Positions 1-64,000 of a DNA stretch of 64,000 nt are shown piece after piece. The stretch's first letter is position 1. Every line of letters begins with the position of its first letter. This stretch comes from Dehalococcoidia bacterium. GTDB lineage: Bacteria > Chloroflexota > Dehalococcoidia > GIF9 > AB-539-J10. The DNA is taken from the NCBI GenBank assembly GCA_030602785.1, contig JAUVZB010000003.1, forward strand, positions 46,295 to 110,294. Reading direction: 5' to 3'. A program made the position numbers and the translations under genes. Under the pieces are notes generated by a model. The model had not been told where the DNA came from, made no database searches, and saw nothing but the letters and a program-made list of their open reading frames with translations.

Positions 1-2
1 TC

Positions 3-122
3 AGAAAACGGCACCTGTGTCCACAATGTCGCGGACCGCTCAAGCCGGACACATCCGCCGAAGCTCATCCGCTCCGGTGTCCCTGCGCCACGTCCTTTGA
101 CAGTCTCGGGCCAAGATGGTAG
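3..122 (+). CDS. possible 3' end of a zinc-ribbon protein (partial)
   Basis: Frame 3 is open from the window edge to a TAG at 120-122. It reads with a CPQC pair followed about 17 residues later by a CPC pair, a spacing that would suit a small zinc ribbon at the C-terminus of a protein starting before the window. No start codon is visible and the segment is only about 39 residues, so it could be a chance frame. Nothing else in this stretch suggests a function. Confidence 0.25.
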   Translation, partial: RKRHLCPQCRGPLKPDTSAEAHPLRCPCATSFDSLGPRW

Positions 123-125
123 CGT
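97..125 (+). promoter_or_regulatory. putative sigma-70-type promoter of the ATC-hydrolase-like gene
   Basis: A perfect TTGACA lies at 97-102 and a weak TAGCGT at 120-125, with 17 bp between them. The first gene starts about 90 bp downstream. The -35 element is convincing and the -10 element is poor. Confidence 0.35.
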
Positions 126-217
126 ACGTCGAACGCGTCCCGCCCCCAACGAAACGGATGCCAACCCGGCCAAAGGTACGGGCGCTGTCGCATGTAGACT
201 AAGGAGGAACTCAATTC

Positions 218-793
218 ATGGCAACACGACTGGAGAGGAAGTACGAACAGGGCACACACATCGCGGAGTACGTGGACGAGGTTCCGCCTCTGGGCGAAGA
301 CAGAAAGACTATCTTCCTTCCCGAAACCGATGTGTTCAAGATGGTCGAGTTGGGCGGCCGGACCCTGGGCATATTCCTGACCGAGGTGCTCGCGCCGCTC
401 GCCGAGAAGTATGGCGATGACGTATGGGAGATAGGGCGCAAGGCAATGTACGAGGTTGGCCAACGCCGCGCCCCCACCATGCAACGCAGAATGAAGATCG
501 ACGACCTGAGCGACGCCCGGTGCCTCGGCCGAATCATGGACCTCGAGGACAACAACGCCGGCGTGCGCGGCGAGTGGGTCGAGTATGGAAAGAAGCGGGC
601 GGTGAAGCACGAGTACGAGTGTCCGCAGGCCAAGCCTTACGAGAGGTGCCCGAAAATCTGCACCGTCCTGCTTGAGGCGATGGAGCAAGGTACTTTCGCT
701 GCGCTCGGGGTCAAGGTCAAGACGCCCATCATCACGAAGGTGCTCCCCGAAGGCGCCCCTTACTGCGAGGTCGTCGTCGAGCTGGAAGACTAG
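218..793 (+). CDS. L-2-amino-thiazoline-4-carboxylate hydrolase-like protein
   Basis: A 191-residue soluble protein with no signal peptide. The C-terminal half has a cysteine pair (ECPQAKPYERCPKIC, about residues 135-149) followed by a region ending EGAPYCEVVVEL. This layout resembles the ATC-hydrolase/V4R-like fold in which a small-molecule or metal site is capped by Cys residues. The assignment rests on recognition of that pattern, so the substrate is unknown. An ideal AAGGAGG ribosome site sits about 10 bp before the ATG. The gene is transcribed alone and converges on the redox-type gene downstream, sharing a hairpin terminator with it. Confidence 0.5.
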   Translation: MATRLERKYEQGTHIAEYVDEVPPLGEDRKTIFLPETDVFKMVELGGRTLGIFLTEVLAPLAEKYGDDVWEIGRKAMYEVGQRRAPTMQRRMKIDDLSDARCLGRIMDLEDNNAGVRGEWVEYGKKRAVKHEYECPQAKPYERCPKICTVLLEAMEQGTFAALGVKVKTPIITKVLPEGAPYCEVVVELED

Positions 794-803
794 TTCATAC
801 TCA

Positions 804-833
804 AAGTGCCCGGCCCTCACGGGCCGGGCACTT
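804..833. terminator. bidirectional hairpin terminator
   Basis: AAGTGCCCGGCCC-TCAC-GGGCCGGGCACTT forms a perfect 13-bp stem with a 4-nt loop between two convergent genes. The following T-run is weak, but position and symmetry suit a shared terminator. Confidence 0.75.
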
Positions 834-868
834 CTCCCAATAATCCAATCGCCGGTTGAACAAGCGCC

Positions 869-1363
869 CTATTTCTCGTTGTCCAGTATCATCTGCGCCA
901 CCAGCCGGGCCGCCCGTCCAGGCACATAGCTGCAGCGCTTGTAGCCGTCCATCTTCACGAACTCTTTCGCATCCTCCGGACTCGCGAGGTTCAGTTCCTT
1001 GCCGAACCGTTGCTTCACGATATCCCGGCACATGACCGTTCCGAATTCCTTCTCGAACTGCTTGCAGAACTTCCGGCCGTAGGCTATCGCCCGGAAGAAG
1101 CCGTCCATGTCCTTGGGGTCCTCGCGGCCGTACACTATGCCTATGGCCATCAAGCCACCGACTACGCCTCCACAAGTCTCGCCCCGCAGTGCAATCCCCG
1201 GCATCGCCGTGGCGGCCTTGTATGTCTCCGCGTTTCCGAAGCCGAACTGCTCCTGAAGCGCCCTGAGGCAGCCCTGGGAACAGCAGCCGGACTCAATCTC
1301 GTATTCCCCTGCCTTTCTCTCAACCTCATCCAGAATCTGCTCTCTCGTTTGCTGAGCGGACAT
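869..1363 (-). CDS. C_GCAxxG_C_C family redox-type protein
   Basis: A 164-residue protein with the cysteine/glycine-rich signature of the C_GCAxxG_C_C family. It shows a CCSQGC cluster near residue 28, then GIALRGETCGGVVGGLMAIG, then further single cysteines (KFCKQF, VMCRDI, KRCSYV). Members are small proteins thought to carry redox-active or metal-binding cysteines; no reaction is established. I start at the internal ATG (1361-1363) rather than the longer ORF, because a strong AGGAGG lies just before it and the extra 18 N-terminal residues are arginine-rich and unlike the family. It converges on the gene at 218-793. Confidence 0.75.
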   Translation of the reverse strand: MSAQQTREQILDEVERKAGEYEIESGCCSQGCLRALQEQFGFGNAETYKAATAMPGIALRGETCGGVVGGLMAIGIVYGREDPKDMDGFFRAIAYGRKFCKQFEKEFGTVMCRDIVKQRFGKELNLASPEDAKEFVKMDGYKRCSYVPGRAARLVAQMILDNEK

Positions 1364-1492
1364 TATCAACTCCTCCTCTCTGTCGCGACGGGCATCTGAC
1401 GCCGACAATAGCCGCACTACAACGCCACAGCATGGCGGAAAAGGGCGGCCTTTTCAAGTGCCTGGACTCGTCCACATCAACCCGAACACGTG

Positions 1493-1519
1493 TTGACAGT
1501 CCCGAGTGCATCGTATAAT
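1493..1519 (+). promoter_or_regulatory. consensus promoter upstream of ino1
   Basis: A perfect TTGACA (1493-1498) and a perfect TATAAT (1514-1519) are separated by 15 bp. That spacing is short for sigma-70 promoters, but both hexamers are exact. Transcription would begin near 1526, about 285 nt before the ino1 start codon. Confidence 0.6.
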
Positions 1520-1525
1520 GTTGAA

Positions 1526-1809
1526 GAGTTGTAGAAACGCCGGGCTGTGCCGGCGGCAGTGGCAACCAAACCACTTGGTTATGTCGCATTTCAAATGGTC
1601 CGCAATCGTCGCACCACGCAGTAGACCCTTCACCACAAGCCAGGGGCCGGGGTCTTCGACAAGGGAGCAAGGCGACACGGTACCAGCCGCTCTCTGTGCG
1701 GGAACCACCGTTCCGGTGGCCGGGATTGGCACGAAGCGCCATATCACACTGTGAGCCAGAGGAACGCGTAGACGGACCAGGAAGAACCAGAGGCAAGGAG
1801 GCAGACAGA
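1526..1809 (+). promoter_or_regulatory. long untranslated leader of ino1, possibly structured
   Basis: About 285 nt separate the consensus promoter from the ino1 ATG without a convincing gene. Two short hairpins are visible: AACCAA-ACCAC-TTGGTT in the first third, and CCACCG-TTC-CGGTGG at 1705-1719. I do not recognise a known riboswitch. A small RNA ending before ino1 or a cis-regulatory leader are both possible. Confidence 0.3.
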
Positions 1810-2928
1810 ATGGGAAGTGTGAACGTTGCGATCATAGGAGTGGGCAACTGCGCGTCATCTCTCGTGCAGGGCGTCCACTACTACCGCGAGGCCAAGCAGG
1901 ACGAGTTGATTCCGGGTCTGATGCACACGGTACTCGGGGGCTATCACATATCCGACATTAACTTCGTTGCGGCTTTCGACATCGACAAGAACAAGGTCGG
2001 AAAGGACCTCGCGAAGGCAATCTACTCCCCACCAAACAACACGTTCAAGTTCTGCGATGTTCCAAAGACCGGGGTCAAGGTCGATCGCGGCATGACGCAC
2101 GACGGCCTGGGCAAGTATCTCTCGCAGATAATCGAGAAAGCTCCCGGGCCCACGGCGGACATTGTGGGCGTTCTCAAAGAGACGAAGACCGACGTTGTGG
2201 TGAACTACCTTCCCGTGGGGAGTGAAGAGGCGGTCAAATGGTACGCCGAGCAGGTTCTCGCTGCCGGGTGCGCGTTCATCAACTGCATGCCGGTGTTCAT
2301 CGGACGTGAAGCCTACTGGCAGAAACGGTTTGCGGACAGGGGTCTGCCGGTAATAGGCGATGACATCAAGTCCCAGGTCGGCGCCACAATAACTCACAGG
2401 GTATTGACAAGGCTGTTCAGAGATCGCGGCGTGAAGCTTGAGAGAACCTATCAGCTCAATTTCGGCGGCAACACCGACTTCCTGAACATGCTCGAACGCG
2501 AGCGACTCGAGTCAAAGAAGATCTCGAAGACCAATGCCGTTACGTCACAGCTGGACTACGATCTCGGCGCTGAGAACATACACGTGGGACCCAGTGATTA
2601 CGTGCCGTGGCTTCAGGACCGCAAGTTCTGCCACATCAGGATGGAAGGCCGGACGTTCGGCGATGTTCCTCTGCTCATCGAGATGAAGATGGAGGTGTGG
2701 GATAGTCCCAACTCGGCTGGCGTGGTGATTGACGCCATTAGATGCAGCAAGTTGGCACTTGACCGCGGGCTGAGCGGCACCATTGTAGGACCCGCGTCCT
2801 ACTTCATGAAGTCACCACCGGTTCAGTTCTCAGACGACGAAGCCCACCGAAGGACGGAGGAATTCATCAGCGGCGAGTGCCAGGAAGAGCCTGTGACGCT
2901 GCCCGCACCATTTCTTGCTGCAGAATAG
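1810..2928 (+). CDS. ino1: inositol-1-phosphate synthase (Ino1)
   Basis: Converts glucose 6-phosphate to 1L-myo-inositol 1-phosphate with bound NAD. The 372-residue protein has the N-terminal Rossmann motif [16 protein letters not shown] (residues 5-20) and the length typical of the short bacterial/archaeal form rather than the ~530-residue eukaryotic one. Conserved segments [13 protein letters not shown] and [12 protein letters not shown] are present. The ORF track extends 38 residues upstream, but an AAGGAGG site precedes the ATG at 1810 and homologues start there. The next gene is a CDP-alcohol phosphotransferase, which fits a pathway to phosphatidylinositol lipids. Confidence 0.93.
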
Positions 2929-2972
2929 GCTCAAGTCCATGCTGCATTGCAGGCATTGAATACACTGGACGG

Positions 2973-2992
2973 GGGCCCGCCAGCGCGGGCCC
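2973..2992 (+). terminator. GC-rich hairpin between ino1 and the CDP-alcohol phosphotransferase
   Basis: GGGCCCGC-CAGC-GCGGGCCC is a perfect 8-bp stem just before the start codon of the next gene. There is no T-run, so it may only reduce read-through or protect the ino1 mRNA end. Its position argues that translation of the next gene starts after it, at 3007. Confidence 0.4.
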
Positions 2993-3006
2993 ATCGTACG
3001 TCAGGG

Positions 3007-3600
3007 ATGGCAAATCTACCGGAACTCAGAAAACACATAGGCACTCGCCTCTCGCGGCCGCTGGTCGCCGCACTCCGGCGTAGCCGGGTGTCGCCGAACA
3101 TGCTCACGGTGGCCGGCACCGCCATCACGCTTGTTGCAGCATGGCTGGCATCCGACGGGAGGTTCCTTGCAGCGGGGATAGTCCTTTTTGTGGCTGCCCT
3201 CTGCGACCTGACCGACGGAGCACTCGCACGTGCGACAGGCCGCTTCTCTTCGTTCGGCGCAATCCTGGACTCCACAAGCGACCGTGTCTCCGAGGCGCTG
3301 CTTCTCGGGGGTCTATCGCTCTGGTTCGTCAAGACCGGCAACATGAGCGGTGCTCTCGTTTGCTATGTCGCGCTGGTCAGCTCGTTTCTGGTGAGCTATC
3401 TGCGAGCGCGAGCCGAGGGCCTTGGAATCGAGTGCTCGGTCGGTTTGTGCACTCGCCCGGAGAGGGCTATAGTATTCACGCTTGGCCTATTGACAGGCCT
3501 CGTGTTCGTTGCGGTCTGCATCGTCGGATTCTTTGCGTCCGTGACCGTCATCGAGCGACTTGTCTATCTGTGGCGGAAAGGAAAGGAGACGGGAATCTGA
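3007..3600 (+). CDS. CDP-alcohol phosphatidyltransferase, likely phosphatidylinositol phosphate synthase
   Basis: A 197-residue integral membrane enzyme with the full CDP-OH motif: D67-x2-D70-G71-x2-A74-R75-x8-G84-x3-D88-x3-D92, all key residues present. The family transfers a phospho-alcohol onto CDP-diacylglycerol or the reverse. Because it follows ino1 directly, the likely acceptor is inositol 1-phosphate, giving phosphatidylinositol phosphate as in mycobacteria; this specificity is inferred from context. The ATG at 3007 is chosen over 2947 because a stable hairpin lies between them. The stop codon overlaps the purA start by one base, so translation is coupled. Confidence 0.85.
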   Translation: MANLPELRKHIGTRLSRPLVAALRRSRVSPNMLTVAGTAITLVAAWLASDGRFLAAGIVLFVAALCDLTDGALARATGRFSSFGAILDSTSDRVSEALLLGGLSLWFVKTGNMSGALVCYVALVSSFLVSYLRARAEGLGIECSVGLCTRPERAIVFTLGLLTGLVFVAVCIVGFFASVTVIERLVYLWRKGKETGI

Positions 3601-4877
3601 TGTCAGTCGTCGCTCTAGTTGGAGGGCAGTGGGGAGACGAGGGAAAAGGCAAGGTAATTGACTCCCTTGCCGCCAAAGCCGATATGGTGGTGCGTTTCGC
3701 AGGTGGCGACAACGCAGGCCACACTACGGTGAACCCTCACGGCACCTTCAAGCTTCACCTCATTCCTTCGGGCATCTTCTACGACAACGTCGCATGCGTC
3801 ATAGCGAATGGCGTCGTCGTGAATCCAGCCGTCCTCCTCCGCGAGATCGCAGAGCTGCGAGAACACGGAGTGGGAAGCCACAATCTTGTGGTGAGCGACA
3901 GGGCACATGTGATAATGCCCTACCACACCCTTCTGGATGGCCTTGAGGAAGAGCGCAGGGGAAGTAGTGCCATCGGGACGACACGGAGAGGCATCGGCCC
4001 CGCGTTCGTGGACAAGGTCGCCCGCACAGGAATCAGGGTCGGCGATCTGCTTGATGTCGACGGATTCCGATCAAGACTCACCAGTGTCATGGAGCAGAAG
4101 AACGCGCTGCTCACATCCATGTACGGTCATGCCGCATTGCCGCTGGACGAGATTCTCGAACAGTACGTCGACTACGGAAAACAGTTGCGGCAGTACATCA
4201 GGGACACTCTTCCGATTATCCATGATGCGATCCGGCGCGGTGACAGGATTCTGCTGGAGGGAGCTCAAGGGGCACTGTTGGACACTGATTTCGGCTCCTA
4301 CCCCTTCGTTACGTCATCCTCCCCGCTTTCGGGAGGGGCAACCATCGGCACGGGTATCGGCCCGACCCATATCGAAGGTGTCATCGGCGTATTCAAGGTC
4401 TATGCCACGCGCGTGGGCGGCGGCCCGATGCCAACCGAGCTTGAAGACGAGACTGGCCACTTCATCCGGGAGAAAGCCGGAGAGTACGGAGCCACCACAG
4501 GCAGACCACGACGGTGCGGCTGGTTTGACGCCGTGGCAGGCAGATTGAGTGTCCAGGTCAACGGGATGACCGAAGTCGCCCTCACTCACCTCGATATCTT
4601 CGATGGCTTCAAGTCCATCAAGGTATGCACCTCATACCGCATGGATGGAGAGCGCGTCACTTCGTTCCCCACCAGGATCGAGATGCTGCAGAAATGCGAG
4701 CCCGTATACGAGGAGTTCCCGGGTTGGGACGAATGCACCGAAGAGATTGGAGACTTCTCCCTCCTTCCCCCGAATGCCCAGGAATACATTCGCACCATCA
4801 GCAGGCTGCTGGGATGTCCGGTGAGTCTGCTCTCGATAGGGCCCAAGAGAGAACAGATGATTGAGATCAGGCCCTAG
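3600..4877 (+). CDS. purA: adenylosuccinate synthetase
   Basis: Joins IMP and aspartate using GTP, the first committed step to AMP. The 425-residue length is normal. The N-terminal GGQWGDEGKGK motif gives catalytic D13, and H41 lies in NAGHT; the TTRRGIGPAF and GATTGRPRRCGW segments are also present. The ORF track starts 153 codons upstream, but that extension is the wrong frame of the preceding gene. The true ATG overlaps its stop (TGATG) and is preceded by GGAAAGGAG. The gene closes the ino1 block and converges on dapA. Confidence 0.96.
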   Translation: MSVVALVGGQWGDEGKGKVIDSLAAKADMVVRFAGGDNAGHTTVNPHGTFKLHLIPSGIFYDNVACVIANGVVVNPAVLLREIAELREHGVGSHNLVVSDRAHVIMPYHTLLDGLEEERRGSSAIGTTRRGIGPAFVDKVARTGIRVGDLLDVDGFRSRLTSVMEQKNALLTSMYGHAALPLDEILEQYVDYGKQLRQYIRDTLPIIHDAIRRGDRILLEGAQGALLDTDFGSYPFVTSSSPLSGGATIGTGIGPTHIEGVIGVFKVYATRVGGGPMPTELEDETGHFIREKAGEYGATTGRPRRCGWFDAVAGRLSVQVNGMTEVALTHLDIFDGFKSIKVCTSYRMDGERVTSFPTRIEMLQKCEPVYEEFPGWDECTEEIGDFSLLPPNAQEYIRTISRLLGCPVSLLSIGPKREQMIEIRP

Positions 4878-4916
4878 AGGACCTGCTCTCGCTGCAGCCA
4901 GCCGGCTCCACAACGG

Positions 4917-5819
4917 TCACCTATCGGCAGGGATAGGGAGATCTATCTTGTAGCCCCTAAGAGTCGTCACTATCGTGTCGGCCGTCCTGTCGTCCGGCTC
5001 ACACAGCGGTAAGCGAGTTCCCCCGACACGGAATCCCAAGTGATTCATCGCATACTTGAGCGGAATCGGGTTCGCAATCAGGAACAGCGCGCTGATAAGC
5101 GGGAGCAGGTGACGATGGATTGTTGCCGCCTCCTCTGCCTTGCCTGCAAGGACCTTGTTCATCATGTCCTTGACCTGCACGCCAACCAGATGGGTCGCGA
5201 CGCCAACCACTCCGTACCCCCCGAGAGCCATCAGCAGCAGGGTGTCACCATCATTGCCACTATAGACCAGGAAGTCATCTGCAACGCCCTCGATAATCTC
5301 CGATATCTGGCGGAAGTCAGCGCTTGCCTCCTTGACTCCCACGATGTTGTCGACCTTGCTGAGCCGTATGACGGTGCCCGCTGCGAGATTGCATGAGGTG
5401 CGAGAAGGCACGTTGTACATGATGCAGGGAAGACCCGTTGCGCCGGCAACAGCACTGAAGTGCCGGTAAAGGCCTTCTTGCGTCGGCTTGTTGTAGTACG
5501 GGACAACGAGAAGACACGCGTCCACTCCAATTCTCTCCGCCTCCATGGTCAGCTCGATGCTCTCTCTCGTGCTGTAGTTGCCTGTACCAGCAACGACAGT
5601 GCCACCACTTCCGAGCTCCTGCTTCACCTCGCCAAACAGGCGCAGCTTCTCATCGGTGCTCAGGGTGGGCGACTCTCCGGTTGTTCCACTCACCAACACT
5701 CCATCGCTTCCGGATTGCACAAGTGCTCGAGCAAGTTTCCGCGCCTGCGCATAGTCGACTTCCCCCCTCTCATCAAAGGGGGTAACCATCGCTGTGAGCA
5801 GTCTCCCAAGTCTCTGCAT
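4917..5819 (-). CDS. dapA: 4-hydroxy-tetrahydrodipicolinate synthase
   Basis: Condenses pyruvate with aspartate semialdehyde, the entry to the lysine/diaminopimelate branch. The 300-residue TIM barrel has the GTTGES motif (residues 45-50), the catalytic tyrosine in IMYNVPSRT (Y135) and the Schiff-base lysine K163 in GVKEAS. It is the last gene of the minus-strand rpsO-pnp-dapB-asd-dapA run and starts one base after the asd stop, so it is presumably co-translated with asd. Its substrate is made by the neighbouring gene. Confidence 0.96.
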   Translation of the reverse strand: MQRLGRLLTAMVTPFDERGEVDYAQARKLARALVQSGSDGVLVSGTTGESPTLSTDEKLRLFGEVKQELGSGGTVVAGTGNYSTRESIELTMEAERIGVDACLLVVPYYNKPTQEGLYRHFSAVAGATGLPCIMYNVPSRTSCNLAAGTVIRLSKVDNIVGVKEASADFRQISEIIEGVADDFLVYSGNDGDTLLLMALGGYGVVGVATHLVGVQVKDMMNKVLAGKAEEAATIHRHLLPLISALFLIANPIPLKYAMNHLGFRVGGTRLPLCEPDDRTADTIVTTLRGYKIDLPIPADR

Positions 5820-5820
5820 A

Positions 5821-6858
5821 TCAGGGTCTCCTCTTCTTCGACTTGATCCAGTCCCGCCTCAGTCCTTCCTCAACAATCTGGACCGCATTCAGGGCGGCTC
5901 CTTTGCGCAGGTTGTCGCACACTATCCACATGGATAGCGAATTCGAACGGGATGCATCCCGCCTGATACGTCCTACGAAGACATGATTCAGTCCACTCGC
6001 AGCCCACGGCTGTGGATAGAAGCTGACGCTCGGGTCGTCAAGTATCCTCACGCCCGGGGCCTGAGCCAGCACCCTCCTTGCCTCCTCCGGCCCTATCGCA
6101 GAGTCGAATTCGACATTGACGGATTGGCTCTGACCGAAGTACACCGGCACCCTGACACAGGTTGCCGCAATGCCGATGGCCCCGGTTTGCAGTATCCTTC
6201 GCGTCTCTTCGACGATTCTCCACTCCTCTTTCGTGTGTCCGTCGTCCAGGAACACGTCTACTTCCGGTAGCACGTTGAACGCTATCTGATGAGAATACAT
6301 GTGCGGGCAGACCCTGCGGCCCTCAAGGACTCGCTTGGCCTGTGCAGTGAGCTCTTTGAGAGCCACCGCCGTGCCGCTGGACGACACAGACTCGTAGGTG
6401 CTGACGATTATTCTCTTGATTGGATTCACCTTATGGAGCGGGTAGAGAGCCACCACCAGCTGAATCGCGGAGCAACCGGGGTTCCCAATGACTCCCTTGT
6501 GACGCGCTATGTCATCAGCATTCACTTCCGGCACAACCATGGGAACAGACTGATCGGAGACAAACACCCCGCTATCATCGACGACAACCGCACCTGCCTG
6601 CACAGCGGATGGAATGAATCGACGGCTTGCGTCAGCTCCGTCGCAGAAGAATGCGACACCGACCTCACGGAAGGAATCCGACCTCACCTCCTCCACCTCA
6701 ATCCGCTGATGCCTGAAGAAGAACTCGGATGAACGACTTCGCTCGCTATCCAACAGCCTCAACGAGGCCACGGGAAACCGTCGCTCCTCCAGTATCTTAA
6801 GAAGCTCCTGCCCGACAAGCCCTTCAGCGCCGATTATGGCGATGTCGACAGCGTCCAT
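5821..6858 (-). CDS. asd: aspartate-semialdehyde dehydrogenase
   Basis: Reduces aspartyl phosphate to aspartate semialdehyde with NADPH. The 345-residue protein has the nucleotide-binding GAEGLVGQE segment (residues 10-18) and active-site cysteine C129 in GNPGCSAIQ; most homologues read GNPNCS, so glycine replaces asparagine. The hinge region STYESVSSSGT is clear. It lies 5 bp after dapB and 1 bp before dapA, so three consecutive lysine-pathway enzymes are clustered. Confidence 0.95.
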   Translation of the reverse strand: MDAVDIAIIGAEGLVGQELLKILEERRFPVASLRLLDSERSRSSEFFFRHQRIEVEEVRSDSFREVGVAFFCDGADASRRFIPSAVQAGAVVVDDSGVFVSDQSVPMVVPEVNADDIARHKGVIGNPGCSAIQLVVALYPLHKVNPIKRIIVSTYESVSSSGTAVALKELTAQAKRVLEGRRVCPHMYSHQIAFNVLPEVDVFLDDGHTKEEWRIVEETRRILQTGAIGIAATCVRVPVYFGQSQSVNVEFDSAIGPEEARRVLAQAPGVRILDDPSVSFYPQPWAASGLNHVFVGRIRRDASRSNSLSMWIVCDNLRKGAALNAVQIVEEGLRRDWIKSKKRRP

Positions 6859-6863
6859 AGCTC

Positions 6864-7661
6864 CTACAGGCCAAGCAACTCGTCAAGACCCAGCACGAGA
6901 CCCGTCCTCTTCACGGCCTCTTTCACAGCGAGGACAACACCCGGCATGTACGATTCGCGGCTCGTCGCGTCATGACGCAGGAGCAGTGTCTGGCTCTTGC
7001 CACCGAACAACACTTCCTGTGAAGCCATCATGCCGGGCATCCGAACGCTATGGATTGCGATGCCACTGACCTCTCCCCCTCTTGCCCCGGCAAGCATTTC
7101 CTTCTCCGTGGAAGGATACTTGAACCGGGATCCTCGCGCTTCCGCCATCAGCCTCGCAGTCGTCATGGCCGTGCCGGAAGGCGCGTCGAGCTTCTTGTCG
7201 TGATGCATCTCGATTATCTCGGCATTCTCGAAGAACCTCGAGGCCGTCTTGGCGAGATGCATGAGGAGCACTGCGCCGAGGGAGAAGTTCGGGGCCACGA
7301 TAGCCGAGACCTCGTGTTCGTCACACAGGCTCCGTATCTCGTCCAGGTCCGCCTCAGACAACCCGGTTGTCCCGATGACCATGTTGACCTTCAGTGGCAG
7401 TGCGATGCGCGTGGATTCCATGGCCACCTGGGCGCGGGTGAAATCAACAATGACGTCAGGGCACGCCTTCTCGATAAGATCCCCCAAGTTGGAGGAGAAG
7501 GGAATCAGGTCTGGCGTCTCCGGAGCGGGCAAATAGGGCTGGGGCGCCTTCTCTTCCACGGCTCCCACGAGTCGCAACCCGAAATCCGCAAGGACGGCGC
7601 GGGCCACCTCCTGCCCCATCCTGCCCAGAGCACCATTGACCACGACACGTATCAGCGCCAT
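6864..7661 (-). CDS. dapB: 4-hydroxy-tetrahydrodipicolinate reductase
   Basis: Reduces the product of DapA using NAD(P)H. The 265-residue protein has the N-terminal Rossmann motif VNGALGRMGQEV and the signature EMHHDKKLDAPSGTA, which holds the catalytic histidine and lysine. The ORF track begins 8 codons earlier; I prefer the ATG at 7659-7661 because a GGGGGG stretch that can serve as ribosome site precedes it and the N-terminus then fits the family. It follows pnp by 39 bp in the same operon. Confidence 0.94.
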   Translation of the reverse strand: MALIRVVVNGALGRMGQEVARAVLADFGLRLVGAVEEKAPQPYLPAPETPDLIPFSSNLGDLIEKACPDVIVDFTRAQVAMESTRIALPLKVNMVIGTTGLSEADLDEIRSLCDEHEVSAIVAPNFSLGAVLLMHLAKTASRFFENAEIIEMHHDKKLDAPSGTAMTTARLMAEARGSRFKYPSTEKEMLAGARGGEVSGIAIHSVRMPGMMASQEVLFGGKSQTLLLRHDATSRESYMPGVVLAVKEAVKRTGLVLGLDELLGL

Positions 7662-7700
7662 AGAACCCCCCGAACAACCAATCACTGCCTGCGGGGCAGG

Positions 7701-9908
7701 CTACCTGTCGCGTCCAGAGAAACGCCTGGGACCACCTTGCGAGCGGGGAGGTCGCTCACGTGACTGCTCGGGCGAGCGATGAGGTCTCGCCGAGCCCCCT
7801 CCTCCTATCTGTCCAGGCTCAGAGTCCTCCCGCGCCCCGGGTAGGGCTGCCCTGCGGGACAGGTTGATCCGCCCCAGGCTGTCAATCTCAATGACCTTGA
7901 CGGTCACCTCGTCGCCCAGGTCCACTTCGTCCCTGACAGTAGGAACCCTGTGGTCCGCGAGTTCGCTGATGTGTACGAGACCTTCCTTCCCGGGAAGAAT
8001 CTCAACCATAGCTCCAAAGTCAAAAACACGAGTCACCTTCCCCGTGAATATGTCGCCGAGCTTCGCCTCACGGGTCAGGTCTCCAACCATCTTGATGGCA
8101 CGCTGTGTGCTTTCTTCATTCGAAGAGCCGATCATGACCCTGCCGTCATTCTTCACGTCTATGGTGGCCTTCGTTTCCTCGATAATGGCGCGGATGTTGC
8201 GGCCACCCGGCCCGATGAGCGCCCCAATCTTCTCTACGTCAATCCTGAGTTCAATAACCCGCGGAGCAAATGGACTCAGTTCCGGTCTGCTCGCGCTGAT
8301 TGTCTCGGCCATCTTGCTCAGAATCGACAGCCGCGCCCCACGTGCCTGGGCAAGCGCCTCGCCGAGGATGCCCGGGTCAATACCCTGTAGCTTGATGTCG
8401 AGCTGCAGCGCAGTAATGCCTTCAGCCGTCCCCGCAACCTTGAAGTCCATATCGCCGAGGGCATCTTCCATACCCTCTATGTCCGTCAGAATGACGCGGC
8501 CTCCATCCTCTCCACTGATTACGCCCATGGCTATACCCGCCACCGGAGCCTTTATGGGCACACCGGCATCCATCAGGGAAAGAGTCGAGCCGCACACGCT
8601 CGCCATCGAGGAACTGCCATTCGAACTGAGTATCTCAGACACGAGTCGCACCGTATACGGGAACTCCTCCTCCGAAGGCAGAACAGGCGAAATAGCCTTT
8701 TCCACAAGCGCACCGTGCCCGATCTCCCTGCGACCAGGCATGCGCAGCCGCTTCACCTCCCCGGTGGAGAACGGAGGGAAGTTGTAGTGGTGCATGAACC
8801 GCTTGGTATCAGCGAGTCCGAGGCCATCCAGCAATTGCTCCTGTCTCTCAGACCCCAGGGTCGTTATGGTAAGAGCCTGTGTCTGACCTCGCGTGAACAG
8901 GCCGGAACCGTGTACGCACGGTAGCAAGCCAACTTCGGTCGTGATAGGTCGAATCTCATCGTATCTGCGGCCATCAACATGCTGCTGAGTGCGCAGTATG
9001 TGCTCACGAACGTGCTTCCTGAGCTCGGACTGATACACGTAGACGACTTCGTCCTCGGGATAGGTTTCCGCCCATTTACTCAGCACCTGCGCCTTCAGCG
9101 CCTCCAGGGCATCGGACCTGCTCGCCTTGCCGGTCTGCTCAAGCGCACCCGAGAGCCTCTCCTTGAGTAGAGCTGCAACATCAGCCACGAGGTCCTCAGC
9201 CACCTCACGAGTAGAGACAGCGGCCTTCTCCACGCCGCACGCGGCCGTCATTTCATCCTGAAGGCCGATAATCTCGATATTGGCCTGGTGTCCGAACTGT
9301 ATCGCCTGCAGCACGATCTCTTCGCTGACCTCGCTCGCGCCAGCCTCCACCATGACAACCGCATCGCGGGTGCTCCCCACGACGATATTGAGAAGGCTTT
9401 CAGGGACAAGGGCCATGCTCGGGTTGAGCACCAGCTCGCCATCGACATAGCCGACGTGTACGGCAGAAACCGGGCCCGCAAAAGGAATATGCGACATGGA
9501 GAGCGCAGCGGACGCTCCGATGAGAGCACAGGTGTCGGGATTGTTCTCCTTGTCCGCAGACAGCACCGTTGCAACGACCTGAGTCTCCCTGCCAAAACGC
9601 TTGGACAGGAGAGGCCTCAGGCAGCGGTCAACGACGCGACAGGTGAGTGTTGCGTCCTCAGTGGGTCGCCCCTCACGCCTGATGAAACTCCCGGGAATCT
9701 TGCCCGCAGCATAGAGTTTCTCCTCGTAGTCCACCGTCAAAGGAACGAAGTCCATCCCTCCGACGGCCTCTGAGGCAGCGCAGACGGTAACGAGAACAAT
9801 GGAATCACCGTAGCGGACCAGCACGGACGCATCTGCCTGTTGGGCAAGCCGGCCCGTTTCGAGACTGAGTGGGCGCCCGGCGACCAAGCGCTGTACCTGT
9901 TGTAACAT
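7701..9908 (-). CDS. pnp: polyribonucleotide nucleotidyltransferase (PNPase)
   Basis: 3'-to-5' phosphorolytic exoribonuclease and degradosome core enzyme. The 735-residue protein has two RNase PH domains, with FIRREGRPTEDATLTCR in the first. A KH domain follows at about residues 555-615 (IGPGGRNIRAI) and an S1 domain at about 620-690 (VTRVFDFGAMVEI). The last ~40 residues form an Arg/Gly/Ser-rich disordered tail that probably adds RNA affinity. Its GAGGAGG ribosome site lies inside the 3' end of rpsO, 2 bp upstream, so the two are translationally linked as in many bacteria. Confidence 0.97.
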   Translation of the reverse strand: MLQQVQRLVAGRPLSLETGRLAQQADASVLVRYGDSIVLVTVCAASEAVGGMDFVPLTVDYEEKLYAAGKIPGSFIRREGRPTEDATLTCRVVDRCLRPLLSKRFGRETQVVATVLSADKENNPDTCALIGASAALSMSHIPFAGPVSAVHVGYVDGELVLNPSMALVPESLLNIVVGSTRDAVVMVEAGASEVSEEIVLQAIQFGHQANIEIIGLQDEMTAACGVEKAAVSTREVAEDLVADVAALLKERLSGALEQTGKASRSDALEALKAQVLSKWAETYPEDEVVYVYQSELRKHVREHILRTQQHVDGRRYDEIRPITTEVGLLPCVHGSGLFTRGQTQALTITTLGSERQEQLLDGLGLADTKRFMHHYNFPPFSTGEVKRLRMPGRREIGHGALVEKAISPVLPSEEEFPYTVRLVSEILSSNGSSSMASVCGSTLSLMDAGVPIKAPVAGIAMGVISGEDGGRVILTDIEGMEDALGDMDFKVAGTAEGITALQLDIKLQGIDPGILGEALAQARGARLSILSKMAETISASRPELSPFAPRVIELRIDVEKIGALIGPGGRNIRAIIEETKATIDVKNDGRVMIGSSNEESTQRAIKMVGDLTREAKLGDIFTGKVTRVFDFGAMVEILPGKEGLVHISELADHRVPTVRDEVDLGDEVTVKVIEIDSLGRINLSRRAALPGAREDSEPGQIGGGGSARPHRSPEQSRERPPRSQGGPRRFSGRDR

Positions 9909-9910
9909 CC

Positions 9911-10180
9911 CTACCTCCTCAAGCCCAGCCTGCCAACCAGAGAGCGGTACCGCTCGCTGTCAATCCTGTCGAGATACGACAGCAACCGGCGACGTCGACC
10001 AGCCAGTCTCAGAAGAGCTCGCCGGGTATTGTGGTCATGCTTGTTTGCTTCCAGATGTGCGGTCAGGGCTTTGATTCTCTGCGACAGGATTGCCACCTGT
10101 ACGTCAACAGAGCCCGTATCGCCGTCCTTCAGCGCATACTGATTGATAAGTTCTTTCTTCTTGTTTTCCACCTGCGACAT
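9911..10180 (-). CDS. rpsO: 30S ribosomal protein S15
   Basis: Primary 16S rRNA-binding protein of the small subunit. The 89-residue length and the segments DTGSVDVQVAILSQRI, HDHNTRRALL and RRRRLLSYL are standard. It heads the rpsO-pnp-dapB-asd-dapA operon. The promoter is so close that the mRNA would have almost no 5' leader, and no Shine-Dalgarno is visible, so initiation is probably leaderless. Confidence 0.97.
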   Translation of the reverse strand: MSQVENKKKELINQYALKDGDTGSVDVQVAILSQRIKALTAHLEANKHDHNTRRALLRLAGRRRRLLSYLDRIDSERYRSLVGRLGLRR

Positions 10181-10188
10181 AATGGCCG

Positions 10189-10197
10189 ATTATAGCA
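10189..10197 (-). promoter_or_regulatory. extended -10 promoter of the rpsO operon
   Basis: On the minus strand TGC-TATAAT (10197-10189) is an extended -10 element with a consensus hexamer; no good -35 is present. Only 8 nt separate the -10 from the rpsO ATG, so the start site falls at or 1-2 nt before the AUG. Confidence 0.7.
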
Positions 10198-10211
10198 CAG
10201 GCCTACCTGCA

Positions 10212-10240
10212 TTGACCACACAGAGCCAGCCCACTATAAT
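10212..10240 (+). promoter_or_regulatory. promoter of the purine operon
   Basis: TTGACC (10212-10217), 17 bp, TATAAT (10235-10240). Predicted transcription start is near 10247, leaving an 11-12-nt leader that includes AAAGG. It is divergent from the rpsO promoter, 41 bp away. Confidence 0.75.
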
Positions 10241-10258
10241 CACATCCAAAGGCCCTTC

Positions 10259-11638
10259 ATGCACGAGAGCTGCGGCATCTTCGGTGTCTTCGCCCCCGGT
10301 CTGGACATAGCGCGACTAGTGTTCTTTGCGCTGTTCGCGCTACAGCACCGTGGGCAGGAATGCGCAGGCATCGCTGTCACCGATGGCGATGACCTGGAAG
10401 TCCGCGCCAACCCGGGCTTGGTCTCCCAAGTCTTCGATGAAGACGACCTGGCGGCACTTCGAGGATTCGCAGGCATCGGCCATACCTGCTATTCCACCAA
10501 CGGTTCCCGTCAGCCCGCGACTCCACAACCGATTGTGGAGCGCAGCGGCCCCTGGAGACTGGCAGTCTCGCACAATGGAAACATCACGAACTCGGCCGCC
10601 CTTCGACATGAACTCGAGGAGAGAGGACTGACCTTCCACTCCGACAGTGACGCGGAGGTAATCGCCAAGCTGATTATCGTGTCACGCGGTGCCACGTGGC
10701 AGGAGAAGTTGTCACACGCTGTGAAGCGTCTCCAGGGGGCCTACTCCATGGTGCTGCTGACTCCGGAGATGCTCATTGCCGCCCGCGACCCGATGGGGGT
10801 GCGACCGCTTTGTCTCGGCTCCCTGAATGGCGGCTGGGTCGTCGCCTCAGAGAGTTGTGCCCTGGACCACATAGGCGCGGACTATCACCGCGACATTCTC
10901 CCGGGCGAACTCCTCTTCCTGGAGTCCAACCAGTCATCCCTCGTCCAGCCGAGGAACGGCAGGCGCGCCTTCTGTGTCTTCGAGCATATCTACTTCGCCA
11001 GGCCGGACAGCACCATCGAGGGCCGCCTCGTCTACCAGGCCCGCCTGGCGATGGGAGCAAGGTTGGCACAGGAACACCCTGTGGATGCCGATATCATAGT
11101 CGGAGTACCCGATTCCGCCACGGCGGCAGCCATCGGCTACGCACATGCCGCTGGTATCCCCTATCGAGAAGGCCTCCTGAAGAACCGCTACGTCGGCCGG
11201 ACGTTTATCTCCCCGGACCAGCGACTGCGGGACCTTCGCGTGCAACTCAAGTTCAACCCTCTGGCCAGCCTCATCAAAGGCAAGCGTCTTGTCGTCGTGG
11301 ACGACAGCATAGTCCGAGGCACAACAACCCCCCACGTCGTGAGCCTGCTGCGGCAGGCGGGGGCGCGCGAAGTCCATCTCAGGATATGCGCCCCACCTCT
11401 CCGCCATCCATGTCCCCTCGGAGTTGACATGGCATCGGCGTGGGAACTGATAGCATCGAGAATGAGTGTGCCGGAAATCAGGGACTACGTCGGAGCCGAC
11501 TCACTCGGCTATTCGAGCCTTGACGGCCTCATCGAGTCAGTAGGGCTGCCTCGAGACCTCCTCTGCCTCGCTTGCTTCGACGGGGACTACCCTCTGCCGG
11601 TACAGATAGCGCTATCCGGACTTGCAGCCGAGAACTGA
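10259..11638 (+). CDS. purF: amidophosphoribosyltransferase
   Basis: First step of purine synthesis: glutamine plus PRPP gives phosphoribosylamine. The 459-residue protein starts MHESCGIFG, so Cys5 becomes the N-terminal glutaminase nucleophile after removal of a four-residue propeptide. The PRPP-binding loop VVVDDSIVRGTT is near residues 345-356. Cysteines at FCVFEHIYF, HPCPLGVD and LCLAC match the Bacillus-type enzyme that carries an Fe-S cluster. It is first of purF-purM-purH. Confidence 0.96.
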   Translation: MHESCGIFGVFAPGLDIARLVFFALFALQHRGQECAGIAVTDGDDLEVRANPGLVSQVFDEDDLAALRGFAGIGHTCYSTNGSRQPATPQPIVERSGPWRLAVSHNGNITNSAALRHELEERGLTFHSDSDAEVIAKLIIVSRGATWQEKLSHAVKRLQGAYSMVLLTPEMLIAARDPMGVRPLCLGSLNGGWVVASESCALDHIGADYHRDILPGELLFLESNQSSLVQPRNGRRAFCVFEHIYFARPDSTIEGRLVYQARLAMGARLAQEHPVDADIIVGVPDSATAAAIGYAHAAGIPYREGLLKNRYVGRTFISPDQRLRDLRVQLKFNPLASLIKGKRLVVVDDSIVRGTTTPHVVSLLRQAGAREVHLRICAPPLRHPCPLGVDMASAWELIASRMSVPEIRDYVGADSLGYSSLDGLIESVGLPRDLLCLACFDGDYPLPVQIALSGLAAEN

Positions 11639-11639
11639 C

Positions 11640-12677
11640 ATGAAGTCAAATCGAAAACGGAATCACCCGGCCCATTCCTACGCGACCGCAGGAGTCGACG
11701 TAGAGAACGCCGATTCGGTCAAGGCCCAAATTCAGCAGTCACTGGGCACGACGCTTGACGGCCGGACGCTGGGAGTCGGTTCTTTCGGCTCCCTGTTCCA
11801 CCTCAAGGACTACGAGGACCCCGTTCTCGTCTCCAGTTGTGACGGAGTAGGCACGAAGCTGAAGATCGCCGCGCTGCTCGGCCGAAACCAGAGTGTGGGA
11901 CATGACATTGTGAACCACTGCATCAACGACATCTTGTGCTCCGGCGCGATGCCTCTCTTCTTCCTCGACTACGTGGCAATGGACAGGTTGGACTCGACTC
12001 AGGTGGCAGACATCGTCTCCGGTCTTGCCGGAGCCTGCCGCGAGAACGGCGTCGCGCTCATAGGCGGCGAGACAGCGGAGATGCCCGGCTTCTACACGAA
12101 AGGGCTGTACGACCTCGTGGGGTTCCTCGTCGGGGTAGTGGAGCGCCGCAACGTGATTGACGGCCGCTCCATCGAGGTCGGCGACGTGCTTCTAGGTCTT
12201 CCATCCTCGGGCCTTCACACGAACGGCTACTCGCTCGCCCGCTCGGTATTCGACATCGACCGGGACCCCCGCCAGCTCGACAGGTATTTCCCAGAGCTGG
12301 GGCGGACACTGGGGGAGGAACTCCTGGAACCGCATCGCCCGTATCACAGGCTCCTCGGGCCCTCGCTTGGCAACATCAAGGGTCTGGCACACATAACCGG
12401 AGGAGGCTTCGTGGGTAACGTGCCGCGAGTCCTGCCCGCCGGGCTGGCAGCCCACATCGCCCGCGGCTCGTGGAAGGTTCCCCCCATATTCCAGCTCATA
12501 CAGAGTGTGGGGGGAGTTGACGCCGACGAGATGTACCGCGTGTTCAACATGGGCACAGGCATGGTCATCATCGCGTCCCGGGAGCAGGCAGCGCAACTGG
12601 CACAGGATATCCCGAATGCGTACACTATCGGCAGTATCGTTCGCCACAAGAGCGGCGAGCGAGTAATCCTGGACTGA
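11640..12677 (+). CDS. purM: phosphoribosylformylglycinamidine cyclo-ligase
   Basis: ATP-dependent closure of the imidazole ring to AIR. The 345-residue protein shows the PurM/ThiL-fold signatures SCDGVGTKLKIA, HDIVNHCINDIL, GGETAEMPGFY and AHITGGGFVGNVPR. I use the ATG at 11640, one base after the purF stop; the ORF-track start at 11622 would overlap purF by 17 bp. No strong ribosome site is seen, so coupling to purF translation is likely. Confidence 0.95.
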   Translation: MKSNRKRNHPAHSYATAGVDVENADSVKAQIQQSLGTTLDGRTLGVGSFGSLFHLKDYEDPVLVSSCDGVGTKLKIAALLGRNQSVGHDIVNHCINDILCSGAMPLFFLDYVAMDRLDSTQVADIVSGLAGACRENGVALIGGETAEMPGFYTKGLYDLVGFLVGVVERRNVIDGRSIEVGDVLLGLPSSGLHTNGYSLARSVFDIDRDPRQLDRYFPELGRTLGEELLEPHRPYHRLLGPSLGNIKGLAHITGGGFVGNVPRVLPAGLAAHIARGSWKVPPIFQLIQSVGGVDADEMYRVFNMGTGMVIIASREQAAQLAQDIPNAYTIGSIVRHKSGERVILD

Positions 12678-12687
12678 GGGAGGAAGA

Positions 12688-14211
12688 ATGCGGGCCATTC
12701 TCAGCGTTTCAAACAAGACAGGGGTGACCGATTTCGCACGGGGCCTCCGCGAGATTGATGTCGCACTGTACAGTACGGGCGGCACGAAGAAAGCGATTGC
12801 TGAGGCAGGGGTGGAGGTATCGAGTATCTCGGAGCTCACCGGCTTCCCGGAGATACTTGATGGCCGGGTCAAGACGCTCCACCCGGCGGTGCACGGAGGC
12901 ATACTCGCCCGCCGCGACGTGCCAGACCACATGGCGGCCCTGGAGAAGACCGGCATCGCAACAATCGATCTGGTGGTCGTCAACCTCTATCCGTTCCTCG
13001 AAACAGTTACGCGCAGCGGCGTCACGTTGGAGGAAGCCATCGAGAACATCGACATCGGCGGACCCACGATGATTCGTTCCGCCGCAAAGAACTGTGACTC
13101 CGTCATCATTGTCGTGGACCCCGAGGACTATGGTTGGGTTCTTCAGCAACTGAAAGATGGACAACTGGGCGCCGAGAGCCGTAGGAAGCTTGCCCAGAAG
13201 GCATTCCAACACACTGCGTCCTACGACACCGCCATCGCGCAATACCTCTCCGAAGAGACGTTCCCGGAGCACATGAGCATCGCGCTCGAGAAGGCATACG
13301 GTCTGCGCTACGGGGAGAACCCCCGGCAGCAAGCCTGCTTCTACACTGCTGTGGACGTGAAGGCGCGGGACAAGGGTCTCGGAGCCCTGGTCCCTCTTAG
13401 CGGCCCTGAGGTGTCCTTCAATAACCTGCTCGACTTCGACTCCGCCCTGGCCACCCTTGCGGCGTTCTCACAGCCGACCGTGGCCGTGTTGAAGCACACC
13501 AACCCTTGCGGATTGGCGAGCAGGGAATCCCTGGCGGAATCGTACCGCCTGGCCCTTTCGGGCGACCCTGTTGCGGCATTCGGGGGCGTGGTGGCAAGCA
13601 ACAGACCAATAGACATGGAGACGGCAGAAGAGATAAACAAGATGCATTTCGATGCCGTAATCGCGCCCGATTTCTCGACCGAGGCCATGGCTCTGCTCTC
13701 CCAGAAGAAGAGCCTGCGGCTCGTCAAGGCGCCATTTCCCGAGGCGGAGGACGAACAGCTGGAGTTCCGGCACGTACGAGGTGGCTTTCTCGTCCAGAGC
13801 CGGGACTTCGTGAGTGAAGAGGAGTTGACGCCGAAGACCGCCTCGAAACGAGCGCCCAGCTCTGCCGAACTCGAAGATCTGCGCTTCGCGTGGAGAGCCG
13901 TCAAGGCAGTCAAATCCAATGCAATAGTACTCGCGAAGGACTCTGTGCTCGTCGGCATGGGAGCAGGCCAGCCGTCCCGTGTCGAGGCGGTAGCCATCGC
14001 TCTCAAGAGAGCAGGGGACAAGGCCTCCGGTGCGGTTCTCGCAAGCGACGCCTTCTTCCCGTTCGCAGATGGCGCCGAACTGGCCCTCGAGGCCGGAGTC
14101 ACCGCAATCATCGAGCCGGGCGGCTCCGTCAGAGACAACGAGGTCGTGGAAACTGTCGACAGCCACGGCGCCACAATGGTCTTCACCGGCATGAGGCACT
14201 TCAGACACTGA
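12688..14211 (+). CDS. purH: bifunctional AICAR formyltransferase/IMP cyclohydrolase
   Basis: Performs the last two steps to IMP. The N-terminal cyclohydrolase domain (about 1-190) has SVSNKTG, LYSTGGT, SELTGFPEILDGRVKTLHP and GGPTMIRSAAKN; the C-terminal transformylase domain has RYGENPRQ, KHTNPCG and DFDSALATL. The 507-residue length is typical. GGGAGGAAG precedes the ATG, 10 bp after purM. IMP made here is the substrate of PurA encoded 8 kb upstream. Confidence 0.96.
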   Translation: MRAILSVSNKTGVTDFARGLREIDVALYSTGGTKKAIAEAGVEVSSISELTGFPEILDGRVKTLHPAVHGGILARRDVPDHMAALEKTGIATIDLVVVNLYPFLETVTRSGVTLEEAIENIDIGGPTMIRSAAKNCDSVIIVVDPEDYGWVLQQLKDGQLGAESRRKLAQKAFQHTASYDTAIAQYLSEETFPEHMSIALEKAYGLRYGENPRQQACFYTAVDVKARDKGLGALVPLSGPEVSFNNLLDFDSALATLAAFSQPTVAVLKHTNPCGLASRESLAESYRLALSGDPVAAFGGVVASNRPIDMETAEEINKMHFDAVIAPDFSTEAMALLSQKKSLRLVKAPFPEAEDEQLEFRHVRGGFLVQSRDFVSEEELTPKTASKRAPSSAELEDLRFAWRAVKAVKSNAIVLAKDSVLVGMGAGQPSRVEAVAIALKRAGDKASGAVLASDAFFPFADGAELALEAGVTAIIEPGGSVRDNEVVETVDSHGATMVFTGMRHFRH

Positions 14212-14247
14212 TTCCTGGAACGTCCAACGGAGGCGCAGCGCAGACGC

Positions 14248-15774
14248 ATGGCAAGAGCCGTACTTGCAGTCGACCTACTTAGAGGATTCCTCGAGGAAGG
14301 ACACCCTCTGTTCTGCGGTGCCCGTGCGCGCAGAATCATCCCTCACGTTCAGGACATGTTCACAGCTGAGCGTGAGCGCGGCTCGCATATCATCTGTGCC
14401 TGCGACAGACACACACCAGATGATCCAGAGTTCAAGCAGTTCCCCCCCCACTGCATTGATGGAACTGAAGAGGCCGAAATCGTGCAGGAACTCGCGGATT
14501 ACCCTGAGACAACGATAGCAAAGCAGCATTTCAGTGCATTCTCCGGCACCAATCTGGACCAGCTGTTGCAGCAGTTGCACGTAGACACACTGGTTGTGTG
14601 TGGCGTGTGCACGGACATATGCGTGCTGCACACGGTAGCGGACGCCAGGGACCGGGGCTACACAGTGGAGGTCCCCGGCAATTGCGTCGCATCTTTCGAT
14701 GAGAAGAACCATGCTTTCGCACTGGGGCACATGGAGAATGTCCTTGGAGTCACTATCACGTCCGAAAGCGTCCGGCCGCCTACGCCAGAGTGGAACATCC
14801 CTGACAGCTGGCTCAAGGGCGACACGGCCGACGTGTACTTCCTCCGTACAGTGGAGATACTGAAGAGAGAGGGCATCAACCCTGTCACAACCATGGAGAT
14901 ATTCCCACAGCGTGACGGGATTCTGTGCGGAATCGAAGAAGTGAAGGCATTGCTGAGACACGTGCTGCCCGACAAGGGCGCTGAAGTCTGGGCGCTGGAA
15001 GAAGGCCAGCCGATTGCCAAGAAGGAGGTAGCTCTCCGAATCACCGCACCATACCAGAGTTTCGGCGCATACGAGACATGCTACCTGGGGATTCTCGCTC
15101 ACTGCAGCGGGTGGGCAAGTGCTGCGAGAGAGTGCATTCAGGCCGCTAGAGGTATACCGGTACTGAGCTTCGGAGCACGCCACGTGCATCCTTCTACTGT
15201 GGCTGTGATGGAGTACTCTGCAGCCGTCGGCGGATGCAGCGGCTGTGCGACCACTGCGGGAGCCCGTCTCGCAGGCAAGGACCCCGTGGGAACCATCCCT
15301 CACGCACTCATCATAATCATGGGGTCCACGGCAGCAGCGACCCTGGCATTCGACAGGGCGATGAATCCGGAGTTGCCACGAATCGCGCTCGTTGACACGT
15401 TTGAAGATGAAGTGCGTGAGAGCGTGGCAGTAGCGAAGGCGATGGAAGGCCGACTCTTCGGAGTAAGACTCGACACACCGTCGGAAAGGGGCAGGGTGAC
15501 TGCAGACCTCGTCAAGGAGGTCAGGGCGTGGCTCGACCTCGAGGGATTCAAGGACATTCGGATTGCCGTGAGCGGAGGACTGGACCCTGACAGAATCCGC
15601 TACTTCCTCGAAGCCGGATCTCCCGTCGACCTCTTTGCCGTTGGAAGCTATGTCAGCGACGCTCGGCCGCTGGACTTCACCGCAGACCTGCATGAAGTCG
15701 ATGGCAGACCCATTGCCAAGCGAGGCAGGATGCCCGGCGTCACCCCCAGCCCCAAACTCAGGCGTATCCTCTAG
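14248..15774 (+). CDS. nicotinamidase-nicotinate phosphoribosyltransferase fusion
   Basis: A 508-residue two-domain protein. Residues 1-185 are an isochorismatase-fold nicotinamidase. The catalytic triad is D9, K92 (TIAKQHFSAF) and C125 (CTDICV), with metal ligands D53, H55 and H68 (FPPHCIDGT). Residues from about 190 to the end are a nicotinate phosphoribosyltransferase, with SFGARHVHPS, DTFEDEVRES, VRLDTPSERG and AVSGGLDPDRI. The two activities are consecutive in NAD salvage: nicotinamide to nicotinate to nicotinate mononucleotide. The gene follows purH by 36 bp and is read with the purine genes, whose PRPP it shares. Both active sites look intact. Confidence 0.88.
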   Translation: MARAVLAVDLLRGFLEEGHPLFCGARARRIIPHVQDMFTAERERGSHIICACDRHTPDDPEFKQFPPHCIDGTEEAEIVQELADYPETTIAKQHFSAFSGTNLDQLLQQLHVDTLVVCGVCTDICVLHTVADARDRGYTVEVPGNCVASFDEKNHAFALGHMENVLGVTITSESVRPPTPEWNIPDSWLKGDTADVYFLRTVEILKREGINPVTTMEIFPQRDGILCGIEEVKALLRHVLPDKGAEVWALEEGQPIAKKEVALRITAPYQSFGAYETCYLGILAHCSGWASAARECIQAARGIPVLSFGARHVHPSTVAVMEYSAAVGGCSGCATTAGARLAGKDPVGTIPHALIIIMGSTAAATLAFDRAMNPELPRIALVDTFEDEVRESVAVAKAMEGRLFGVRLDTPSERGRVTADLVKEVRAWLDLEGFKDIRIAVSGGLDPDRIRYFLEAGSPVDLFAVGSYVSDARPLDFTADLHEVDGRPIAKRGRMPGVTPSPKLRRIL

Positions 15775-16092
15775 ACACAGTGTGCAACAGCCGACACGAG
15801 CGTCCACAGACATCGCTGGCTGCCCGACATCGAGCCACCCATCCCACGGGAACCAGCGTCGCTCCAGAGAGAGAATGATGGGTCGCGTCCAGGAGGCAGG
15901 ACTTCCCCTTCTTCGGCTTCATGGCAGACATGCTCCGGCGTGGATGCTCCGAGAGCGGCCGGCCTCGCACCACAAATCACTTCAGCCCTCGTACTCGACT
16001 TCGGCTCTGGCAGGATGCTACAGCGCCTGGCCGAGAGGACAATGTCACGCGCAACGGGCGGGAGTCGGCGATTCCTGAGGTAGTGTTGTCAA
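15775..16092. other. 318-bp intergenic stretch without a supported gene
   Basis: Small ORFs on both strands overlap one another and none has a recognisable sequence. I see no strong promoter or hairpin apart from a GAGGTAG ribosome site serving the following CvpA gene. Confidence 0.5.
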
Positions 16093-16566
16093 ATGACATG
16101 GCTTGATGTCGCGGTGACGGTCACCATATGCCTTCTTGCCGCATTCGGGTTCTGGAAGGGCATAGTCAGGGCAATCATCGGCATTGCCGGGTTGCTTGGG
16201 GCGATACTACTTGCGGGCTCGCTCCATCGGCAGGTGGCTGCAATGCTGTGGCCTTCCGGAGGGACATGGTCTCTGATTGCGGCCTACGCCGTCATACTGA
16301 TTGCGGCGCTCATTATGGCAGCGCTTCTCGCAGCGCTGCTGTCGCATCTCATCCATATGACGGCGCTCGGGATAGTCGACCGCATCGTCGGCCTTGCAAC
16401 GGGAGCAATCGTCGCCGCCCTTGGATGGGCGCTGCTTCTGGCGCTACTGGTGCCGCTGAGTACCGGTCTCGCAGACCTCGTATCACAGTCACCAGTCGTT
16501 CGACTGCTGCTCGACTGGAGTCTGACGGTCAACTGCCTGCCTGCTGACCCCGGACACGCAATGTAG
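16093..16566 (+). CDS. CvpA family membrane protein
   Basis: A 157-residue protein with about four membrane segments. The start MTWLDVAVTVTICLLAAFGFWKGIVR is characteristic of the CvpA/colicin V production family, and IHMTALGIVDRIVGLATGAI matches the family's conserved loop. The molecular role is uncertain; members are linked to envelope homeostasis. It stands alone on the plus strand and converges on the thioredoxin gene 47 bp away. Confidence 0.85.
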   Translation: MTWLDVAVTVTICLLAAFGFWKGIVRAIIGIAGLLGAILLAGSLHRQVAAMLWPSGGTWSLIAAYAVILIAALIMAALLAALLSHLIHMTALGIVDRIVGLATGAIVAALGWALLLALLVPLSTGLADLVSQSPVVRLLLDWSLTVNCLPADPGHAM

Positions 16567-16613
16567 GTCGGGCAGACCGGGGTCGGAGAGGGACAGCCTG
16601 CTGCCGGCAGCCG

Positions 16614-16946
16614 CTACTGCTGCTCGCCGAGCGCAGCGTCCAGTATCTTCTTGAGTTCTTTCTTCGGCTTAAGGCCAACCAATTGCTGCACAGGTTCCCC
16701 GTTCTTGAAGATGAGCATGGTTGGAATTGCAGCAATGCCGTACTTCGCCGCTATCATGCTGTTGTCCTCAACATTGACCTTGGCGAAGCCCACTTTGCCA
16801 TCGTATTCCTTCGCAAGCTCTTCGATTACCGGGGCCGCAGCGAGACAGGGAGCACACCATTGCGCCCAGAAATCTACGAGAACCGGAGTGTCCGACTGCA
16901 ACACGGCAGTCTGGAAACTCTCTTCACCGTCTATGGCCTGTACCAT
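16614..16946 (-). CDS. trxA: thioredoxin
   Basis: A 110-residue disulfide reductase with the thioredoxin fold. The active site is WCAPC instead of the usual WCGPC, which may shift the redox potential. Other hallmarks are VLVDFWAQ, the cis-proline segment AAIPTMLIFKNGE and the C-terminal LKKIL helix. The ORF track adds 20 residues, but AGGAGG lies before the ATG at 16944-16946, only 1 bp after the tatD stop, so it is translated with tatD. Confidence 0.94.
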   Translation of the reverse strand: MVQAIDGEESFQTAVLQSDTPVLVDFWAQWCAPCLAAAPVIEELAKEYDGKVGFAKVNVEDNSMIAAKYGIAAIPTMLIFKNGEPVQQLVGLKPKKELKKILDAALGEQQ

Positions 16947-16947
16947 G

Positions 16948-17742
16948 TCAACTAACCTCCTCGTTATCGGGTGAGACACCCTCGCCAAGCAACCGCCTGG
17001 CCCCACGCGTCGTATATGTTGCCACCGTGTCCTCGCTCTCGCATTTCAACTCGACAGTTGCGTGCAGGCTTCTCAGAACATCCGCAGGACACGACTGGTA
17101 TCTCTCGGCACGGCCGTACCACACTGGAGCATCTGTCTCTAGCAGCAATCGCTCAAGTGGAGCCGCTCGAACGGCTCGCCTGTGCTCCTCGTGGTATTCG
17201 GCAGCGGGAGTCGCAGACACATAGTAGCCAGCATCTATTATACCCCGCAGCACGCCGGCAAGGCCAGTGAACCAGTGAAACACGGCGCTGGACGTTCCCG
17301 ACTCAACAACCAGACGGAGCGCATCGGTCCAGGCATAGCGACTGTGTACAAGGACCGGGCGCTGTCGTCGCCTGGCCAGTGACAGCAGCTCCCCAAGGAC
17401 CTCTTTCTGAAATTCTTTCGGAACGTCCGTGACCGTCCTCTTGTGATAGTCAAGACCGATTTCGCCGACCGCATAGGACGTCTCAAGATTGTCCTCAATG
17501 AATGCCAACTCCCGTGAAATGCGTGCCGCATCGAAACCAACGAGATGACAGGGATGAAGTCCGAGGGCCGGATACACGAATCCCCTCCAGCGCTCGGCGA
17601 TACGAAGGATATTCTCGTTCGAGGGCATGTCGGTTCCCACGGCGATAACACCGACCACGCCGGCTTCGCGAGCCCGGTCGAGGCAGGAATCGACTTCATC
17701 AATCTGATCCAGGTGAGCATGAGTGTCAAAGACTGCGCTCAC
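16948..17742 (-). CDS. TatD family metal-dependent hydrolase
   Basis: A 264-residue TIM-barrel hydrolase of the TatD DNase family, thought to act as a 3' exonuclease or nucleic-acid repair enzyme. Metal-site motifs are visible: DTHAHLD at the N-terminus, GEIGLDYH, LVHSRYAWTD (family consensus HxR) and LLETDAPVW. Some positions, such as VFHWFTG, keep the family's histidine. It overlaps the upstream gene's stop by 4 bp and is followed at 1 bp by thioredoxin, forming a three-gene operon. Confidence 0.9.
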   Translation of the reverse strand: MSAVFDTHAHLDQIDEVDSCLDRAREAGVVGVIAVGTDMPSNENILRIAERWRGFVYPALGLHPCHLVGFDAARISRELAFIEDNLETSYAVGEIGLDYHKRTVTDVPKEFQKEVLGELLSLARRRQRPVLVHSRYAWTDALRLVVESGTSSAVFHWFTGLAGVLRGIIDAGYYVSATPAAEYHEEHRRAVRAAPLERLLLETDAPVWYGRAERYQSCPADVLRSLHATVELKCESEDTVATYTTRGARRLLGEGVSPDNEEVS

Positions 17743-18050
17743 CTTGCCCCCTCCTCGCGCATTCCTCGCTGCAACGCCAGCCCGTCGGCAGTCGGCTCAT
17801 ACGCATAGATAGAGCCACGACCGCCGGCGTCGCGGCTGATCATGCGGGCTTGAACGAGCACACGCAGCATGGTCTCACCGAAGTATCCGGTCAGTTGGAG
17901 ATAGTGATCCGGAACCGGTCGTCCCGTTTCTTCGTACCTGGAGCATATGCGCGTGAGCAACCCTGCGGGCTCCTCATCGAGGCTGCGCACGAGTTCCCGC
18001 ATGCTGTCGGTCTGATGGATTTCCTCCACGAATTCCTCGAATGCCGACAT
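17739..18050 (-). CDS. hypothetical protein, possible winged-helix domain
   Basis: A 103-residue soluble protein. The second half (MLRVLVQARMIS followed by a glycine-containing turn and YEPTADGLAL) reads like a recognition helix and wing of a winged-helix fold, but no family is recognised. The start at 18048-18050 is chosen because GGGGAAGGGGGAG precedes it. Its stop overlaps the tatD start by four bases (ATGA type), so it is the first gene of the tatD-thioredoxin operon and divergent from the PadR gene. Confidence 0.6.
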   Translation of the reverse strand: MSAFEEFVEEIHQTDSMRELVRSLDEEPAGLLTRICSRYEETGRPVPDHYLQLTGYFGETMLRVLVQARMISRDAGGRGSIYAYEPTADGLALQRGMREEGAR

Positions 18051-18127
18051 CGCTCCCCCTTCCCCGCGCTTGCGGCAGGTCAGATATTCTAGTCGCTGTG
18101 GCACATCGCGGCAAACCACGAGCACGA

Positions 18128-18156
18128 TTGACAGGCCATTTAGGCACTGCTACTGT
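18128..18156 (+). promoter_or_regulatory. promoter of the padR operon
   Basis: TTGACA (18128-18133), 17 bp, TACTGT (18151-18156). The ATG follows 7 nt after the -10, so the transcript would begin at or next to the start codon. Confidence 0.65.
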
Positions 18157-18163
18157 AGGGCAC

Positions 18164-18523
18164 ATGCCGAGGCAGGAGGACAGGACAACGAGCTACGAGA
18201 GAGAGCTTCTGAAGGGAAGTACCGATGGTCTGGTCTTGAGCGTTATCAGCGACAGGCCAACGTACGGATACGAACTCATCAGGGAACTGGAGAGGCGGAG
18301 CAGCGGGTACTTCCACTTCCGTGAAGGCACGCTCTACCCTGCGCTCCACAGGATGGAAAAGGACGGCCTCATCGAGGGGAGATGGCAGACCCTTCCGGGC
18401 GGACAGGAGCGGCGCTACTACTACATAACCACCAGAGGCACCGAGGCGCTCTCGCGCCGGCGAATTACGTGGAGCAACTTCGTGGCCGCTGTCAGGTCCG
18501 TGCTGGAGGCCAAGGCTGCCTGA
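18164..18523 (+). CDS. PadR family transcriptional regulator
   Basis: A 119-residue winged-helix regulator. The PadR signature runs DGLVLSVISDRPTYGYELIREL, then FREGTLYPALHRMEKDGLIEGRW and RRYYYITTRGTEAL. The ORF track starts 41 codons too early; the ATG at 18164 is the first that fits the family. The promoter leaves no leader. PadR genes are often paired with a membrane protein that carries a short cytoplasmic N-terminal domain, and the next gene fits that pattern. The ligand is unknown. Confidence 0.92.
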   Translation: MPRQEDRTTSYERELLKGSTDGLVLSVISDRPTYGYELIRELERRSSGYFHFREGTLYPALHRMEKDGLIEGRWQTLPGGQERRYYYITTRGTEALSRRRITWSNFVAAVRSVLEAKAA

Positions 18524-18533
18524 TAGAAGCCAG

Positions 18534-19421
18534 ATGCACAGGAAGCTGGGCGACTACGTATCTGCACTGTGCGGCAGCCTGAGAATCGACTCGCGCGCTC
18601 GCCAGGCAATCGACAGGGAGTTCCGGGCGCACCTTGAAGACCTCTGCCGCAATCTGAGATGGAGCGGCCTGAGCGAAGAGGAAGCCAGCGACACAGCCAT
18701 TGAATCCTTCGGGAACGCTCAACTGATTGCACAGGGCCTGCTCCGCGTCCACTCCAGGGGAACCTGGCAGGACGCCTTCCTGACATCATTGCCACATCTG
18801 CTGGTGGCCATGCTTCTCACGGTATGCTTCCGCTATGGTGTTGCCTGTGGCATTGCCTGCGTGCTGGTCACAGCCGTGGGCCTCTATCACGCGGTGTCGC
18901 GCAGAGCACCGTCCTGGTCCTTCAGCTGGCTGGGCTACTGCCTGCTCCCATTCATCATCGCTGTGTTCCTGTTGCTGGACGCAACCAGGTGGTGGACTAT
19001 ACTGGGCGTCGCGTACATACCCTGCGCCGTTCTCCTCGTTGTGTACATCATCAAATTGACGGCATCCCGGGACGTACTTTACGTCTCGCTCATGCTGGCG
19101 CCGTGGGTGGTCATCTTCGCCTGGTGCATGGCGACACAACGCTTCGGAGACCTGCAGATGGGGCACATTGACTCCTACGAGCTTCGTGTGCACGCGCGTG
19201 AACTTGTGGGCAGCTTCGTTGCCCTGGCGATATCAAGTTTCGTGTTCGTGCGAATCGCTACGCGGTGGGGGAAGGCACTTGCACTGATTGTCCCGCTGGG
19301 CGTCGTCCTCGCCTACGTGACGCTACGGTGTTGGGAGGGGGCTTCACTGTGGAGGTGGCTTGTTGCAGCGCTGGCGCTTGTGCTGATATCTGCACCAACG
19401 TTGCGAGAGTTCATGGAGTAG
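18534..19421 (+). CDS. membrane protein with N-terminal HAAS/permease-prefix-like domain
   Basis: A 295-residue protein. Residues 1-80 are soluble and helical, with REFRAHLEDLCRN and GLSEEEASDTAIESFGNAQLIAQGL, the pattern of the small domain found on proteins co-encoded with PadR regulators. The rest holds about seven or eight membrane segments. It starts 10 bp after padR. The pair probably forms a sensing and response unit in which the membrane protein level or state is tied to PadR; that function is inferred from family context. Confidence 0.75.
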   Translation: MHRKLGDYVSALCGSLRIDSRARQAIDREFRAHLEDLCRNLRWSGLSEEEASDTAIESFGNAQLIAQGLLRVHSRGTWQDAFLTSLPHLLVAMLLTVCFRYGVACGIACVLVTAVGLYHAVSRRAPSWSFSWLGYCLLPFIIAVFLLLDATRWWTILGVAYIPCAVLLVVYIIKLTASRDVLYVSLMLAPWVVIFAWCMATQRFGDLQMGHIDSYELRVHARELVGSFVALAISSFVFVRIATRWGKALALIVPLGVVLAYVTLRCWEGASLWRWLVAALALVLISAPTLREFME

Positions 19422-19435
19422 AAGGGTCGCCGGGG

Positions 19436-20491
19436 TTACTCCTCTCCCCACATCCCAGCTTGTTTGGACGTCCTCCGAGTATAGGGCAGCCCCAGATGCT
19501 CGTAGGCCCGGCGCGATGCAACGCGCCCTCTAGGAGTCCTGTCCAGGAAGCCAAGCTGCAGAAGGTATGGTTCGTACACGTCCATGATGGTATCAGCGTC
19601 CTCGCCAACCGAGGCAGCTATCGTGTCCAGCCCTACGGGCCCACCATCGAACTTCTCGATGATGGTGAGAAGAACCTTGTGGTCAATCCCGTCCAGGCCC
19701 GCAGAGTCTATCTCGAGACGCGCGAGTCCCTCTCTTGCCGTCTCCTCGGTTATCCTGCCGTCCGCGACGACCTGCGCGAAGTCCCGGAGCCTTCTGAGCA
19801 ACCGGTTGGCCACCCTCGGTGTGCCTCTTGAGCGCCGCGCCACGTGCAGCAGCCCCGCTTCATCCGCGGGGATATGCATGATGGCGGCGGAACGCTTGAG
19901 TATGAGACAGATAGCCTCTTCGTCGTAGAAGTCGAGGTGGCACACAATCCCGAATCGGTCTCTCAATGGCGGACTCAGAAGGGAGTACCGTGTCGTAGCT
20001 CCGACAAGCGTGAAGGGCGGCAACGTGAGCCTCAGCCCCCGGGCGCCCGGGCCTTTGCCCAGGAAGATATCGAAGACGAAATCCTCCATGGCCGGATAGA
20101 GCTTCTCCTCGACGATCCGGCTGAGCCGGTGCACCTCGTCCACGAAGAGGACGTCGCCCTCCTCAAGGTTGGTGACAAGAGCCGCCAGGTCACCAGGACG
20201 CTCGATGGCCGGACCGGATGTCACCTTGATATTGACACCGAGTTCGGCAGCGACTATGCGGGCGAGAGTTGTCTTGCCGAGGCCCGGCGGGCCGTGAAGA
20301 ATGGTGTGATCAAGGGACTCGCCGCGCTTGCGGGCGGCAGCAATCGCTATGCTCAGGTGTTCCTTGACCTTGGCCTGGCCGATGAACTGCTCCAGACGTT
20401 GAGGACGCAGGCGGAACTCGGCGTGTGCATCCTCGACCACCGGTTCCCCTGATACTACGCGATTCTCTTCTTCTGGCGCCTTGCGAGCCAT
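19436..20491 (-). CDS. ruvB: Holliday junction branch migration ATPase RuvB
   Basis: AAA+ motor that drives branch migration with RuvA. The 351-residue protein has Walker A GPPGLGKT (67-74), Walker B LFVDEVHR, sensor 1 LVGATTR and the C-terminal winged-helix DNA-binding domain with [15 protein letters not shown]. It lies 49 bp downstream of rpoC on the same strand and may be read with the polymerase genes. ruvA and ruvC are not in the window. Confidence 0.96.
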
Positions 20492-20540
20492 TCTACGAAA
20501 GTACGCGATTCAGTCGATTCAGCAGATGAATCCCGCGTCC

Positions 20541-24287
<3,747 letters not shown>

Positions 24288-24304
24288 TGTTTGCGGACCT
24301 CTCT

Positions 24305-27300
24305 CTACAGTTTCGCCTTGAGTCGTGGTTTCATCTCGCCCGTCATGCTTATCTTTTCTTCTTCCTCATTCAGCAGCTCGACCGCAAAACCCATGGCGCG
24401 AAGCTCCATGAACAAGACCTTGCATGCTTCCGGGATGCTCGGGCTCTGGACGTCCTCATCCTTGATAATGGACTCGTAGGCCCTGGCACGACCCACTATG
24501 TCATCGGACTTCACGGTGAGCATCTCCTGCAGGACATGAGCAGCGCCATACCCCTCCAGCGCCCACACCTCCATCTCTCCGAACCGCTGTCCCCCGAACT
24601 GCGCCTTGCCGCCAAGAGGCTGCTGGGTAATCAGTGAATATGGACCTGTGGACCTCGCGTGCACCTTGTCCTCGACAAGGTGGATGAGCTTCATCATGTA
24701 GACGCCGCCAATGGTCACCGGCTGGTCGAACGGCTCACCCGTCTTACCGTCACGTATGATCATCTTGCCGAATGTCGGAGGATAGACTCGCCGTTCCTCG
24801 TACGTCTTCCTTGCGAGGCTGCTCAGTTCCTCTTCCGAGCACTCGCGAGCCTCGATTCCGAGATCCTCAAGCCAGAGGACGAGAGCGGCTCTCTTCGCAA
24901 GACCCACGCGCCCGGTATCCATGACCTCCCGCGGGTCGAATCCCTTCTCACTCAGCCACGCGCCCATCTTCTCAAGGTCAGCCGCCATGGCAACCTTTGG
25001 GTCCAGATGAACTGCCTCTGCGCGCCACGCCATCCAGACCCTGCACAGCTCGTCCTCAATCTCGGCCGTGTTGGCTCCTCCAAATATCGGGTTAATGGCT
25101 CTGTACCCGAAAACCCTCCCCGCCCAGCCGAGATGAGATTCCAGCACCTGGCCGATGTTCATCCGGGACGGCACACCAAGAGGATTGAGCACGATATCAA
25201 CCGGCGTTCCATCGGGCAAGAACGGCATATCCTCCTCAGGGAGAACAATAGACACAACACCCTTGTTGCCGTGTCGGCCGGACATCTTGTCTCCGATAGA
25301 GAGCTTGCGTCGCTGAACCACCCACACCCGCACGAGCCGGTTCACCCCGGCGGGCAACTCGTCATGATTCGCCCTGGAGAATACCCGCATGGAGAGCACT
25401 CTGCCTCTAGCACCCGGGGGCAGTCTAAGCGAGCTGTCCTTGACATCACGCACCTTCTCGCCGAAGATGGCCCTGAGCAGTTTCTCTTCTGTGGTCGGCT
25501 CCTGCTCTCCCTTGGGCGTAATCTTCCCCACGAGAATGTCGCCGGCCCTAAGCTCGGCGCCGATGCGGACGATGCCATCTTCGTCAAGGTTGCCAAGGGC
25601 ATCCTCACTGACATTCGGAATATCCCGCGTTATCTCTTCGGGACCGAGCTTGGTGGTTCGCTCCTGAGTCTCGTATTTCTCTATGTGAATCGAGGTGTAG
25701 ACATCGTCCTTGACCAGACGGTTGCTGATTATGATGGCGTCTTCGTAGTTGTAACCACGCCAGCTCATGAACGCGCACACTACATTGCGGCCCAGGGCAA
25801 GCTGCCCTCCCTGCAGAGAGGAGCTATCGACAAGGATCTGCCCCTTCCGAACGGTATCGCCCTTGTAGACGAGTGGCCGCTGGTCTATGCACGTTCCCTG
25901 GTTGGTGCGCACGAACCGCGCCAGCTTGTGGGCGTGTGAGTCACCACGTTCATCCTGTATTACTATCTCCGTCCCGGTGACTGACGTCACGACCCCGTCA
26001 CAAGCGGCGAACAGCGCCTGCCCGCTGTAGCGCGCAACTTCTGCCTCCATTCCAGTGGAGACTAATGGAGCCTCGGGGCGAAAGAGAGGAACACCCTGAC
26101 GCTGCATATTGGAGCCCATCAGCGCTCTGTTCGCGTCATCGTGCTCAAGGAACGGGATGAGCGCTGCCGACACGCTGAATATCTGCTTCGGCGACACATC
26201 CATGAGGTCAACCTTGTCCTGCGCCTCGCGGAAATAGCGCGCCCCCCGCTTCACGTCAACCCGGTCATTGACATACTCTCCGTGAGAGTTCAGTTTGACG
26301 TTCGCCTCGGCAATGCTGTACTGCTCTTCCTCATCGGCAGTGAGATTGACCACGTCGGCGGACACGAAAGGCACAATCTTGACCGGCCGTGCGGGCAGGG
26401 CAGAGATGCGACGCGCCGCCTCCCTGGTTACACGAGTACCAGACTTGGCAACGATCGCCTCGTCTGCATCAACCACGTTCTCCTTCAAACGACGCCCGAC
26501 CAGCAAATCTGAGTCGCTGGGAAGCTCGTGTGCCACCTTGCGGTACGGGGTCTCCACGAATCCGAACTTGTTGATTCGTGCATATGTGGCAAGAGAGCCG
26601 ATAAGGCCGATGTTCGGACCTTCTGGAGTCTCGATAGGACAGATTCTCCCGTAGTGAGAATGATGCACATCCCTGACTTCAAACCCGGCGCGCTCACGAG
26701 AGAGACCTCCCGGCCCCATTGCTGAAAGGCGCCGCTTGTGTGTGAGCTCTGCCAGGGGATTCGTCTGATCCATGAACTGCGAGAGCTGAGACCTGCCAAA
26801 GAACTCCCTGATAGCAGCGGTGACAGGCCGGATATTGATGAGGGCCGACGGTGTCGCCGCCTCCGCACCCAGGATGCTCATCCTCTCTTTCACAGCCCTC
26901 TCCAGACGAAGGAGGCCGACCCGGAACTGGTTCTGAAGCAGGAAGCCGACTCCCTGCGCCCGTCGGTTGCCGAGATGGTCGATATCATCGGGAGTCTCAC
27001 GACCATTGTTGAGAAGGATGATGTGCCGCACTATCTGAAGGAGGTCGTCGGGTGTGAGACCAAGGTAGTCGGTCGGCACTTCCACGCCGAGCTTCTTGTT
27101 CAGCTTGTAGCGACCGACCTGCCCAAGGCTGTAGCGTCGGGGGTTGAACAGGAAATTGTTCAGGAGAGTCTTGGCGCTGTTGAGGCTTGGCGGCTCGCCG
27201 GACGATAGCTTCCCGTAGATATCCACCAGCGCGTCGGCCTGGTTGCTGATGTGCGAGTCCCGCGCTATGGTCGCCGTCATGTACTGACGCTCTGGCGTTG

Positions 27301-27946
27301 TGTCGACGTCTGCTACCAGAGCAAGCAGCTCCTCGTCAGTGCTGTGCCCAACGGCTCGCAGCAGCGTACTCGCGGTAAGCTTGCGCTTGCCACTCACTCG
27401 CACCGAGATAACATTCCGTCCCGACGTATCAAAGTCGAGCCACGCACCGCGCTCCGCGACCAGCTTGGCGAAGCCCAGATGCCGTCCACTAACAGGGTCA
27501 CGCGCGAGCGTGAAGTAGACCCCTGGAAAACGAGTCAGCTGGCTCACAACCACACGCTCGGCACCCGAGATTATGAACGTACCGGCATCGGTCATCAGGG
27601 GAAAGTCGCCGAAGAAGAGCTTCTCTTCCTTGATCTCGCCCGTCTCCTTGATGAGAAGTCGCACCTGGACGCGCAGTGGAGCTGAGTACGTCAACCCCCT
27701 CGCGAGGCACTCCTCCACGGAGTGCTTCGGATCATCGAACTCGAAGTCCACGAAGTGAAGTTCAAGTCTGTTGCGTGTGTAATCCTTGATGGGAGAGACT
27801 TCTTCGAAGAGCCTCCTGAGCCCCTCCTCTTGAAACCAGCGGAAGGAATCAATCTGGACCATGACAAGATCGGGAACCTCAATGACCTCCGGGTGCTTGG
27901 CGAACGAACGCACGACAGGGGTCAAAGGAACAGAAGACACAGACAT
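24305..27946 (-). CDS. rpoB: DNA-directed RNA polymerase subunit beta
   Basis: The 1213-residue beta subunit. The rifampicin-pocket region [33 protein letters not shown]-type sequence reads here [19 protein letters not shown], with wild-type-like residues. [21 protein letters not shown] and the C-terminal [21 protein letters not shown] are also clear. It is first of rpoB-rpoC(-ruvB). An AGGAG lies before the ATG, and a promoter about 120 bp upstream leaves a leader of roughly 110 nt. Confidence 0.98.
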
Positions 27947-28062
27947 AGCACACTCCTACAACGCACGTAGTCTTACGAAACAGTTACTCTCAACCGCGCA
28001 GCAAAGGGGGGAGTCAAAGAAGGGATTGGGGATAGCTAAGTACTATCATGCCGCAAACAATC

Positions 28063-28092
28063 ACTATATCATTGACATTCAACCTCTGTCAA
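28063..28092 (-). promoter_or_regulatory. promoter of rpoBC
   Basis: On the minus strand TTGACA (28092-28087), 18 bp, TATAGT (28068-28063). It lies just beyond the mutS stop codon and about 115 bp upstream of the rpoB ATG. Confidence 0.65.
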
Positions 28093-28107
28093 TCTACGGC
28101 ACGAGAG

Positions 28108-30669
28108 TCAGTCCGAGTGAATGATTCTCCGCGCTCGGCCACGCAACTCATACAACGAAGCGATGGCCTCCAGCGGGGTCAAGGAGTCAACGTCCAGCTC
28201 CGCCAGGTCACCGGCCAGCACCGAATCAACTCCAAAGAGGCTCAATTGCTGCCGCGACTCGGTCTTCGCCGTCCCGGTCACGCTTGTCTGCCCTCGTGCA
28301 GACACCTCGAGTGTGTCCAGAACATCCTGCGCCCTGGAAATGACCGCCCCCGGCAATCCTGCCAGCCTCGCGACATGTATGCCGTAGCTCCTGTCCGCGC
28401 CTCCGGGCGCAATCCGGTGCAGAAGCCGGACCGTCCCACCTTCCTCAACAACCACAACGTTGAAGTTCCTGACGCGCGGCAATTGCTCGGACAGCTTCAC
28501 AAGCTCGTGGTAGTGCGTAGCAAACACCGTCTTCGCGCCCAGAGACGGGTGATTGTGGATGAACTCCGCGACCGCCCACGCGATCGAGATGCCATCGTAC
28601 GTGCTGGTTCCACGACCGATCTCGTCGAGCACGACGAGTGACCTGGGACCGGCGTGGTGCAGGATATTGGCGGTCTCAATCATCTCGACCATGAACGTCG
28701 ATTGCCCCGAGGCAAGGTCTTCCTGCGCTCCAACCCTCGTGAATATCCGGTCAATCAGGCCTATCCTAGCCGCTTCGGCCGGAACGAAGCTGCCTATCTG
28801 CGCCAGCAGAACCACGAGCGCCACCTGACGCAGATACGTGGACTTTCCCGACATGTTCGGCCCGGTCAGGATGATTATCTGGCTGTCTACGTTCGATAGA
28901 AACGTATCGTTGGGCACGAAGGCGCCACTCTCCAAACGCGCCTCGACGATCGCATGACGACCCTCGCGAATCTCGATCTCCGTACCGTCCTCAAGCACCG
29001 GCCGCACGTACCCCCGCCGGGCAGCTACCTCGGCGAGGCTGCACGATACGTCGGTGACCGCCACCGTGCGCGCAATCGAGAGGATAGCCTCAGCGTACTC
29101 GGCCACCTGGCCGCATACGTGGCGGAAGACCGATTCCTCGAGCTCGGCAATCCGCTCGCCTGCCGTCAGGATAAGGGACTCATACTCCTTCAACTCCTGG
29201 GTGAAGAAGCGTTCGGCCTCGGCAATGGTCTGCTTTCTCACATAATCCGCCGGCACGGCATGAAGATTGGAGCGGGACACTTCGATGTAGTATCCGAACA
29301 CACGGTTGTAGCCGACTTTCAGCGACTTGATGCCGGTCCGCTCGCGCTCACGCTGTTCGAGCTCAGCGAGATACCTCCGGGCGTCCTTCGACTTCCCGCG
29401 CACGGCATCGAGCTCCTCCGAGAAGCCCTCACGAATGACATCCCCGCGCTCCAGCGTGCCAGGTTCCTCGGCCAGTGCCTTCGCGAGGAGAATCACGACA
29501 TCGGGAATCGGCCGAAGCCCTGAGAGCAACTCCGTGGGCCCGGGGCCGATGGCGTCACGGAGCCCGGGAATGGCTCCCAGACCAGCACGCAGCGCCGCCA
29601 ATTCCCTCGGGGTCGTTTTCCCGGACACAACGCGGCTTTCCAGTCGCTCGAGGTCCGCAATGCGCGTCAACGCCTGGCGCGTCTCCTGCCTGACGAGCGC
29701 ATTCTCGAAGAACCATTCCACGAGCTCCTGGCGTTCATTCAAGGCAGCGAGGTCCAAGAGTGGGTGCCCGAGCCTGACGCGCAGCAGTCGGCCACCCATC
29801 GGCGTCTTCGTCTCGTCCAGTATTGACAGGAGAGAGAGATCTGCCGTTCCCCAGCGACCACCTTCAAACAACTCCAGGTTGCGTATCGTCTGCCCGTCCA
29901 GAGTCATGAAGGACCCCGTCGAGTACGTGGAGAGCGCGGTCATCTGCGGGAGCGATTCCTTCTGCGTCTCACCGAGATAGTGAACCAGCGCCCCGGCCGC
30001 CTGTATCGCACGGGGCAACCGCGAGCACCCGAAGCCTTCCAGTGTCGTAACCTTGAGATGCTCGATCAGCAGCCTGAGAGAGACATCGTGCTCGTACCAG
30101 TAGTCATCCAGTCTTGTCACCGGCCAGGCGGCCGCGTTCACCCATTCCCAGCTCTGGGGCGCGAGAAGCTCCGCAGGTTTGAGTCGCCCGAGTTCACAGT
30201 CGAGTTCGGCTACCGGTAGCTCTGTCACGGCACACTCGCCCGTACTGATGTCTGCATACGCGAGGCCCGCTCGATCACGCTCGACACACACGCTCACAAG
30301 GAAGTTGTTTGACTTGGCCTGCAGCAGGGACGGCTCGACGACCGTGCCCGGAGTGACGACACGAACAACATCGCGCTCAACCAAGCCGTTTCCGGCCGGA
30401 GTGAGTTGTTCACAGACGGCCACCTTGTATCCACGGCTGATGAGCCGTCCAAGGTAGTTGTCAAGCGCATGATAGGGGATTCCCGCCATCGGGACTCTGT
30501 TCCCCTTGCCCATCTCCCGTGCGGTGAGAACGATATCCAGCTCACGGGAGGCTATGCGTGCATCCTCGTCGAATGTCTCATAGAAATCGCCGAGGCGAAA
30601 GAAGACAACGGCTTCCGGGTATTTCTGCTTGAGGCGCAGGTACTGCCGCCTGATGGGAGTAACAGACAT
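28108..30669 (-). CDS. mutS: DNA mismatch repair protein MutS
   Basis: Recognises mismatches as a dimer. The 853-residue protein starts with the mismatch-binding domain containing FFRLGDFYETFDEDA (Phe-x-Glu wedge region FYE). Further on it has the lever/clamp helices and the ATPase domain with Walker A GPNMSGKST near residue 602, DEIGRGTSTYDG and ATHYHEL. It is divergent from ybeY. No mutL is present in the window. Confidence 0.97.
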   Translation of the reverse strand: MSVTPIRRQYLRLKQKYPEAVVFFRLGDFYETFDEDARIASRELDIVLTAREMGKGNRVPMAGIPYHALDNYLGRLISRGYKVAVCEQLTPAGNGLVERDVVRVVTPGTVVEPSLLQAKSNNFLVSVCVERDRAGLAYADISTGECAVTELPVAELDCELGRLKPAELLAPQSWEWVNAAAWPVTRLDDYWYEHDVSLRLLIEHLKVTTLEGFGCSRLPRAIQAAGALVHYLGETQKESLPQMTALSTYSTGSFMTLDGQTIRNLELFEGGRWGTADLSLLSILDETKTPMGGRLLRVRLGHPLLDLAALNERQELVEWFFENALVRQETRQALTRIADLERLESRVVSGKTTPRELAALRAGLGAIPGLRDAIGPGPTELLSGLRPIPDVVILLAKALAEEPGTLERGDVIREGFSEELDAVRGKSKDARRYLAELEQRERERTGIKSLKVGYNRVFGYYIEVSRSNLHAVPADYVRKQTIAEAERFFTQELKEYESLILTAGERIAELEESVFRHVCGQVAEYAEAILSIARTVAVTDVSCSLAEVAARRGYVRPVLEDGTEIEIREGRHAIVEARLESGAFVPNDTFLSNVDSQIIILTGPNMSGKSTYLRQVALVVLLAQIGSFVPAEAARIGLIDRIFTRVGAQEDLASGQSTFMVEMIETANILHHAGPRSLVVLDEIGRGTSTYDGISIAWAVAEFIHNHPSLGAKTVFATHYHELVKLSEQLPRVRNFNVVVVEEGGTVRLLHRIAPGGADRSYGIHVARLAGLPGAVISRAQDVLDTLEVSARGQTSVTGTAKTESRQQLSLFGVDSVLAGDLAELDVDSLTPLEAIASLYELRGRARRIIHSD

Positions 30670-30748
30670 CGGAGCTATTGTAGCGCAGGACAGTCTCTGG
30701 AAACGATGTCGGCGGACTGCTATGATGCCAGAAGGAGCGCGTCTTCAT

Positions 30749-31228
30749 ATGGAAGAGGATATCTACGTTCAAATTGACAGCCGGGATGGAAGCGAGCCGG
30801 AAGGCTCCTGGTTCGAGGCCGTTGCACGCCACACGCTTGCAGCGGAGGGTGTAAGCCTGCCCTACGAGGTCAGCGTGATTGTCACGGACGAGGCAAGCGT
30901 ACACGAGTTGAACCGCACCTACCGCAATGTTGACGCGCCCACGGACGTCATAGCTTTCTACACGCAGCCGCCGGCTGGCGCCACACAGGAGTTCGTGCTG
31001 CCCCAGAACGGCGTGCGCTACCTGGGCGACATCGTAATATCCTACCCTCAGGCGGTCGAACAGGCGCTGGAGGCAGGGCACAGCGTAAAGCGGGAGCTGA
31101 CACTCCTCGTCATTCACGGCCTTCTGCACCTGCTCGAATACGACCACGAAGAACCTGGCGACGCAGTACGGATGCGAGGCAGAGAGGCATCTCTGCTGGA
31201 GGAATTCAGGGGGCGCCACTACGATTGA
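30749..31228 (+). CDS. ybeY: endoribonuclease YbeY
   Basis: A 159-residue single-strand endoribonuclease involved in rRNA maturation. The zinc motif HGLLHLLEYDH (H-x3-H-x5-H) is intact, and NRTYRNVDAPTDVIAFY is the family's conserved core. The ORF track begins 40 codons upstream; the ATG at 30749 is preferred because GAAGGAG lies 11 bp before it and the N-terminus then matches homologues. An ATG pair at 30722/30725 is an alternative. Confidence 0.92.
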   Translation: MEEDIYVQIDSRDGSEPEGSWFEAVARHTLAAEGVSLPYEVSVIVTDEASVHELNRTYRNVDAPTDVIAFYTQPPAGATQEFVLPQNGVRYLGDIVISYPQAVEQALEAGHSVKRELTLLVIHGLLHLLEYDHEEPGDAVRMRGREASLLEEFRGRHYD

Positions 31229-31325
31229 CGCATTCCCACTTACGGCACCTGTTCAGAGGCATAACCACTCCTCGATGAAGGCTCGGGCGGGCTACTGCAA
31301 CACAGTGTTGGTGTGGAGGTGAAGA

Positions 31326-31610
31326 ATGGCCAAATACGTGATGCTCACGACCCTCACTGACGAGGGAAGAAAGACACTGAAGGGCAACCCCGAGAGGCTC
31401 CGCGAAGTGAACAAGGAGGTCGAGGCAATGGGCGCCCGGGTTCTGGCGCAGTACGCACTGCTCGGCTCCTACGATTTCATCAACGTGCTGGAGGCACCCA
31501 GCAACGAGGACATCTCGCGGATAGCGTTCGCGCTCGGCGCACGGGGCACGCTACAGACTCTCACCATGGCAGCCATCGAGATCGAGGATCTGATACACGC
31601 TCTCAAGTAG
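31326..31610 (+). CDS. GYD domain protein
   Basis: A 94-residue ferredoxin-like-fold protein. It matches the GYD family: an opening YVMLTTLTDEGRKTLKGNPERL, then LLGSYDFINVLEAP, where the usual GxYD core reads GSYD, and a final helix. No biochemical role is established. GTGGAGGTG gives a good ribosome site 5 bp before the ATG. It appears monocistronic, 97 bp after ybeY. Confidence 0.85.
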   Translation: MAKYVMLTTLTDEGRKTLKGNPERLREVNKEVEAMGARVLAQYALLGSYDFINVLEAPSNEDISRIAFALGARGTLQTLTMAAIEIEDLIHALK

Positions 31611-31670
31611 GGAGTTACTCAGCCCGCCCGGGCCACAACGACAGGATTCGGAGCCGGAACCCTGCGCAAT

Positions 31671-32291
31671 TCAGAGTTCGACTCGCCGGGGATTGACCCT
31701 GCACTTCTCCGCAGCGACAATCGCCTGGATCTGTCGCACGGCCTCATCGATGCCGCCCTGCTGGCTGGTCAGAACGTAGTCGAACAGCGGCAATTGATCG
31801 TATTCCCCGGCTGCCTTGCCGAGGCGCACGGCGAGTTCCTTCGCCGTCTCACTACGACGATTCCGCAGTCTATGATCGAGCTCCCGTAACGAGGGAGGCC
31901 TGATGAAGACAAGCACGGCGCCCGGGACGGCCCGGCGAATCGTGGCGGCCCCCTGGACGTCCACCTTGACCACGACGTCGCTCCCCTTCTTCATCGCCTC
32001 ACTCACGGACCGGCGCGGCACGCCGTAGAAGTTGTCATAGACACTGGCCCACTCCAGCAGTTCGCCTCCCTCAATCATCTGCTGGAAGCTCTCGACAGTG
32101 ACGAAATGATAGTGCACACCGTCAATCTCGTTGGCTCGCTGTGCCCTGGTAGTTGCCGTAACGACGTACGAGAACGGATAGTGCAGTTCCTTCATGCGGT
32201 CAATGATGGCGTCCTTCCCTGCGCCGGAGGAGCCGGACACCACTAGAAGGAGGGCTGGAGGGTCTTCGGATCGGAAGTCATCGAAATCCAT
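31671..32291 (-). CDS. gmk: guanylate kinase
   Basis: Phosphorylates GMP to GDP. The 206-residue protein has the P-loop GSSGAGKD, where Asp follows the lysine as in some Chloroflexota enzymes. The GMP-binding segments TTRAQRANEIDGVHYHFV, ASVYDNFYGVPR and VKVDVQGAATIR are present. The ORF track uses a GTG at 32340-32342, 17 codons upstream; the ATG at 32289-32291 gives a family-like N-terminus, but neither start has a strong ribosome site. It follows the symporter gene in the birA operon. Confidence 0.93.
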   Translation of the reverse strand: MDFDDFRSEDPPALLLVVSGSSGAGKDAIIDRMKELHYPFSYVVTATTRAQRANEIDGVHYHFVTVESFQQMIEGGELLEWASVYDNFYGVPRRSVSEAMKKGSDVVVKVDVQGAATIRRAVPGAVLVFIRPPSLRELDHRLRNRRSETAKELAVRLGKAAGEYDQLPLFDYVLTSQQGGIDEAVRQIQAIVAAEKCRVNPRRVEL

Positions 32292-32348
32292 GACATCGTG
32301 CCAGTTGCACGCCCTCCCGGCAGGCGCGGGCTGGTGGGCCACATTGTA

Positions 32349-33734
32349 TCATGGGGCTGTGCCGCCGTTCACTCCTCCCCTGAGGACCGTGAGCAGCAGC
32401 GGAATCACGATGCTGAGACCAAGGCCGATGAGCGGCATCTGCGCCTTGAACGCAAAATCGAGGCCAGGAAGCGAACCGCAGAGCCCTGCCACTCCCCCGA
32501 CACACATACCCACAAGAGCGACGGAGCCACGAGGACGGAGCCGTCCCCCGAGCAGGCCAAGCAGAACCGGCCCGACGATGCCACCCGCAAACACTGAGTA
32601 CGCGAACATCAGCGACGCAATGACCCCCCTGAAGGACAGCGCAAGGAACAGCGCCAACAGGCCTAGCGCGGCCGTGCATACACGCGCCAGCAGGACTGCG
32701 CGCCTGTCGTCGACCGGCCGCATGCGCGCAAGTACGTCGTCAGCAAGGACAATCCCCTGCCCGAGCAGGATGCTGTCCGCGGACGACATGAGTGCCGCAA
32801 TCAGACCGACCAGGAGAACCGCAGCCACCCCGGAGGGCAGCGCGTGAGCCACGAGCCACGGCAAGGCCTCCTCGGCTACGATGCCAGGGGCAAGCGCTCT
32901 GGCAGCCAACCCCATGAACGCAACGAGACACGCGACCGGCACACTCAGCGCCGCCGCCCATAGCGCGGCCCTCCGCGCAGTAGCAGCGTCTTTCGAGGAG
33001 AATATCCTGGTGTAGATGTCCGGCCCGACGAGGTAAACGGAGCCTACCAGTACCAGCATGGTTCCCAGGTCAGCCCATCCAAAGGCCGAGCTCACCGGGA
33101 AGGAGAGGCTGCCTGGAGGCAATCCTTCAGCGAGAACGTCGATACCTCCGGCTCCGGTGAGAAGGGCTGCAACTCCAAGCGAAAGGCCCATGACAATCAT
33201 CACCGCCTGGGCCTGATCTGTGCGGATGATGGCACGCTGGCCGCCCACGACAGCGTAGACGACAAGCACTCCTGTGAAAAGGATCATCCACAGAGCGGGC
33301 GAGCCCGCACCGATAGCCGCGAGCACGCGGGCGGCGGCGACTATCTGGCCGCTCATGACTCCAGTCCAGGCCACAACGATGAGCAGCGCCGCTACGACGG
33401 ACACGCCTCTGCCGTAGAGGCGTTCCAGAAGGCCCGGCAGCGTGTAGGCATCGAACGCCCTGATTCTCGGGACAAGTGCAAGCGCCAGGACAGTCAGACC
33501 TATGGAGCCTGCGAGGCTCCACCAGACACCCGTGAGGCCTCGCTCGTACACAAGCCCGGCTACTCCGATGGTCGCCGAGCCACCAACTACGGTGGCAAGC
33601 AGTGAGCCTGCGATGCCACGAACGGACCCACGCCGACCGGCCACGAAGAACGCGTCACGGGATTCGGCCGGGCGCCTCGCGGACAGGCCAACGAGCAGGA
33701 GAAAGGCAAGGCAGGCGAGCAGTAGTAAGGTCAT
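32349..33734 (-). CDS. sodium:solute symporter family protein
   Basis: A 461-residue integral membrane protein with about 12-13 membrane segments. The LeuT-fold SSS features are visible: DAFFVAGRRGS in the first loop, VVGGSATIGVAGLVYERG, GGQRAIIRTDQAQA in the fifth segment, and LMSSADSILLGQG near segment eight, which normally contributes the sodium site. The substrate cannot be told. Its ATG abuts the birA stop (TGAATG). Placement after birA raises the possibility that it imports biotin or a related vitamin, but that is only a context guess. Confidence 0.85.
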   Translation of the reverse strand: MTLLLLACLAFLLLVGLSARRPAESRDAFFVAGRRGSVRGIAGSLLATVVGGSATIGVAGLVYERGLTGVWWSLAGSIGLTVLALALVPRIRAFDAYTLPGLLERLYGRGVSVVAALLIVVAWTGVMSGQIVAAARVLAAIGAGSPALWMILFTGVLVVYAVVGGQRAIIRTDQAQAVMIVMGLSLGVAALLTGAGGIDVLAEGLPPGSLSFPVSSAFGWADLGTMLVLVGSVYLVGPDIYTRIFSSKDAATARRAALWAAALSVPVACLVAFMGLAARALAPGIVAEEALPWLVAHALPSGVAAVLLVGLIAALMSSADSILLGQGIVLADDVLARMRPVDDRRAVLLARVCTAALGLLALFLALSFRGVIASLMFAYSVFAGGIVGPVLLGLLGGRLRPRGSVALVGMCVGGVAGLCGSLPGLDFAFKAQMPLIGLGLSIVIPLLLTVLRGGVNGGTAP

Positions 33735-34661
33735 TCAGGAATCTCTATGCGTGCAGTCACCTGCCACTATTTCCACCACACTCCCGTCAGCTTGACGAAC
33801 CAGGAGGGCCCCCGTGTTGTCGATGTCCAGTGCCATGCCCACCACGGGTTCGCGCCCACCGGCAATCGAGACCTCACGCCCTGGCGTGACCGCGCACCGA
33901 CGCCACTCGTCCAGCGTGGCTGCGTCACCGAGCAGGGAGAGTCGAGCAAGAATCCCCTCTACAATAACTCTCACGAGCTTCTTCCTGTCCACGGGTGCCC
34001 CGAGAAGCTCAGCGAGGGAAACGGCGCCGGTCTGAACCCCACCCACCAGCGCGTTGGCGTTCAAGCCGATGCCGACATTCACATAGTGAACAGCATCGCA
34101 CTCAGCTTCCATCTCTGCCAGGATGCCACAGACTTTTCGGCCCGAGATAAGCACATCGTTCGGCCATTTCACCTGCGCTGGAAGCCCGTATAGCGACTCG
34201 ATGGCCGCCGCCACGGCGACGGACGCCGTGAGACTGATGCGCGGCGCCAGTGCGGGCGCGACCGCGGGGCGTGTCACCAGCGTCATGTAGACTCCACCGA
34301 CAGGAGAGGCCCACGACCGGTCAAGCCTGCCTCTTCCAGCCGTCTGCCGTTCCGCAATAATCAGCGTGCCGTTCTCGGCGCCTCTGCGCGCCAGCGCGCG
34401 GGCCAATCGCATGGTGGAGTCAATCGTGTCGACATGGTGGACACGCGATTCCCAACCAGGGAACTCTCCCGGAAGCAGGGCATCGGGTGCCGACTCGAGC
34501 CTGTATCCTTTCGCAGATGCGGCTATCTCATACCCCTGCTTCCTGAGCTCCTGGACCTGCTTCCAGACAGCCACACGGGAGATGCCGAGTTGCCTGCCAA
34601 TGGTTCCCCCCGAGACATCGCCACCATGCCTCCTCAGAGCCGCCAGAACCGAATATCGCAT
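33735..34661 (-). CDS. birA: biotin protein ligase / biotin operon repressor BirA
   Basis: A 308-residue bifunctional protein. Residues 1-60 form a winged helix (GGTIGRQLGISRVAVWKQVQELRKQGY), so it can act as a repressor as well as a ligase. The ligase domain has STMRLARAL, QTAGRGRLDRSWASPVGGVYMT and VKWPNDVLI; a small C-terminal domain follows. It attaches biotin to carboxyl-carrier proteins via biotinyl-5'-AMP. A palindromic operator sits on its own start codon, so it is almost certainly autoregulated. Confidence 0.95.
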   Translation of the reverse strand: MRYSVLAALRRHGGDVSGGTIGRQLGISRVAVWKQVQELRKQGYEIAASAKGYRLESAPDALLPGEFPGWESRVHHVDTIDSTMRLARALARRGAENGTLIIAERQTAGRGRLDRSWASPVGGVYMTLVTRPAVAPALAPRISLTASVAVAAAIESLYGLPAQVKWPNDVLISGRKVCGILAEMEAECDAVHYVNVGIGLNANALVGGVQTGAVSLAELLGAPVDRKKLVRVIVEGILARLSLLGDAATLDEWRRCAVTPGREVSIAGGREPVVGMALDIDNTGALLVRQADGSVVEIVAGDCTHRDS

Positions 34662-34692
34662 CGTTAACCTACTCCAACGGCAAGGTTAACGA
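34661..34692. promoter_or_regulatory. BirA operator (biotin box)
   Basis: TCGTTAACCT-N12-AGGTTAACGA is a perfect 10-bp inverted repeat. Counted as GTTAACC-N14-GGTTAAC it matches the known BirA operator form. It begins at the first base of the birA start codon and covers the presumed promoter, so bound BirA would block its own transcription. Confidence 0.85.
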
Positions 34693-34745
34693 CACGGCCG
34701 TCAACTGTCAATCTCTCTCTGCACGGTTCCGCCCCGTGCCACCGG

Positions 34746-34775
34746 TGGACAAGCAGCCCCCGGAGTGGGTATGAT
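34746..34775 (+). promoter_or_regulatory. putative promoter of the MBL-fold gene
   Basis: TGGACA (34746-34751), 18 bp, TATGAT (34770-34775). The gene starts 15 bp later, leaving a leader of about 9 nt. Confidence 0.5.
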
Positions 34776-34790
34776 TCGTCTGCCTCAGTC

Positions 34791-35438
34791 ATGGAAATTA
34801 CCTGGTCCGGACACTCCTGCTTCACCCTCAAAGGGAAAGGCGTCACTCTGGTCATTGACCCGTGCCCGCCCGAGTACGGATGCGTGTCCAGATGGGGCAC
34901 TCCTCAAGCCGTACTGGTGAGCCACGCCCACCACGGCCACTCCTTCACTGCCGATATTCCCGGCGCACCGCACCTCTTCCAGGGAGCGGGTGAGTATGAG
35001 ATAGGCGGCGCGTTCATCACGGGTATCGGCACATTTCACGACGACGAGAACGGCACGGAGCGCGGCAACAATACTGTCTATGTCATAGAGATGGAAGGGC
35101 TCACGCTCTGCCACCTCGGCGACCTTGGACACCCGTTGGCCGGTCACACACTCAGAGACGTCGGCAAGGTTGACGTGCTGTTCGTGCCGGCAGGCGGCGT
35201 GACGACACTCAGCGTGTCCGAAGCACGGTCGCTGGCCCGTTCGGTCCAGGCGCGCTACATACTCCCCATGCACTACCGCACAGGCGATGCACGAAGCGAA
35301 CTGGAGCCGATCGAAACGTTCCTCACGGCCATGGGCGTGCAGCAAGCGGAGTCAAGGGCGAAGCTCTCGGTAAGCCCCACGAACCTCCCGCTGGACCCAC
35401 AGGTCCTCGTCCTTTCCTGTGAGACGCGCGCCGGATAG
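34791..35438 (+). CDS. MBL-fold metal-dependent hydrolase (UlaG-like)
   Basis: A 215-residue metallo-beta-lactamase-fold protein of the short UlaG/YtkL-like group. It opens MEITWSGHSCF and has VSHAHHGHS, a variant of the HxHxDH zinc motif with Gly in place of Asp. LCHLGDLGHPL supplies the bridging aspartate, and LPMHYRTGD the last histidine. Substrates in this group are phosphoesters or lactones, but this one is unknown. It is divergent from birA, with the BirA operator in the shared region. Confidence 0.85.
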   Translation: MEITWSGHSCFTLKGKGVTLVIDPCPPEYGCVSRWGTPQAVLVSHAHHGHSFTADIPGAPHLFQGAGEYEIGGAFITGIGTFHDDENGTERGNNTVYVIEMEGLTLCHLGDLGHPLAGHTLRDVGKVDVLFVPAGGVTTLSVSEARSLARSVQARYILPMHYRTGDARSELEPIETFLTAMGVQQAESRAKLSVSPTNLPLDPQVLVLSCETRAG

Positions 35439-35473
35439 CGGCATTGCTCCCGGACCGCTGCTTTTCCCTGCCT

Positions 35474-35502
35474 TTGACAACCTGAAATGGCCCTCCTACA
35501 AT
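35474..35502 (+). promoter_or_regulatory. promoter of the zinc-ribbon coiled-coil gene
   Basis: TTGACA (35474-35479), 17 bp, TACAAT (35497-35502). The ATG at 35513 is 10 nt after the -10, so the leader would be about 4 nt and no Shine-Dalgarno is present. Confidence 0.7.
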
Positions 35503-35512
35503 TGCCGCACCC

Positions 35513-36208
35513 ATGAGCGTTGCATCGCGTCTCTACCAGCTTCAGGAGACAGACTCGCACCTCCGGGAAAAGCTTCGCTTCCTCAAGGATGCTGTTGCGC
35601 GGCTGGAGCATAACGAAGAACTCTCGCTGGCCGCCGCAGAACTTGCCACACAGCAAGACGGCCTGGAGCAGGCCCGCAAGCAGCAACGGCAGCTCGACTG
35701 GGAAGTTGACGACCTCACCGCCAAGATACTGGCTGTCAACGGCAAGCTGTACGGCGGGAGTGTCCAGAACCCCAAAGAGCTGATGAACCTGGAGCAAGAC
35801 GTGCAGGGGCTCAAGAGACACCTCAAGGTTAGGGAGGAGGTTCTTCTTGACGCGATGGGAGTCGCCGAGTCGTCCGAGGCCGGCGTTGGCTCTCTGCGGA
35901 AGCAGGTAGAGGAACTCACGGCCGCGTGGGAGCACGAGCGGGAGAGTCTGAGGCTTCAGAAGGACAACGCCGAATTGGAGATAGAACGGCTCACGCAGTC
36001 GCGCAACCTGCTCCGCAGCGAGATCGGGCCCGATGCTACGGGCCTCTACGACCAGCTCTCACGGGCAAAGGGCGCGGCCGTCGTCAAAGTGGAACTTGGA
36101 CGCTGCACGGGCTGCAATCTGACAATCCCGACCGGTCAATGGCAGAAGGCGCGGGCCGGTGAGATGGTTGGATGCGGGAGCTGTGGACGTATCCTCTACG
36201 TCGAGTAG
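35513..36208 (+). CDS. coiled-coil protein with C-terminal zinc ribbon (CT398-like)
   Basis: A 231-residue protein. Residues 10-175 are a long antiparallel coiled coil rich in Leu, Glu, Gln and Arg. The C-terminus has a four-cysteine zinc ribbon, CTGCNLTIPTGQ followed by VGCGSCGRILYVE. This layout is the CT398/zf-RING_7 family, proposed to act with RNA polymerase or in flagellar or secretion contexts elsewhere; its role here is unknown. The ORFs shown in other frames are shadows. It ends 46 bp before RNase P RNA. Confidence 0.85.
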   Translation: MSVASRLYQLQETDSHLREKLRFLKDAVARLEHNEELSLAAAELATQQDGLEQARKQQRQLDWEVDDLTAKILAVNGKLYGGSVQNPKELMNLEQDVQGLKRHLKVREEVLLDAMGVAESSEAGVGSLRKQVEELTAAWEHERESLRLQKDNAELEIERLTQSRNLLRSEIGPDATGLYDQLSRAKGAAVVKVELGRCTGCNLTIPTGQWQKARAGEMVGCGSCGRILYVE

Positions 36209-36218
36209 CACGCCCGGG

Positions 36219-36248
36219 TTGACCTCCATTCCAGAACAGCCTTACACT
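36219..36248 (+). promoter_or_regulatory. promoter of rnpB
   Basis: TTGACC (36219-36224), 18 bp, TACACT (36243-36248). Seven bases later, at 36255, the P1 stem of RNase P RNA begins. Confidence 0.65.
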
Positions 36249-36254
36249 TTGTCC

Positions 36255-36650
36255 GGGGCTGGTAGACTGGGTGGCTGCTCCGCGTCGAGAACGCGGGGAG
36301 GAAAGTCCGGGCTCCACCGAGCAGGGTGCTGGGTAACACCCAGGAGGGGTAACCCTACGGAAAGTGCCACAGAAACATACCGCTTGCCTCGGCAAGCAAG
36401 GGTGAAATGGCGAGGTAAGAGCTCACCGGCAGCCGGGAGACCGGCTGGACGGGCAAACCCCACCCGGAGCAAGACCAAATAGAGGGGCAGGGCCATAACC
36501 CCGTGACCTCGTGTCACAGGCAACTGGTCTGCAGTGCTCGGCTGAGGCCCCCGGGTTGGTTGCTTGACCTTGGTGGCAACATCAGGGCTAGATGGATGGC
36601 CACCACCCTCTCAGAGGGTACAGAACCCGGCTTATAGGTCTGCCAGCCCC
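36255..36650 (+). ncRNA. rnpB: RNase P RNA, bacterial class A
   Basis: The catalytic RNA of tRNA 5' processing, about 396 nt. The hallmark blocks appear in order: GAGGAAAGTCCGGGCTCC, GGGTGAAATGGCGAGGTAAG with GAGCTCACCG, GACGGGCAAACCC, AGATGGATGGCCACC and CAGAACCCGGCTTATAGGTC. P1 is formed by GGGGCTGGTAGAC at the 5' end and GTCTGCCAGCCCC at the 3' end, pairing over 13 bp with one G-U. ORFs predicted across this region are artefacts. Confidence 0.97.
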
Positions 36651-36789
36651 CTCCTTCCACGAACGATTGAGGGTCTCTCGACCTTCTGAGTTCCGCATGG
36701 CGAACTGACTCTATCCACGCACATCGTGGGTGCCAAGGGGTGAGGTGGATTGAGGCCGGCGGGTGGCGGCGGTTGGCGCGGTGGGTAGT

Positions 36790-36898
36790 CTGGTCCGGGG
36801 AATGCGGCACAAGAACCCCTGAAATGCTCATCATCTGCTGGATGCTGGGCCCGGCGCCTGGCGTCGGGGAGAGAGACAATTATGGTGTCCCCGGAACT
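36790..36898. repeat. diverged ~109-bp repeat, left of the fic gene
   Basis: Copy 1 of a pair flanking fic. It begins CTGGTCCGGGGAATGCGGCAC and ends TATGGTGTCCCCGGAACT. Its ends contain TCCGGGGA and TCCCCGGA, so it has short terminal inverted repeats. The end sequence recalls widespread REP-like intergenic elements. About 140 bp of otherwise unassigned sequence lie between RNase P RNA and this copy. Confidence 0.7.
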
Positions 36899-36963
36899 TC
36901 GGAACTCTAGCGCTCACCGACCATGGACATGTGTTGGGACAATGTCCGCTGGAATGTCCCCCC

Positions 36964-36993
36964 TTGTCCAGCTACGGCTCACTCTGCTACAAT
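36964..36993 (+). promoter_or_regulatory. putative promoter of fic
   Basis: TTGTCC (36964-36969), 18 bp, TACAAT (36988-36993), about 40 bp before the fic ATG. Confidence 0.5.
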
Positions 36994-37033
36994 TCCTAGA
37001 CAATGTCCTAGTCTTTGTTTCGGAGGCAGCGGA

Positions 37034-38185
37034 ATGTCACCACAATGGTCGGTCAGTTTCGATATGCATGTTGGAGTTGACTGTCGCGAGGTCATCGCCC
37101 TTGTTGCAGAGTGCACGGCAATGGCTGCTGTGATTCGCGCCATTCCTCTAACTCCAGGAAGGCAACAACGCATCGACCGTCTGAACATACTGCGCGCGGT
37201 GAGAGGAACGACGGGCATCGAGGGTGTCGACTTGACCGAGGAGGAAGTGGGACAAATACTCGCCACTGAGCGCAGGGCACGGTCGCTATCTCCAACGAGA
37301 GAACGTGAGGAGAAAGAAGTCCAGAACGCAAACACTCTCATGCACTACGTGGCAAGACTACTATCAGCCAATCCTGGCTACCCCCTCAGCGAAACCGTCA
37401 TTTGCAAGTTCCACGAGATCCTCACAAAGGGAATTGATTATCTTCACAACACACCTGGACGGTACCGCACATTCTCTGTGAACGCCGGCGACTACGTTCC
37501 GCCGCGTGAAGCTGAGGACGTGAGAAGACTCATGAAGGAGTTTGTCGAATGGTTCAACCAGGGGCCACCTGCCGGGTGGCCCCCAATCGTCCAAGCTCTT
37601 GTGGCTCATTTCTACTTGGTCAGCATCCATCCATTCGGTGACGGCAATGGGCGAACGTCAAGGGCTGTCGAGAGCTTCCTGCTCTACAAGGCCGGCGTGA
37701 ACGCACGTGGGTTCTATTCCCTGGCTAACTACTACTACCAGGATAGAGCCGGATATGTCCGACACCTGGACGCCGTCCGTTTCGAGACGAATGGCGACTT
37801 GACGCCTTTTGTCCTGTTCGCCCTGCGAGGTCTGAAGAGCGAACTCGCCCACGTCCACCAGATGGTCTTGGAGGCGGTCAGTTTCTACGCCTTCCGAGAC
37901 CTCGCCAGGGAATGGCTCCATGACAAGCTGGGCAGCAAGTCAGGCCAACGTATGCTCGAGTTGGTCATGGGTCTTGCGGAGTCCGTAGTGCCGGTGAGTG
38001 ATATTCGGGACGGAGGTCATCCGCTTTCGCGCCCGTACCGCAACATGACACCAAAGACCCTGACCAGAGACCTCAACTACTTGAAGGGACTCGGGCTTAT
38101 TGCTATCGAAGACGGCAAGGTTCGCAACAGGCTCGAGTTGATGGGCAGCTACCTTCCAGAGAGCCAGTTGGCGAGGGCCCTCTGA
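37034..38185 (+). CDS. Fic family protein (class II, AMPylase-type)
   Basis: A 383-residue protein. The Fic core motif HPFGDGNGRT is complete with catalytic H199, so nucleotidyl transfer to a protein hydroxyl is expected. An N-terminal inhibitory motif TTGIEG (T59-E63-G64) fits [S/T]xxxE[G/N] on a helix before the Fic domain, which defines class II self-inhibited Fic proteins. The C-terminal ~100 residues look like a winged helix (MTPKTLTRDLNYLKGLGLI). GGAGG lies 7 bp before the ATG at 37034; the ORF-track start adds 37 unlikely residues. It sits between two diverged repeats, suggesting acquisition as a unit. Confidence 0.92.
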   Translation: MSPQWSVSFDMHVGVDCREVIALVAECTAMAAVIRAIPLTPGRQQRIDRLNILRAVRGTTGIEGVDLTEEEVGQILATERRARSLSPTREREEKEVQNANTLMHYVARLLSANPGYPLSETVICKFHEILTKGIDYLHNTPGRYRTFSVNAGDYVPPREAEDVRRLMKEFVEWFNQGPPAGWPPIVQALVAHFYLVSIHPFGDGNGRTSRAVESFLLYKAGVNARGFYSLANYYYQDRAGYVRHLDAVRFETNGDLTPFVLFALRGLKSELAHVHQMVLEAVSFYAFRDLAREWLHDKLGSKSGQRMLELVMGLAESVVPVSDIRDGGHPLSRPYRNMTPKTLTRDLNYLKGLGLIAIEDGKVRNRLELMGSYLPESQLARAL

Positions 38186-38333
38186 AGCCTTGGCAGACCG
38201 GTGGGTCCCCCAAGTCGCTCTAGTGTCCCTTGGCAGTACAATGCATCCGGCACTTCCTGTAGCTCAGGCCCCAGCACAAGTTACGGCTTGCGTCGGTCCG
38301 GCGACTGCCGGGCCCCTTCTTGTCCTACGGGGC

Positions 38334-38441
38334 CTGGTCCGGGAAATGCGGCACAACAGTCCTTGCGATTCCTGCGATTTGCTGGTTGCCGGCGTGGCGC
38401 GTGGAGTTGCGGCGAGAGATGAGTATGGTGTGCCCGGAACT
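38334..38441. repeat. diverged ~108-bp repeat, right of the fic gene
   Basis: Copy 2, in the same orientation as copy 1. The first 23 bases differ from copy 1 at one position and the last 18 at one position; the middle has diverged. The intergenic stretch 38186-38510 otherwise holds nothing I can assign. Confidence 0.7.
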
Positions 38442-38510
38442 AAGGCCTGGAGTACTGTTTAGGCGCTTGTTATCCTTCTATACCTGTATCTTGTAACCTA
38501 ATCAACAGGG

Positions 38511-38702
38511 GTGATAACGAAGCGGAAAACCATCGGACTGAGATTCCTTCTTGGTATAGCAGCGATTGCCTGCGGGCTAGCTGTCCAAGTCTTTGGCGCA
38601 TTCATCACTAAGCTAATAGGTCTCCCATTCATGGATGTGTTGTTTACCGTTGCAGGATTTGGGGTGATGGGTTTCCTAGTATATAGGTGGGCGATAAGAT
38701 GA
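38511..38702 (+). CDS. small hypothetical membrane protein
   Basis: A 63-residue protein with a short basic N-terminus and two hydrophobic segments (IGLRFLLGIAAIACGLAVQVFG and FMDVLFTVAGFGVMGFLVYRW). It starts with GTG and has a poor ribosome site. Its stop overlaps the next gene's ATG (ATGA), so the two are coupled. No family is recognised. The local base composition is more AT-rich than the surroundings. Confidence 0.55.
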   Translation: MITKRKTIGLRFLLGIAAIACGLAVQVFGAFITKLIGLPFMDVLFTVAGFGVMGFLVYRWAIR

Positions 38703-39031
38703 CTAACCGACTTGCCATAGCGATGATAGTCATCCTTGGCTTTGGTATAGCAGGGATTGTCGGTTACACTTTTGGCATTCAGAATAGAGCAACCGATACT
38801 GCCCCTACTCCGAGAGCAATGTCTACAGAGACAGAGCCTACACCCAGACCGCCTCAGGTGCTAGAGAAGAATATTACAGTCCCCTACTATTTGTGGTTAG
38901 ACCAACAAGCACGTGAAGAGGCACTCGACAAAGGTACTTTCCGATTCCAAGTGGAAGGTGGCAGTGAGATGCCCCCACCGTTCGCCGGACCACATCCCCA
39001 CCGAGATGGCTGTGGGCCAGCAACGGGATAG
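38699..39031 (+). CDS. hypothetical secreted or membrane-anchored protein, probably truncated
   Basis: A 110-residue protein. Residues 5-28 are an uncleaved signal anchor (AIAMIVILGFGIAGIVGYTFGI), followed by a Thr/Pro linker and a short soluble part (YLWLDQQAREEALDKGTFRF). The last ~25 residues, rich in Pro, His and Gly, overlap the 3' end of the TIR gene on the opposite strand by 145 bp. I suspect the original C-terminus was lost and the frame now runs into foreign DNA. Function unknown. Confidence 0.5.
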   Translation: MTNRLAIAMIVILGFGIAGIVGYTFGIQNRATDTAPTPRAMSTETEPTPRPPQVLEKNITVPYYLWLDQQAREEALDKGTFRFQVEGGSEMPPPFAGPHPHRDGCGPATG

Positions 39032-39573
39032 GCTATCCTCCAATAGGTAATCTCACCGAAGCGGGGCCTGAATTCGATTGCAGTGGCACTGTCATCTCCA
39101 AGGTATGGTCGATGCACCCTCGTCACAATCGGAGATTGCAGGTGTATGGTCCGTCGCGGAGGCCGACTTTCTATGGCAGAGCGGACTTCCTCAATCCAGT
39201 CCGGGTTTGCCAAGTTGACGCACAATCGCACCTTGAGTGGCAATGGCACATCTCTGATTGACACTTGGTGAAGCAGTCCAATGAGAGGAAATTCCTCTCC
39301 CTTGGCTTCCAGGGCTCTATCCAGAGCATAGGCCAGTTCTTCCTTGCAGGCCTGGCTTGACAGGCTATGAGGCGTGATGAGGTAAGCCCAACCTGCAAGA
39401 GCTTCGCTGGATATCTTCTCGGCGAGCTGTTCCCACAACTTCCGGCCTGGCACAAGAGCAATTCTGTCGTACAGTGCAGGAATACCGGCAGCTACCAATT
39501 GCTGAACGAGATAGTCAAAGTCTCCCTCGGCATTATCTATCCATGCATATGTTATCCACAACGGAGTTGACAT
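38887..39573 (-). CDS. TIR domain protein
   Basis: A 228-residue protein whose first ~135 residues are a TIR domain. It opens PLWITYAWIDN, then has a BB-loop-like GRKLWEQL and LITPHSLSSQACKEELAYAL, with E79 at the position of the catalytic glutamate of NAD-cleaving TIRs. Bacterial TIR proteins commonly hydrolyse NAD or make signalling nucleotides in anti-phage defence. No partner sensor is fused. GGAGC lies 8 bp before the ATG, and a TATAAT is 72 bp upstream. The final ~35 residues look non-native and overlap the convergent gene. Confidence 0.8.
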   Translation of the reverse strand: MSTPLWITYAWIDNAEGDFDYLVQQLVAAGIPALYDRIALVPGRKLWEQLAEKISSEALAGWAYLITPHSLSSQACKEELAYALDRALEAKGEEFPLIGLLHQVSIRDVPLPLKVRLCVNLANPDWIEEVRSAIESRPPRRTIHLQSPIVTRVHRPYLGDDSATAIEFRPRFGEITYWRIAYPVAGPQPSRWGCGPANGGGISLPPSTWNRKVPLSSASSRACWSNHK

Positions 39574-39849
39574 GAACGTTGCTCCAATGCCTCTGTGAGG
39601 TGACGCAGTTGAACCAGCCTCTGGCTCCTCCAGGACCTAGTACCATTATAGAACCTCGCTCCCACCAAGCGAGCGGTAGACCAGACAAAGCCACTGACAA
39701 ACGTGTCATCCTGCCGCGCTGTCGGAGGCAACCTGATAGCAGCCAATCGGACTACATGGTCTTGGACGGCTACTGAAGGTTGGGGGTCAAGTGCCAGTAG
39801 GCCTTGAAGACTAGTGGCCAGAAAGCGCTTACTGTGCTTAGCTGGCATC
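39574..39849. other. 276-bp intergenic stretch upstream of the TIR gene
   Basis: No supported gene. A TATAAT (39645-39650, minus strand) could drive the TIR gene. The 101-residue minus-strand ORF overlapping the TIR start has no recognisable sequence. Confidence 0.45.
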
Positions 39850-40212
39850 CTAGTCACCGCCAGCTGGCCGGGAGTTCAGGCGGGAGTGGAGGAGGCGGAG
39901 GAAGTCGGTGAGGAGGGCGCGGTCGTCGTCGGACAGGCGTGGCCAGTCGTCTGTGAAGAAGGCTCGCAGCTCGGGCGGGAGCGGGACGTCGTCGGAGGGT
40001 GGGTCGAGAGCCTCCGGGAGATGGCCCAGGGCGCGGAGCATCTGCACCCGGGGGATGCCCAGGGCGTCGGCGAGAGATCGGGAAACGCGCATGCCGGGGA
40101 GCGATCGGCCGGTTTCGATGTGGCAGATGTAGCCGCTGCTGACGCCTATCTTGAGAGCCAACTCCCTCTGTGTCACGAGAGGTTGGAGGGCTTGCAGGTC
40201 TACCAGCCCCAC
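39850..40212 (-). CDS. XRE-type helix-turn-helix protein
   Basis: A 120-residue protein. Residues 15-60 form a Cro/CI-type helix-turn-helix (TQRELALKIGVSSGYICHIETGRSLP), followed by an acidic, Pro-rich middle and a short C-terminal helix. The only start in frame is GTG with no clear ribosome site; the frame stays open upstream into the end of the MEMO gene, so the true start is uncertain. It is the last gene of the 42.1-39.9 kb minus-strand run. The target is unknown. Confidence 0.75.
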   Translation of the reverse strand: MGLVDLQALQPLVTQRELALKIGVSSGYICHIETGRSLPGMRVSRSLADALGIPRVQMLRALGHLPEALDPPSDDVPLPPELRAFFTDDWPRLSDDDRALLTDFLRLLHSRLNSRPAGGD

Positions 40213-40274
40213 GTACAGCCGGGAAAATCTGCCAGCGAGTGCCTGGAGCGTGGATTCTGCCTGCCGCGGGTACT

Positions 40275-41111
40275 CTAGCGGCGAAACGCCACAGAGGCAT
40301 AGCCCACAACACGCGAGTAGTCTCCGGTTGTGTCCCCACTGGTTGCATACTTGAGCAGCTCAGCCCGCGTAGCCCCGAGTTTTCGGGCCGCATACATGAC
40401 GGCAGCCACCGGCCCGTAGCCACACATGGTGCATGACTCCGCACGAAGCCATCGGTACATCTCGTCGCTATCGAAACTCTCCAGAGTCGCCATGACTCCG
40501 GTATCCTTCTGGGCAGCGGACTCCGGCGGCTCGTAGTGCGTCAGGTCGGTGCTCGCTATGAGGACGACGTTTCCCACCACCTTCGACAGCGCCTCACCAA
40601 CCTCTCTCGCCGTGTCCGCGTCCTGCGCGAGCATCGCGACCGGCACAATCTGCACGGCGTCTCCGTACAGATGCTGCAGCCAGGGTATCTGCAACTCAAT
40701 ACTGTGCTCGTAGATGTGGGCGGACTCCTCCGCACGGACAATCCCGCCGAGCAGACTCGTCGCCAGGTCCTCATTCACACGCGCGTTCCCGAGCGGTGTG
40801 CTCCAGGTCCCCGACGGCCACACCGAGACCGCCGTCCCGTAGCCTGTGTGATTCGGCCCTACGATGACGGCCGTGTCAACGCGTCCGTCCCTCGCAAGCG
40901 AGCTGTAGGCATGAGCCGCAACCGGTCCGGACGCCATGTAGCCTGCGTGGGGGGCAACAAGGGCCACTATCTCCCTCGGGCCCGATTCGTTCACCTCAGG
41001 GATATCCCCCGGGCCGAGCTTGTGCCGGTAGCTCCACTCTATCTGCTCTATGAGGCCGTCCCGCGTCGAGGCATAGAAAGTCCCGGCGACGGCAGGTTTC
41101 CTCACATTCAT
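40275..41111 (-). CDS. amrB: MEMO-like protein (AmmeMemoRadiSam system protein B)
   Basis: A 278-residue protein of the MEMO1/LigB-like fold. It starts RKPAVAGTFYAS and has VAPHAGYMASGPVAAHAY, IVGPNHTGYG, EHSIELQIPWLQHLYG and STDLTHYEP, all diagnostic of the family. The metal-binding histidines are present. In many prokaryotes it is next to an AMMECR1 protein and a radical SAM enzyme; here both are absent and two unrecognised genes take their place. Its ATG shares a base with the upstream stop. A GTG one codon earlier is less likely. Confidence 0.9.
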   Translation of the reverse strand: MNVRKPAVAGTFYASTRDGLIEQIEWSYRHKLGPGDIPEVNESGPREIVALVAPHAGYMASGPVAAHAYSSLARDGRVDTAVIVGPNHTGYGTAVSVWPSGTWSTPLGNARVNEDLATSLLGGIVRAEESAHIYEHSIELQIPWLQHLYGDAVQIVPVAMLAQDADTAREVGEALSKVVGNVVLIASTDLTHYEPPESAAQKDTGVMATLESFDSDEMYRWLRAESCTMCGYGPVAAVMYAARKLGATRAELLKYATSGDTTGDYSRVVGYASVAFRR

Positions 41112-41788
41112 CACGCTACCTCCGGGGCAGACGGGTCTTCTTCCACGCTGCCTTCCGTTTCATCACCCCCACCGGCGGGTTTGCGCGCCTCGTCCCGCAA
41201 CCAGCGGTGAAGCTCATCCAGTGCCGGTGGCACCACGCTGAATACCTCCATGTCCTGCGGAAACTGCAGTCCATGGCCCTCCCTCACGAACAGCAACCCC
41301 ACCTCGTCAGGGCCGAGAGTGGAGTCAATCACGCCCACGGCGTGCTCGTTTCGCTTCTTCTGTGCCTGGGAGTAGAGATCACTCACCAGCTCCGCCACTT
41401 TCTTGCTCAAGAAGCCGAGCATCATGAACCTCTCCCAGTCACCCACCTCGGCCGCAAGGTCCTGCTCCTCCAGCGCCTCGAGTGCCGCATCGGCAGCGCA
41501 GCGGGTGTCGGTCAGATGGTGGCTGAACGGGTTCAGATTCTCGATGAAGGAGAGACCTTCCTCGCCGGTCTTGTGCACCGACTCGTGATACACGTGCCTC
41601 ACAGCCCCGATCTTCGACTCGAGGTTCCCGATCTGTTCCGCCACCTGTAGCCAGTAGCGCTCGCACCTCTCCTTGTATTCGGCCGGCGCACTCTCGTGCG
41701 AGTAGACGAGGAACACAACGAGCAGCTTCCTGCGGTCTTTGAAGCTCTCAGCCGGCGGCCTCTCGACTCGCGCCAGCGGTTCGCTCAC
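41111..41788 (-). CDS. conserved-looking hypothetical protein upstream of amrB
   Basis: A 225-residue soluble, acidic protein with predicted helices and no membrane segment. Notable segments are ERYWLQVAEQIGNLESKIG, FMMLGFLSKKVAELV and LLFVREGHGLQFPQDMEVF. I do not recognise a family. The start GTG at 41786-41788 overlaps the preceding stop (GTGA), so the ORF-track extension of 39 residues is discarded. Tight coupling to the Cys-rich gene before it and amrB after it suggests a shared function. Confidence 0.75.
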   Translation of the reverse strand: MSEPLARVERPPAESFKDRRKLLVVFLVYSHESAPAEYKERCERYWLQVAEQIGNLESKIGAVRHVYHESVHKTGEEGLSFIENLNPFSHHLTDTRCAADAALEALEEQDLAAEVGDWERFMMLGFLSKKVAELVSDLYSQAQKKRNEHAVGVIDSTLGPDEVGLLFVREGHGLQFPQDMEVFSVVPPALDELHRWLRDEARKPAGGGDETEGSVEEDPSAPEVA

Positions 41789-42117
41789 GACTGGCTTTCT
41801 TCCTTCTTCTCTTCTTCTTCCTGCCCCCATGACTGCATTGCGAGCTTGATGCGCTCCGCCAGCCGGGGGTCTGACTTGAGACGCTCGGCAAACACGGGAC
41901 AGCACTGCACCATCATGTTCTGTCCCATTGCCGCCACACTCTCGAGCACCTTCTCAATCTCAGGATTCTCCTGACCGCCCAGCATCCCACCCTGCATCAT
42001 CGTTCTGAACTGGCTGATCTCATTCGTGCCTATCTGCATGGGCATCACGCAGTTCTTGTACCAGGGACACTGCCTGCATTGCACGACAGCGCCGGCTTGT
42101 TCCATTATGTCTCCCAT
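41785..42117 (-). CDS. small Cys-rich hypothetical protein
   Basis: A 110-residue protein. Cysteines form CRQCPWYKNC near the N-terminus and CCPVF near the middle, a pattern that could bind a metal or an Fe-S cluster. Methionine is unusually frequent (MPMQ, TMMQGGMLGG, QNMMVQ). The tail is highly charged (EEEEKKEE). No family is recognised. AAGGAAGG precedes the ATG. It leads the two following genes by overlap. Confidence 0.75.
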   Translation of the reverse strand: MGDIMEQAGAVVQCRQCPWYKNCVMPMQIGTNEISQFRTMMQGGMLGGQENPEIEKVLESVAAMGQNMMVQCCPVFAERLKSDPRLAERIKLAMQSWGQEEEEKKEESQS

Positions 42118-42199
42118 GATGATCTACCTTCCTTGCTCAGTGAAGATTCTGACAACCCTGCTCCCTTCCTCCCGGTGACCACAGGCCACGCTATTCGAC

Positions 42200-42916
42200 T
42201 CACAGTCCTCCGAATCGCCTGGAGCGCTCTTCGTAGGCGCTCAGTGCCCTGTCGAGTTCAACCTCGTCGAAGTCCGGCCAGAGCACAGGACTGAAGTATA
42301 GCTCAGCATATGCCGCCTGCCACAGCATGAAGTTACTCAGGCGCAACTCCCCTCCGGGCCGCACAATCAGGTCGGGGTCCTGCACTCCAGCAGTGTACAG
42401 AGAGCCGGCGATTGCCTGCTCGTCAATCCCACGGTCCGCCTCCGAGGCCGAGAGAACGTCCCTGATGGCTTCCACTATCTCGGCTCTTCCGCCGTAGTTG
42501 ATTGCCAGCCCGAGTACGAGACGTTCCCCGTCGGATGTCGAGCCGGCATGCTGGAGAGCCCTCGCCAGCTCAGCCGGCAGCCGGTCAGGCTGTCCGTAGT
42601 GCCGGATACTGACGCCTGCCGATTGAAGACCGGGAACCCTGTCCCGCAGCCATCCCACCAGCAAGTCGAATATCCCTTCGACCTCCTCCTGCGGACGCTT
42701 CCAGTTCTCCGTGGAGAACATGTAGATGGTCATATACTCCACGCCGCGCGCCATCAATGCGGCGGCGATTCTCTCGACATTCGCAATCCCCTCGCGGTGC
42801 CCATCGAGTCTTGGCAGGCCGCACCGGGCAGCCCAGCGGCCGTTACCGTCCATTACGAATGCAACATGTCGGGGCCGCTTCCCCAACTCCGGCCATCCGG
42901 CTTCACGATTGGTCAT
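42200..42916 (-). CDS. uppS: isoprenyl transferase (cis-prenyltransferase), copy 1
   Basis: A 238-residue enzyme that extends allylic diphosphates with isopentenyl diphosphate in cis. The catalytic D23 is in FVMDGNGRWA; TIYMFSTENWKRP, LAINYGGRAEI and GGELRLSNFMLWQAAYAEL follow. The usual RTxGE reads RPGGE. It starts an operon-like run into the Cys-rich, hypothetical and amrB genes. A second copy lies 1.9 kb away. Product length cannot be told from sequence. Confidence 0.93.
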   Translation of the reverse strand: MTNREAGWPELGKRPRHVAFVMDGNGRWAARCGLPRLDGHREGIANVERIAAALMARGVEYMTIYMFSTENWKRPQEEVEGIFDLLVGWLRDRVPGLQSAGVSIRHYGQPDRLPAELARALQHAGSTSDGERLVLGLAINYGGRAEIVEAIRDVLSASEADRGIDEQAIAGSLYTAGVQDPDLIVRPGGELRLSNFMLWQAAYAELYFSPVLWPDFDEVELDRALSAYEERSRRFGGL

Positions 42917-43059
42917 TCTTTACCTGCCCTTCACAGGGTCTCTCGAAATCGGCCCTGCTTCAGTAGACCACAACGCGGTACTGTATTGTATCGAGTCTTC
43001 CTACTGCAACAACGTGTTCCACAATTCACCGGGCGCTTCTCGAAGCGTCCCTACACCGA

Positions 43060-43350
43060 ATCACAACACACTTCATCCTCCCCCACGGGCGGACACAGAG
43101 GTCCGCCCCTACGGGAAACAGGGCATTCCACCCTGCCATCCACGCCACACCCCCCTCACGGGCACGTGCAACGTGCCCGTGGGCGCGGAGACGGTTCCAA
43201 TGTAGGGGGCAGGGGCATGCCTGCCCCGTCGCCCTGTCGTCACACAACGCCGCTAAGGCCAACACAGCCGTGAATGGCACGCTGCTCTGCGGGCGGACAC
43301 AGAGGTCCGCCCCTACGGGAAACGGGGCAATTCCATCCTGCTGACAGTCC
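43060..43350. repeat. palindromic repeat cluster 1
   Basis: The 587-bp gene-free stretch 42917-43503 contains palindromes of one family. They include GGGCGGACACAGAGGTCCGCCC (twice), GGGCACGTGCAACGTGCCC and GGGGGCAGGGGCATGCCTGCCCC. Each is joined to CTAC or GTAG, and they are separated by shared spacer sequence such as ACAACGCCGC-AAGGCCAACAC. ORFs predicted here are repeat-derived. Confidence 0.8.
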
Positions 43351-43503
43351 ATCCATCTCACGGCCTCGTGGGCAGCCTCTTCTCCATGCGGACATATTCG
43401 CTGAACAGTCAGGGACGGATAGAATCGCAGACAACCAACAGTACACCACACAGGAGGTTGTGTCGCAACCGTCGTGACGCTACAATAATGCCTGTTTCCG
43501 CCG

Positions 43504-43579
43504 GGGCGGTTAGCTCAGTGGTTAGAGCGCTTGCTTCACACGCAAGAGGTCACTGGTTCAAGTCCAGTACTGCCCACCA
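43504..43579 (+). tRNA. tRNA-Val(CAC)
   Basis: Acceptor GGGCGGT/ACTGCCC, D-arm GCTCAGTGGTTAGAGC, anticodon arm CTTGC-TTCACAC-GCAAG with anticodon CAC, T-arm ACTGG-TTCAAGT-CCAGT and an encoded CCA. Outside the anticodon arm and its adjoining base it matches the tRNA-Val(UAC) at 57564. Confidence 0.96.
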
Positions 43580-43683
43580 TCCCTCTCCACACCTCCTACA
43601 ACCACCACTCCTGCTCTTGAAGACCGGATGAATCGCCTCCCGGAGTGTGGCCCGCTCTCCAAGGCCCACCACAACCCGGCCAT

Positions 43684-44142
43684 CTAGGACCCTGCCAGAC
43701 TCACACCGGCGATGATTCCCAACGTGATACAGGTCACTATCACGCCTGCAATCACCACGCCGATGGCGACCCCGAGGAAGGACCTTCTCCATTCCATGTT
43801 CAGAAGCCAGCTGAGTATCGTGCCCGTGTAGGCGCCTGTCACCGGCAACGGCACAGCCACAAACAGCACCAGCCCGAGCAGTCCGTATTTCTCCACTATC
43901 GGGCGTCCGCGGGACCGCACCCGCTCCAGGTACCTGTCGAAAAGCGGCAGGCGCGTCAGCACCGTCCTGTAGAACGCGACGAGGATGAGCCGCACGGGGA
44001 AGAACACGAGGATGTTCGTGACCACCGCCAGAAGGAACGTCGGGGCAGGGTCGAGTCCGAGCGCGACTCCCAGCGGTATCCCGACTCGAAGCTCGCTGAT
44101 GGGGATGGCCGACGCGAGCAGCACCCGCAGGACATCACTCAT
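43684..44142 (-). CDS. small multidrug export-like membrane protein
   Basis: A 152-residue membrane protein with about four segments. SELRVGIPLGVALGL near the N-terminus and VPLPVTGAYTGTILSWLL near the middle are the signature of the Sm_multidrug_ex family. No transport activity is firmly established for the family. Its ATG overlaps the stop of uppS copy 2 (TGATG), so it is the last gene of the GGR-uppS operon and may serve in lipid handling. Confidence 0.85.
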   Translation of the reverse strand: MSDVLRVLLASAIPISELRVGIPLGVALGLDPAPTFLLAVVTNILVFFPVRLILVAFYRTVLTRLPLFDRYLERVRSRGRPIVEKYGLLGLVLFVAVPLPVTGAYTGTILSWLLNMEWRRSFLGVAIGVVIAGVIVTCITLGIIAGVSLAGS

Positions 44143-44858
44143 CAGGAGGTGTCTCCTTTCGGCAGGGCGCCGAAGCGCCGACTCCGTCGCGAGTACTCCT
44201 CGAGGGCGTTGTCGACATCGGTATCGCAGAAGTCGGGCCAGAGCACGTCAGTGAAACACAGCTCCGCGTACGCGGCCTGCCACATAAGGAAGTTGCTCAG
44301 CCGCAACTCACCGCCACAGCGGACGAGCAGGTCCACATCCGGCATCCCTGCAGTGTACAGGCTGCGGGCAATCTGCTCCTCATCAACGGCATCAGGAGAT
44401 AGGCCCCTCAGCGCGAGTTCTCGCGCCGCACGGACTAGCTCCTCACGCGAGCCGTAGTCAAAAGCAAGGCAGAGCGTCAGCCCCGTATTCTCCGAGTTCA
44501 TCTCGATGGCAGCCTTCACCTTTGCCTGCAGTTCAGGGCTCAGTTGGTCGACCCTGCCGACAAGTCGCAGGCGCATGTTGTCACGCAGACAGGCCCGCGC
44601 CTCGGCCTCTATCACCGTGGACAACAGACGGAGGAGCGCGGACACCTCCGACCGGGGCCGTCTCCAGTTCTCCGTTGAGAAGGCGTAGAGCGTCAGGTAC
44701 TCGACGCCTCTGTGGGCGAACGCCTGCGCAACAGGATGTACCCTGTCCACACCCTGCTGGTGCCCCACGACCCTCGGGAGACCGCGCTTGCGAGCCCAGC
44801 GGCCATTGCCATCCATGATGACGGCCACGTGCCGTGGCGTCCGGGCAGCGGTGTTCAC
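44142..44858 (-). CDS. uppS: isoprenyl transferase (cis-prenyltransferase), copy 2
   Basis: A 238-residue enzyme with catalytic D16 in VIMDGNGRWARKRGLPRVVGH, LTLYAFSTENWRRP and GGELRLSNFLMWQAAYAEL. The usual RTxGE reads RCGGE. It is the same length as copy 1 but clearly diverged. The start overlaps the GGR-family gene's stop by 4 bp and the end overlaps the next ATG. Two cis-prenyltransferases could make a short and a long product in sequence, as in mycobacteria. Confidence 0.93.
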   Translation of the reverse strand: MNTAARTPRHVAVIMDGNGRWARKRGLPRVVGHQQGVDRVHPVAQAFAHRGVEYLTLYAFSTENWRRPRSEVSALLRLLSTVIEAEARACLRDNMRLRLVGRVDQLSPELQAKVKAAIEMNSENTGLTLCLAFDYGSREELVRAARELALRGLSPDAVDEEQIARSLYTAGMPDVDLLVRCGGELRLSNFLMWQAAYAELCFTDVLWPDFCDTDVDNALEEYSRRSRRFGALPKGDTS

Positions 44859-46042
44859 TCACTGCCTCCCACACGGGGCAGGCGTGGCCGCGCCAGCGGA
44901 CCCAGCAGCCCTCGAAGCAGGCCGGCCATGAGCGTCCGGCTGTGCCGGTCGAACGAGAACGACGGCGACTCCAACAGCTCGTCGGCTATGTGACGGCGCG
45001 CCGCCCAGTCGATGACCGTATCAACCTGGTGCGGGCTGAGATGTCCGTAGATGCGCCGGACCCGTGACCCGCGGCGCAACTCAGACCCGAAGTCGCTCTT
45101 CCAGCGCCTCTCGTATCCCGACAGCGCCTTCGACGAGAGGTCTCCCGCCGCAAGCGCCTGCCCGACGACATCCGCGCCGGCCCGCGCCGCGATGGCTCCG
45201 AAATACAGTCCGCCGCCGGTCGTCGGCTTCACCTGGCCGGCTGCATCCCCGATAACGATGAGTCCGTCCGCGTATGTGCGGCGAAGGGGCGACACCGGGA
45301 CGGGCCTCTGCGTGATGCGTATCTCGCGCTTTCTGAGCCTCCGCCGGACCTCCGGCCGCTCAAGGAAGCGGCCCGCCTGCGCCTTCGCGGCTCGGGGGCC
45401 CAGAACACCGACCCGCACGAGATGACCGCCGACCGGGACCAGCCAGGCAAACAGGCCGCGCGCCACGTCCTGAAGGAGATATATCTCCGTCTCGCTCACG
45501 TCATCCATCTCGATTTCTGCATGCGCACCCACCAGGTAGCGCTGCGTCCCGCCGAGACCTATCTGGCGGGTCAGTCCCGGCCCCACACCTCCCGCAACCA
45601 CAAGTGCACGTGCATGCACGACTTCGCGGGAAGCCGGCCCTGCCAGCAGGAGCTCGAACCCGCTGTCGCGACGGTCGATACGAAGGACAACGGTACCGGT
45701 GCGAACGTGTGCGCCCACTCCGGCAGCCCTTTCCAGCAGCCGGCGCTCAAGGAGCGCTCTGTCCAGCACCAGTGCCTGAGAAACGGGCGATTCCACCCGC
45801 AGCCTCCTCCCCGAAGGAGAGATGAAGACTGCCGAACTGGCATCTGCCACGACACACTCAGGTTCCACTCCCACGAGGTCGGCGTAGCCACTGCCAACGA
45901 CGCCCGTGCAGCATGGTGCGCTGACAGCCCCATCCTTTCTCTCAATGACAACCACGCCGGTGCCCACCGATGCGAGCAAGAAAGCCGAGTAGCTCCCGGA
46001 GGGGCCGCCGCCTATCACGGCGACATCATATGTTTCTGACAC
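44855..46042 (-). CDS. geranylgeranyl reductase family FAD-dependent oxidoreductase
   Basis: A 395-residue flavoprotein. The FAD motif VIGGGPSGSYSAFLLA is at residues 9-24. A CCTG segment follows at about residue 44, near the place where archaeal GGRs carry CGE-type residues. GLIVIGDAAGQVKPTTGGGLYFG is near residue 285. The family saturates isoprenoid chains. Coupling by overlap to a cis-prenyltransferase suggests that it reduces a double bond of a polyprenyl carrier or a lipid tail; this is an inference from context. Confidence 0.85.
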   Translation of the reverse strand: MSETYDVAVIGGGPSGSYSAFLLASVGTGVVVIERKDGAVSAPCCTGVVGSGYADLVGVEPECVVADASSAVFISPSGRRLRVESPVSQALVLDRALLERRLLERAAGVGAHVRTGTVVLRIDRRDSGFELLLAGPASREVVHARALVVAGGVGPGLTRQIGLGGTQRYLVGAHAEIEMDDVSETEIYLLQDVARGLFAWLVPVGGHLVRVGVLGPRAAKAQAGRFLERPEVRRRLRKREIRITQRPVPVSPLRRTYADGLIVIGDAAGQVKPTTGGGLYFGAIAARAGADVVGQALAAGDLSSKALSGYERRWKSDFGSELRRGSRVRRIYGHLSPHQVDTVIDWAARRHIADELLESPSFSFDRHSRTLMAGLLRGLLGPLARPRLPRVGGSE

Positions 46043-46181
46043 TTGTTACTCTGCTCATGCCCCGCGCAAGCGCGGGCCATGTAATGCTAGTATAGCTACC
46101 GCTGCACGGCAACCCGGACCGGGAGAGGACCCTCTGTGTGAGCCTGCTGCGAGTCAGGTTCGCCACAGTCAAAGTGCGCTC

Positions 46182-46778
46182 ATGCTACCACTGGGACATG
46201 CAGGCATAACACTCGGAGTCGCTGTTGCGGCGGAAGCCCTGCGCGCACCCCGGACATCTCCTGCGTCCATCAGGGCGGCGTTCATGCCGCGGCGACCTGG
46301 CGATGCGCTCGTGTCGCTCTCACACCGGGTGGACCTGCGCGTTCTTCTCGTCGGGTCGCTCCTGCCGGACATCATCGACAAACCTGTCGGTCTCCTGTTC
46401 TTCCCCGACTTGTTCGGCACCGGGAGGCTCTTCTGCCACACGCTCCTCTTCTGCCTGCTGCTCGCCGTCATGGGAGCATGGCGCTACCGGCTCCGGCGGA
46501 CCAGTGGTCTGCTCGTCCTCTCATATGGCTCCGCCATGCACCTGGTGCTTGACGGGATGTGGAGGAGTCCCGAAACCCTCTTCTGGCCCGCCATGGGCCT
46601 CATCCTCCGAGGAGACACCCATGACCAATGGCTTAGGACCATTTTCTTAGCGCTGTTCACGCGCCCGGAGGCCTACCTGCCGGAGATTGCCGGTACTATC
46701 ATTCTTGTGCCTCTGTCGCTTGTGATCGTCCGGAGGGGCAGTCTTTCCCGCTTCCTCCGGACAGGGATTGTTGACTGA
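46182..46778 (+). CDS. YdjM-like membrane-bound metal-dependent hydrolase family protein
   Basis: A 198-residue membrane protein with about four segments. The conserved pattern is visible: GHAGITLGVAVA at the start, LVGSLLPDIIDKPVGLLFFP, GRLFCHTLLF and SYGSAMHLVLDGMW, giving the family's DxxDK, HT and HxxxD residues. The catalytic activity of the family is not well defined. Its stop abuts the ATG of the next gene (TGAATG), so it may be read together with the surface-protein locus. Confidence 0.75.
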   Translation: MLPLGHAGITLGVAVAAEALRAPRTSPASIRAAFMPRRPGDALVSLSHRVDLRVLLVGSLLPDIIDKPVGLLFFPDLFGTGRLFCHTLLFCLLLAVMGAWRYRLRRTSGLLVLSYGSAMHLVLDGMWRSPETLFWPAMGLILRGDTHDQWLRTIFLALFTRPEAYLPEIAGTIILVPLSLVIVRRGSLSRFLRTGIVD

Positions 46779-48233
46779 ATGACGACCAAGTGGCATCAAC
46801 GACTCGCCGGCGGCCTTCTGCTTGCGGCCTTGCTGTGCGGCACGTTCGGTTCCTCACCGAAGCAGACTGCAGCTCTCAGTCTCGACCCCTACGAGTACTA
46901 CCAGTTCGACTACCACATCGCGTTCAGCCACGATGAGGTCGAGCCAGGAGAGCCGTTCTCAATCAGCGTGGGCGCTGAGGTGCGCTGCATCAAGGACATG
47001 CCGTTCGGCGCGGACGAGGCCACGATAGTCGCCTCAGTTCTCGCTCGCAGCCAGGCATCAGGAGAGGAAATCACTCTGTTCGATGGCTACGAACTGACTG
47101 TGACCGACGTGCCGGACTGGCAGGGCGATCAGTACTCCATCGAGGAGACAGTGGAAGTCTCGTTTCCGGATGGCACGTCTCCGGGCACATATGACATCGT
47201 GGCGGAGCTCACGGACGTGAGCATTGATGGCTGGAATATCACGGGATTCATACCCGGGTCCTCCCGCTCCGTCGGCGCCGGGCCCATTGCATGCGTCGAC
47301 CCGGATGTCGCACCTCCTCCTCCGGCGCCCCTGCAGGGAACGCTGAGCATCTCGATTCTCGGCCATGATATCGAGCCCGGTATCGACGGAGCTGGCATTC
47401 TTGCTGAGGACGTGTATGCGGAGCTGATCGAGGGTCAGGTATCGCTGTACGTCGCTGCAGGCACGCGCTGCCTCGACGACTCGGGCTCTCCGCTCACGTA
47501 TATCTCGATTGTCAAAGACCCGACACCTGAGCCCTACGGCGAGGGCGTCGTGCTCTCTGCCTTCAAGCTGCGACCCGGGGGCGCGCGGTTCAGCCCGCCG
47601 CTGCAGATAGGCATCGCCTATGCCGCCGCAGACCTGCCGGATGGCTGCGATGCCGATGACCTTTCGGTCGCCTGGTACGACGGCGATGACGAAGAATGGG
47701 ACATGCTGAGCAGCGTTGCGGATACCCAGCGAATGACTGTGACCGCCGACACCCGCCATTTCAGCACGTTTGCACTCCTTGCGACGATTGACGACCGCGA
47801 GCCCGCCAGGTTCGTGGTCAGTGAGTTGACGGTGAAGCCCCGGGAGGTCCAGCCCCTCGGCAGAGTGGATGTCACCGTGTCTGTGAACAACACCGGCGGG
47901 AGCGAGGGGACTTACCATCTTGCACTTGAGATCAACGGCGAGACGGAGCACTCTCAAGACGTCGTGCTGCATCCCGGCGCCGGCCGGACGTTGCGATTCA
48001 CGGTTGCGCGTTCTCAACCGGGTGAGTACGAGGTCTCTGTCGGGGAACTCAGTCACAGCTTCTCCGTCCTGGGCAATTCCACCCCGGCACAGATACCCAT
48101 CGCCGGAGCCACAGCATCAGGGACGGACGATCCTTCCAGCGAGGGACTGCACCCGGTGTACGCGGTGCTGCTCGGGCTGGCGGCTGTGGCGTTCCTCTCC
48201 CTCGTTGTGCTGGTTCTAGCAAAGGTGCTGTAA
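46779..48233 (+). CDS. membrane-anchored surface protein with CARDB domain
   Basis: A 484-residue exported protein. A signal peptide spans about residues 1-33. An N-terminal beta-rich region (about 35-175) leads to a Pro-rich linker. A middle domain follows with VVLSAFKLRPGGARFSPPLQIGIAY and HFSTFALLA, a beta-domain common in Chloroflexota and archaeal surface proteins. A CARDB domain (about 347-430, VSVNNTGGSEGTYHL) precedes a C-terminal membrane segment near 460-483. It has no dockerin. It shares the CARDB-plus-anchor ending with the cohesin protein at 53.7 kb and opens the surface locus. Confidence 0.8.
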   Translation: MTTKWHQRLAGGLLLAALLCGTFGSSPKQTAALSLDPYEYYQFDYHIAFSHDEVEPGEPFSISVGAEVRCIKDMPFGADEATIVASVLARSQASGEEITLFDGYELTVTDVPDWQGDQYSIEETVEVSFPDGTSPGTYDIVAELTDVSIDGWNITGFIPGSSRSVGAGPIACVDPDVAPPPPAPLQGTLSISILGHDIEPGIDGAGILAEDVYAELIEGQVSLYVAAGTRCLDDSGSPLTYISIVKDPTPEPYGEGVVLSAFKLRPGGARFSPPLQIGIAYAAADLPDGCDADDLSVAWYDGDDEEWDMLSSVADTQRMTVTADTRHFSTFALLATIDDREPARFVVSELTVKPREVQPLGRVDVTVSVNNTGGSEGTYHLALEINGETEHSQDVVLHPGAGRTLRFTVARSQPGEYEVSVGELSHSFSVLGNSTPAQIPIAGATASGTDDPSSEGLHPVYAVLLGLAAVAFLSLVVLVLAKVL

Positions 48234-48246
48234 GAGCACCACGGTA

Positions 48247-48275
48247 TTGACAAAGCACTGTTGTGCGCCTAGACT
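48247..48275 (+). promoter_or_regulatory. promoter of the first dockerin gene
   Basis: TTGACA (48247-48252), 17 bp, TAGACT (48270-48275). The ~95-nt leader carries a small hairpin GCCTCC-GGGGT-GGAGGC and a GGGGGAGG ribosome site. Confidence 0.6.
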
Positions 48276-48377
48276 AAGCATAGGCACCCGGCGTGCCGAT
48301 ATGGCAGGCACAACCGTCGTGTAGACCAGGAAGGACCGCCTCCGGGGTGGAGGCATAGAGGGGGAGGTGAATCGGCC

Positions 48378-49787
48378 ATGTCCGGAAGAACACACAGCGC
48401 TACCCTGAGGCTACTCAGCGCAATCATCGCCGTTCCTGTGCTCCTGCTCTCGCTATCGGTGGCAAGTGTGAGCGCCGCGGACCAGGAAGACTACAGCGCG
48501 GCGCAGATTCAAGACTGGCTCGTCGACAAGATCTCCGGCGCCACGGTTGAGATAACAGACGCCACGGTGTCTCCTAACAGCACCGACAATTACATGCTCG
48601 TGAACGGGCTAAGCCTGAACGTTCTTGGCGTCAGCATCGGCCTCAGCCCCATCAAGTTCACGTTTGACACTGCCCCTGGAACGACGAAGGTAGCGATTCT
48701 GGCCGAGCTGGAGCTTTTCGATATTTCGCCTAGACCAAAGATCGCGTGCAATGCAAGCGTCGGTTGCGAGGGGCCCGACGGGATGCTGGAGGTGACGGGC
48801 ATCGATAGCGGTAGCGTACAGATCGGCTCGTTCGAGCCCACGCTTTCGGAGGATGACCTCAACGCGATCGTCGACGTCGTCAACCAGATCATCGAGGCGA
48901 GCGGGCTGTCCGTTTCGCCGCCCGATGCCTACCTCACCGGAATCTGCGTGGTAGACCAGGGGGGCACCGACAAGCTCAAACTGACGTGGTCGGACGAGAG
49001 CGAGACATACCTGGAGCGGGGCGAACTGGAAGCCAAGATTGACGGCATGGCCGGGGCCCTGGAGACCAAAGCCACCGACTACCTTGGCGCTGAATCGCCG
49101 GAGTGGTGGGTGGACGTTGAGATACCCGTGACCCCGGGCGACGAGCTGCAGATCGACGCCGGGTTCGCCGCCTTCGACGTCACTACGTCATTGAGCGCCA
49201 CCGTGACGTTCGACGGTCTGACCGCCACCGTCACCGGCACGGAGTTCGCCGTTAACTCGAAGACCGTCACGTTCTCCGCCGAGGCGGAGGTCGGCTGCAG
49301 CGACTACGTGCCGTACATCGAGATGCAGTCCTTCGCACTTGGCAACGAATGCCCCGGCCTGCGTGACTACGTAGGAGAGGTCGAAGGGGACATACTCACC
49401 GCCATCGGTGACGCCGTCGACGATGTCGTGGAGAATACCGAACTCACGTGGCCCTTCTACAGCATCAACGCCATCACCGTCGAGAGCGAGACCGTCGCGC
49501 TGCATGAGGGCGAGGAGCCGTACCTCATCGTGGGTGATGTCGGCCTCGACGGAAGGGTGACTATGGTGGACGTACTATTCATCCTGCAGTACAGGGCAGC
49601 GCTAATAACGCTCAACGAAGACCAACTGAGGTGTGCGGACACCAACGCTGACGGCCGGGTGACAATGGCGGACGCATTGCACATCATGCAGTTCAGAGCG
49701 GACCCGGATGGAAGCCTGGGCATTCTCCACAAGCCTCTCTACGACCCGGTCTTCCATCATGGCATGATCGATCCCCTGACTCTCTAG
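48378..49787 (+). CDS. dockerin-containing secreted protein of unknown function
   Basis: A 469-residue exported protein with a signal peptide cut near SVSAAD (about 34). Residues 35-370 form a beta-rich domain I cannot place; it is acidic and contains paired cysteines (IACNASVGCEG, VGCSDYVPY, GNECPGLRD). Residues 384-445 are a type I dockerin with two calcium loops, GDVGLDGRVTMVDV and ADTNADGRVTMADA. A conserved tail ILHKPLYDPVFHH then ends the protein. It would dock onto a cohesin such as the one encoded at 53.7 kb. It has its own promoter and a strong ribosome site. Confidence 0.88.
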   Translation: MSGRTHSATLRLLSAIIAVPVLLLSLSVASVSAADQEDYSAAQIQDWLVDKISGATVEITDATVSPNSTDNYMLVNGLSLNVLGVSIGLSPIKFTFDTAPGTTKVAILAELELFDISPRPKIACNASVGCEGPDGMLEVTGIDSGSVQIGSFEPTLSEDDLNAIVDVVNQIIEASGLSVSPPDAYLTGICVVDQGGTDKLKLTWSDESETYLERGELEAKIDGMAGALETKATDYLGAESPEWWVDVEIPVTPGDELQIDAGFAAFDVTTSLSATVTFDGLTATVTGTEFAVNSKTVTFSAEAEVGCSDYVPYIEMQSFALGNECPGLRDYVGEVEGDILTAIGDAVDDVVENTELTWPFYSINAITVESETVALHEGEEPYLIVGDVGLDGRVTMVDVLFILQYRAALITLNEDQLRCADTNADGRVTMADALHIMQFRADPDGSLGILHKPLYDPVFHHGMIDPLTL

Positions 49788-49831
49788 CAAGAAGGCAAGA
49801 CGAGCAATACAGGCTGAGTCGAGTGAAGAGA

Positions 49832-50371
49832 ATGTGCCGTCATCGAGTCATAGGACTGCGTCTGTTCGTCGCTGGTGCCGCACTCTCGTGGATTGCACCG
49901 TGCAGCCTGCAGTCAGTCTCATTGCCATGCAGCAATCGTGCTCTGGCCTAGGAGCCTGTCGGAACAATGTCCGGTCTAGCTTCAACATGTGGAAGAGACC
50001 GAACGAATGTAGCTTCAGGAGCTGGCCTACTTGGGATTGCTCGGACACGCTCCTAGCCTGTTTCACTTCCCGTCATGGTGCGTGTCACTGTGATCCCAGG
50101 ATTGGTGGTGGGTGATGTCAATTTCCACGGAAGGGTGACCATGACGAACGTACTATCCGTCCTGCAGTACAGGGGACAGCGCTACGAACGCTCGACAAGG
50201 ACCAACTGAGATGTGCCGATACAACCGCTGACGGCCAGGTGACTATGGCAGATGCATTGCACATCTTGCAGTTCAGAGCGGACCCGGATGGCACTACAGG
50301 CACTCTTTGCAAGCCACTGCATAACCCGCGCTTCCATGAAGGAACGATAGGCCCGCCAGTCGAACCCTGAG
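49832..50371 (+). pseudogene. degenerate dockerin gene carrying a MITE
   Basis: Starting at 49832 a signal-peptide-like frame (VIGLRLFVAGAALSWIAP) runs about 38 codons to a stop at the CTAG bordering a 101-bp MITE. After the MITE a dockerin-like frame resumes (VVGDVNFHGRVTMTNVL), but two extra bases relative to the 48378 gene shift it into a stop. The second loop (NADG-like, here TADGQVTMADALHI) survives in another frame, with remnants of the KPL tail. It is a dead paralogue of its neighbours. Confidence 0.75.
49952..50052. mobile_element. 101-bp MITE, copy A
   Basis: It starts GAGCCTGTCGGA and ends TCGGACACGCTC, imperfect terminal inverted repeats, and is flanked on both sides by CTAG, a 4-bp target duplication. 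Copy B at 61609 has the same length and is nearly identical. Ends and target fit a non-autonomous relative of IS5-type elements. Confidence 0.75.
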
Positions 50372-50517
50372 CGAAATGGGTCATGTGGACCATTTGTCTA
50401 TTGACAGGAACACCAAGAATGCACCAAGATTGTATCCTGCCAGTGGACTGCGGGGCCCGGAATGCGTGAGGTGTATGGGCCCGCAGCAGCAATAGGTGGC
50501 ACTCAGGGAGGTTTCGC

Positions 50518-50973
50518 ATGGTGAACCGACCACGACTGCGAAGAGCGCCCGTGCGCGTAGCTGGTGCCATGATGGTTGTGGCCACAGCTATCCTCCTTCT
50601 GTTCGTGTCGTTGGCAATTGCCGACGAGCCGCCATATTCGGAGTTCCCTCCACCTCCTCCTTCACCTCTCACACCACCTGACTGGGAAGGCCCCCTTGTC
50701 CCATTCGAGGGTGACGTGAACTTGGATGGACGGGTGACGATGGCGGACGTGCTGGCAATCATGCAGCACAGAGCAGGTCTCTCGGTTCTGAGTGAAAGCA
50801 ATTTGGCGGTGGCGAACACCAATGATGACGCTAGCGTCACCATGGCAGATGCCTTGCACATCATGCAGTTCAGAGCCGATCCGGATGGAAGCTTGGGTAT
50901 TCTGAGCAAGCCACTCTGGGATTGGGCTTATGATGCGGATGTGCGCGATCCCCTTCTACAGAACGGGGGATAG
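50518..50973 (+). CDS. small dockerin protein
   Basis: A 151-residue exported protein. A signal peptide spans about 1-35. A Pro-rich linker (PPPPPSPLTPP) follows, and then little else but a dockerin: GDVNLDGRVTMADV, NTNDDASVTMADALHIMQF and the tail GILSKPLWD. The second loop has DDAS where DxDG is usual, so its calcium site may be weaker. With no catalytic domain it may act as a cap, competitor or adaptor. GGGAGG lies 6 bp before the ATG. Confidence 0.85.
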   Translation: MVNRPRLRRAPVRVAGAMMVVATAILLLFVSLAIADEPPYSEFPPPPPSPLTPPDWEGPLVPFEGDVNLDGRVTMADVLAIMQHRAGLSVLSESNLAVANTNDDASVTMADALHIMQFRADPDGSLGILSKPLWDWAYDADVRDPLLQNGG

Positions 50974-51127
50974 CGAACCGGGTCCAACGCGCCGCCACCG
51001 AGCAGTCAAGCATGCCGCGCCTCCGTTCGACATACACTGAGGGGCGTTTGTCCGGCCTTCGCACGTGGTGTTGTCCCAATCGGCGCGCGCTTTGATTCTG
51101 AACTCAAGCGTCCCTGCTCGAGTCTTC

Positions 51128-51157
51128 TTGACGGTTGCAGTATCCTTCGTCTACTCT
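51128..51157 (+). promoter_or_regulatory. putative promoter of the C1 protease gene
   Basis: TTGACG (51128-51133), 18 bp, TACTCT (51152-51157), 30 bp before the first possible start codon. The -10 match is moderate. Confidence 0.4.
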
Positions 51158-51186
51158 CCTCACATCGGCATGGGGTACACCGCCCG

Positions 51187-53091
51187 ATGCCGGTACTCCC
51201 TGCCAGTGGGAGCATCATCGTGAATAACACACAGCGCCTGTGGCGTGTCACCTCGCTTCTCGCAATTCTTCTGCTTGCATTGCCCCTTTCCATCCCTCCT
51301 CCCGTCATCGGCGCCGACCACGGTTCGCAGAGCTTCCCGTTCATGCAGCCCGATGAAGAAACCTTCCAGGAATGGATGCGGGCATATGAGTCCGCCCCGC
51401 GCATGGAGACTACTCACCGCGCAGCCGCTGCCCCGGGGGAGGGAACTTCCGTGGACCTTCTACCACACTTGGACTATGTGCCCTCCGAACGCAGCCAGGG
51501 CTGGTGTGGCAACTGCTGGGCCTGGGCGGACACCGGCTGTATGGAGATTGCAATGGATGTCCAGGAGGACATCTTTGAACGCCTTTCAATCCAATACATC
51601 AATTCATGCCAGACTCCTATCACAGGTAATCCCTGCTGCGACGGAGGATGGCTGGCATACGATTTCGTGCCTTTCTACGAGGCAACAGGCATGTGCGTCC
51701 CCTGGTCGAACGCCAACGCGCAATGGCAGGACGCGAGTGCCAGTTGCTCCGTGCCCTGCAGCAGCATAGCCACCGAGCCGCACTACGAGGTCCTCTCGAT
51801 AGATGACCTTACGGTGCCGACGCATTCGTCCGAGGGCGTGCCTGACGACGAGACGGCGGCCGCCAACATCAGGTCCGCCCTCGACCAGGGGCGCGCCATC
51901 TGGTTCGCCTTCTTCGTGCCGACGCGGACAGCGTGGTCCGCGTTTGAGAGCTTCTGGCAGTTCCAGAGTGAGGACACCGTCATCAACCTCGATGCCGTCT
52001 GCAGCGGGACCTCCCGCTACGTAGGCCACGCAGTTCTCTGCGTCGGCTACAACGACGAGGACCCGGAGAATCGCTACTGGGTCATGCTGAACAGCTGGGG
52101 CACCGCAAGCGGCAGGCCGAACGGCCTCTTCCGCATCAACATGGACATGGACTACAACGCGAGCTGCGGTTGGGCCTCGTCGTTCTACTGGCAGACGCTG
52201 GATGTGGTATTCAGCCCACCACCGCCCCCGGTCGTGACCACAAGCCCTGCTGGCAGCGTCGAGGCGACCACCGCACAGCTCAACGGCACGCTTGTGGACG
52301 ACGGAGGCGAGGAGTGCGACTGCAGATTTGAGTACGCTACTGAGAGCGGTGTTCCGTATGCCTTCTCGACAGCCTGGCAGAGCGGGCTCACGGAGGGTCA
52401 GTCGTTCCAGGCCGATATCGACACGCTCCTGCCGGGCACGCGCTACTGCTTTCGAGCACAGGCACGCAATTTCGGCGGCACGTCCAGCGGCGAGGAGGAA
52501 GTCTTCCTCACCAAGCCGTTGCCTCCCGAACAGTTCTCCGCATCCGCGACGGGCCAGGACGCTGTGGAACTCTCGTGGAGCCACGGCGCCGGGGCCGACA
52601 CGACCGTCGTGCGCGGCAAGAAGGAGACACCCCCTTCCGGGCCTGAGGACGGCTACGCCGTCCACGACGGCACAGGCACATCGTGCACCGACACGGAACT
52701 TGACCCGGGCAGCAAGTACTACTACAGGGCATGGTCCATAGCAGACGATGACGCACTCGATTCCATGTGGAGCGATGACTCCGCACAGGACTGCGCCCAC
52801 ACAATAGGCAACGGCGTCTGGATGGTGGGGGACGTGAATCTTGACGGCAGAGTGACCATGGCGGACGTGGCGTTCGTGATGCAGTATCGGGCTGGACTCC
52901 GCGAGTTCAACACGGACCAGATGAGGTGCGCCGATACAAACGCTGACAGCCGGGTGACTATGGCGGATGCGTTGCACATCATGCAGTTCAGAGCGGATCC
53001 GGATGGAAGCCTGGGCATTCTGCACAAGCCTCTCTATGACCCGGTTTTCCATCACGACCTCCTCGACCCACTCGTTCCCTGCGGCACATAG
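51187..53091 (+). CDS. papain-family (C1) cysteine protease with C-terminal dockerin
   Basis: A 634-residue exported enzyme. After a signal peptide, residues 85-340 form a C1A-type protease with the oxyanion glutamine Q104 and nucleophile C110 in QGWCGNCWAWA, H281 in GHAVLCVGY and N302 in LNSWGT. The catalytic set is complete. Two beta-sandwich modules resembling fibronectin III follow (about 345-435 and 440-530). A dockerin (GDVNLDGRVTMADV, ADTNADSRVTMADA) and the ILHKPLYDPVFHH tail end the protein. A GTG at 51220 with GGGAG upstream is an alternative start and gives a cleaner signal peptide. The prodomain is short. Confidence 0.92.
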   Translation: MPVLPASGSIIVNNTQRLWRVTSLLAILLLALPLSIPPPVIGADHGSQSFPFMQPDEETFQEWMRAYESAPRMETTHRAAAAPGEGTSVDLLPHLDYVPSERSQGWCGNCWAWADTGCMEIAMDVQEDIFERLSIQYINSCQTPITGNPCCDGGWLAYDFVPFYEATGMCVPWSNANAQWQDASASCSVPCSSIATEPHYEVLSIDDLTVPTHSSEGVPDDETAAANIRSALDQGRAIWFAFFVPTRTAWSAFESFWQFQSEDTVINLDAVCSGTSRYVGHAVLCVGYNDEDPENRYWVMLNSWGTASGRPNGLFRINMDMDYNASCGWASSFYWQTLDVVFSPPPPPVVTTSPAGSVEATTAQLNGTLVDDGGEECDCRFEYATESGVPYAFSTAWQSGLTEGQSFQADIDTLLPGTRYCFRAQARNFGGTSSGEEEVFLTKPLPPEQFSASATGQDAVELSWSHGAGADTTVVRGKKETPPSGPEDGYAVHDGTGTSCTDTELDPGSKYYYRAWSIADDDALDSMWSDDSAQDCAHTIGNGVWMVGDVNLDGRVTMADVAFVMQYRAGLREFNTDQMRCADTNADSRVTMADALHIMQFRADPDGSLGILHKPLYDPVFHHDLLDPLVPCGT

Positions 53092-53376
53092 GCCAGCCAT
53101 CGGTGGATGCAGGAACATCCGGAATCTTACTCCGGGGCGATTGACACACGGCGCTCAAGGCTGTGTCGTCCATGTCTTGCTTGTGTCCGTGGCCTCGGGA
53201 TGCGTTCCCTGTACTGGGCGCGCGGAGACCTCCGCAGTTCATCCCTGCCCTGCGCCGGAACAGGGGCGACCGGATAGCCTGCAAATGCAACGGGGCCATT
53301 GACGGCCTCAAGCTGCGTCTATGCGACAAAGAGGCGACTAAGTAGTCCCTGCCGGGTTTGATTGATGGGCAAGAAG

Positions 53377-53611
53377 GAGAGGCAGTCTCAGTCTGTCGCC
53401 GTCTCTCCCTGCGCCTGCCAGCAGGTCATCTTCAAGGGCTCCCGTGCTGTGCCCGGCACCTACCAGGTAGCCATCGACGGCATGACCGGTCAGTTCCCTG
53501 TCCTCGCATCCGGCATCGTCCTCATCGCAGTTCTCATCATATCTTCAGCAAGGAATGGCAGCCGGCTTCCATTCGGAATAAGGGGTGGCCCGAGTCGGGT
53601 CGCCCATTTTC
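53377..53611 (+). pseudogene. 3' fragment of a cohesin/CARDB surface-protein gene
   Basis: The frame RQSQSVAVSPCACQQVIF through [18 protein letters not shown] closely matches the end of the CARDB domain of the gene at 53.7 kb. A reduced membrane segment (GIVLIAVLII) follows, and a hairpin resembling that gene's terminator ends the fragment near 53611. No N-terminal part remains. The rest of 53092-53724 holds nothing I can assign beyond a possible TTGACT promoter at 53645 for the next gene. Confidence 0.7.
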
Positions 53612-53724
53612 TGCAGAATTTCGCCCAAATTCCACCGCAAGATGTTGACTTGTTCCAAATATGCCTATAGCATAGAACCTAGCTGTCTAGGTTTGGCTGC
53701 ATTTCTGTTGGTAAGGAGTGAGTG

Positions 53725-55923
53725 ATGAGCATGAAATGGGTACGCGCCCTCTCGCGGGCATTCTCAGCAACTATGGTGACCAGTCTGCTGGTTCTCACGA
53801 TGGCGATTCCCGCGGTATCCGCCGCTGACGAGGTGATCTCCGTTACAGACGTAACACTGCAGGACGGCACCCAGACGGTACAAGTCAGACTTCAGAATAT
53901 CGCCAGCCTCGGATCCATTGATTTCAAGCTCGAGTACGACACCAGCAAAGTCAAAGCCGTGGCTGTTCAGCGGGGTGCCCTCCCCATCGGTGTAGAGACT
54001 TGGGTAATCGATGATGCGGCAGGCACGGTAACTGGTATCTGGGCCTTACTTGGTGGGGTGACGGGTATCGTTGATTCCGTGTTCTTCACAGTCACCTTCG
54101 CACCGGTCACCGAATGCGCCCCGACTTCGTTCAGTCACGATAGCACTTTCTTCGACTATTCAGACGCCTCCGGTAACCCACTTGATGCGCCTACTTTCGT
54201 CATGGGTGAGTATGAAGTCCTCCCTCCCACCGTGGTATGGATTGATGATGACTTCACCGGCCCCACCGTCGATGGCGGCCATACTTGGGGCTACAACGCC
54301 TTCGACGATATTCAGGAGGGCATCGATGCCGTCTCCGCGAGCACCGTCCACGTGGCGGCGGGCTCCTACTCCGGGTTCGTCATCGCCGGCAGGTCCGGCC
54401 TTCAGGTCCTCGGCGAGGCCGGCGCGGTGGTCGACACCGCCCCCTTTGCCATCGGGCCGGGCGGCCAGTCCCTCTGCGGCATTGACGCGTCAGACAACAT
54501 CCTCGTACAGAACCTTGAGTTCGATGGCGCCGTCCTCGGTACTGGCGGCAGTTTCCGGGGCGCAGGCATATACTGCTACAACAGCAGTCGCATCACGCTG
54601 GATGGCGTGAACGTCCACGACTGCTACAACCCCTCTGACTCCCACCCCAGCTATGCCATCTACATTTCCAGCACCACGGTCGCTATCACCAATCCGAACC
54701 TCCATAACAACGAGGTCGGCGTCTACGTCGATAACGACACTGTCTCCATCACCGGCGGCAGCATCGAGGGCCTCGGCGCCTCCATTCCTTCGACCGGTAT
54801 CTGGGCCGACTTTGACGCCATTGTCAGCGTCTCCGGCACGGAGGTGTTCGACTGCTCCGACACCGGTGGTTCCGTAGCGCCCGGAGCCGGTTTCTATGAA
54901 ACCGTCGGCGCAGGCATATACGTTGCGGACTCCGCAACGGTGACCTGCACGGGCTGCTGCAAGATACACGACAACGACGGGGGCATCGTCGTGGAGAACT
55001 ACGGCCTGCTCACCGCAAACGGCAACAACATCGAACGCAACGATTGGGGCGTCGTCTGGGAGTGGTACTGGACAGGCGAGGAACCCGGAACTTCTGTGCC
55101 GCCCGACCTCGACTGCGAGGAGAACTGGTGGGGATATGCGGATGGGCCGGGGCCGGGAGGGACAGGCAATCCCGTCACCGACGGCGTTGACTTCACTCCC
55201 TGGCTTGACGGACCATGTCCGGGTGGCAACCCGGTGGGTATGAACGCCAAGCTCATAGGCGTGCCCCGCAGCGGCGAGCCCGGTCTCACCGTAGAGTTCA
55301 CCGACCTCTCCACCCCCGTACAAGGCTGCGACATCATCTCCCGGTTGTGGGACTTCGGCGATGGCGGCACCAGCACCGAGCAGAACCCTTCCCATACTTA
55401 CGACAAGGAAGGCATCTATACCGTCACGCTGACTGTGCTCGACGACTGCGGCTTCTCCGACTCCGTCACCATGAGAGCCTACATCACGGTGCGGACTGCC
55501 TACAGTGGGGACACGGCGGAGGATGCCAAGATGTCCGTCTGCTACCTCAACATCGACCCGATACATGTCCTGCAAAACCAGGAGGTCGTCATCTCCGCCA
55601 ATGTCTGCAACCAGGGCGGTGAGCGCGGCACTAAGACCGCTACCCTTATGGTCAACGGCAATGCAGAGCAGAGCCAGACCGTCAGCGTCTCGCCCGGCGC
55701 CTGCCAGCAGGTCACCTTCAGGATCTCCCGGGCCGTCCCCGGCACCTACCAAGTCGGCGTTGACGGCATGATAGGCCAGTTCAGCGTCCTCGCTCCAAGG
55801 ACCGTGACACAGAACGTGCCTACCGAGCAGGACACAGGCATCGGCACAGGAGGCATCATCGCCCTTGTTGCCGTGGCCATCGCTCTCATTGTCGGACTTG
55901 TGGTGATATTCAAGAAGGAATAG
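53725..55923 (+). CDS. membrane-anchored cohesin protein with beta-helix, PKD and CARDB domains
   Basis: A 732-residue exported protein. The signal peptide ends near AVSAAD (about 34). Residues 37-166 are a cohesin domain: [41 protein letters not shown] and VFFTVTFAP follow the cohesin strand order. Residues 170-500 form a right-handed parallel beta-helix with repeated short strands. Residues 505-592 are a PKD domain ([18 protein letters not shown]), 600-690 a CARDB domain, and 707-729 a membrane segment ending in KKE. It can hold dockerin proteins at the cell surface. AAGGAG precedes the ATG; a GTG lies one codon earlier. Confidence 0.88.
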
Positions 55924-55947
55924 CTCTTTCATAGTCCACGCAACCTC

Positions 55948-55980
55948 AGAGGGGTGGCCCAGAGCCACCCCTCTTCCTTG
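55948..55980 (+). terminator. terminator of the cohesin gene
   Basis: AGAGGGGTGGC-CCAGA-GCCACCCCTCT is a perfect 11-bp stem, followed by a T-containing stretch (TCCTTGTCT), 25 bp after the stop codon. Confidence 0.8.
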
Positions 55981-55984
55981 TCTC

Positions 55985-56880
55985 CCTCCCGCACGAGGCG
56001 GGGTGGTTTCGAATGTAGTGGCACGTTGCACGTGCCGGGTGGGCGTGGGGTGGGTCCGGATGTAGGGGCCTAGCATGCCTGGCCCATCGCCCCTTCATCA
56101 CACAACGCCGCAAAGGCCAACACCTCCCTGAATGACACACTACCCGGCGGGAGAGGCATGCCTCTCCCCTACAGGTACCGGCCTGCATAGAACCGCCTCG
56201 CGGCGGATGAAGGTTTCGGCAGCAGCCCACCATGTGGAATTCACGGCGCGGCCCTCCGTGTCCGCCCGTGGCAATCGGGGTGGTTGGTGGTTTCGAATGT
56301 AGTTGCACGTGCCTGGTGGACGCGGGGCGGTCCGAATGTAGGGGCGGACCTCAGTGTCCGCCCGCGGGGGTCAGTGCCAGGGGGTGGTTCCGATGTAGAT
56401 ACCGTTTTGCCTGACCCGTCGCCCTGTCGTCGGACAACGCCGCAAAGGCCGACACAACCGTGAACGGCACACAACCCGACGGGAGAGGCATGCCTCTCCC
56501 CTACAGATCCGCCCGTGGTGGCGGAGTGGGGTGGTTCCGAATGTAGGGGCACGTTGCACGTGCCCGGTGGATGCGGGGCGGTGGTTCCGGATGTAGATAC
56601 CGTCTTGCCTGTCCCGTCGCTCTGTTGCCGCACAGCGCCGCAAACGCCAACACAACCCTGAATGACACACTACCCGGGGGGCGGACACAGAGGTCCGCCC
56701 CTACGGGAAATCGAGCACTTCCACCCTGCCAACCATCGCCCACCCGACGGGCGGGCGCAGAGGCCCGCCCCTTGGGAAACAGGGCTTTCCCCCCTCTCGT
56801 CCATCCACCCCACGGGCACGTGCAACGTGCCCCTACATCACGAACCACACCCCACATCCACCCACAACACAGCTTGCCGT
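55985..56880. repeat. palindromic repeat cluster 2
   Basis: About 900 bp without genes. At least ten palindromes of one family occur, including GGCACGTTGCACGTGCC, GGGAGAGGCATGCCTCTCCC (twice), GGGGCGGACCTCAGTGTCCGCCC and GGGCGGGCGCAGAGGCCCGCCC. Most on the left follow TGTA; those on the right precede CTAC, so the cluster is roughly symmetrical. Two units replace the palindrome with GATACCGTYTTGCCTG. Predicted ORFs are repeat artefacts. Confidence 0.85.
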
Positions 56881-56902
56881 CGCAACACCCCGTACTCATT
56901 TC

Positions 56903-56931
56903 TTGCGTTTTGAGGCTCCTGCCGCTATAGT
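56903..56931 (+). promoter_or_regulatory. putative promoter of the 56966 gene
   Basis: TTGCGT (56903-56908), 17 bp, TATAGT (56926-56931), 34 bp before the start codon. Confidence 0.45.
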
Positions 56932-56965
56932 TATGCGCGTCAACGCACACGCGTGAGGAGCAGCT

Positions 56966-57358
56966 ATGTCAGGGAATGGTGACAGGGGCGGACTGCTGAG
57001 CGCCGGTGGCATTCTCAGCATCATTGTGGGAGTGATCGAGACCGTCGCGGGCGGGTTACTCACGGCGGTATCAGCCTTTGCGCTTCCGCTGTGGGAGCCA
57101 CAGATACCCTTTCTCCCGCGCTTCGGCAGCATCTGTCCGCTGCCACTGGACTCCACGCCGGCCCTCATTGCGGGCATCGTCATCCTGGTGTTGGGCATTC
57201 TGGCCATCATCGGCGGGGTTGCTGCCCTGAAGCGCTCCAGCTTCGGATTGGCGCTGGTTGGTGCGTTGTGTGCGTTCCTGCCCCTGAACATACTGGGCCT
57301 GCTGGCACTGATATTCGTGTCGCTTGGCTCGGGCGAGTTCGGGACAGAGGACATTTAG
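56966..57358 (+). CDS. small four-helix membrane protein
   Basis: A 130-residue protein with four hydrophobic segments, two in each half, separated by a Pro-rich loop (WEPQIPFLPRFGSICPLPL). Glycine-rich openings (GGLLSAGGILSIIVGVIE, GIVILVLGILAIIGGVAALKR) resemble the DUF4064-type group of small membrane proteins, but I cannot name a function. GTGAGGAGC lies 6 bp before the ATG. It lies directly before the tRNA cluster. Confidence 0.7.
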   Translation: MSGNGDRGGLLSAGGILSIIVGVIETVAGGLLTAVSAFALPLWEPQIPFLPRFGSICPLPLDSTPALIAGIVILVLGILAIIGGVAALKRSSFGLALVGALCAFLPLNILGLLALIFVSLGSGEFGTEDI

Positions 57359-57359
57359 C

Positions 57360-57446
57360 GCCGAAGTGGCGGAATGGCAGACGCGCTACGTTCAGGGCGT
57401 AGTGCCCCTTGCGGGCATGAGGGTTCAAGTCCCTCCTTCGGCACCA
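57360..57446 (+). tRNA. tRNA-Leu(CAG)
   Basis: A class II tRNA of 87 nt with acceptor GCCGAAG/CTTCGGC, anticodon arm CTACG-TTCAGGG-CGTAG (anticodon CAG), long variable arm TGCCCCTTGCGGGCA, T-arm GAGGG-TTCAAGT-CCCTC and encoded CCA. It begins one base after the preceding stop codon. Confidence 0.96.
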
Positions 57447-57456
57447 GTTTGCTCAT

Positions 57457-57530
57457 GCGCCTGTGGCTCAGCTGGATAGAGCGCAGCCCTGCGGAGGCTG
57501 AGGTCGTGGGTTCGAATCCCACCAGGCGTA
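57457..57530 (+). tRNA. tRNA-Arg(GCG)
   Basis: A 74-nt tRNA with acceptor GCGCCTG/CAGGCGT, anticodon arm CAGCC-CTGCGGA-GGCTG giving anticodon GCG (reads CGC/CGU), and T-arm GTGGG-TTCGAAT-CCCAC. CCA is not encoded. A GCG anticodon means the usual inosine-34 ACG tRNA is not needed for these codons. Confidence 0.93.
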
Positions 57531-57563
57531 CTTGATTTCTCTCCGCGCACCAGGCGTCACGGC

Positions 57564-57639
57564 GGGCGGTTAGCTCAGTGGTTAGAGCGCCTGTCTTACA
57601 CACAGGAGGTCACTGGTTCAAGTCCAGTACTGCCCACCA
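57564..57639 (+). tRNA. tRNA-Val(UAC)
   Basis: Acceptor GGGCGGT/ACTGCCC, anticodon arm CCTGT-CTTACAC-ACAGG with anticodon TAC, T-arm ACTGG-TTCAAGT-CCAGT and encoded CCA. Nearly the same as tRNA-Val(CAC) at 43504 outside the anticodon arm, so one probably arose from the other. Confidence 0.96.
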
Positions 57640-57665
57640 CCAAACATAAGAGACACCCGGCAGAG

Positions 57666-58697
57666 CTATGCTCCGTCGTCCTGAGACAGGGGCTCAACGC
57701 CCTCCCTCACCACGAGGTAAAGATCGTCGGCAATCGCCTTGATGCCCGAGGCGCTCTCAAGCTGCGAGAGCCATGGCGAAGGCAAGGCCTCTTCACCAAG
57801 CAGCGTTCCGAGTATGGCCCCGGTTATCGACCCGGTGGAGTCGCTGTCGCCGGAGTGATTCACGGCTGCCAGCACAGCGGCCTCCCAGTCCTGCTCAAAG
57901 CGAATCGAACAGTAGATCGCTATGGCGAGCGCTTCCTCTCCAACCCATCCTTCCCCGAGCTGAGCAATCGCCTCCTGTGCCTCGACACCTTCAGAGGCCA
58001 GCCTGCGGGCTTGCTCTGCCTTCGCGAGCGTCTCCTCGTGCCCCCGCCAGCGCCTCAGAGTCTTCAACGCAGCGCTCACGCACTCCTGCAGTTCTCGCCC
58101 TTCCATCAACAGCGCAATCGTCTCGGCAAGAACACCGGCAGGCAGGTAGCCGGAGGGATGTCCGTGTGTGATTGCCGCGAACTCGACCCCGTACTGAAAC
58201 GCCTGCCCCGGAGGAAAGGATAGTCCCGCCGGCGCCACGCGCATCACGCCGCCACATCCCTTACGATTGTTGAAGGGAACATCCCACGTGCCCATGCGCC
58301 CGCTCCGCAAAGCCCAGAGACAGGTCGCGCCGGGCGCGCGGTTCATGTACGGGTTGTCCTGTGTTCGGAGCCAGACAAGGTAGCGGCGGTAGACCGCCTG
58401 CGCCGGGCGCCAGACGTCACCGTGTCTGAGTGCAAGGTACGCGTCCACGCAACCTCTCGCGGTGGCGAGGGACATCTGTGTGTCATCGGTGAACGAGCCG
58501 GCACGGAACTCGCGCCACGGTTCAAGCCCCGTGATGCCGTCCGCTTCGTATTCTTCACGTATCTCGTCGAGATTCAGGAACTCGACGGGAGCGCCGAGCG
58601 CGTCGCCGAGCGCCAGCCCGAGCAGACAGCCCTCGTACTGGCCCTGCCGGGCCCTCGAGAAAGCCGACCCCTGCCCCTCCCATGCAGCCATCGTCAT
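57666..58697 (-). CDS. ADP-ribosylglycohydrolase family protein
   Basis: A 343-residue DraG-type enzyme that removes ADP-ribose from proteins or small molecules. The metal-site motifs are intact: GCLLGLALGDALGAP near the N-terminus, SFTDDTQMSLA, and NHSGDSDSTGSITGAILG near residue 285. The HGHPSGY motif of the family is also present. No ADP-ribosyltransferase (such as DraT) is seen nearby, so the substrate is open. It converges on the tRNA cluster and is followed upstream by an unrelated dehydrogenase. Confidence 0.92.
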   Translation of the reverse strand: MTMAAWEGQGSAFSRARQGQYEGCLLGLALGDALGAPVEFLNLDEIREEYEADGITGLEPWREFRAGSFTDDTQMSLATARGCVDAYLALRHGDVWRPAQAVYRRYLVWLRTQDNPYMNRAPGATCLWALRSGRMGTWDVPFNNRKGCGGVMRVAPAGLSFPPGQAFQYGVEFAAITHGHPSGYLPAGVLAETIALLMEGRELQECVSAALKTLRRWRGHEETLAKAEQARRLASEGVEAQEAIAQLGEGWVGEEALAIAIYCSIRFEQDWEAAVLAAVNHSGDSDSTGSITGAILGTLLGEEALPSPWLSQLESASGIKAIADDLYLVVREGVEPLSQDDGA

Positions 58698-58865
58698 TCA
58701 AACAGACCCTTGCAGACAGGGTGACCGCGCAGCCCGTCCGTGTAGCGCCTCTGCGCAGCCCGTCCGGGTAGCGCGTCTGCGCAACAGAGCACGCCCCTGC
58801 CGTACGAGCGGGTCTCGAACCCACCCCTACCAGGCCAATTACGCAACAAACTCAAGCCCGCACCG

Positions 58866-59753
58866 CTATCCACGAACCTCGACATTTGCCATCTTCTCGA
58901 ACGCCTGCACCAGGGACTGCGAGCCCTTCGACGACATGCCCTCCGCCTCGACACCATGGTAGAGCTGGTGCACGAGCGACGAAGCGGGCATGAAGACCTT
59001 CAACTCACGCGCAGCGGCCAGGACAAGGGAGAGGTCATTCTGGGAAGCGCTCACTGGGTAGCCCGTCTCGAAGTCACGGGCGAGAATCTTGGGGCCCATG
59101 TTATCCAGCTCCCATGACTGGGCAGCACCCGCGGATAGGATGCTGAGGAGTTTCTTCAAGTCGATTCCCGCCTTCGCGGCCAGCGTGAACGCCTCGCAGA
59201 CGCCACAGAGGTTGACGAAGCAGAGCACCTGGCTGCACAACTTGGCCGTCGCTCCCGCTCCGGTCTCACCGATGCGAATGATTACCCGGCCGAGTGGCTC
59301 CAATATCGGAAGCACGCTGTCGAAAGCCTCTTCGGGGCCGCCGACCATGATGACCATGTTGCCGGTCCGCGCAGCGGGGGCGCCGCCGCTCACCGGCGCA
59401 TCGAGAAAGGACGCGCCTCTCTCCTTGCATGCGCCCGCGATTCGTCCTGCGAGCGACGGCGACATCGGCGTCATGTCGACCACGATGCTTCCTTGCGACA
59501 ACCCCTCGACGACTCCGTTGTCGCCGAGATGCCACTCCTCCGCCTGTGCGCTATCATCCGCGGCCGCAATCACAACATCGACCTTCGACGCCAACTCTTT
59601 CGGCGTTCCCGCACGTGCGGCGCCACTGCGAACGCACTCCTGCACTCCGTCCTCATCGACCCCCCAGACAAGCACAGGATGGCCATATTCGAGAAGCCGC
59701 CAGCATACTGCCCTCGCAAGTGGTCCGGCTCCCACAACTCCCAGCTTTCTCAT
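58866..59753 (-). CDS. beta-hydroxyacid dehydrogenase (3-hydroxyisobutyrate dehydrogenase-like)
   Basis: A 295-residue NAD(P)-dependent oxidoreductase. The N-terminal Rossmann motif is GVVGAGPLARAV, lacking the usual GxMG methionine. DAPVSGGAPAARTGNM is the substrate-loop signature, and GAGATAKLCSQ carries the catalytic lysine, with Gln where Asn is common. The all-alpha C-terminal domain completes the fold. The substrate is unknown; the deviations suggest a non-standard hydroxy acid or an imine reductase. It is divergent from the phosphotriesterase-family gene, and the two may act on one compound class. Confidence 0.85.
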   Translation of the reverse strand: MRKLGVVGAGPLARAVCWRLLEYGHPVLVWGVDEDGVQECVRSGAARAGTPKELASKVDVVIAAADDSAQAEEWHLGDNGVVEGLSQGSIVVDMTPMSPSLAGRIAGACKERGASFLDAPVSGGAPAARTGNMVIMVGGPEEAFDSVLPILEPLGRVIIRIGETGAGATAKLCSQVLCFVNLCGVCEAFTLAAKAGIDLKKLLSILSAGAAQSWELDNMGPKILARDFETGYPVSASQNDLSLVLAAARELKVFMPASSLVHQLYHGVEAEGMSSKGSQSLVQAFEKMANVEVRG

Positions 59754-59937
59754 CGGTCAGAACCTCCTGACGTGCTCGTTGCGCCATTGTATGTCCGCGC
59801 AATGAAGTCAGCAAACCAGTGCCCATGCGCAGCAGCGGGACGCCTGCGCCTTACAGAACGGACGTCTGCTACCATAGGGCCCGGACAGGCGCGTATCACA
59901 CGTGCACAGTCGTACAGACAAACGGAAGGAGGGAAAC

Positions 59938-61020
59938 ATGTCGAGCAGTGAGATGCGCGGCAAGGTGCAGACCGTACTCGGCCCCATCGAAGCCGCGGAC
60001 CTCGGGGTGACGCTTCCACACGAGCATTGCCTCTTCGACCTCTCCATGTGGTTTCGCGAGCCCACAAGGTCAAGCGAGCGGTTCCGCGCCTACCAGCCTG
60101 TGACACTGGAAAACCTCGGCTGGGTGCGCTACCACCCGTACAACAACAGGGACAACTGGGTCATGCTGGACGAGGAGATAGCCATCGAGGAGATATCTCG
60201 CTATCGCCGTTCCGGTGGCGTTTCCATGGTCGACATGTCGAACTACGGACTCGGTCGCGACCCGGAGGCGCTTGCGCGCATATCGCGTGCGACGGGGCTC
60301 AACATCATCATGGGCTCGGGCTACTACCTCGAGCCGATGTGGCCCGCCGGACTGACTCAGGACAAGATGGTCGAGAGCATCGTGCGAGACATCACCGAGG
60401 GCGCCGACGGCACGGGCATACGGTCGGGCCTCATCGGAGAGATAGGCATCGAGCGCTTCGGGCCTGACCAGCCAATGACCGAGGGCTACCTGATGGCGCT
60501 CAGGGCCACGGCAGAGGCGCAGAAGGCCACAGGCGCGCCGGTCAACATACACCCCGGTCACAGCCCCGACTCGCCCCTGGAAATCGTCGAATACCTCGCG
60601 AAGCACGGGTCCGACGTCACACGCGTTGCTATCAGTCACATCGACCGCACCGTCTTCGACCACGGCATGCGGGTGGAGCTGGCGAAGACGGGTTGCTACC
60701 TCGAATACGACATGTTCTCATTCGAGGGCTGGCACCAGGTTCGCCACGTGCTCTCGGAGCAGAACCCGATCCCCGTGGAGGTGCCGAACGACGCGGGGCG
60801 GGTGGCGGAGATAGTCGCGCTGGTAAACGACGGCTACATCGGGCAGATTCTCATCTCGCATGACCACTGCAGCAAGCATCGCCTGATGCGCTGGGGCGGA
60901 CCGGGCTACGCGCACATACTGGAGAACATCGTGCCGCTGCTGCGGGACCGCGGGCTCACAAGCGAGCAAGTGCAGACAATCATCGTGGACAACCCGAAGA
61001 AGTTCCTGCAGTTCGTGTAG
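59938..61020 (+). CDS. phosphotriesterase-family amidohydrolase
   Basis: A 360-residue TIM-barrel hydrolase. Metal ligands are placed as in the PTE family: the N-terminal HEH pair in LPHEHCLFD, GEIGIE where most PTEs have the carboxylated lysine and PTE homology proteins a glutamate, NIHPGH, ISHIDR and the late aspartate in ISHDHCSK. Natural members include lactonases and phosphodiesterases, so the name does not fix the substrate. AAGGAGG precedes the ATG at 59938; the ORF-track start adds 12 residues without support. Confidence 0.87.
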   Translation: MSSSEMRGKVQTVLGPIEAADLGVTLPHEHCLFDLSMWFREPTRSSERFRAYQPVTLENLGWVRYHPYNNRDNWVMLDEEIAIEEISRYRRSGGVSMVDMSNYGLGRDPEALARISRATGLNIIMGSGYYLEPMWPAGLTQDKMVESIVRDITEGADGTGIRSGLIGEIGIERFGPDQPMTEGYLMALRATAEAQKATGAPVNIHPGHSPDSPLEIVEYLAKHGSDVTRVAISHIDRTVFDHGMRVELAKTGCYLEYDMFSFEGWHQVRHVLSEQNPIPVEVPNDAGRVAEIVALVNDGYIGQILISHDHCSKHRLMRWGGPGYAHILENIVPLLRDRGLTSEQVQTIIVDNPKKFLQFV

Positions 61021-61051
61021 CGAAGCAGGCGTCGAGCTTTCAACACGAGGC

Positions 61052-61510
61052 GGGGGCGGACCTCTGTGTCCGCCCGCCGATGGAAGGGTGGTACCGTGGT
61101 GATCCCCTGTAGGGGCAGGCTCCCATGCCTGCCCGTCGGGGTTGGGTGGTGTTCCATTGTAGGGGCGGACCTCCGTGTCCGCCCGCCGATGGAAGGGTGG
61201 TACCGTGGTAATCCCCTGTAGGGGCAGGCTCCCATGCCTGCCCGTCGGGGTTGGGTGGTGTTCCATTGTAGGGGCGGACCTCCGTGTCCGCCCGCCACGG
61301 GTTTGTGCACCGTCGACGGTTGGTTGTGCCAACACCTCCACCTGCATCCATCTCCCCCACCACGGGCAGGCGCAGAGGCCTGCCCCTACATTCGGACCGC
61401 CTCGCGTCTACCGGGCACGTGCAACGTGCCCCTACAGCACGAACCACGGCCATGCCCTTGCCACCCTCGCCATGAATCAATCTTGACATCCAAGACGGTA
61501 TCTACATTCC
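61052..61510. repeat. palindromic repeat cluster 3 with a 109-bp tandem repeat
   Basis: From 61052 to about 61293 a unit of 109 bp occurs twice and starts a third time. Each unit carries GGGGCGGACCTCYGTGTCCGCCC and GGGGCAGGCTCCCATGCCTGCCC. Copies differ at two visible positions. Further right are inverted members (GGGCAGGCGCAGAGGCCTGCCC, GGGCACGTGCAACGTGCCC) and an inverted GGTATCTACATT unit. The gene-free stretch 61021-61709 holds these and a MITE. Confidence 0.88.
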
Positions 61511-61608
61511 GCGCTTCGCGCACTCCCGGCCTTCGTGAAGTGGCGCACCAACCCTGCCCTACGCTGTGTAGCCTCACCGTCAGTGTGCTTATTCCGACAG
61601 GCTCCTAA

Positions 61609-61709
61609 GAGCCTGTCGGAATAATGTCCGGTCTAGCTTCAACATGTGGAAAGGACCGAAAGAATCTAGCTTCAGGAACTGGCCTATTTGGGATTACTCC
61701 GACACACTC
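61609..61709. mobile_element. 101-bp MITE, copy B
   Basis: It starts GAGCCTGTCGGA and ends TCCGACACACTC, flanked by CTAA and CTAG. To its left the end sequence is present again in inverse (TTATTCCGACAGGCTC), so the two make a perfect 14-bp palindrome around CTAA, as if another element end abuts. Its right flank supplies the stop codon of the HtrA-type gene. Confidence 0.75.
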
Positions 61710-62813
61710 CTAGGGACTCGGAGGGCTCGCGACCAGCGTCGCGTATGTGAGCTTTTTCGTCTCCTCCCGCCAGTAGATAATCTCGACTTCATCACCGACC
61801 TGCGCGGCGTCTATGGCCCTGGCAAGCGCCTGCGAGTCAACAATTTCCTCTCCGGCGAACTTGATGATGATATCGCCGGGCTCGAGGCCCGCCTCGTGTG
61901 CGGGGCTGTCCGCCACTACACCGGTCACCAGTACGCCCCAGTCGACAGCGAGCTCGTATTGCTCCGCGACATACGGGTTCATCGTGTAGAGACCGATTCC
62001 CAGCCACGGTCTGACGACTCTGCCGCGCTCGATAAGGTCCACGATGATAGGCAGCGCCTGGTTGATGCTGATGGCGTAACCCATCCCCTCGACACCAACC
62101 GTGGCGATCTTGATGCTGTTTATGCCGATGACCTCGCCCGCGCTGTCCACCAGCGGTCCTCCGCTGTTGCCCGGGTTGATAGCCGCATCCGTCTGCACCA
62201 GGTCGAGCAGCGTCTGTCCCGGAGATGACTCGAGCGACACGCCGACCACACTCGCAATCCCGCTAGTCGCGCTGATGCCCATGCCGAGCGAGTTGCCGAT
62301 AGCGACGAGGGCGTCGCCTATCTGCAGTGTCGAGGAGTCGCCGATTGCGGCGGCCGGCAGACCATACTCTGCTATCTTGACGACGGCCAGGTCGGTCAAC
62401 GGATCGGTGTACACGGCGTCGGCCTCGATGTTGCGACCGTCATCCAGCGTCACCATCACGATCTTCGCCCCCTCTACCACATGGTTGTTCGTGACGATGT
62501 ACCCATCCTCGCGAATCACCCACCCTGACCCCGCACCACCCTGCGTGCTCGGGCGATTGAAGACGTCGTAGGTTGTGCTCTCTGTGCTGATGGCCACAAC
62601 CGATGGTTTCACCTTCGCCACAACCTCGGCAAGACTGGAAAGCTCCTCGCCGTGTGCCGGAGCGAACCCTGACACGCCCTCATCGACGCCGGCAGGCGCA
62701 CTCTCGGCCTCCACATCGCCCGCAGGTTGCGCCGGTGCGCAGCCCACGATAAGCAAGAGCGCCAGCACGGTAATCAACGCGTACCGCAGGCCACTTCGAT
62801 ACAGCAGTCTCAT
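61710..62813 (-). CDS. HtrA/DegP-type serine protease lipoprotein
   Basis: A 367-residue envelope protease. A lipoprotein signal peptide ends LLLIVGC, with C25 as the lipidated residue. The trypsin-like domain carries H111 (TNNHVV), D141 (DPLTDLAVV) and S217 (NPGNSGGPL). A PDZ domain covers about 265-360 (VVADSPAHEAGLEPGDIIIKFAGEEI). Such proteases degrade or refold damaged exported proteins. The stop codon TAG lies in the CTAG beside MITE copy B, so the C-terminal residues may have been altered by the insertion. Confidence 0.93.
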   Translation of the reverse strand: MRLLYRSGLRYALITVLALLLIVGCAPAQPAGDVEAESAPAGVDEGVSGFAPAHGEELSSLAEVVAKVKPSVVAISTESTTYDVFNRPSTQGGAGSGWVIREDGYIVTNNHVVEGAKIVMVTLDDGRNIEADAVYTDPLTDLAVVKIAEYGLPAAAIGDSSTLQIGDALVAIGNSLGMGISATSGIASVVGVSLESSPGQTLLDLVQTDAAINPGNSGGPLVDSAGEVIGINSIKIATVGVEGMGYAISINQALPIIVDLIERGRVVRPWLGIGLYTMNPYVAEQYELAVDWGVLVTGVVADSPAHEAGLEPGDIIIKFAGEEIVDSQALARAIDAAQVGDEVEIIYWREETKKLTYATLVASPPSP

Positions 62814-63039
62814 TCCCTGCTCCTTTCAGAACTCAGCCGCGCCACATCGCGCGGCCGCACAGTACACTATTCGCCGCATCCACTATTCCCCTCCAACCAC
62901 CCGGATGGCGCAACCGCGCCGAAGGCATGACATCGCTCTCACCGGGAGGTTCCACCGCACCCGGAAAACCACGAACATCATGATAGCAAGACAATGTGAA
63001 AGACATGTGAAGAGAGGGAAGAAACCACGGAGCCGGCGG

Positions 63040-63669
63040 CTAGATGAGCAGCTTGATGCCCGAGATGATGAACCACACGCCGAAGCCCGCAAGCACCGCG
63101 GCGCAGGCGATGAGGATTCCACGGTAGACCCCCGGGGTCCAGAAGCGCTTCGACGTGAACACTCCCCAGGAAAGGAAAGTGAGCCAGCCAAGGTCACAGA
63201 GCCAGTGCGTGACCGCAAACGCCGCAATACCGAGCAGCCCCCACGCGCCGGCGCTCAGCACAAGGGCCGCTCCCACCGTCACCCACCACACGAACCAGTA
63301 GGGATTGGCAATCGTGGCTGTGACACCGGCAAGCACACATCCCCTCGATACGTCGCGCCTGTCGTCGAACGCCTCGGGCTTCGTCCTCAATGTCGCTGCC
63401 CCCATCCAGATGAGGGCGGCCCCACCGACCAGCCCGACGGCCGCCTTCACACCCGGGACGGCCATGACAGTCGCAAAGCCGAGCGCGATGAGGGCAATCA
63501 TCGGGAACTCGACGATGCCATGGCCGAGTGCAATAAGGGCGCCTGCCTCCTTGCGCACAGCTCCCTTCGTAACCGTGACAGCCATCACCGGGCCCGGCGC
63601 AATCGTCCCGCTGAGCGATATCGCTGTGACGGTCAGCAGAAGCGGCAGCAATGAGCCCGGTTCTTCCAT
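63040..63669 (-). CDS. LysE family transporter
   Basis: A 209-residue membrane protein with about six segments. The LysE/RhtB signature GTIAPGPVMAVTVTKGA lies near the N-terminus, and NPYWFVWWVTVG near the middle corresponds to the family's NP motif. These proteins export amino acids or related small molecules; the substrate is unknown. I use the ATG at 63667-63669 rather than the ORF-track start seven codons earlier. The 226 bp between it and the HtrA gene hold nothing recognisable. Confidence 0.88.
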   Translation of the reverse strand: MEEPGSLLPLLLTVTAISLSGTIAPGPVMAVTVTKGAVRKEAGALIALGHGIVEFPMIALIALGFATVMAVPGVKAAVGLVGGAALIWMGAATLRTKPEAFDDRRDVSRGCVLAGVTATIANPYWFVWWVTVGAALVLSAGAWGLLGIAAFAVTHWLCDLGWLTFLSWGVFTSKRFWTPGVYRGILIACAAVLAGFGVWFIISGIKLLI

Positions 63670-63799
63670 ATGGTCGTCGCAGCGTAACAACAGGAAGAGC
63701 GGTCGTCAACCTGGCTTTCGCTGCAGCGCAGGTGGTCTACGATTCAGTCCGCCCGTGGAGACTGGGTAATGGAGTGTTGGTAAGGGGGATAGGCCGGTT

Positions 63800-63880
63800 C
63801 CCCGTAGGGGCCAGACCACTGCGTCCGCCCGTCGTGGGTCGGGCCAAGGGGTGGTTCAAATGTAGATACCGTCTTGCATG
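63800..63880. repeat. palindromic repeat cluster 4
   Basis: A degenerate palindrome after CCGTAGGGGCCAGACC (…GCGTCCGCCC) and a TGTAGATACCGTCTTGCATG unit lie directly beside the transposase stop codon. Confidence 0.65.
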
Positions 63881-64000
63881 TCAAGCTGCTATAGCTATGG
63901 CAGGGTCGAATGGGCTTCCGTTCTTGAGCACTCCGAAGATGATGTGAACGAGTTTGCGCATAGCCGCGCCCACGATGACCATGTTGCATTTGCCATAGCC
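63881..64000 (-). CDS. IS110-type transposase, C-terminal part (truncated by window end)
   Basis: The last 39 codons of a gene continuing beyond the window, absent from the ORF track. MVIVGAAMRKLVHIIFGVLKNGSPFDP is the typical C-terminal helix and end of IS110/IS116/IS902-family DEDD transposases. The stop is at 63881-63883. The element lies next to the palindromic repeats, which suits the habit of IS110 relatives of inserting into repeated intergenic palindromes. Confidence 0.8.
   Translation of the reverse strand, partial: GYGKCNMVIVGAAMRKLVHIIFGVLKNGSPFDPAIAIAA

Follow-up and report, generated by a model that had tools for sequence, protein, structure and literature searches.

Does the open reading frame that follows purH at this locus encode one protein for two consecutive steps of NAD salvage, and, if so, what would the joining of the two enzymes achieve? 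An earlier note on this DNA had claimed that a nicotinamidase (PncA) and a nicotinate phosphoribosyltransferase (PncB, NAPRTase) lie in one chain directly after purH, and on both counts our analysis agrees with it. Within the window, the whole 64,000-nt stretch of Dehalococcoidia DNA analysed here, the frame occupies positions 14248–15774 of the + strand, starts with ATG and runs for 508 codons with no internal stop, separated from purH on the same strand by 36 nt. Pfam places Isochorismatase at residues 4–173, QRPTase_N at 195–287 and QRPTase_C at 290–478, all above their gathering cut-offs. The features of the locus are listed in Table 1. From the sequence and its relatives, we put at about 0.9 the probability that the gene encodes a genuine bifunctional NAD-salvage enzyme, derived from the joining of pncA and pncB and forming the last tightly spaced gene of purF-purM-purH-pncAB.

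Table 1. Features of the purine–NAD salvage locus (window positions)
Feature	Position	Strand	Basis or remark
Promoter-like site TTGACC-17-TATAAT	10212..10240	+	Upstream of purF; consensus match only
purF (amidophosphoribosyltransferase)	10259..11638	+	GATase and Pribosyltran domains; first gene of probable operon
purM (AIR synthase)	11622..12677	+	PF00586, PF02769
purH (AICAR transformylase/IMP cyclohydrolase)	12688..14211	+	PF01808 E 9e-110, PF02142
Nicotinamidase (PncA) domain	14248..14760	+	Residues ~1–171; PF00857 4–173, E 2.1e-40
Linker between PncA and PncB halves	14761..14805	+	Residues 172–186; low pLDDT at 171–180
Archaeal-type NAPRTase (PncB) domain and stop codon	14806..15774	+	Residues ~187–508; NF006415, 2i14, Foldseek matches
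cvpA-like gene (Colicin_V)	16093..16566	+	PF02674 E 4e-16; 318 nt downstream; operon membership only putative

The C-terminal half scores 407.6 bits over residues 186–500 against the NCBIfam model PRK08662/NF006415, for which the curated equivalog cut-off is 243. Its identification as a quinolinate phosphoribosyltransferase (NadC) was rejected, TIGR00078 giving 57.2 bits, below the cut-off of 198.4. By sequence, the nearest solved NAPRTases are 2i14 (E 1.6e-69) and 1ytd, and for the N-terminal half the nearest solved nicotinamidases are 3s2s and 3o90. An AlphaFold2 model of the fused protein reached a mean pLDDT of 95.5 and a pTM of 0.79 with a 141-row alignment, 16 close homologues having given a pLDDT of 61. 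Foldseek searches with the two halves of this model returned 6a8l (TMt 0.88), 3o93, 3s2s and 3o90 for the N-terminal half, and 2i14 (E 5.9e-35) and 1ytd for the C-terminal half. The sole uncertain part of the model is the linker, residues 171–180, with a pLDDT of about 61. A 512-aa open frame also lies on the opposite strand (14275–15813, −); we rejected it as a gene, since it probably only mirrors the composition of the coding strand.

The earlier note had also held that both active sites are complete, and every residue that we examined is indeed present in the window protein. In the Streptococcus pneumoniae nicotinamidase SpNic, the catalytic triad is D9, K103 and C136, and the zinc ligands are D53, H55, E64 and H71 (PMC6271260). 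In alignment with SpNic (3o90), D9, K92 and C125 of the fused protein correspond to the Asp-Lys-Cys triad and D53, H55, E61 and H68 to the Asp-His-Glu-His metal site. All seven are invariant in 16 fused proteins. In the 141-row alignment, which includes fused and split relatives, D9, H55, H68, K92 and C125 are invariant among the rows covering each position, and D53 and E61 each differ in one row. The superfamily is catalytically diverse, and in NCBIfam this half weakly matches biuret amidohydrolase as well as YcaC-like hydrolases, so that another amide or cysteine-hydrolase substrate might be considered in place of nicotinamide. However, with nicotinamidases as its nearest solved relatives, the full triad and metal site retained, and the half fused to or adjoining a nicotinate-using enzyme across the class, we regard such a substrate as improbable.

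The NAPRTase half carries E276, R311, H312, H314, H352, R407-D409-T410, G443-G444 and G466-S467, which belong to the substrate- and PRPP-binding blocks, and the blocks FGARHVHP, RLDT, SGG and GS are conserved in it. Each of the residues examined is kept in at least 88% of the alignment rows that cover it. In a codon comparison with the nearest relative, dN and dS were 0.17 and 2.0 for one half and 0.11 and 1.57 for the other; as dN is far below dS, both halves are under purifying selection. These observations bear on the idea that one half is inactive and serves a merely structural or regulatory role. Such forms can exist, as the distant fused relative L166 has lost most of its NAPRTase active-site residues, but the intact sites, the selection on both halves and a genome holding no other copy of either enzyme leave this reading slightly less probable still than a change of substrate.

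L166 itself (125–1651; genome G466, Dehalococcoidia family f98) has an intact nicotinamidase site. Its NAPRTase half bears the changes H312N, H314Y, T349P, H352E, D383G, R407K, D409A, T410L, R414G, G444D, G466E and S467N. It is a possible candidate for a nicotinamidase with a pseudo-NAPRTase domain, and no second genome with a half degenerate in this way was found among 60 relatives.

The same domain order was sought in other genomes, with a frameshift or an assembly join in mind, either of which would refute the single chain. Full-length fused frames were present in 58 of the 393 Dehalococcoidia genomes sampled, spread over 19 family-level groups and including the genus, family and order of the window, and in all 67–68 distinct fused frames were collected. 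Where the best matches have named records, almost all of these are MAGs of Dehalococcoidia or Chloroflexota. An artefact might be suspected because in close relatives the two genes are neighbours, in some cases sharing a frame and separated by a single stop. Yet assemblies made independently, in many studies and from many genera, contain the same stop-free frame, and we rejected an origin in sequencing or assembly, the probability of which is close to nil.

Elsewhere in the class and phylum, pncA and pncB occur as neighbouring genes. In some of these split pairs, such as those of genomes G333 and G246, the two genes share a frame and one stop codon in the linker separates them; in others the frames differ. 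The match of G333 is a genome of 1.1 Mb in a single contig (L025; L105 is from CP070693.1). In the linker region of the split pairs lie a pncA stop and a pncB restart, often with a GGAG-like ribosome-binding site. Same-frame pairs with one or two linker stops, frequently TAG, were noted at nine loci (L025, L024, L026, L080, L095, L100, L104, L108 and L137). We take these to be split genes of the ordinary kind, in which translation restarts, with stop-codon read-through as a possible alternative.

In a tree built from 128 NAPRTase domains, seven fusion or fission changes are required to explain the fused state, and the starred branches force at least two; as the tree has no outgroup, these counts do not separate gain from loss of the fusion. 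Two fused copies labelled ‘Deltaproteobacteria’ (L090 and L096) fall inside the Dehalococcoidia in this tree and are probably mis-binned contigs. The existence of split relatives suggests that the covalent linkage of PncA to PncB is dispensable. The repeated switching between fused and split states suggests, in turn, that it is the joint production of the two steps which matters, and this is something that an operon also provides.

The place of the enzyme in NAD metabolism was assessed from the window's own genome (2.57 Mb, 95% complete, about 5% contamination). In answer to whether PncA or PncB occurs elsewhere, the fused protein is the only member of the isochorismatase family (PF00857) there, and the only PF01729 protein above the cut-off; it is the sole QRPTase/NAPRTase. 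The two best weak PF01729 matches were considered as a second PncB or NadC and rejected, being TrpC-like and ThiE-like by sequence. Searches of this 95% complete genome found neither a second pncA or pncB nor any NadA, NadC or NAPRTase/NAMPT of the PF04095 type; given its completeness and contamination, the absence of nadA and nadC is not fully certain. NadD and NadE are present. With that set of genes, the fused enzyme is probably the only recognisable entry to NAD in this species, from nicotinamide or nicotinate. Of the six other genomes of the genus searched, NadA was seen in four, G001, G002, G003 and G005 (in one only as a fragment), and not in G004 or G006; it is also missing in G000, a pattern which suggests that de novo NAD synthesis was lost recently.

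Co-transcription of purF, purM and purH with the fused gene is plausible in the window: the gap between purH and the fused gene is short, at 36 nt, and no terminator-like site was found on the + strand within 9800–16700, and hence none between purF and the fused gene. Searches near the operon gave no Rfam match or riboswitch, and no regulatory element was found; that expression would follow PRPP demand in purine synthesis, as the earlier note proposed, is thus a hypothesis. Elsewhere in the window, at 36259–36650 (+), lies an RNase P RNA of class A (293 bits). The purH context was scored over 67 distinct fused loci, of which nine could not be judged; among the remaining 58, 55 have purH upstream and on the same strand, and three have no purH within 2.5 kb. 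The distance from purH to the fusion ranges from 13 nt to 3 kb across these loci, and because it reaches the upper value in other genera, co-transcription with purH is not general. Nor is the link to purH tied to the fusion, since stand-alone pncB also follows purH (9 of 17 loci, at 50–120 nt, several of them from family f5).

Outside the window's family, many Dehalococcoidia encode, between purH and pncAB, an unannotated protein of ~380 aa with an IHHGHAQ (HIT/GalT-like) motif (L105:2860–4005; also L025, L042, L071 and L075). It has no sequence match in Pfam, NCBIfam or the PDB.

Thus, we favour a bifunctional salvage enzyme that would work as follows. The N-terminal nicotinamidase would use a zinc-assisted thioester mechanism involving Asp9, Lys92 and Cys125 to hydrolyse nicotinamide, releasing nicotinate and ammonia. 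From this nicotinate and PRPP, the C-terminal type II phosphoribosyltransferase would then form nicotinate mononucleotide, to be converted to NAD by NadD and NadE. The fusion probably originated when the linker stop and restart between adjacent operonic pncA and pncB genes were lost, a change made or undone several times in the Dehalococcoidia. In the window's genus, pncAB would be read out as the last tight gene of purF-purM-purH-pncAB. The fusion probably acts mainly by equalising expression and assembly of the two steps.

A further possibility, the first part of which the earlier note raised, is that nicotinate passes directly from the PncA site to the NAPRTase site, and that the fusion has been kept for this reason. 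In its favour, the two activities follow one another in the pathway and the 19 family-level groups share the architecture. Against this, the switches between fused and split states are repeated, many relatives make separate proteins, and no tunnel is evident in the data. The predicted structure is neutral on the point, neither for nor against, as the low confidence of the linker and the pTM of 0.79 mean that the model does not fix the domain arrangement and, with it, how the two sites lie with respect to each other. On balance, we think channelling unlikely. A fuller proposal, in which a channelling PncA–PncB bienzyme is essential to the species as its only entry to NAD and sits in the purine operon for shared control of NAD and purine synthesis through PRPP, is a shade more doubtful again.

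No description of a PncA–PncB fusion was found in the open-access literature, a scope that does not disprove the existence of one. Within that scope the architecture appears to be new; both component enzymes are already well known, and their fusion is in that sense an ordinary one. As a ‘Rosetta stone’, it ties PncA directly to the archaeal-type NAPRTase, and it supports how both families are annotated in Chloroflexota, in which the two are frequently encoded apart. The fused, in-frame-split, out-of-frame-split and purH-pncB forms make up a natural series on what fusion does for a two-step pathway. In lineages that lack de novo synthesis, reliance on nicotinamide or nicotinate from outside is likely to run through this one protein.

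Compared with known systems, the N-terminal half is 35–39% identical by fold alignment to the PncA enzymes of S. pneumoniae (SpNic, 3o90), Bacillus subtilis (5zn8/6a8l) and Streptococcus mutans (3s2s), with which it has the catalytic triad and zinc ligands in common. Whilst those enzymes stand alone, the chain of the window protein runs on into the NAPRTase. For the second half, fold alignment gives 42% identity to the archaeal-type NAPRTase of Pyrococcus furiosus (2i14) and 33% to that of Thermoplasma acidophilum (1ytd/1ytk), and the RH-H, RLDT and SGG blocks of 2i14 and 1ytd are kept. These are stand-alone proteins of 395–398 aa, whereas the sequence match ends at residues 326–329 of them and the fusion itself near position 330–340 of 2i14, without their C-terminal part, which in 1ytd is zinc-knuckle-like. 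That part is also missing in nearly all of the Chloroflexota relatives examined, fused or split, so its loss is not a result of fusion; judged from these sequences, the extension does not define the bacterial NAPRTase group here. Closest in kind are the adjacent pncA-pncB pairs of other Dehalococcoidia and Chloroflexota, with the same enzymes in the same order at 50–69% identity, often after purH, but as two proteins. In the Dehalococcoides-like family f5, pncB alone follows purH.
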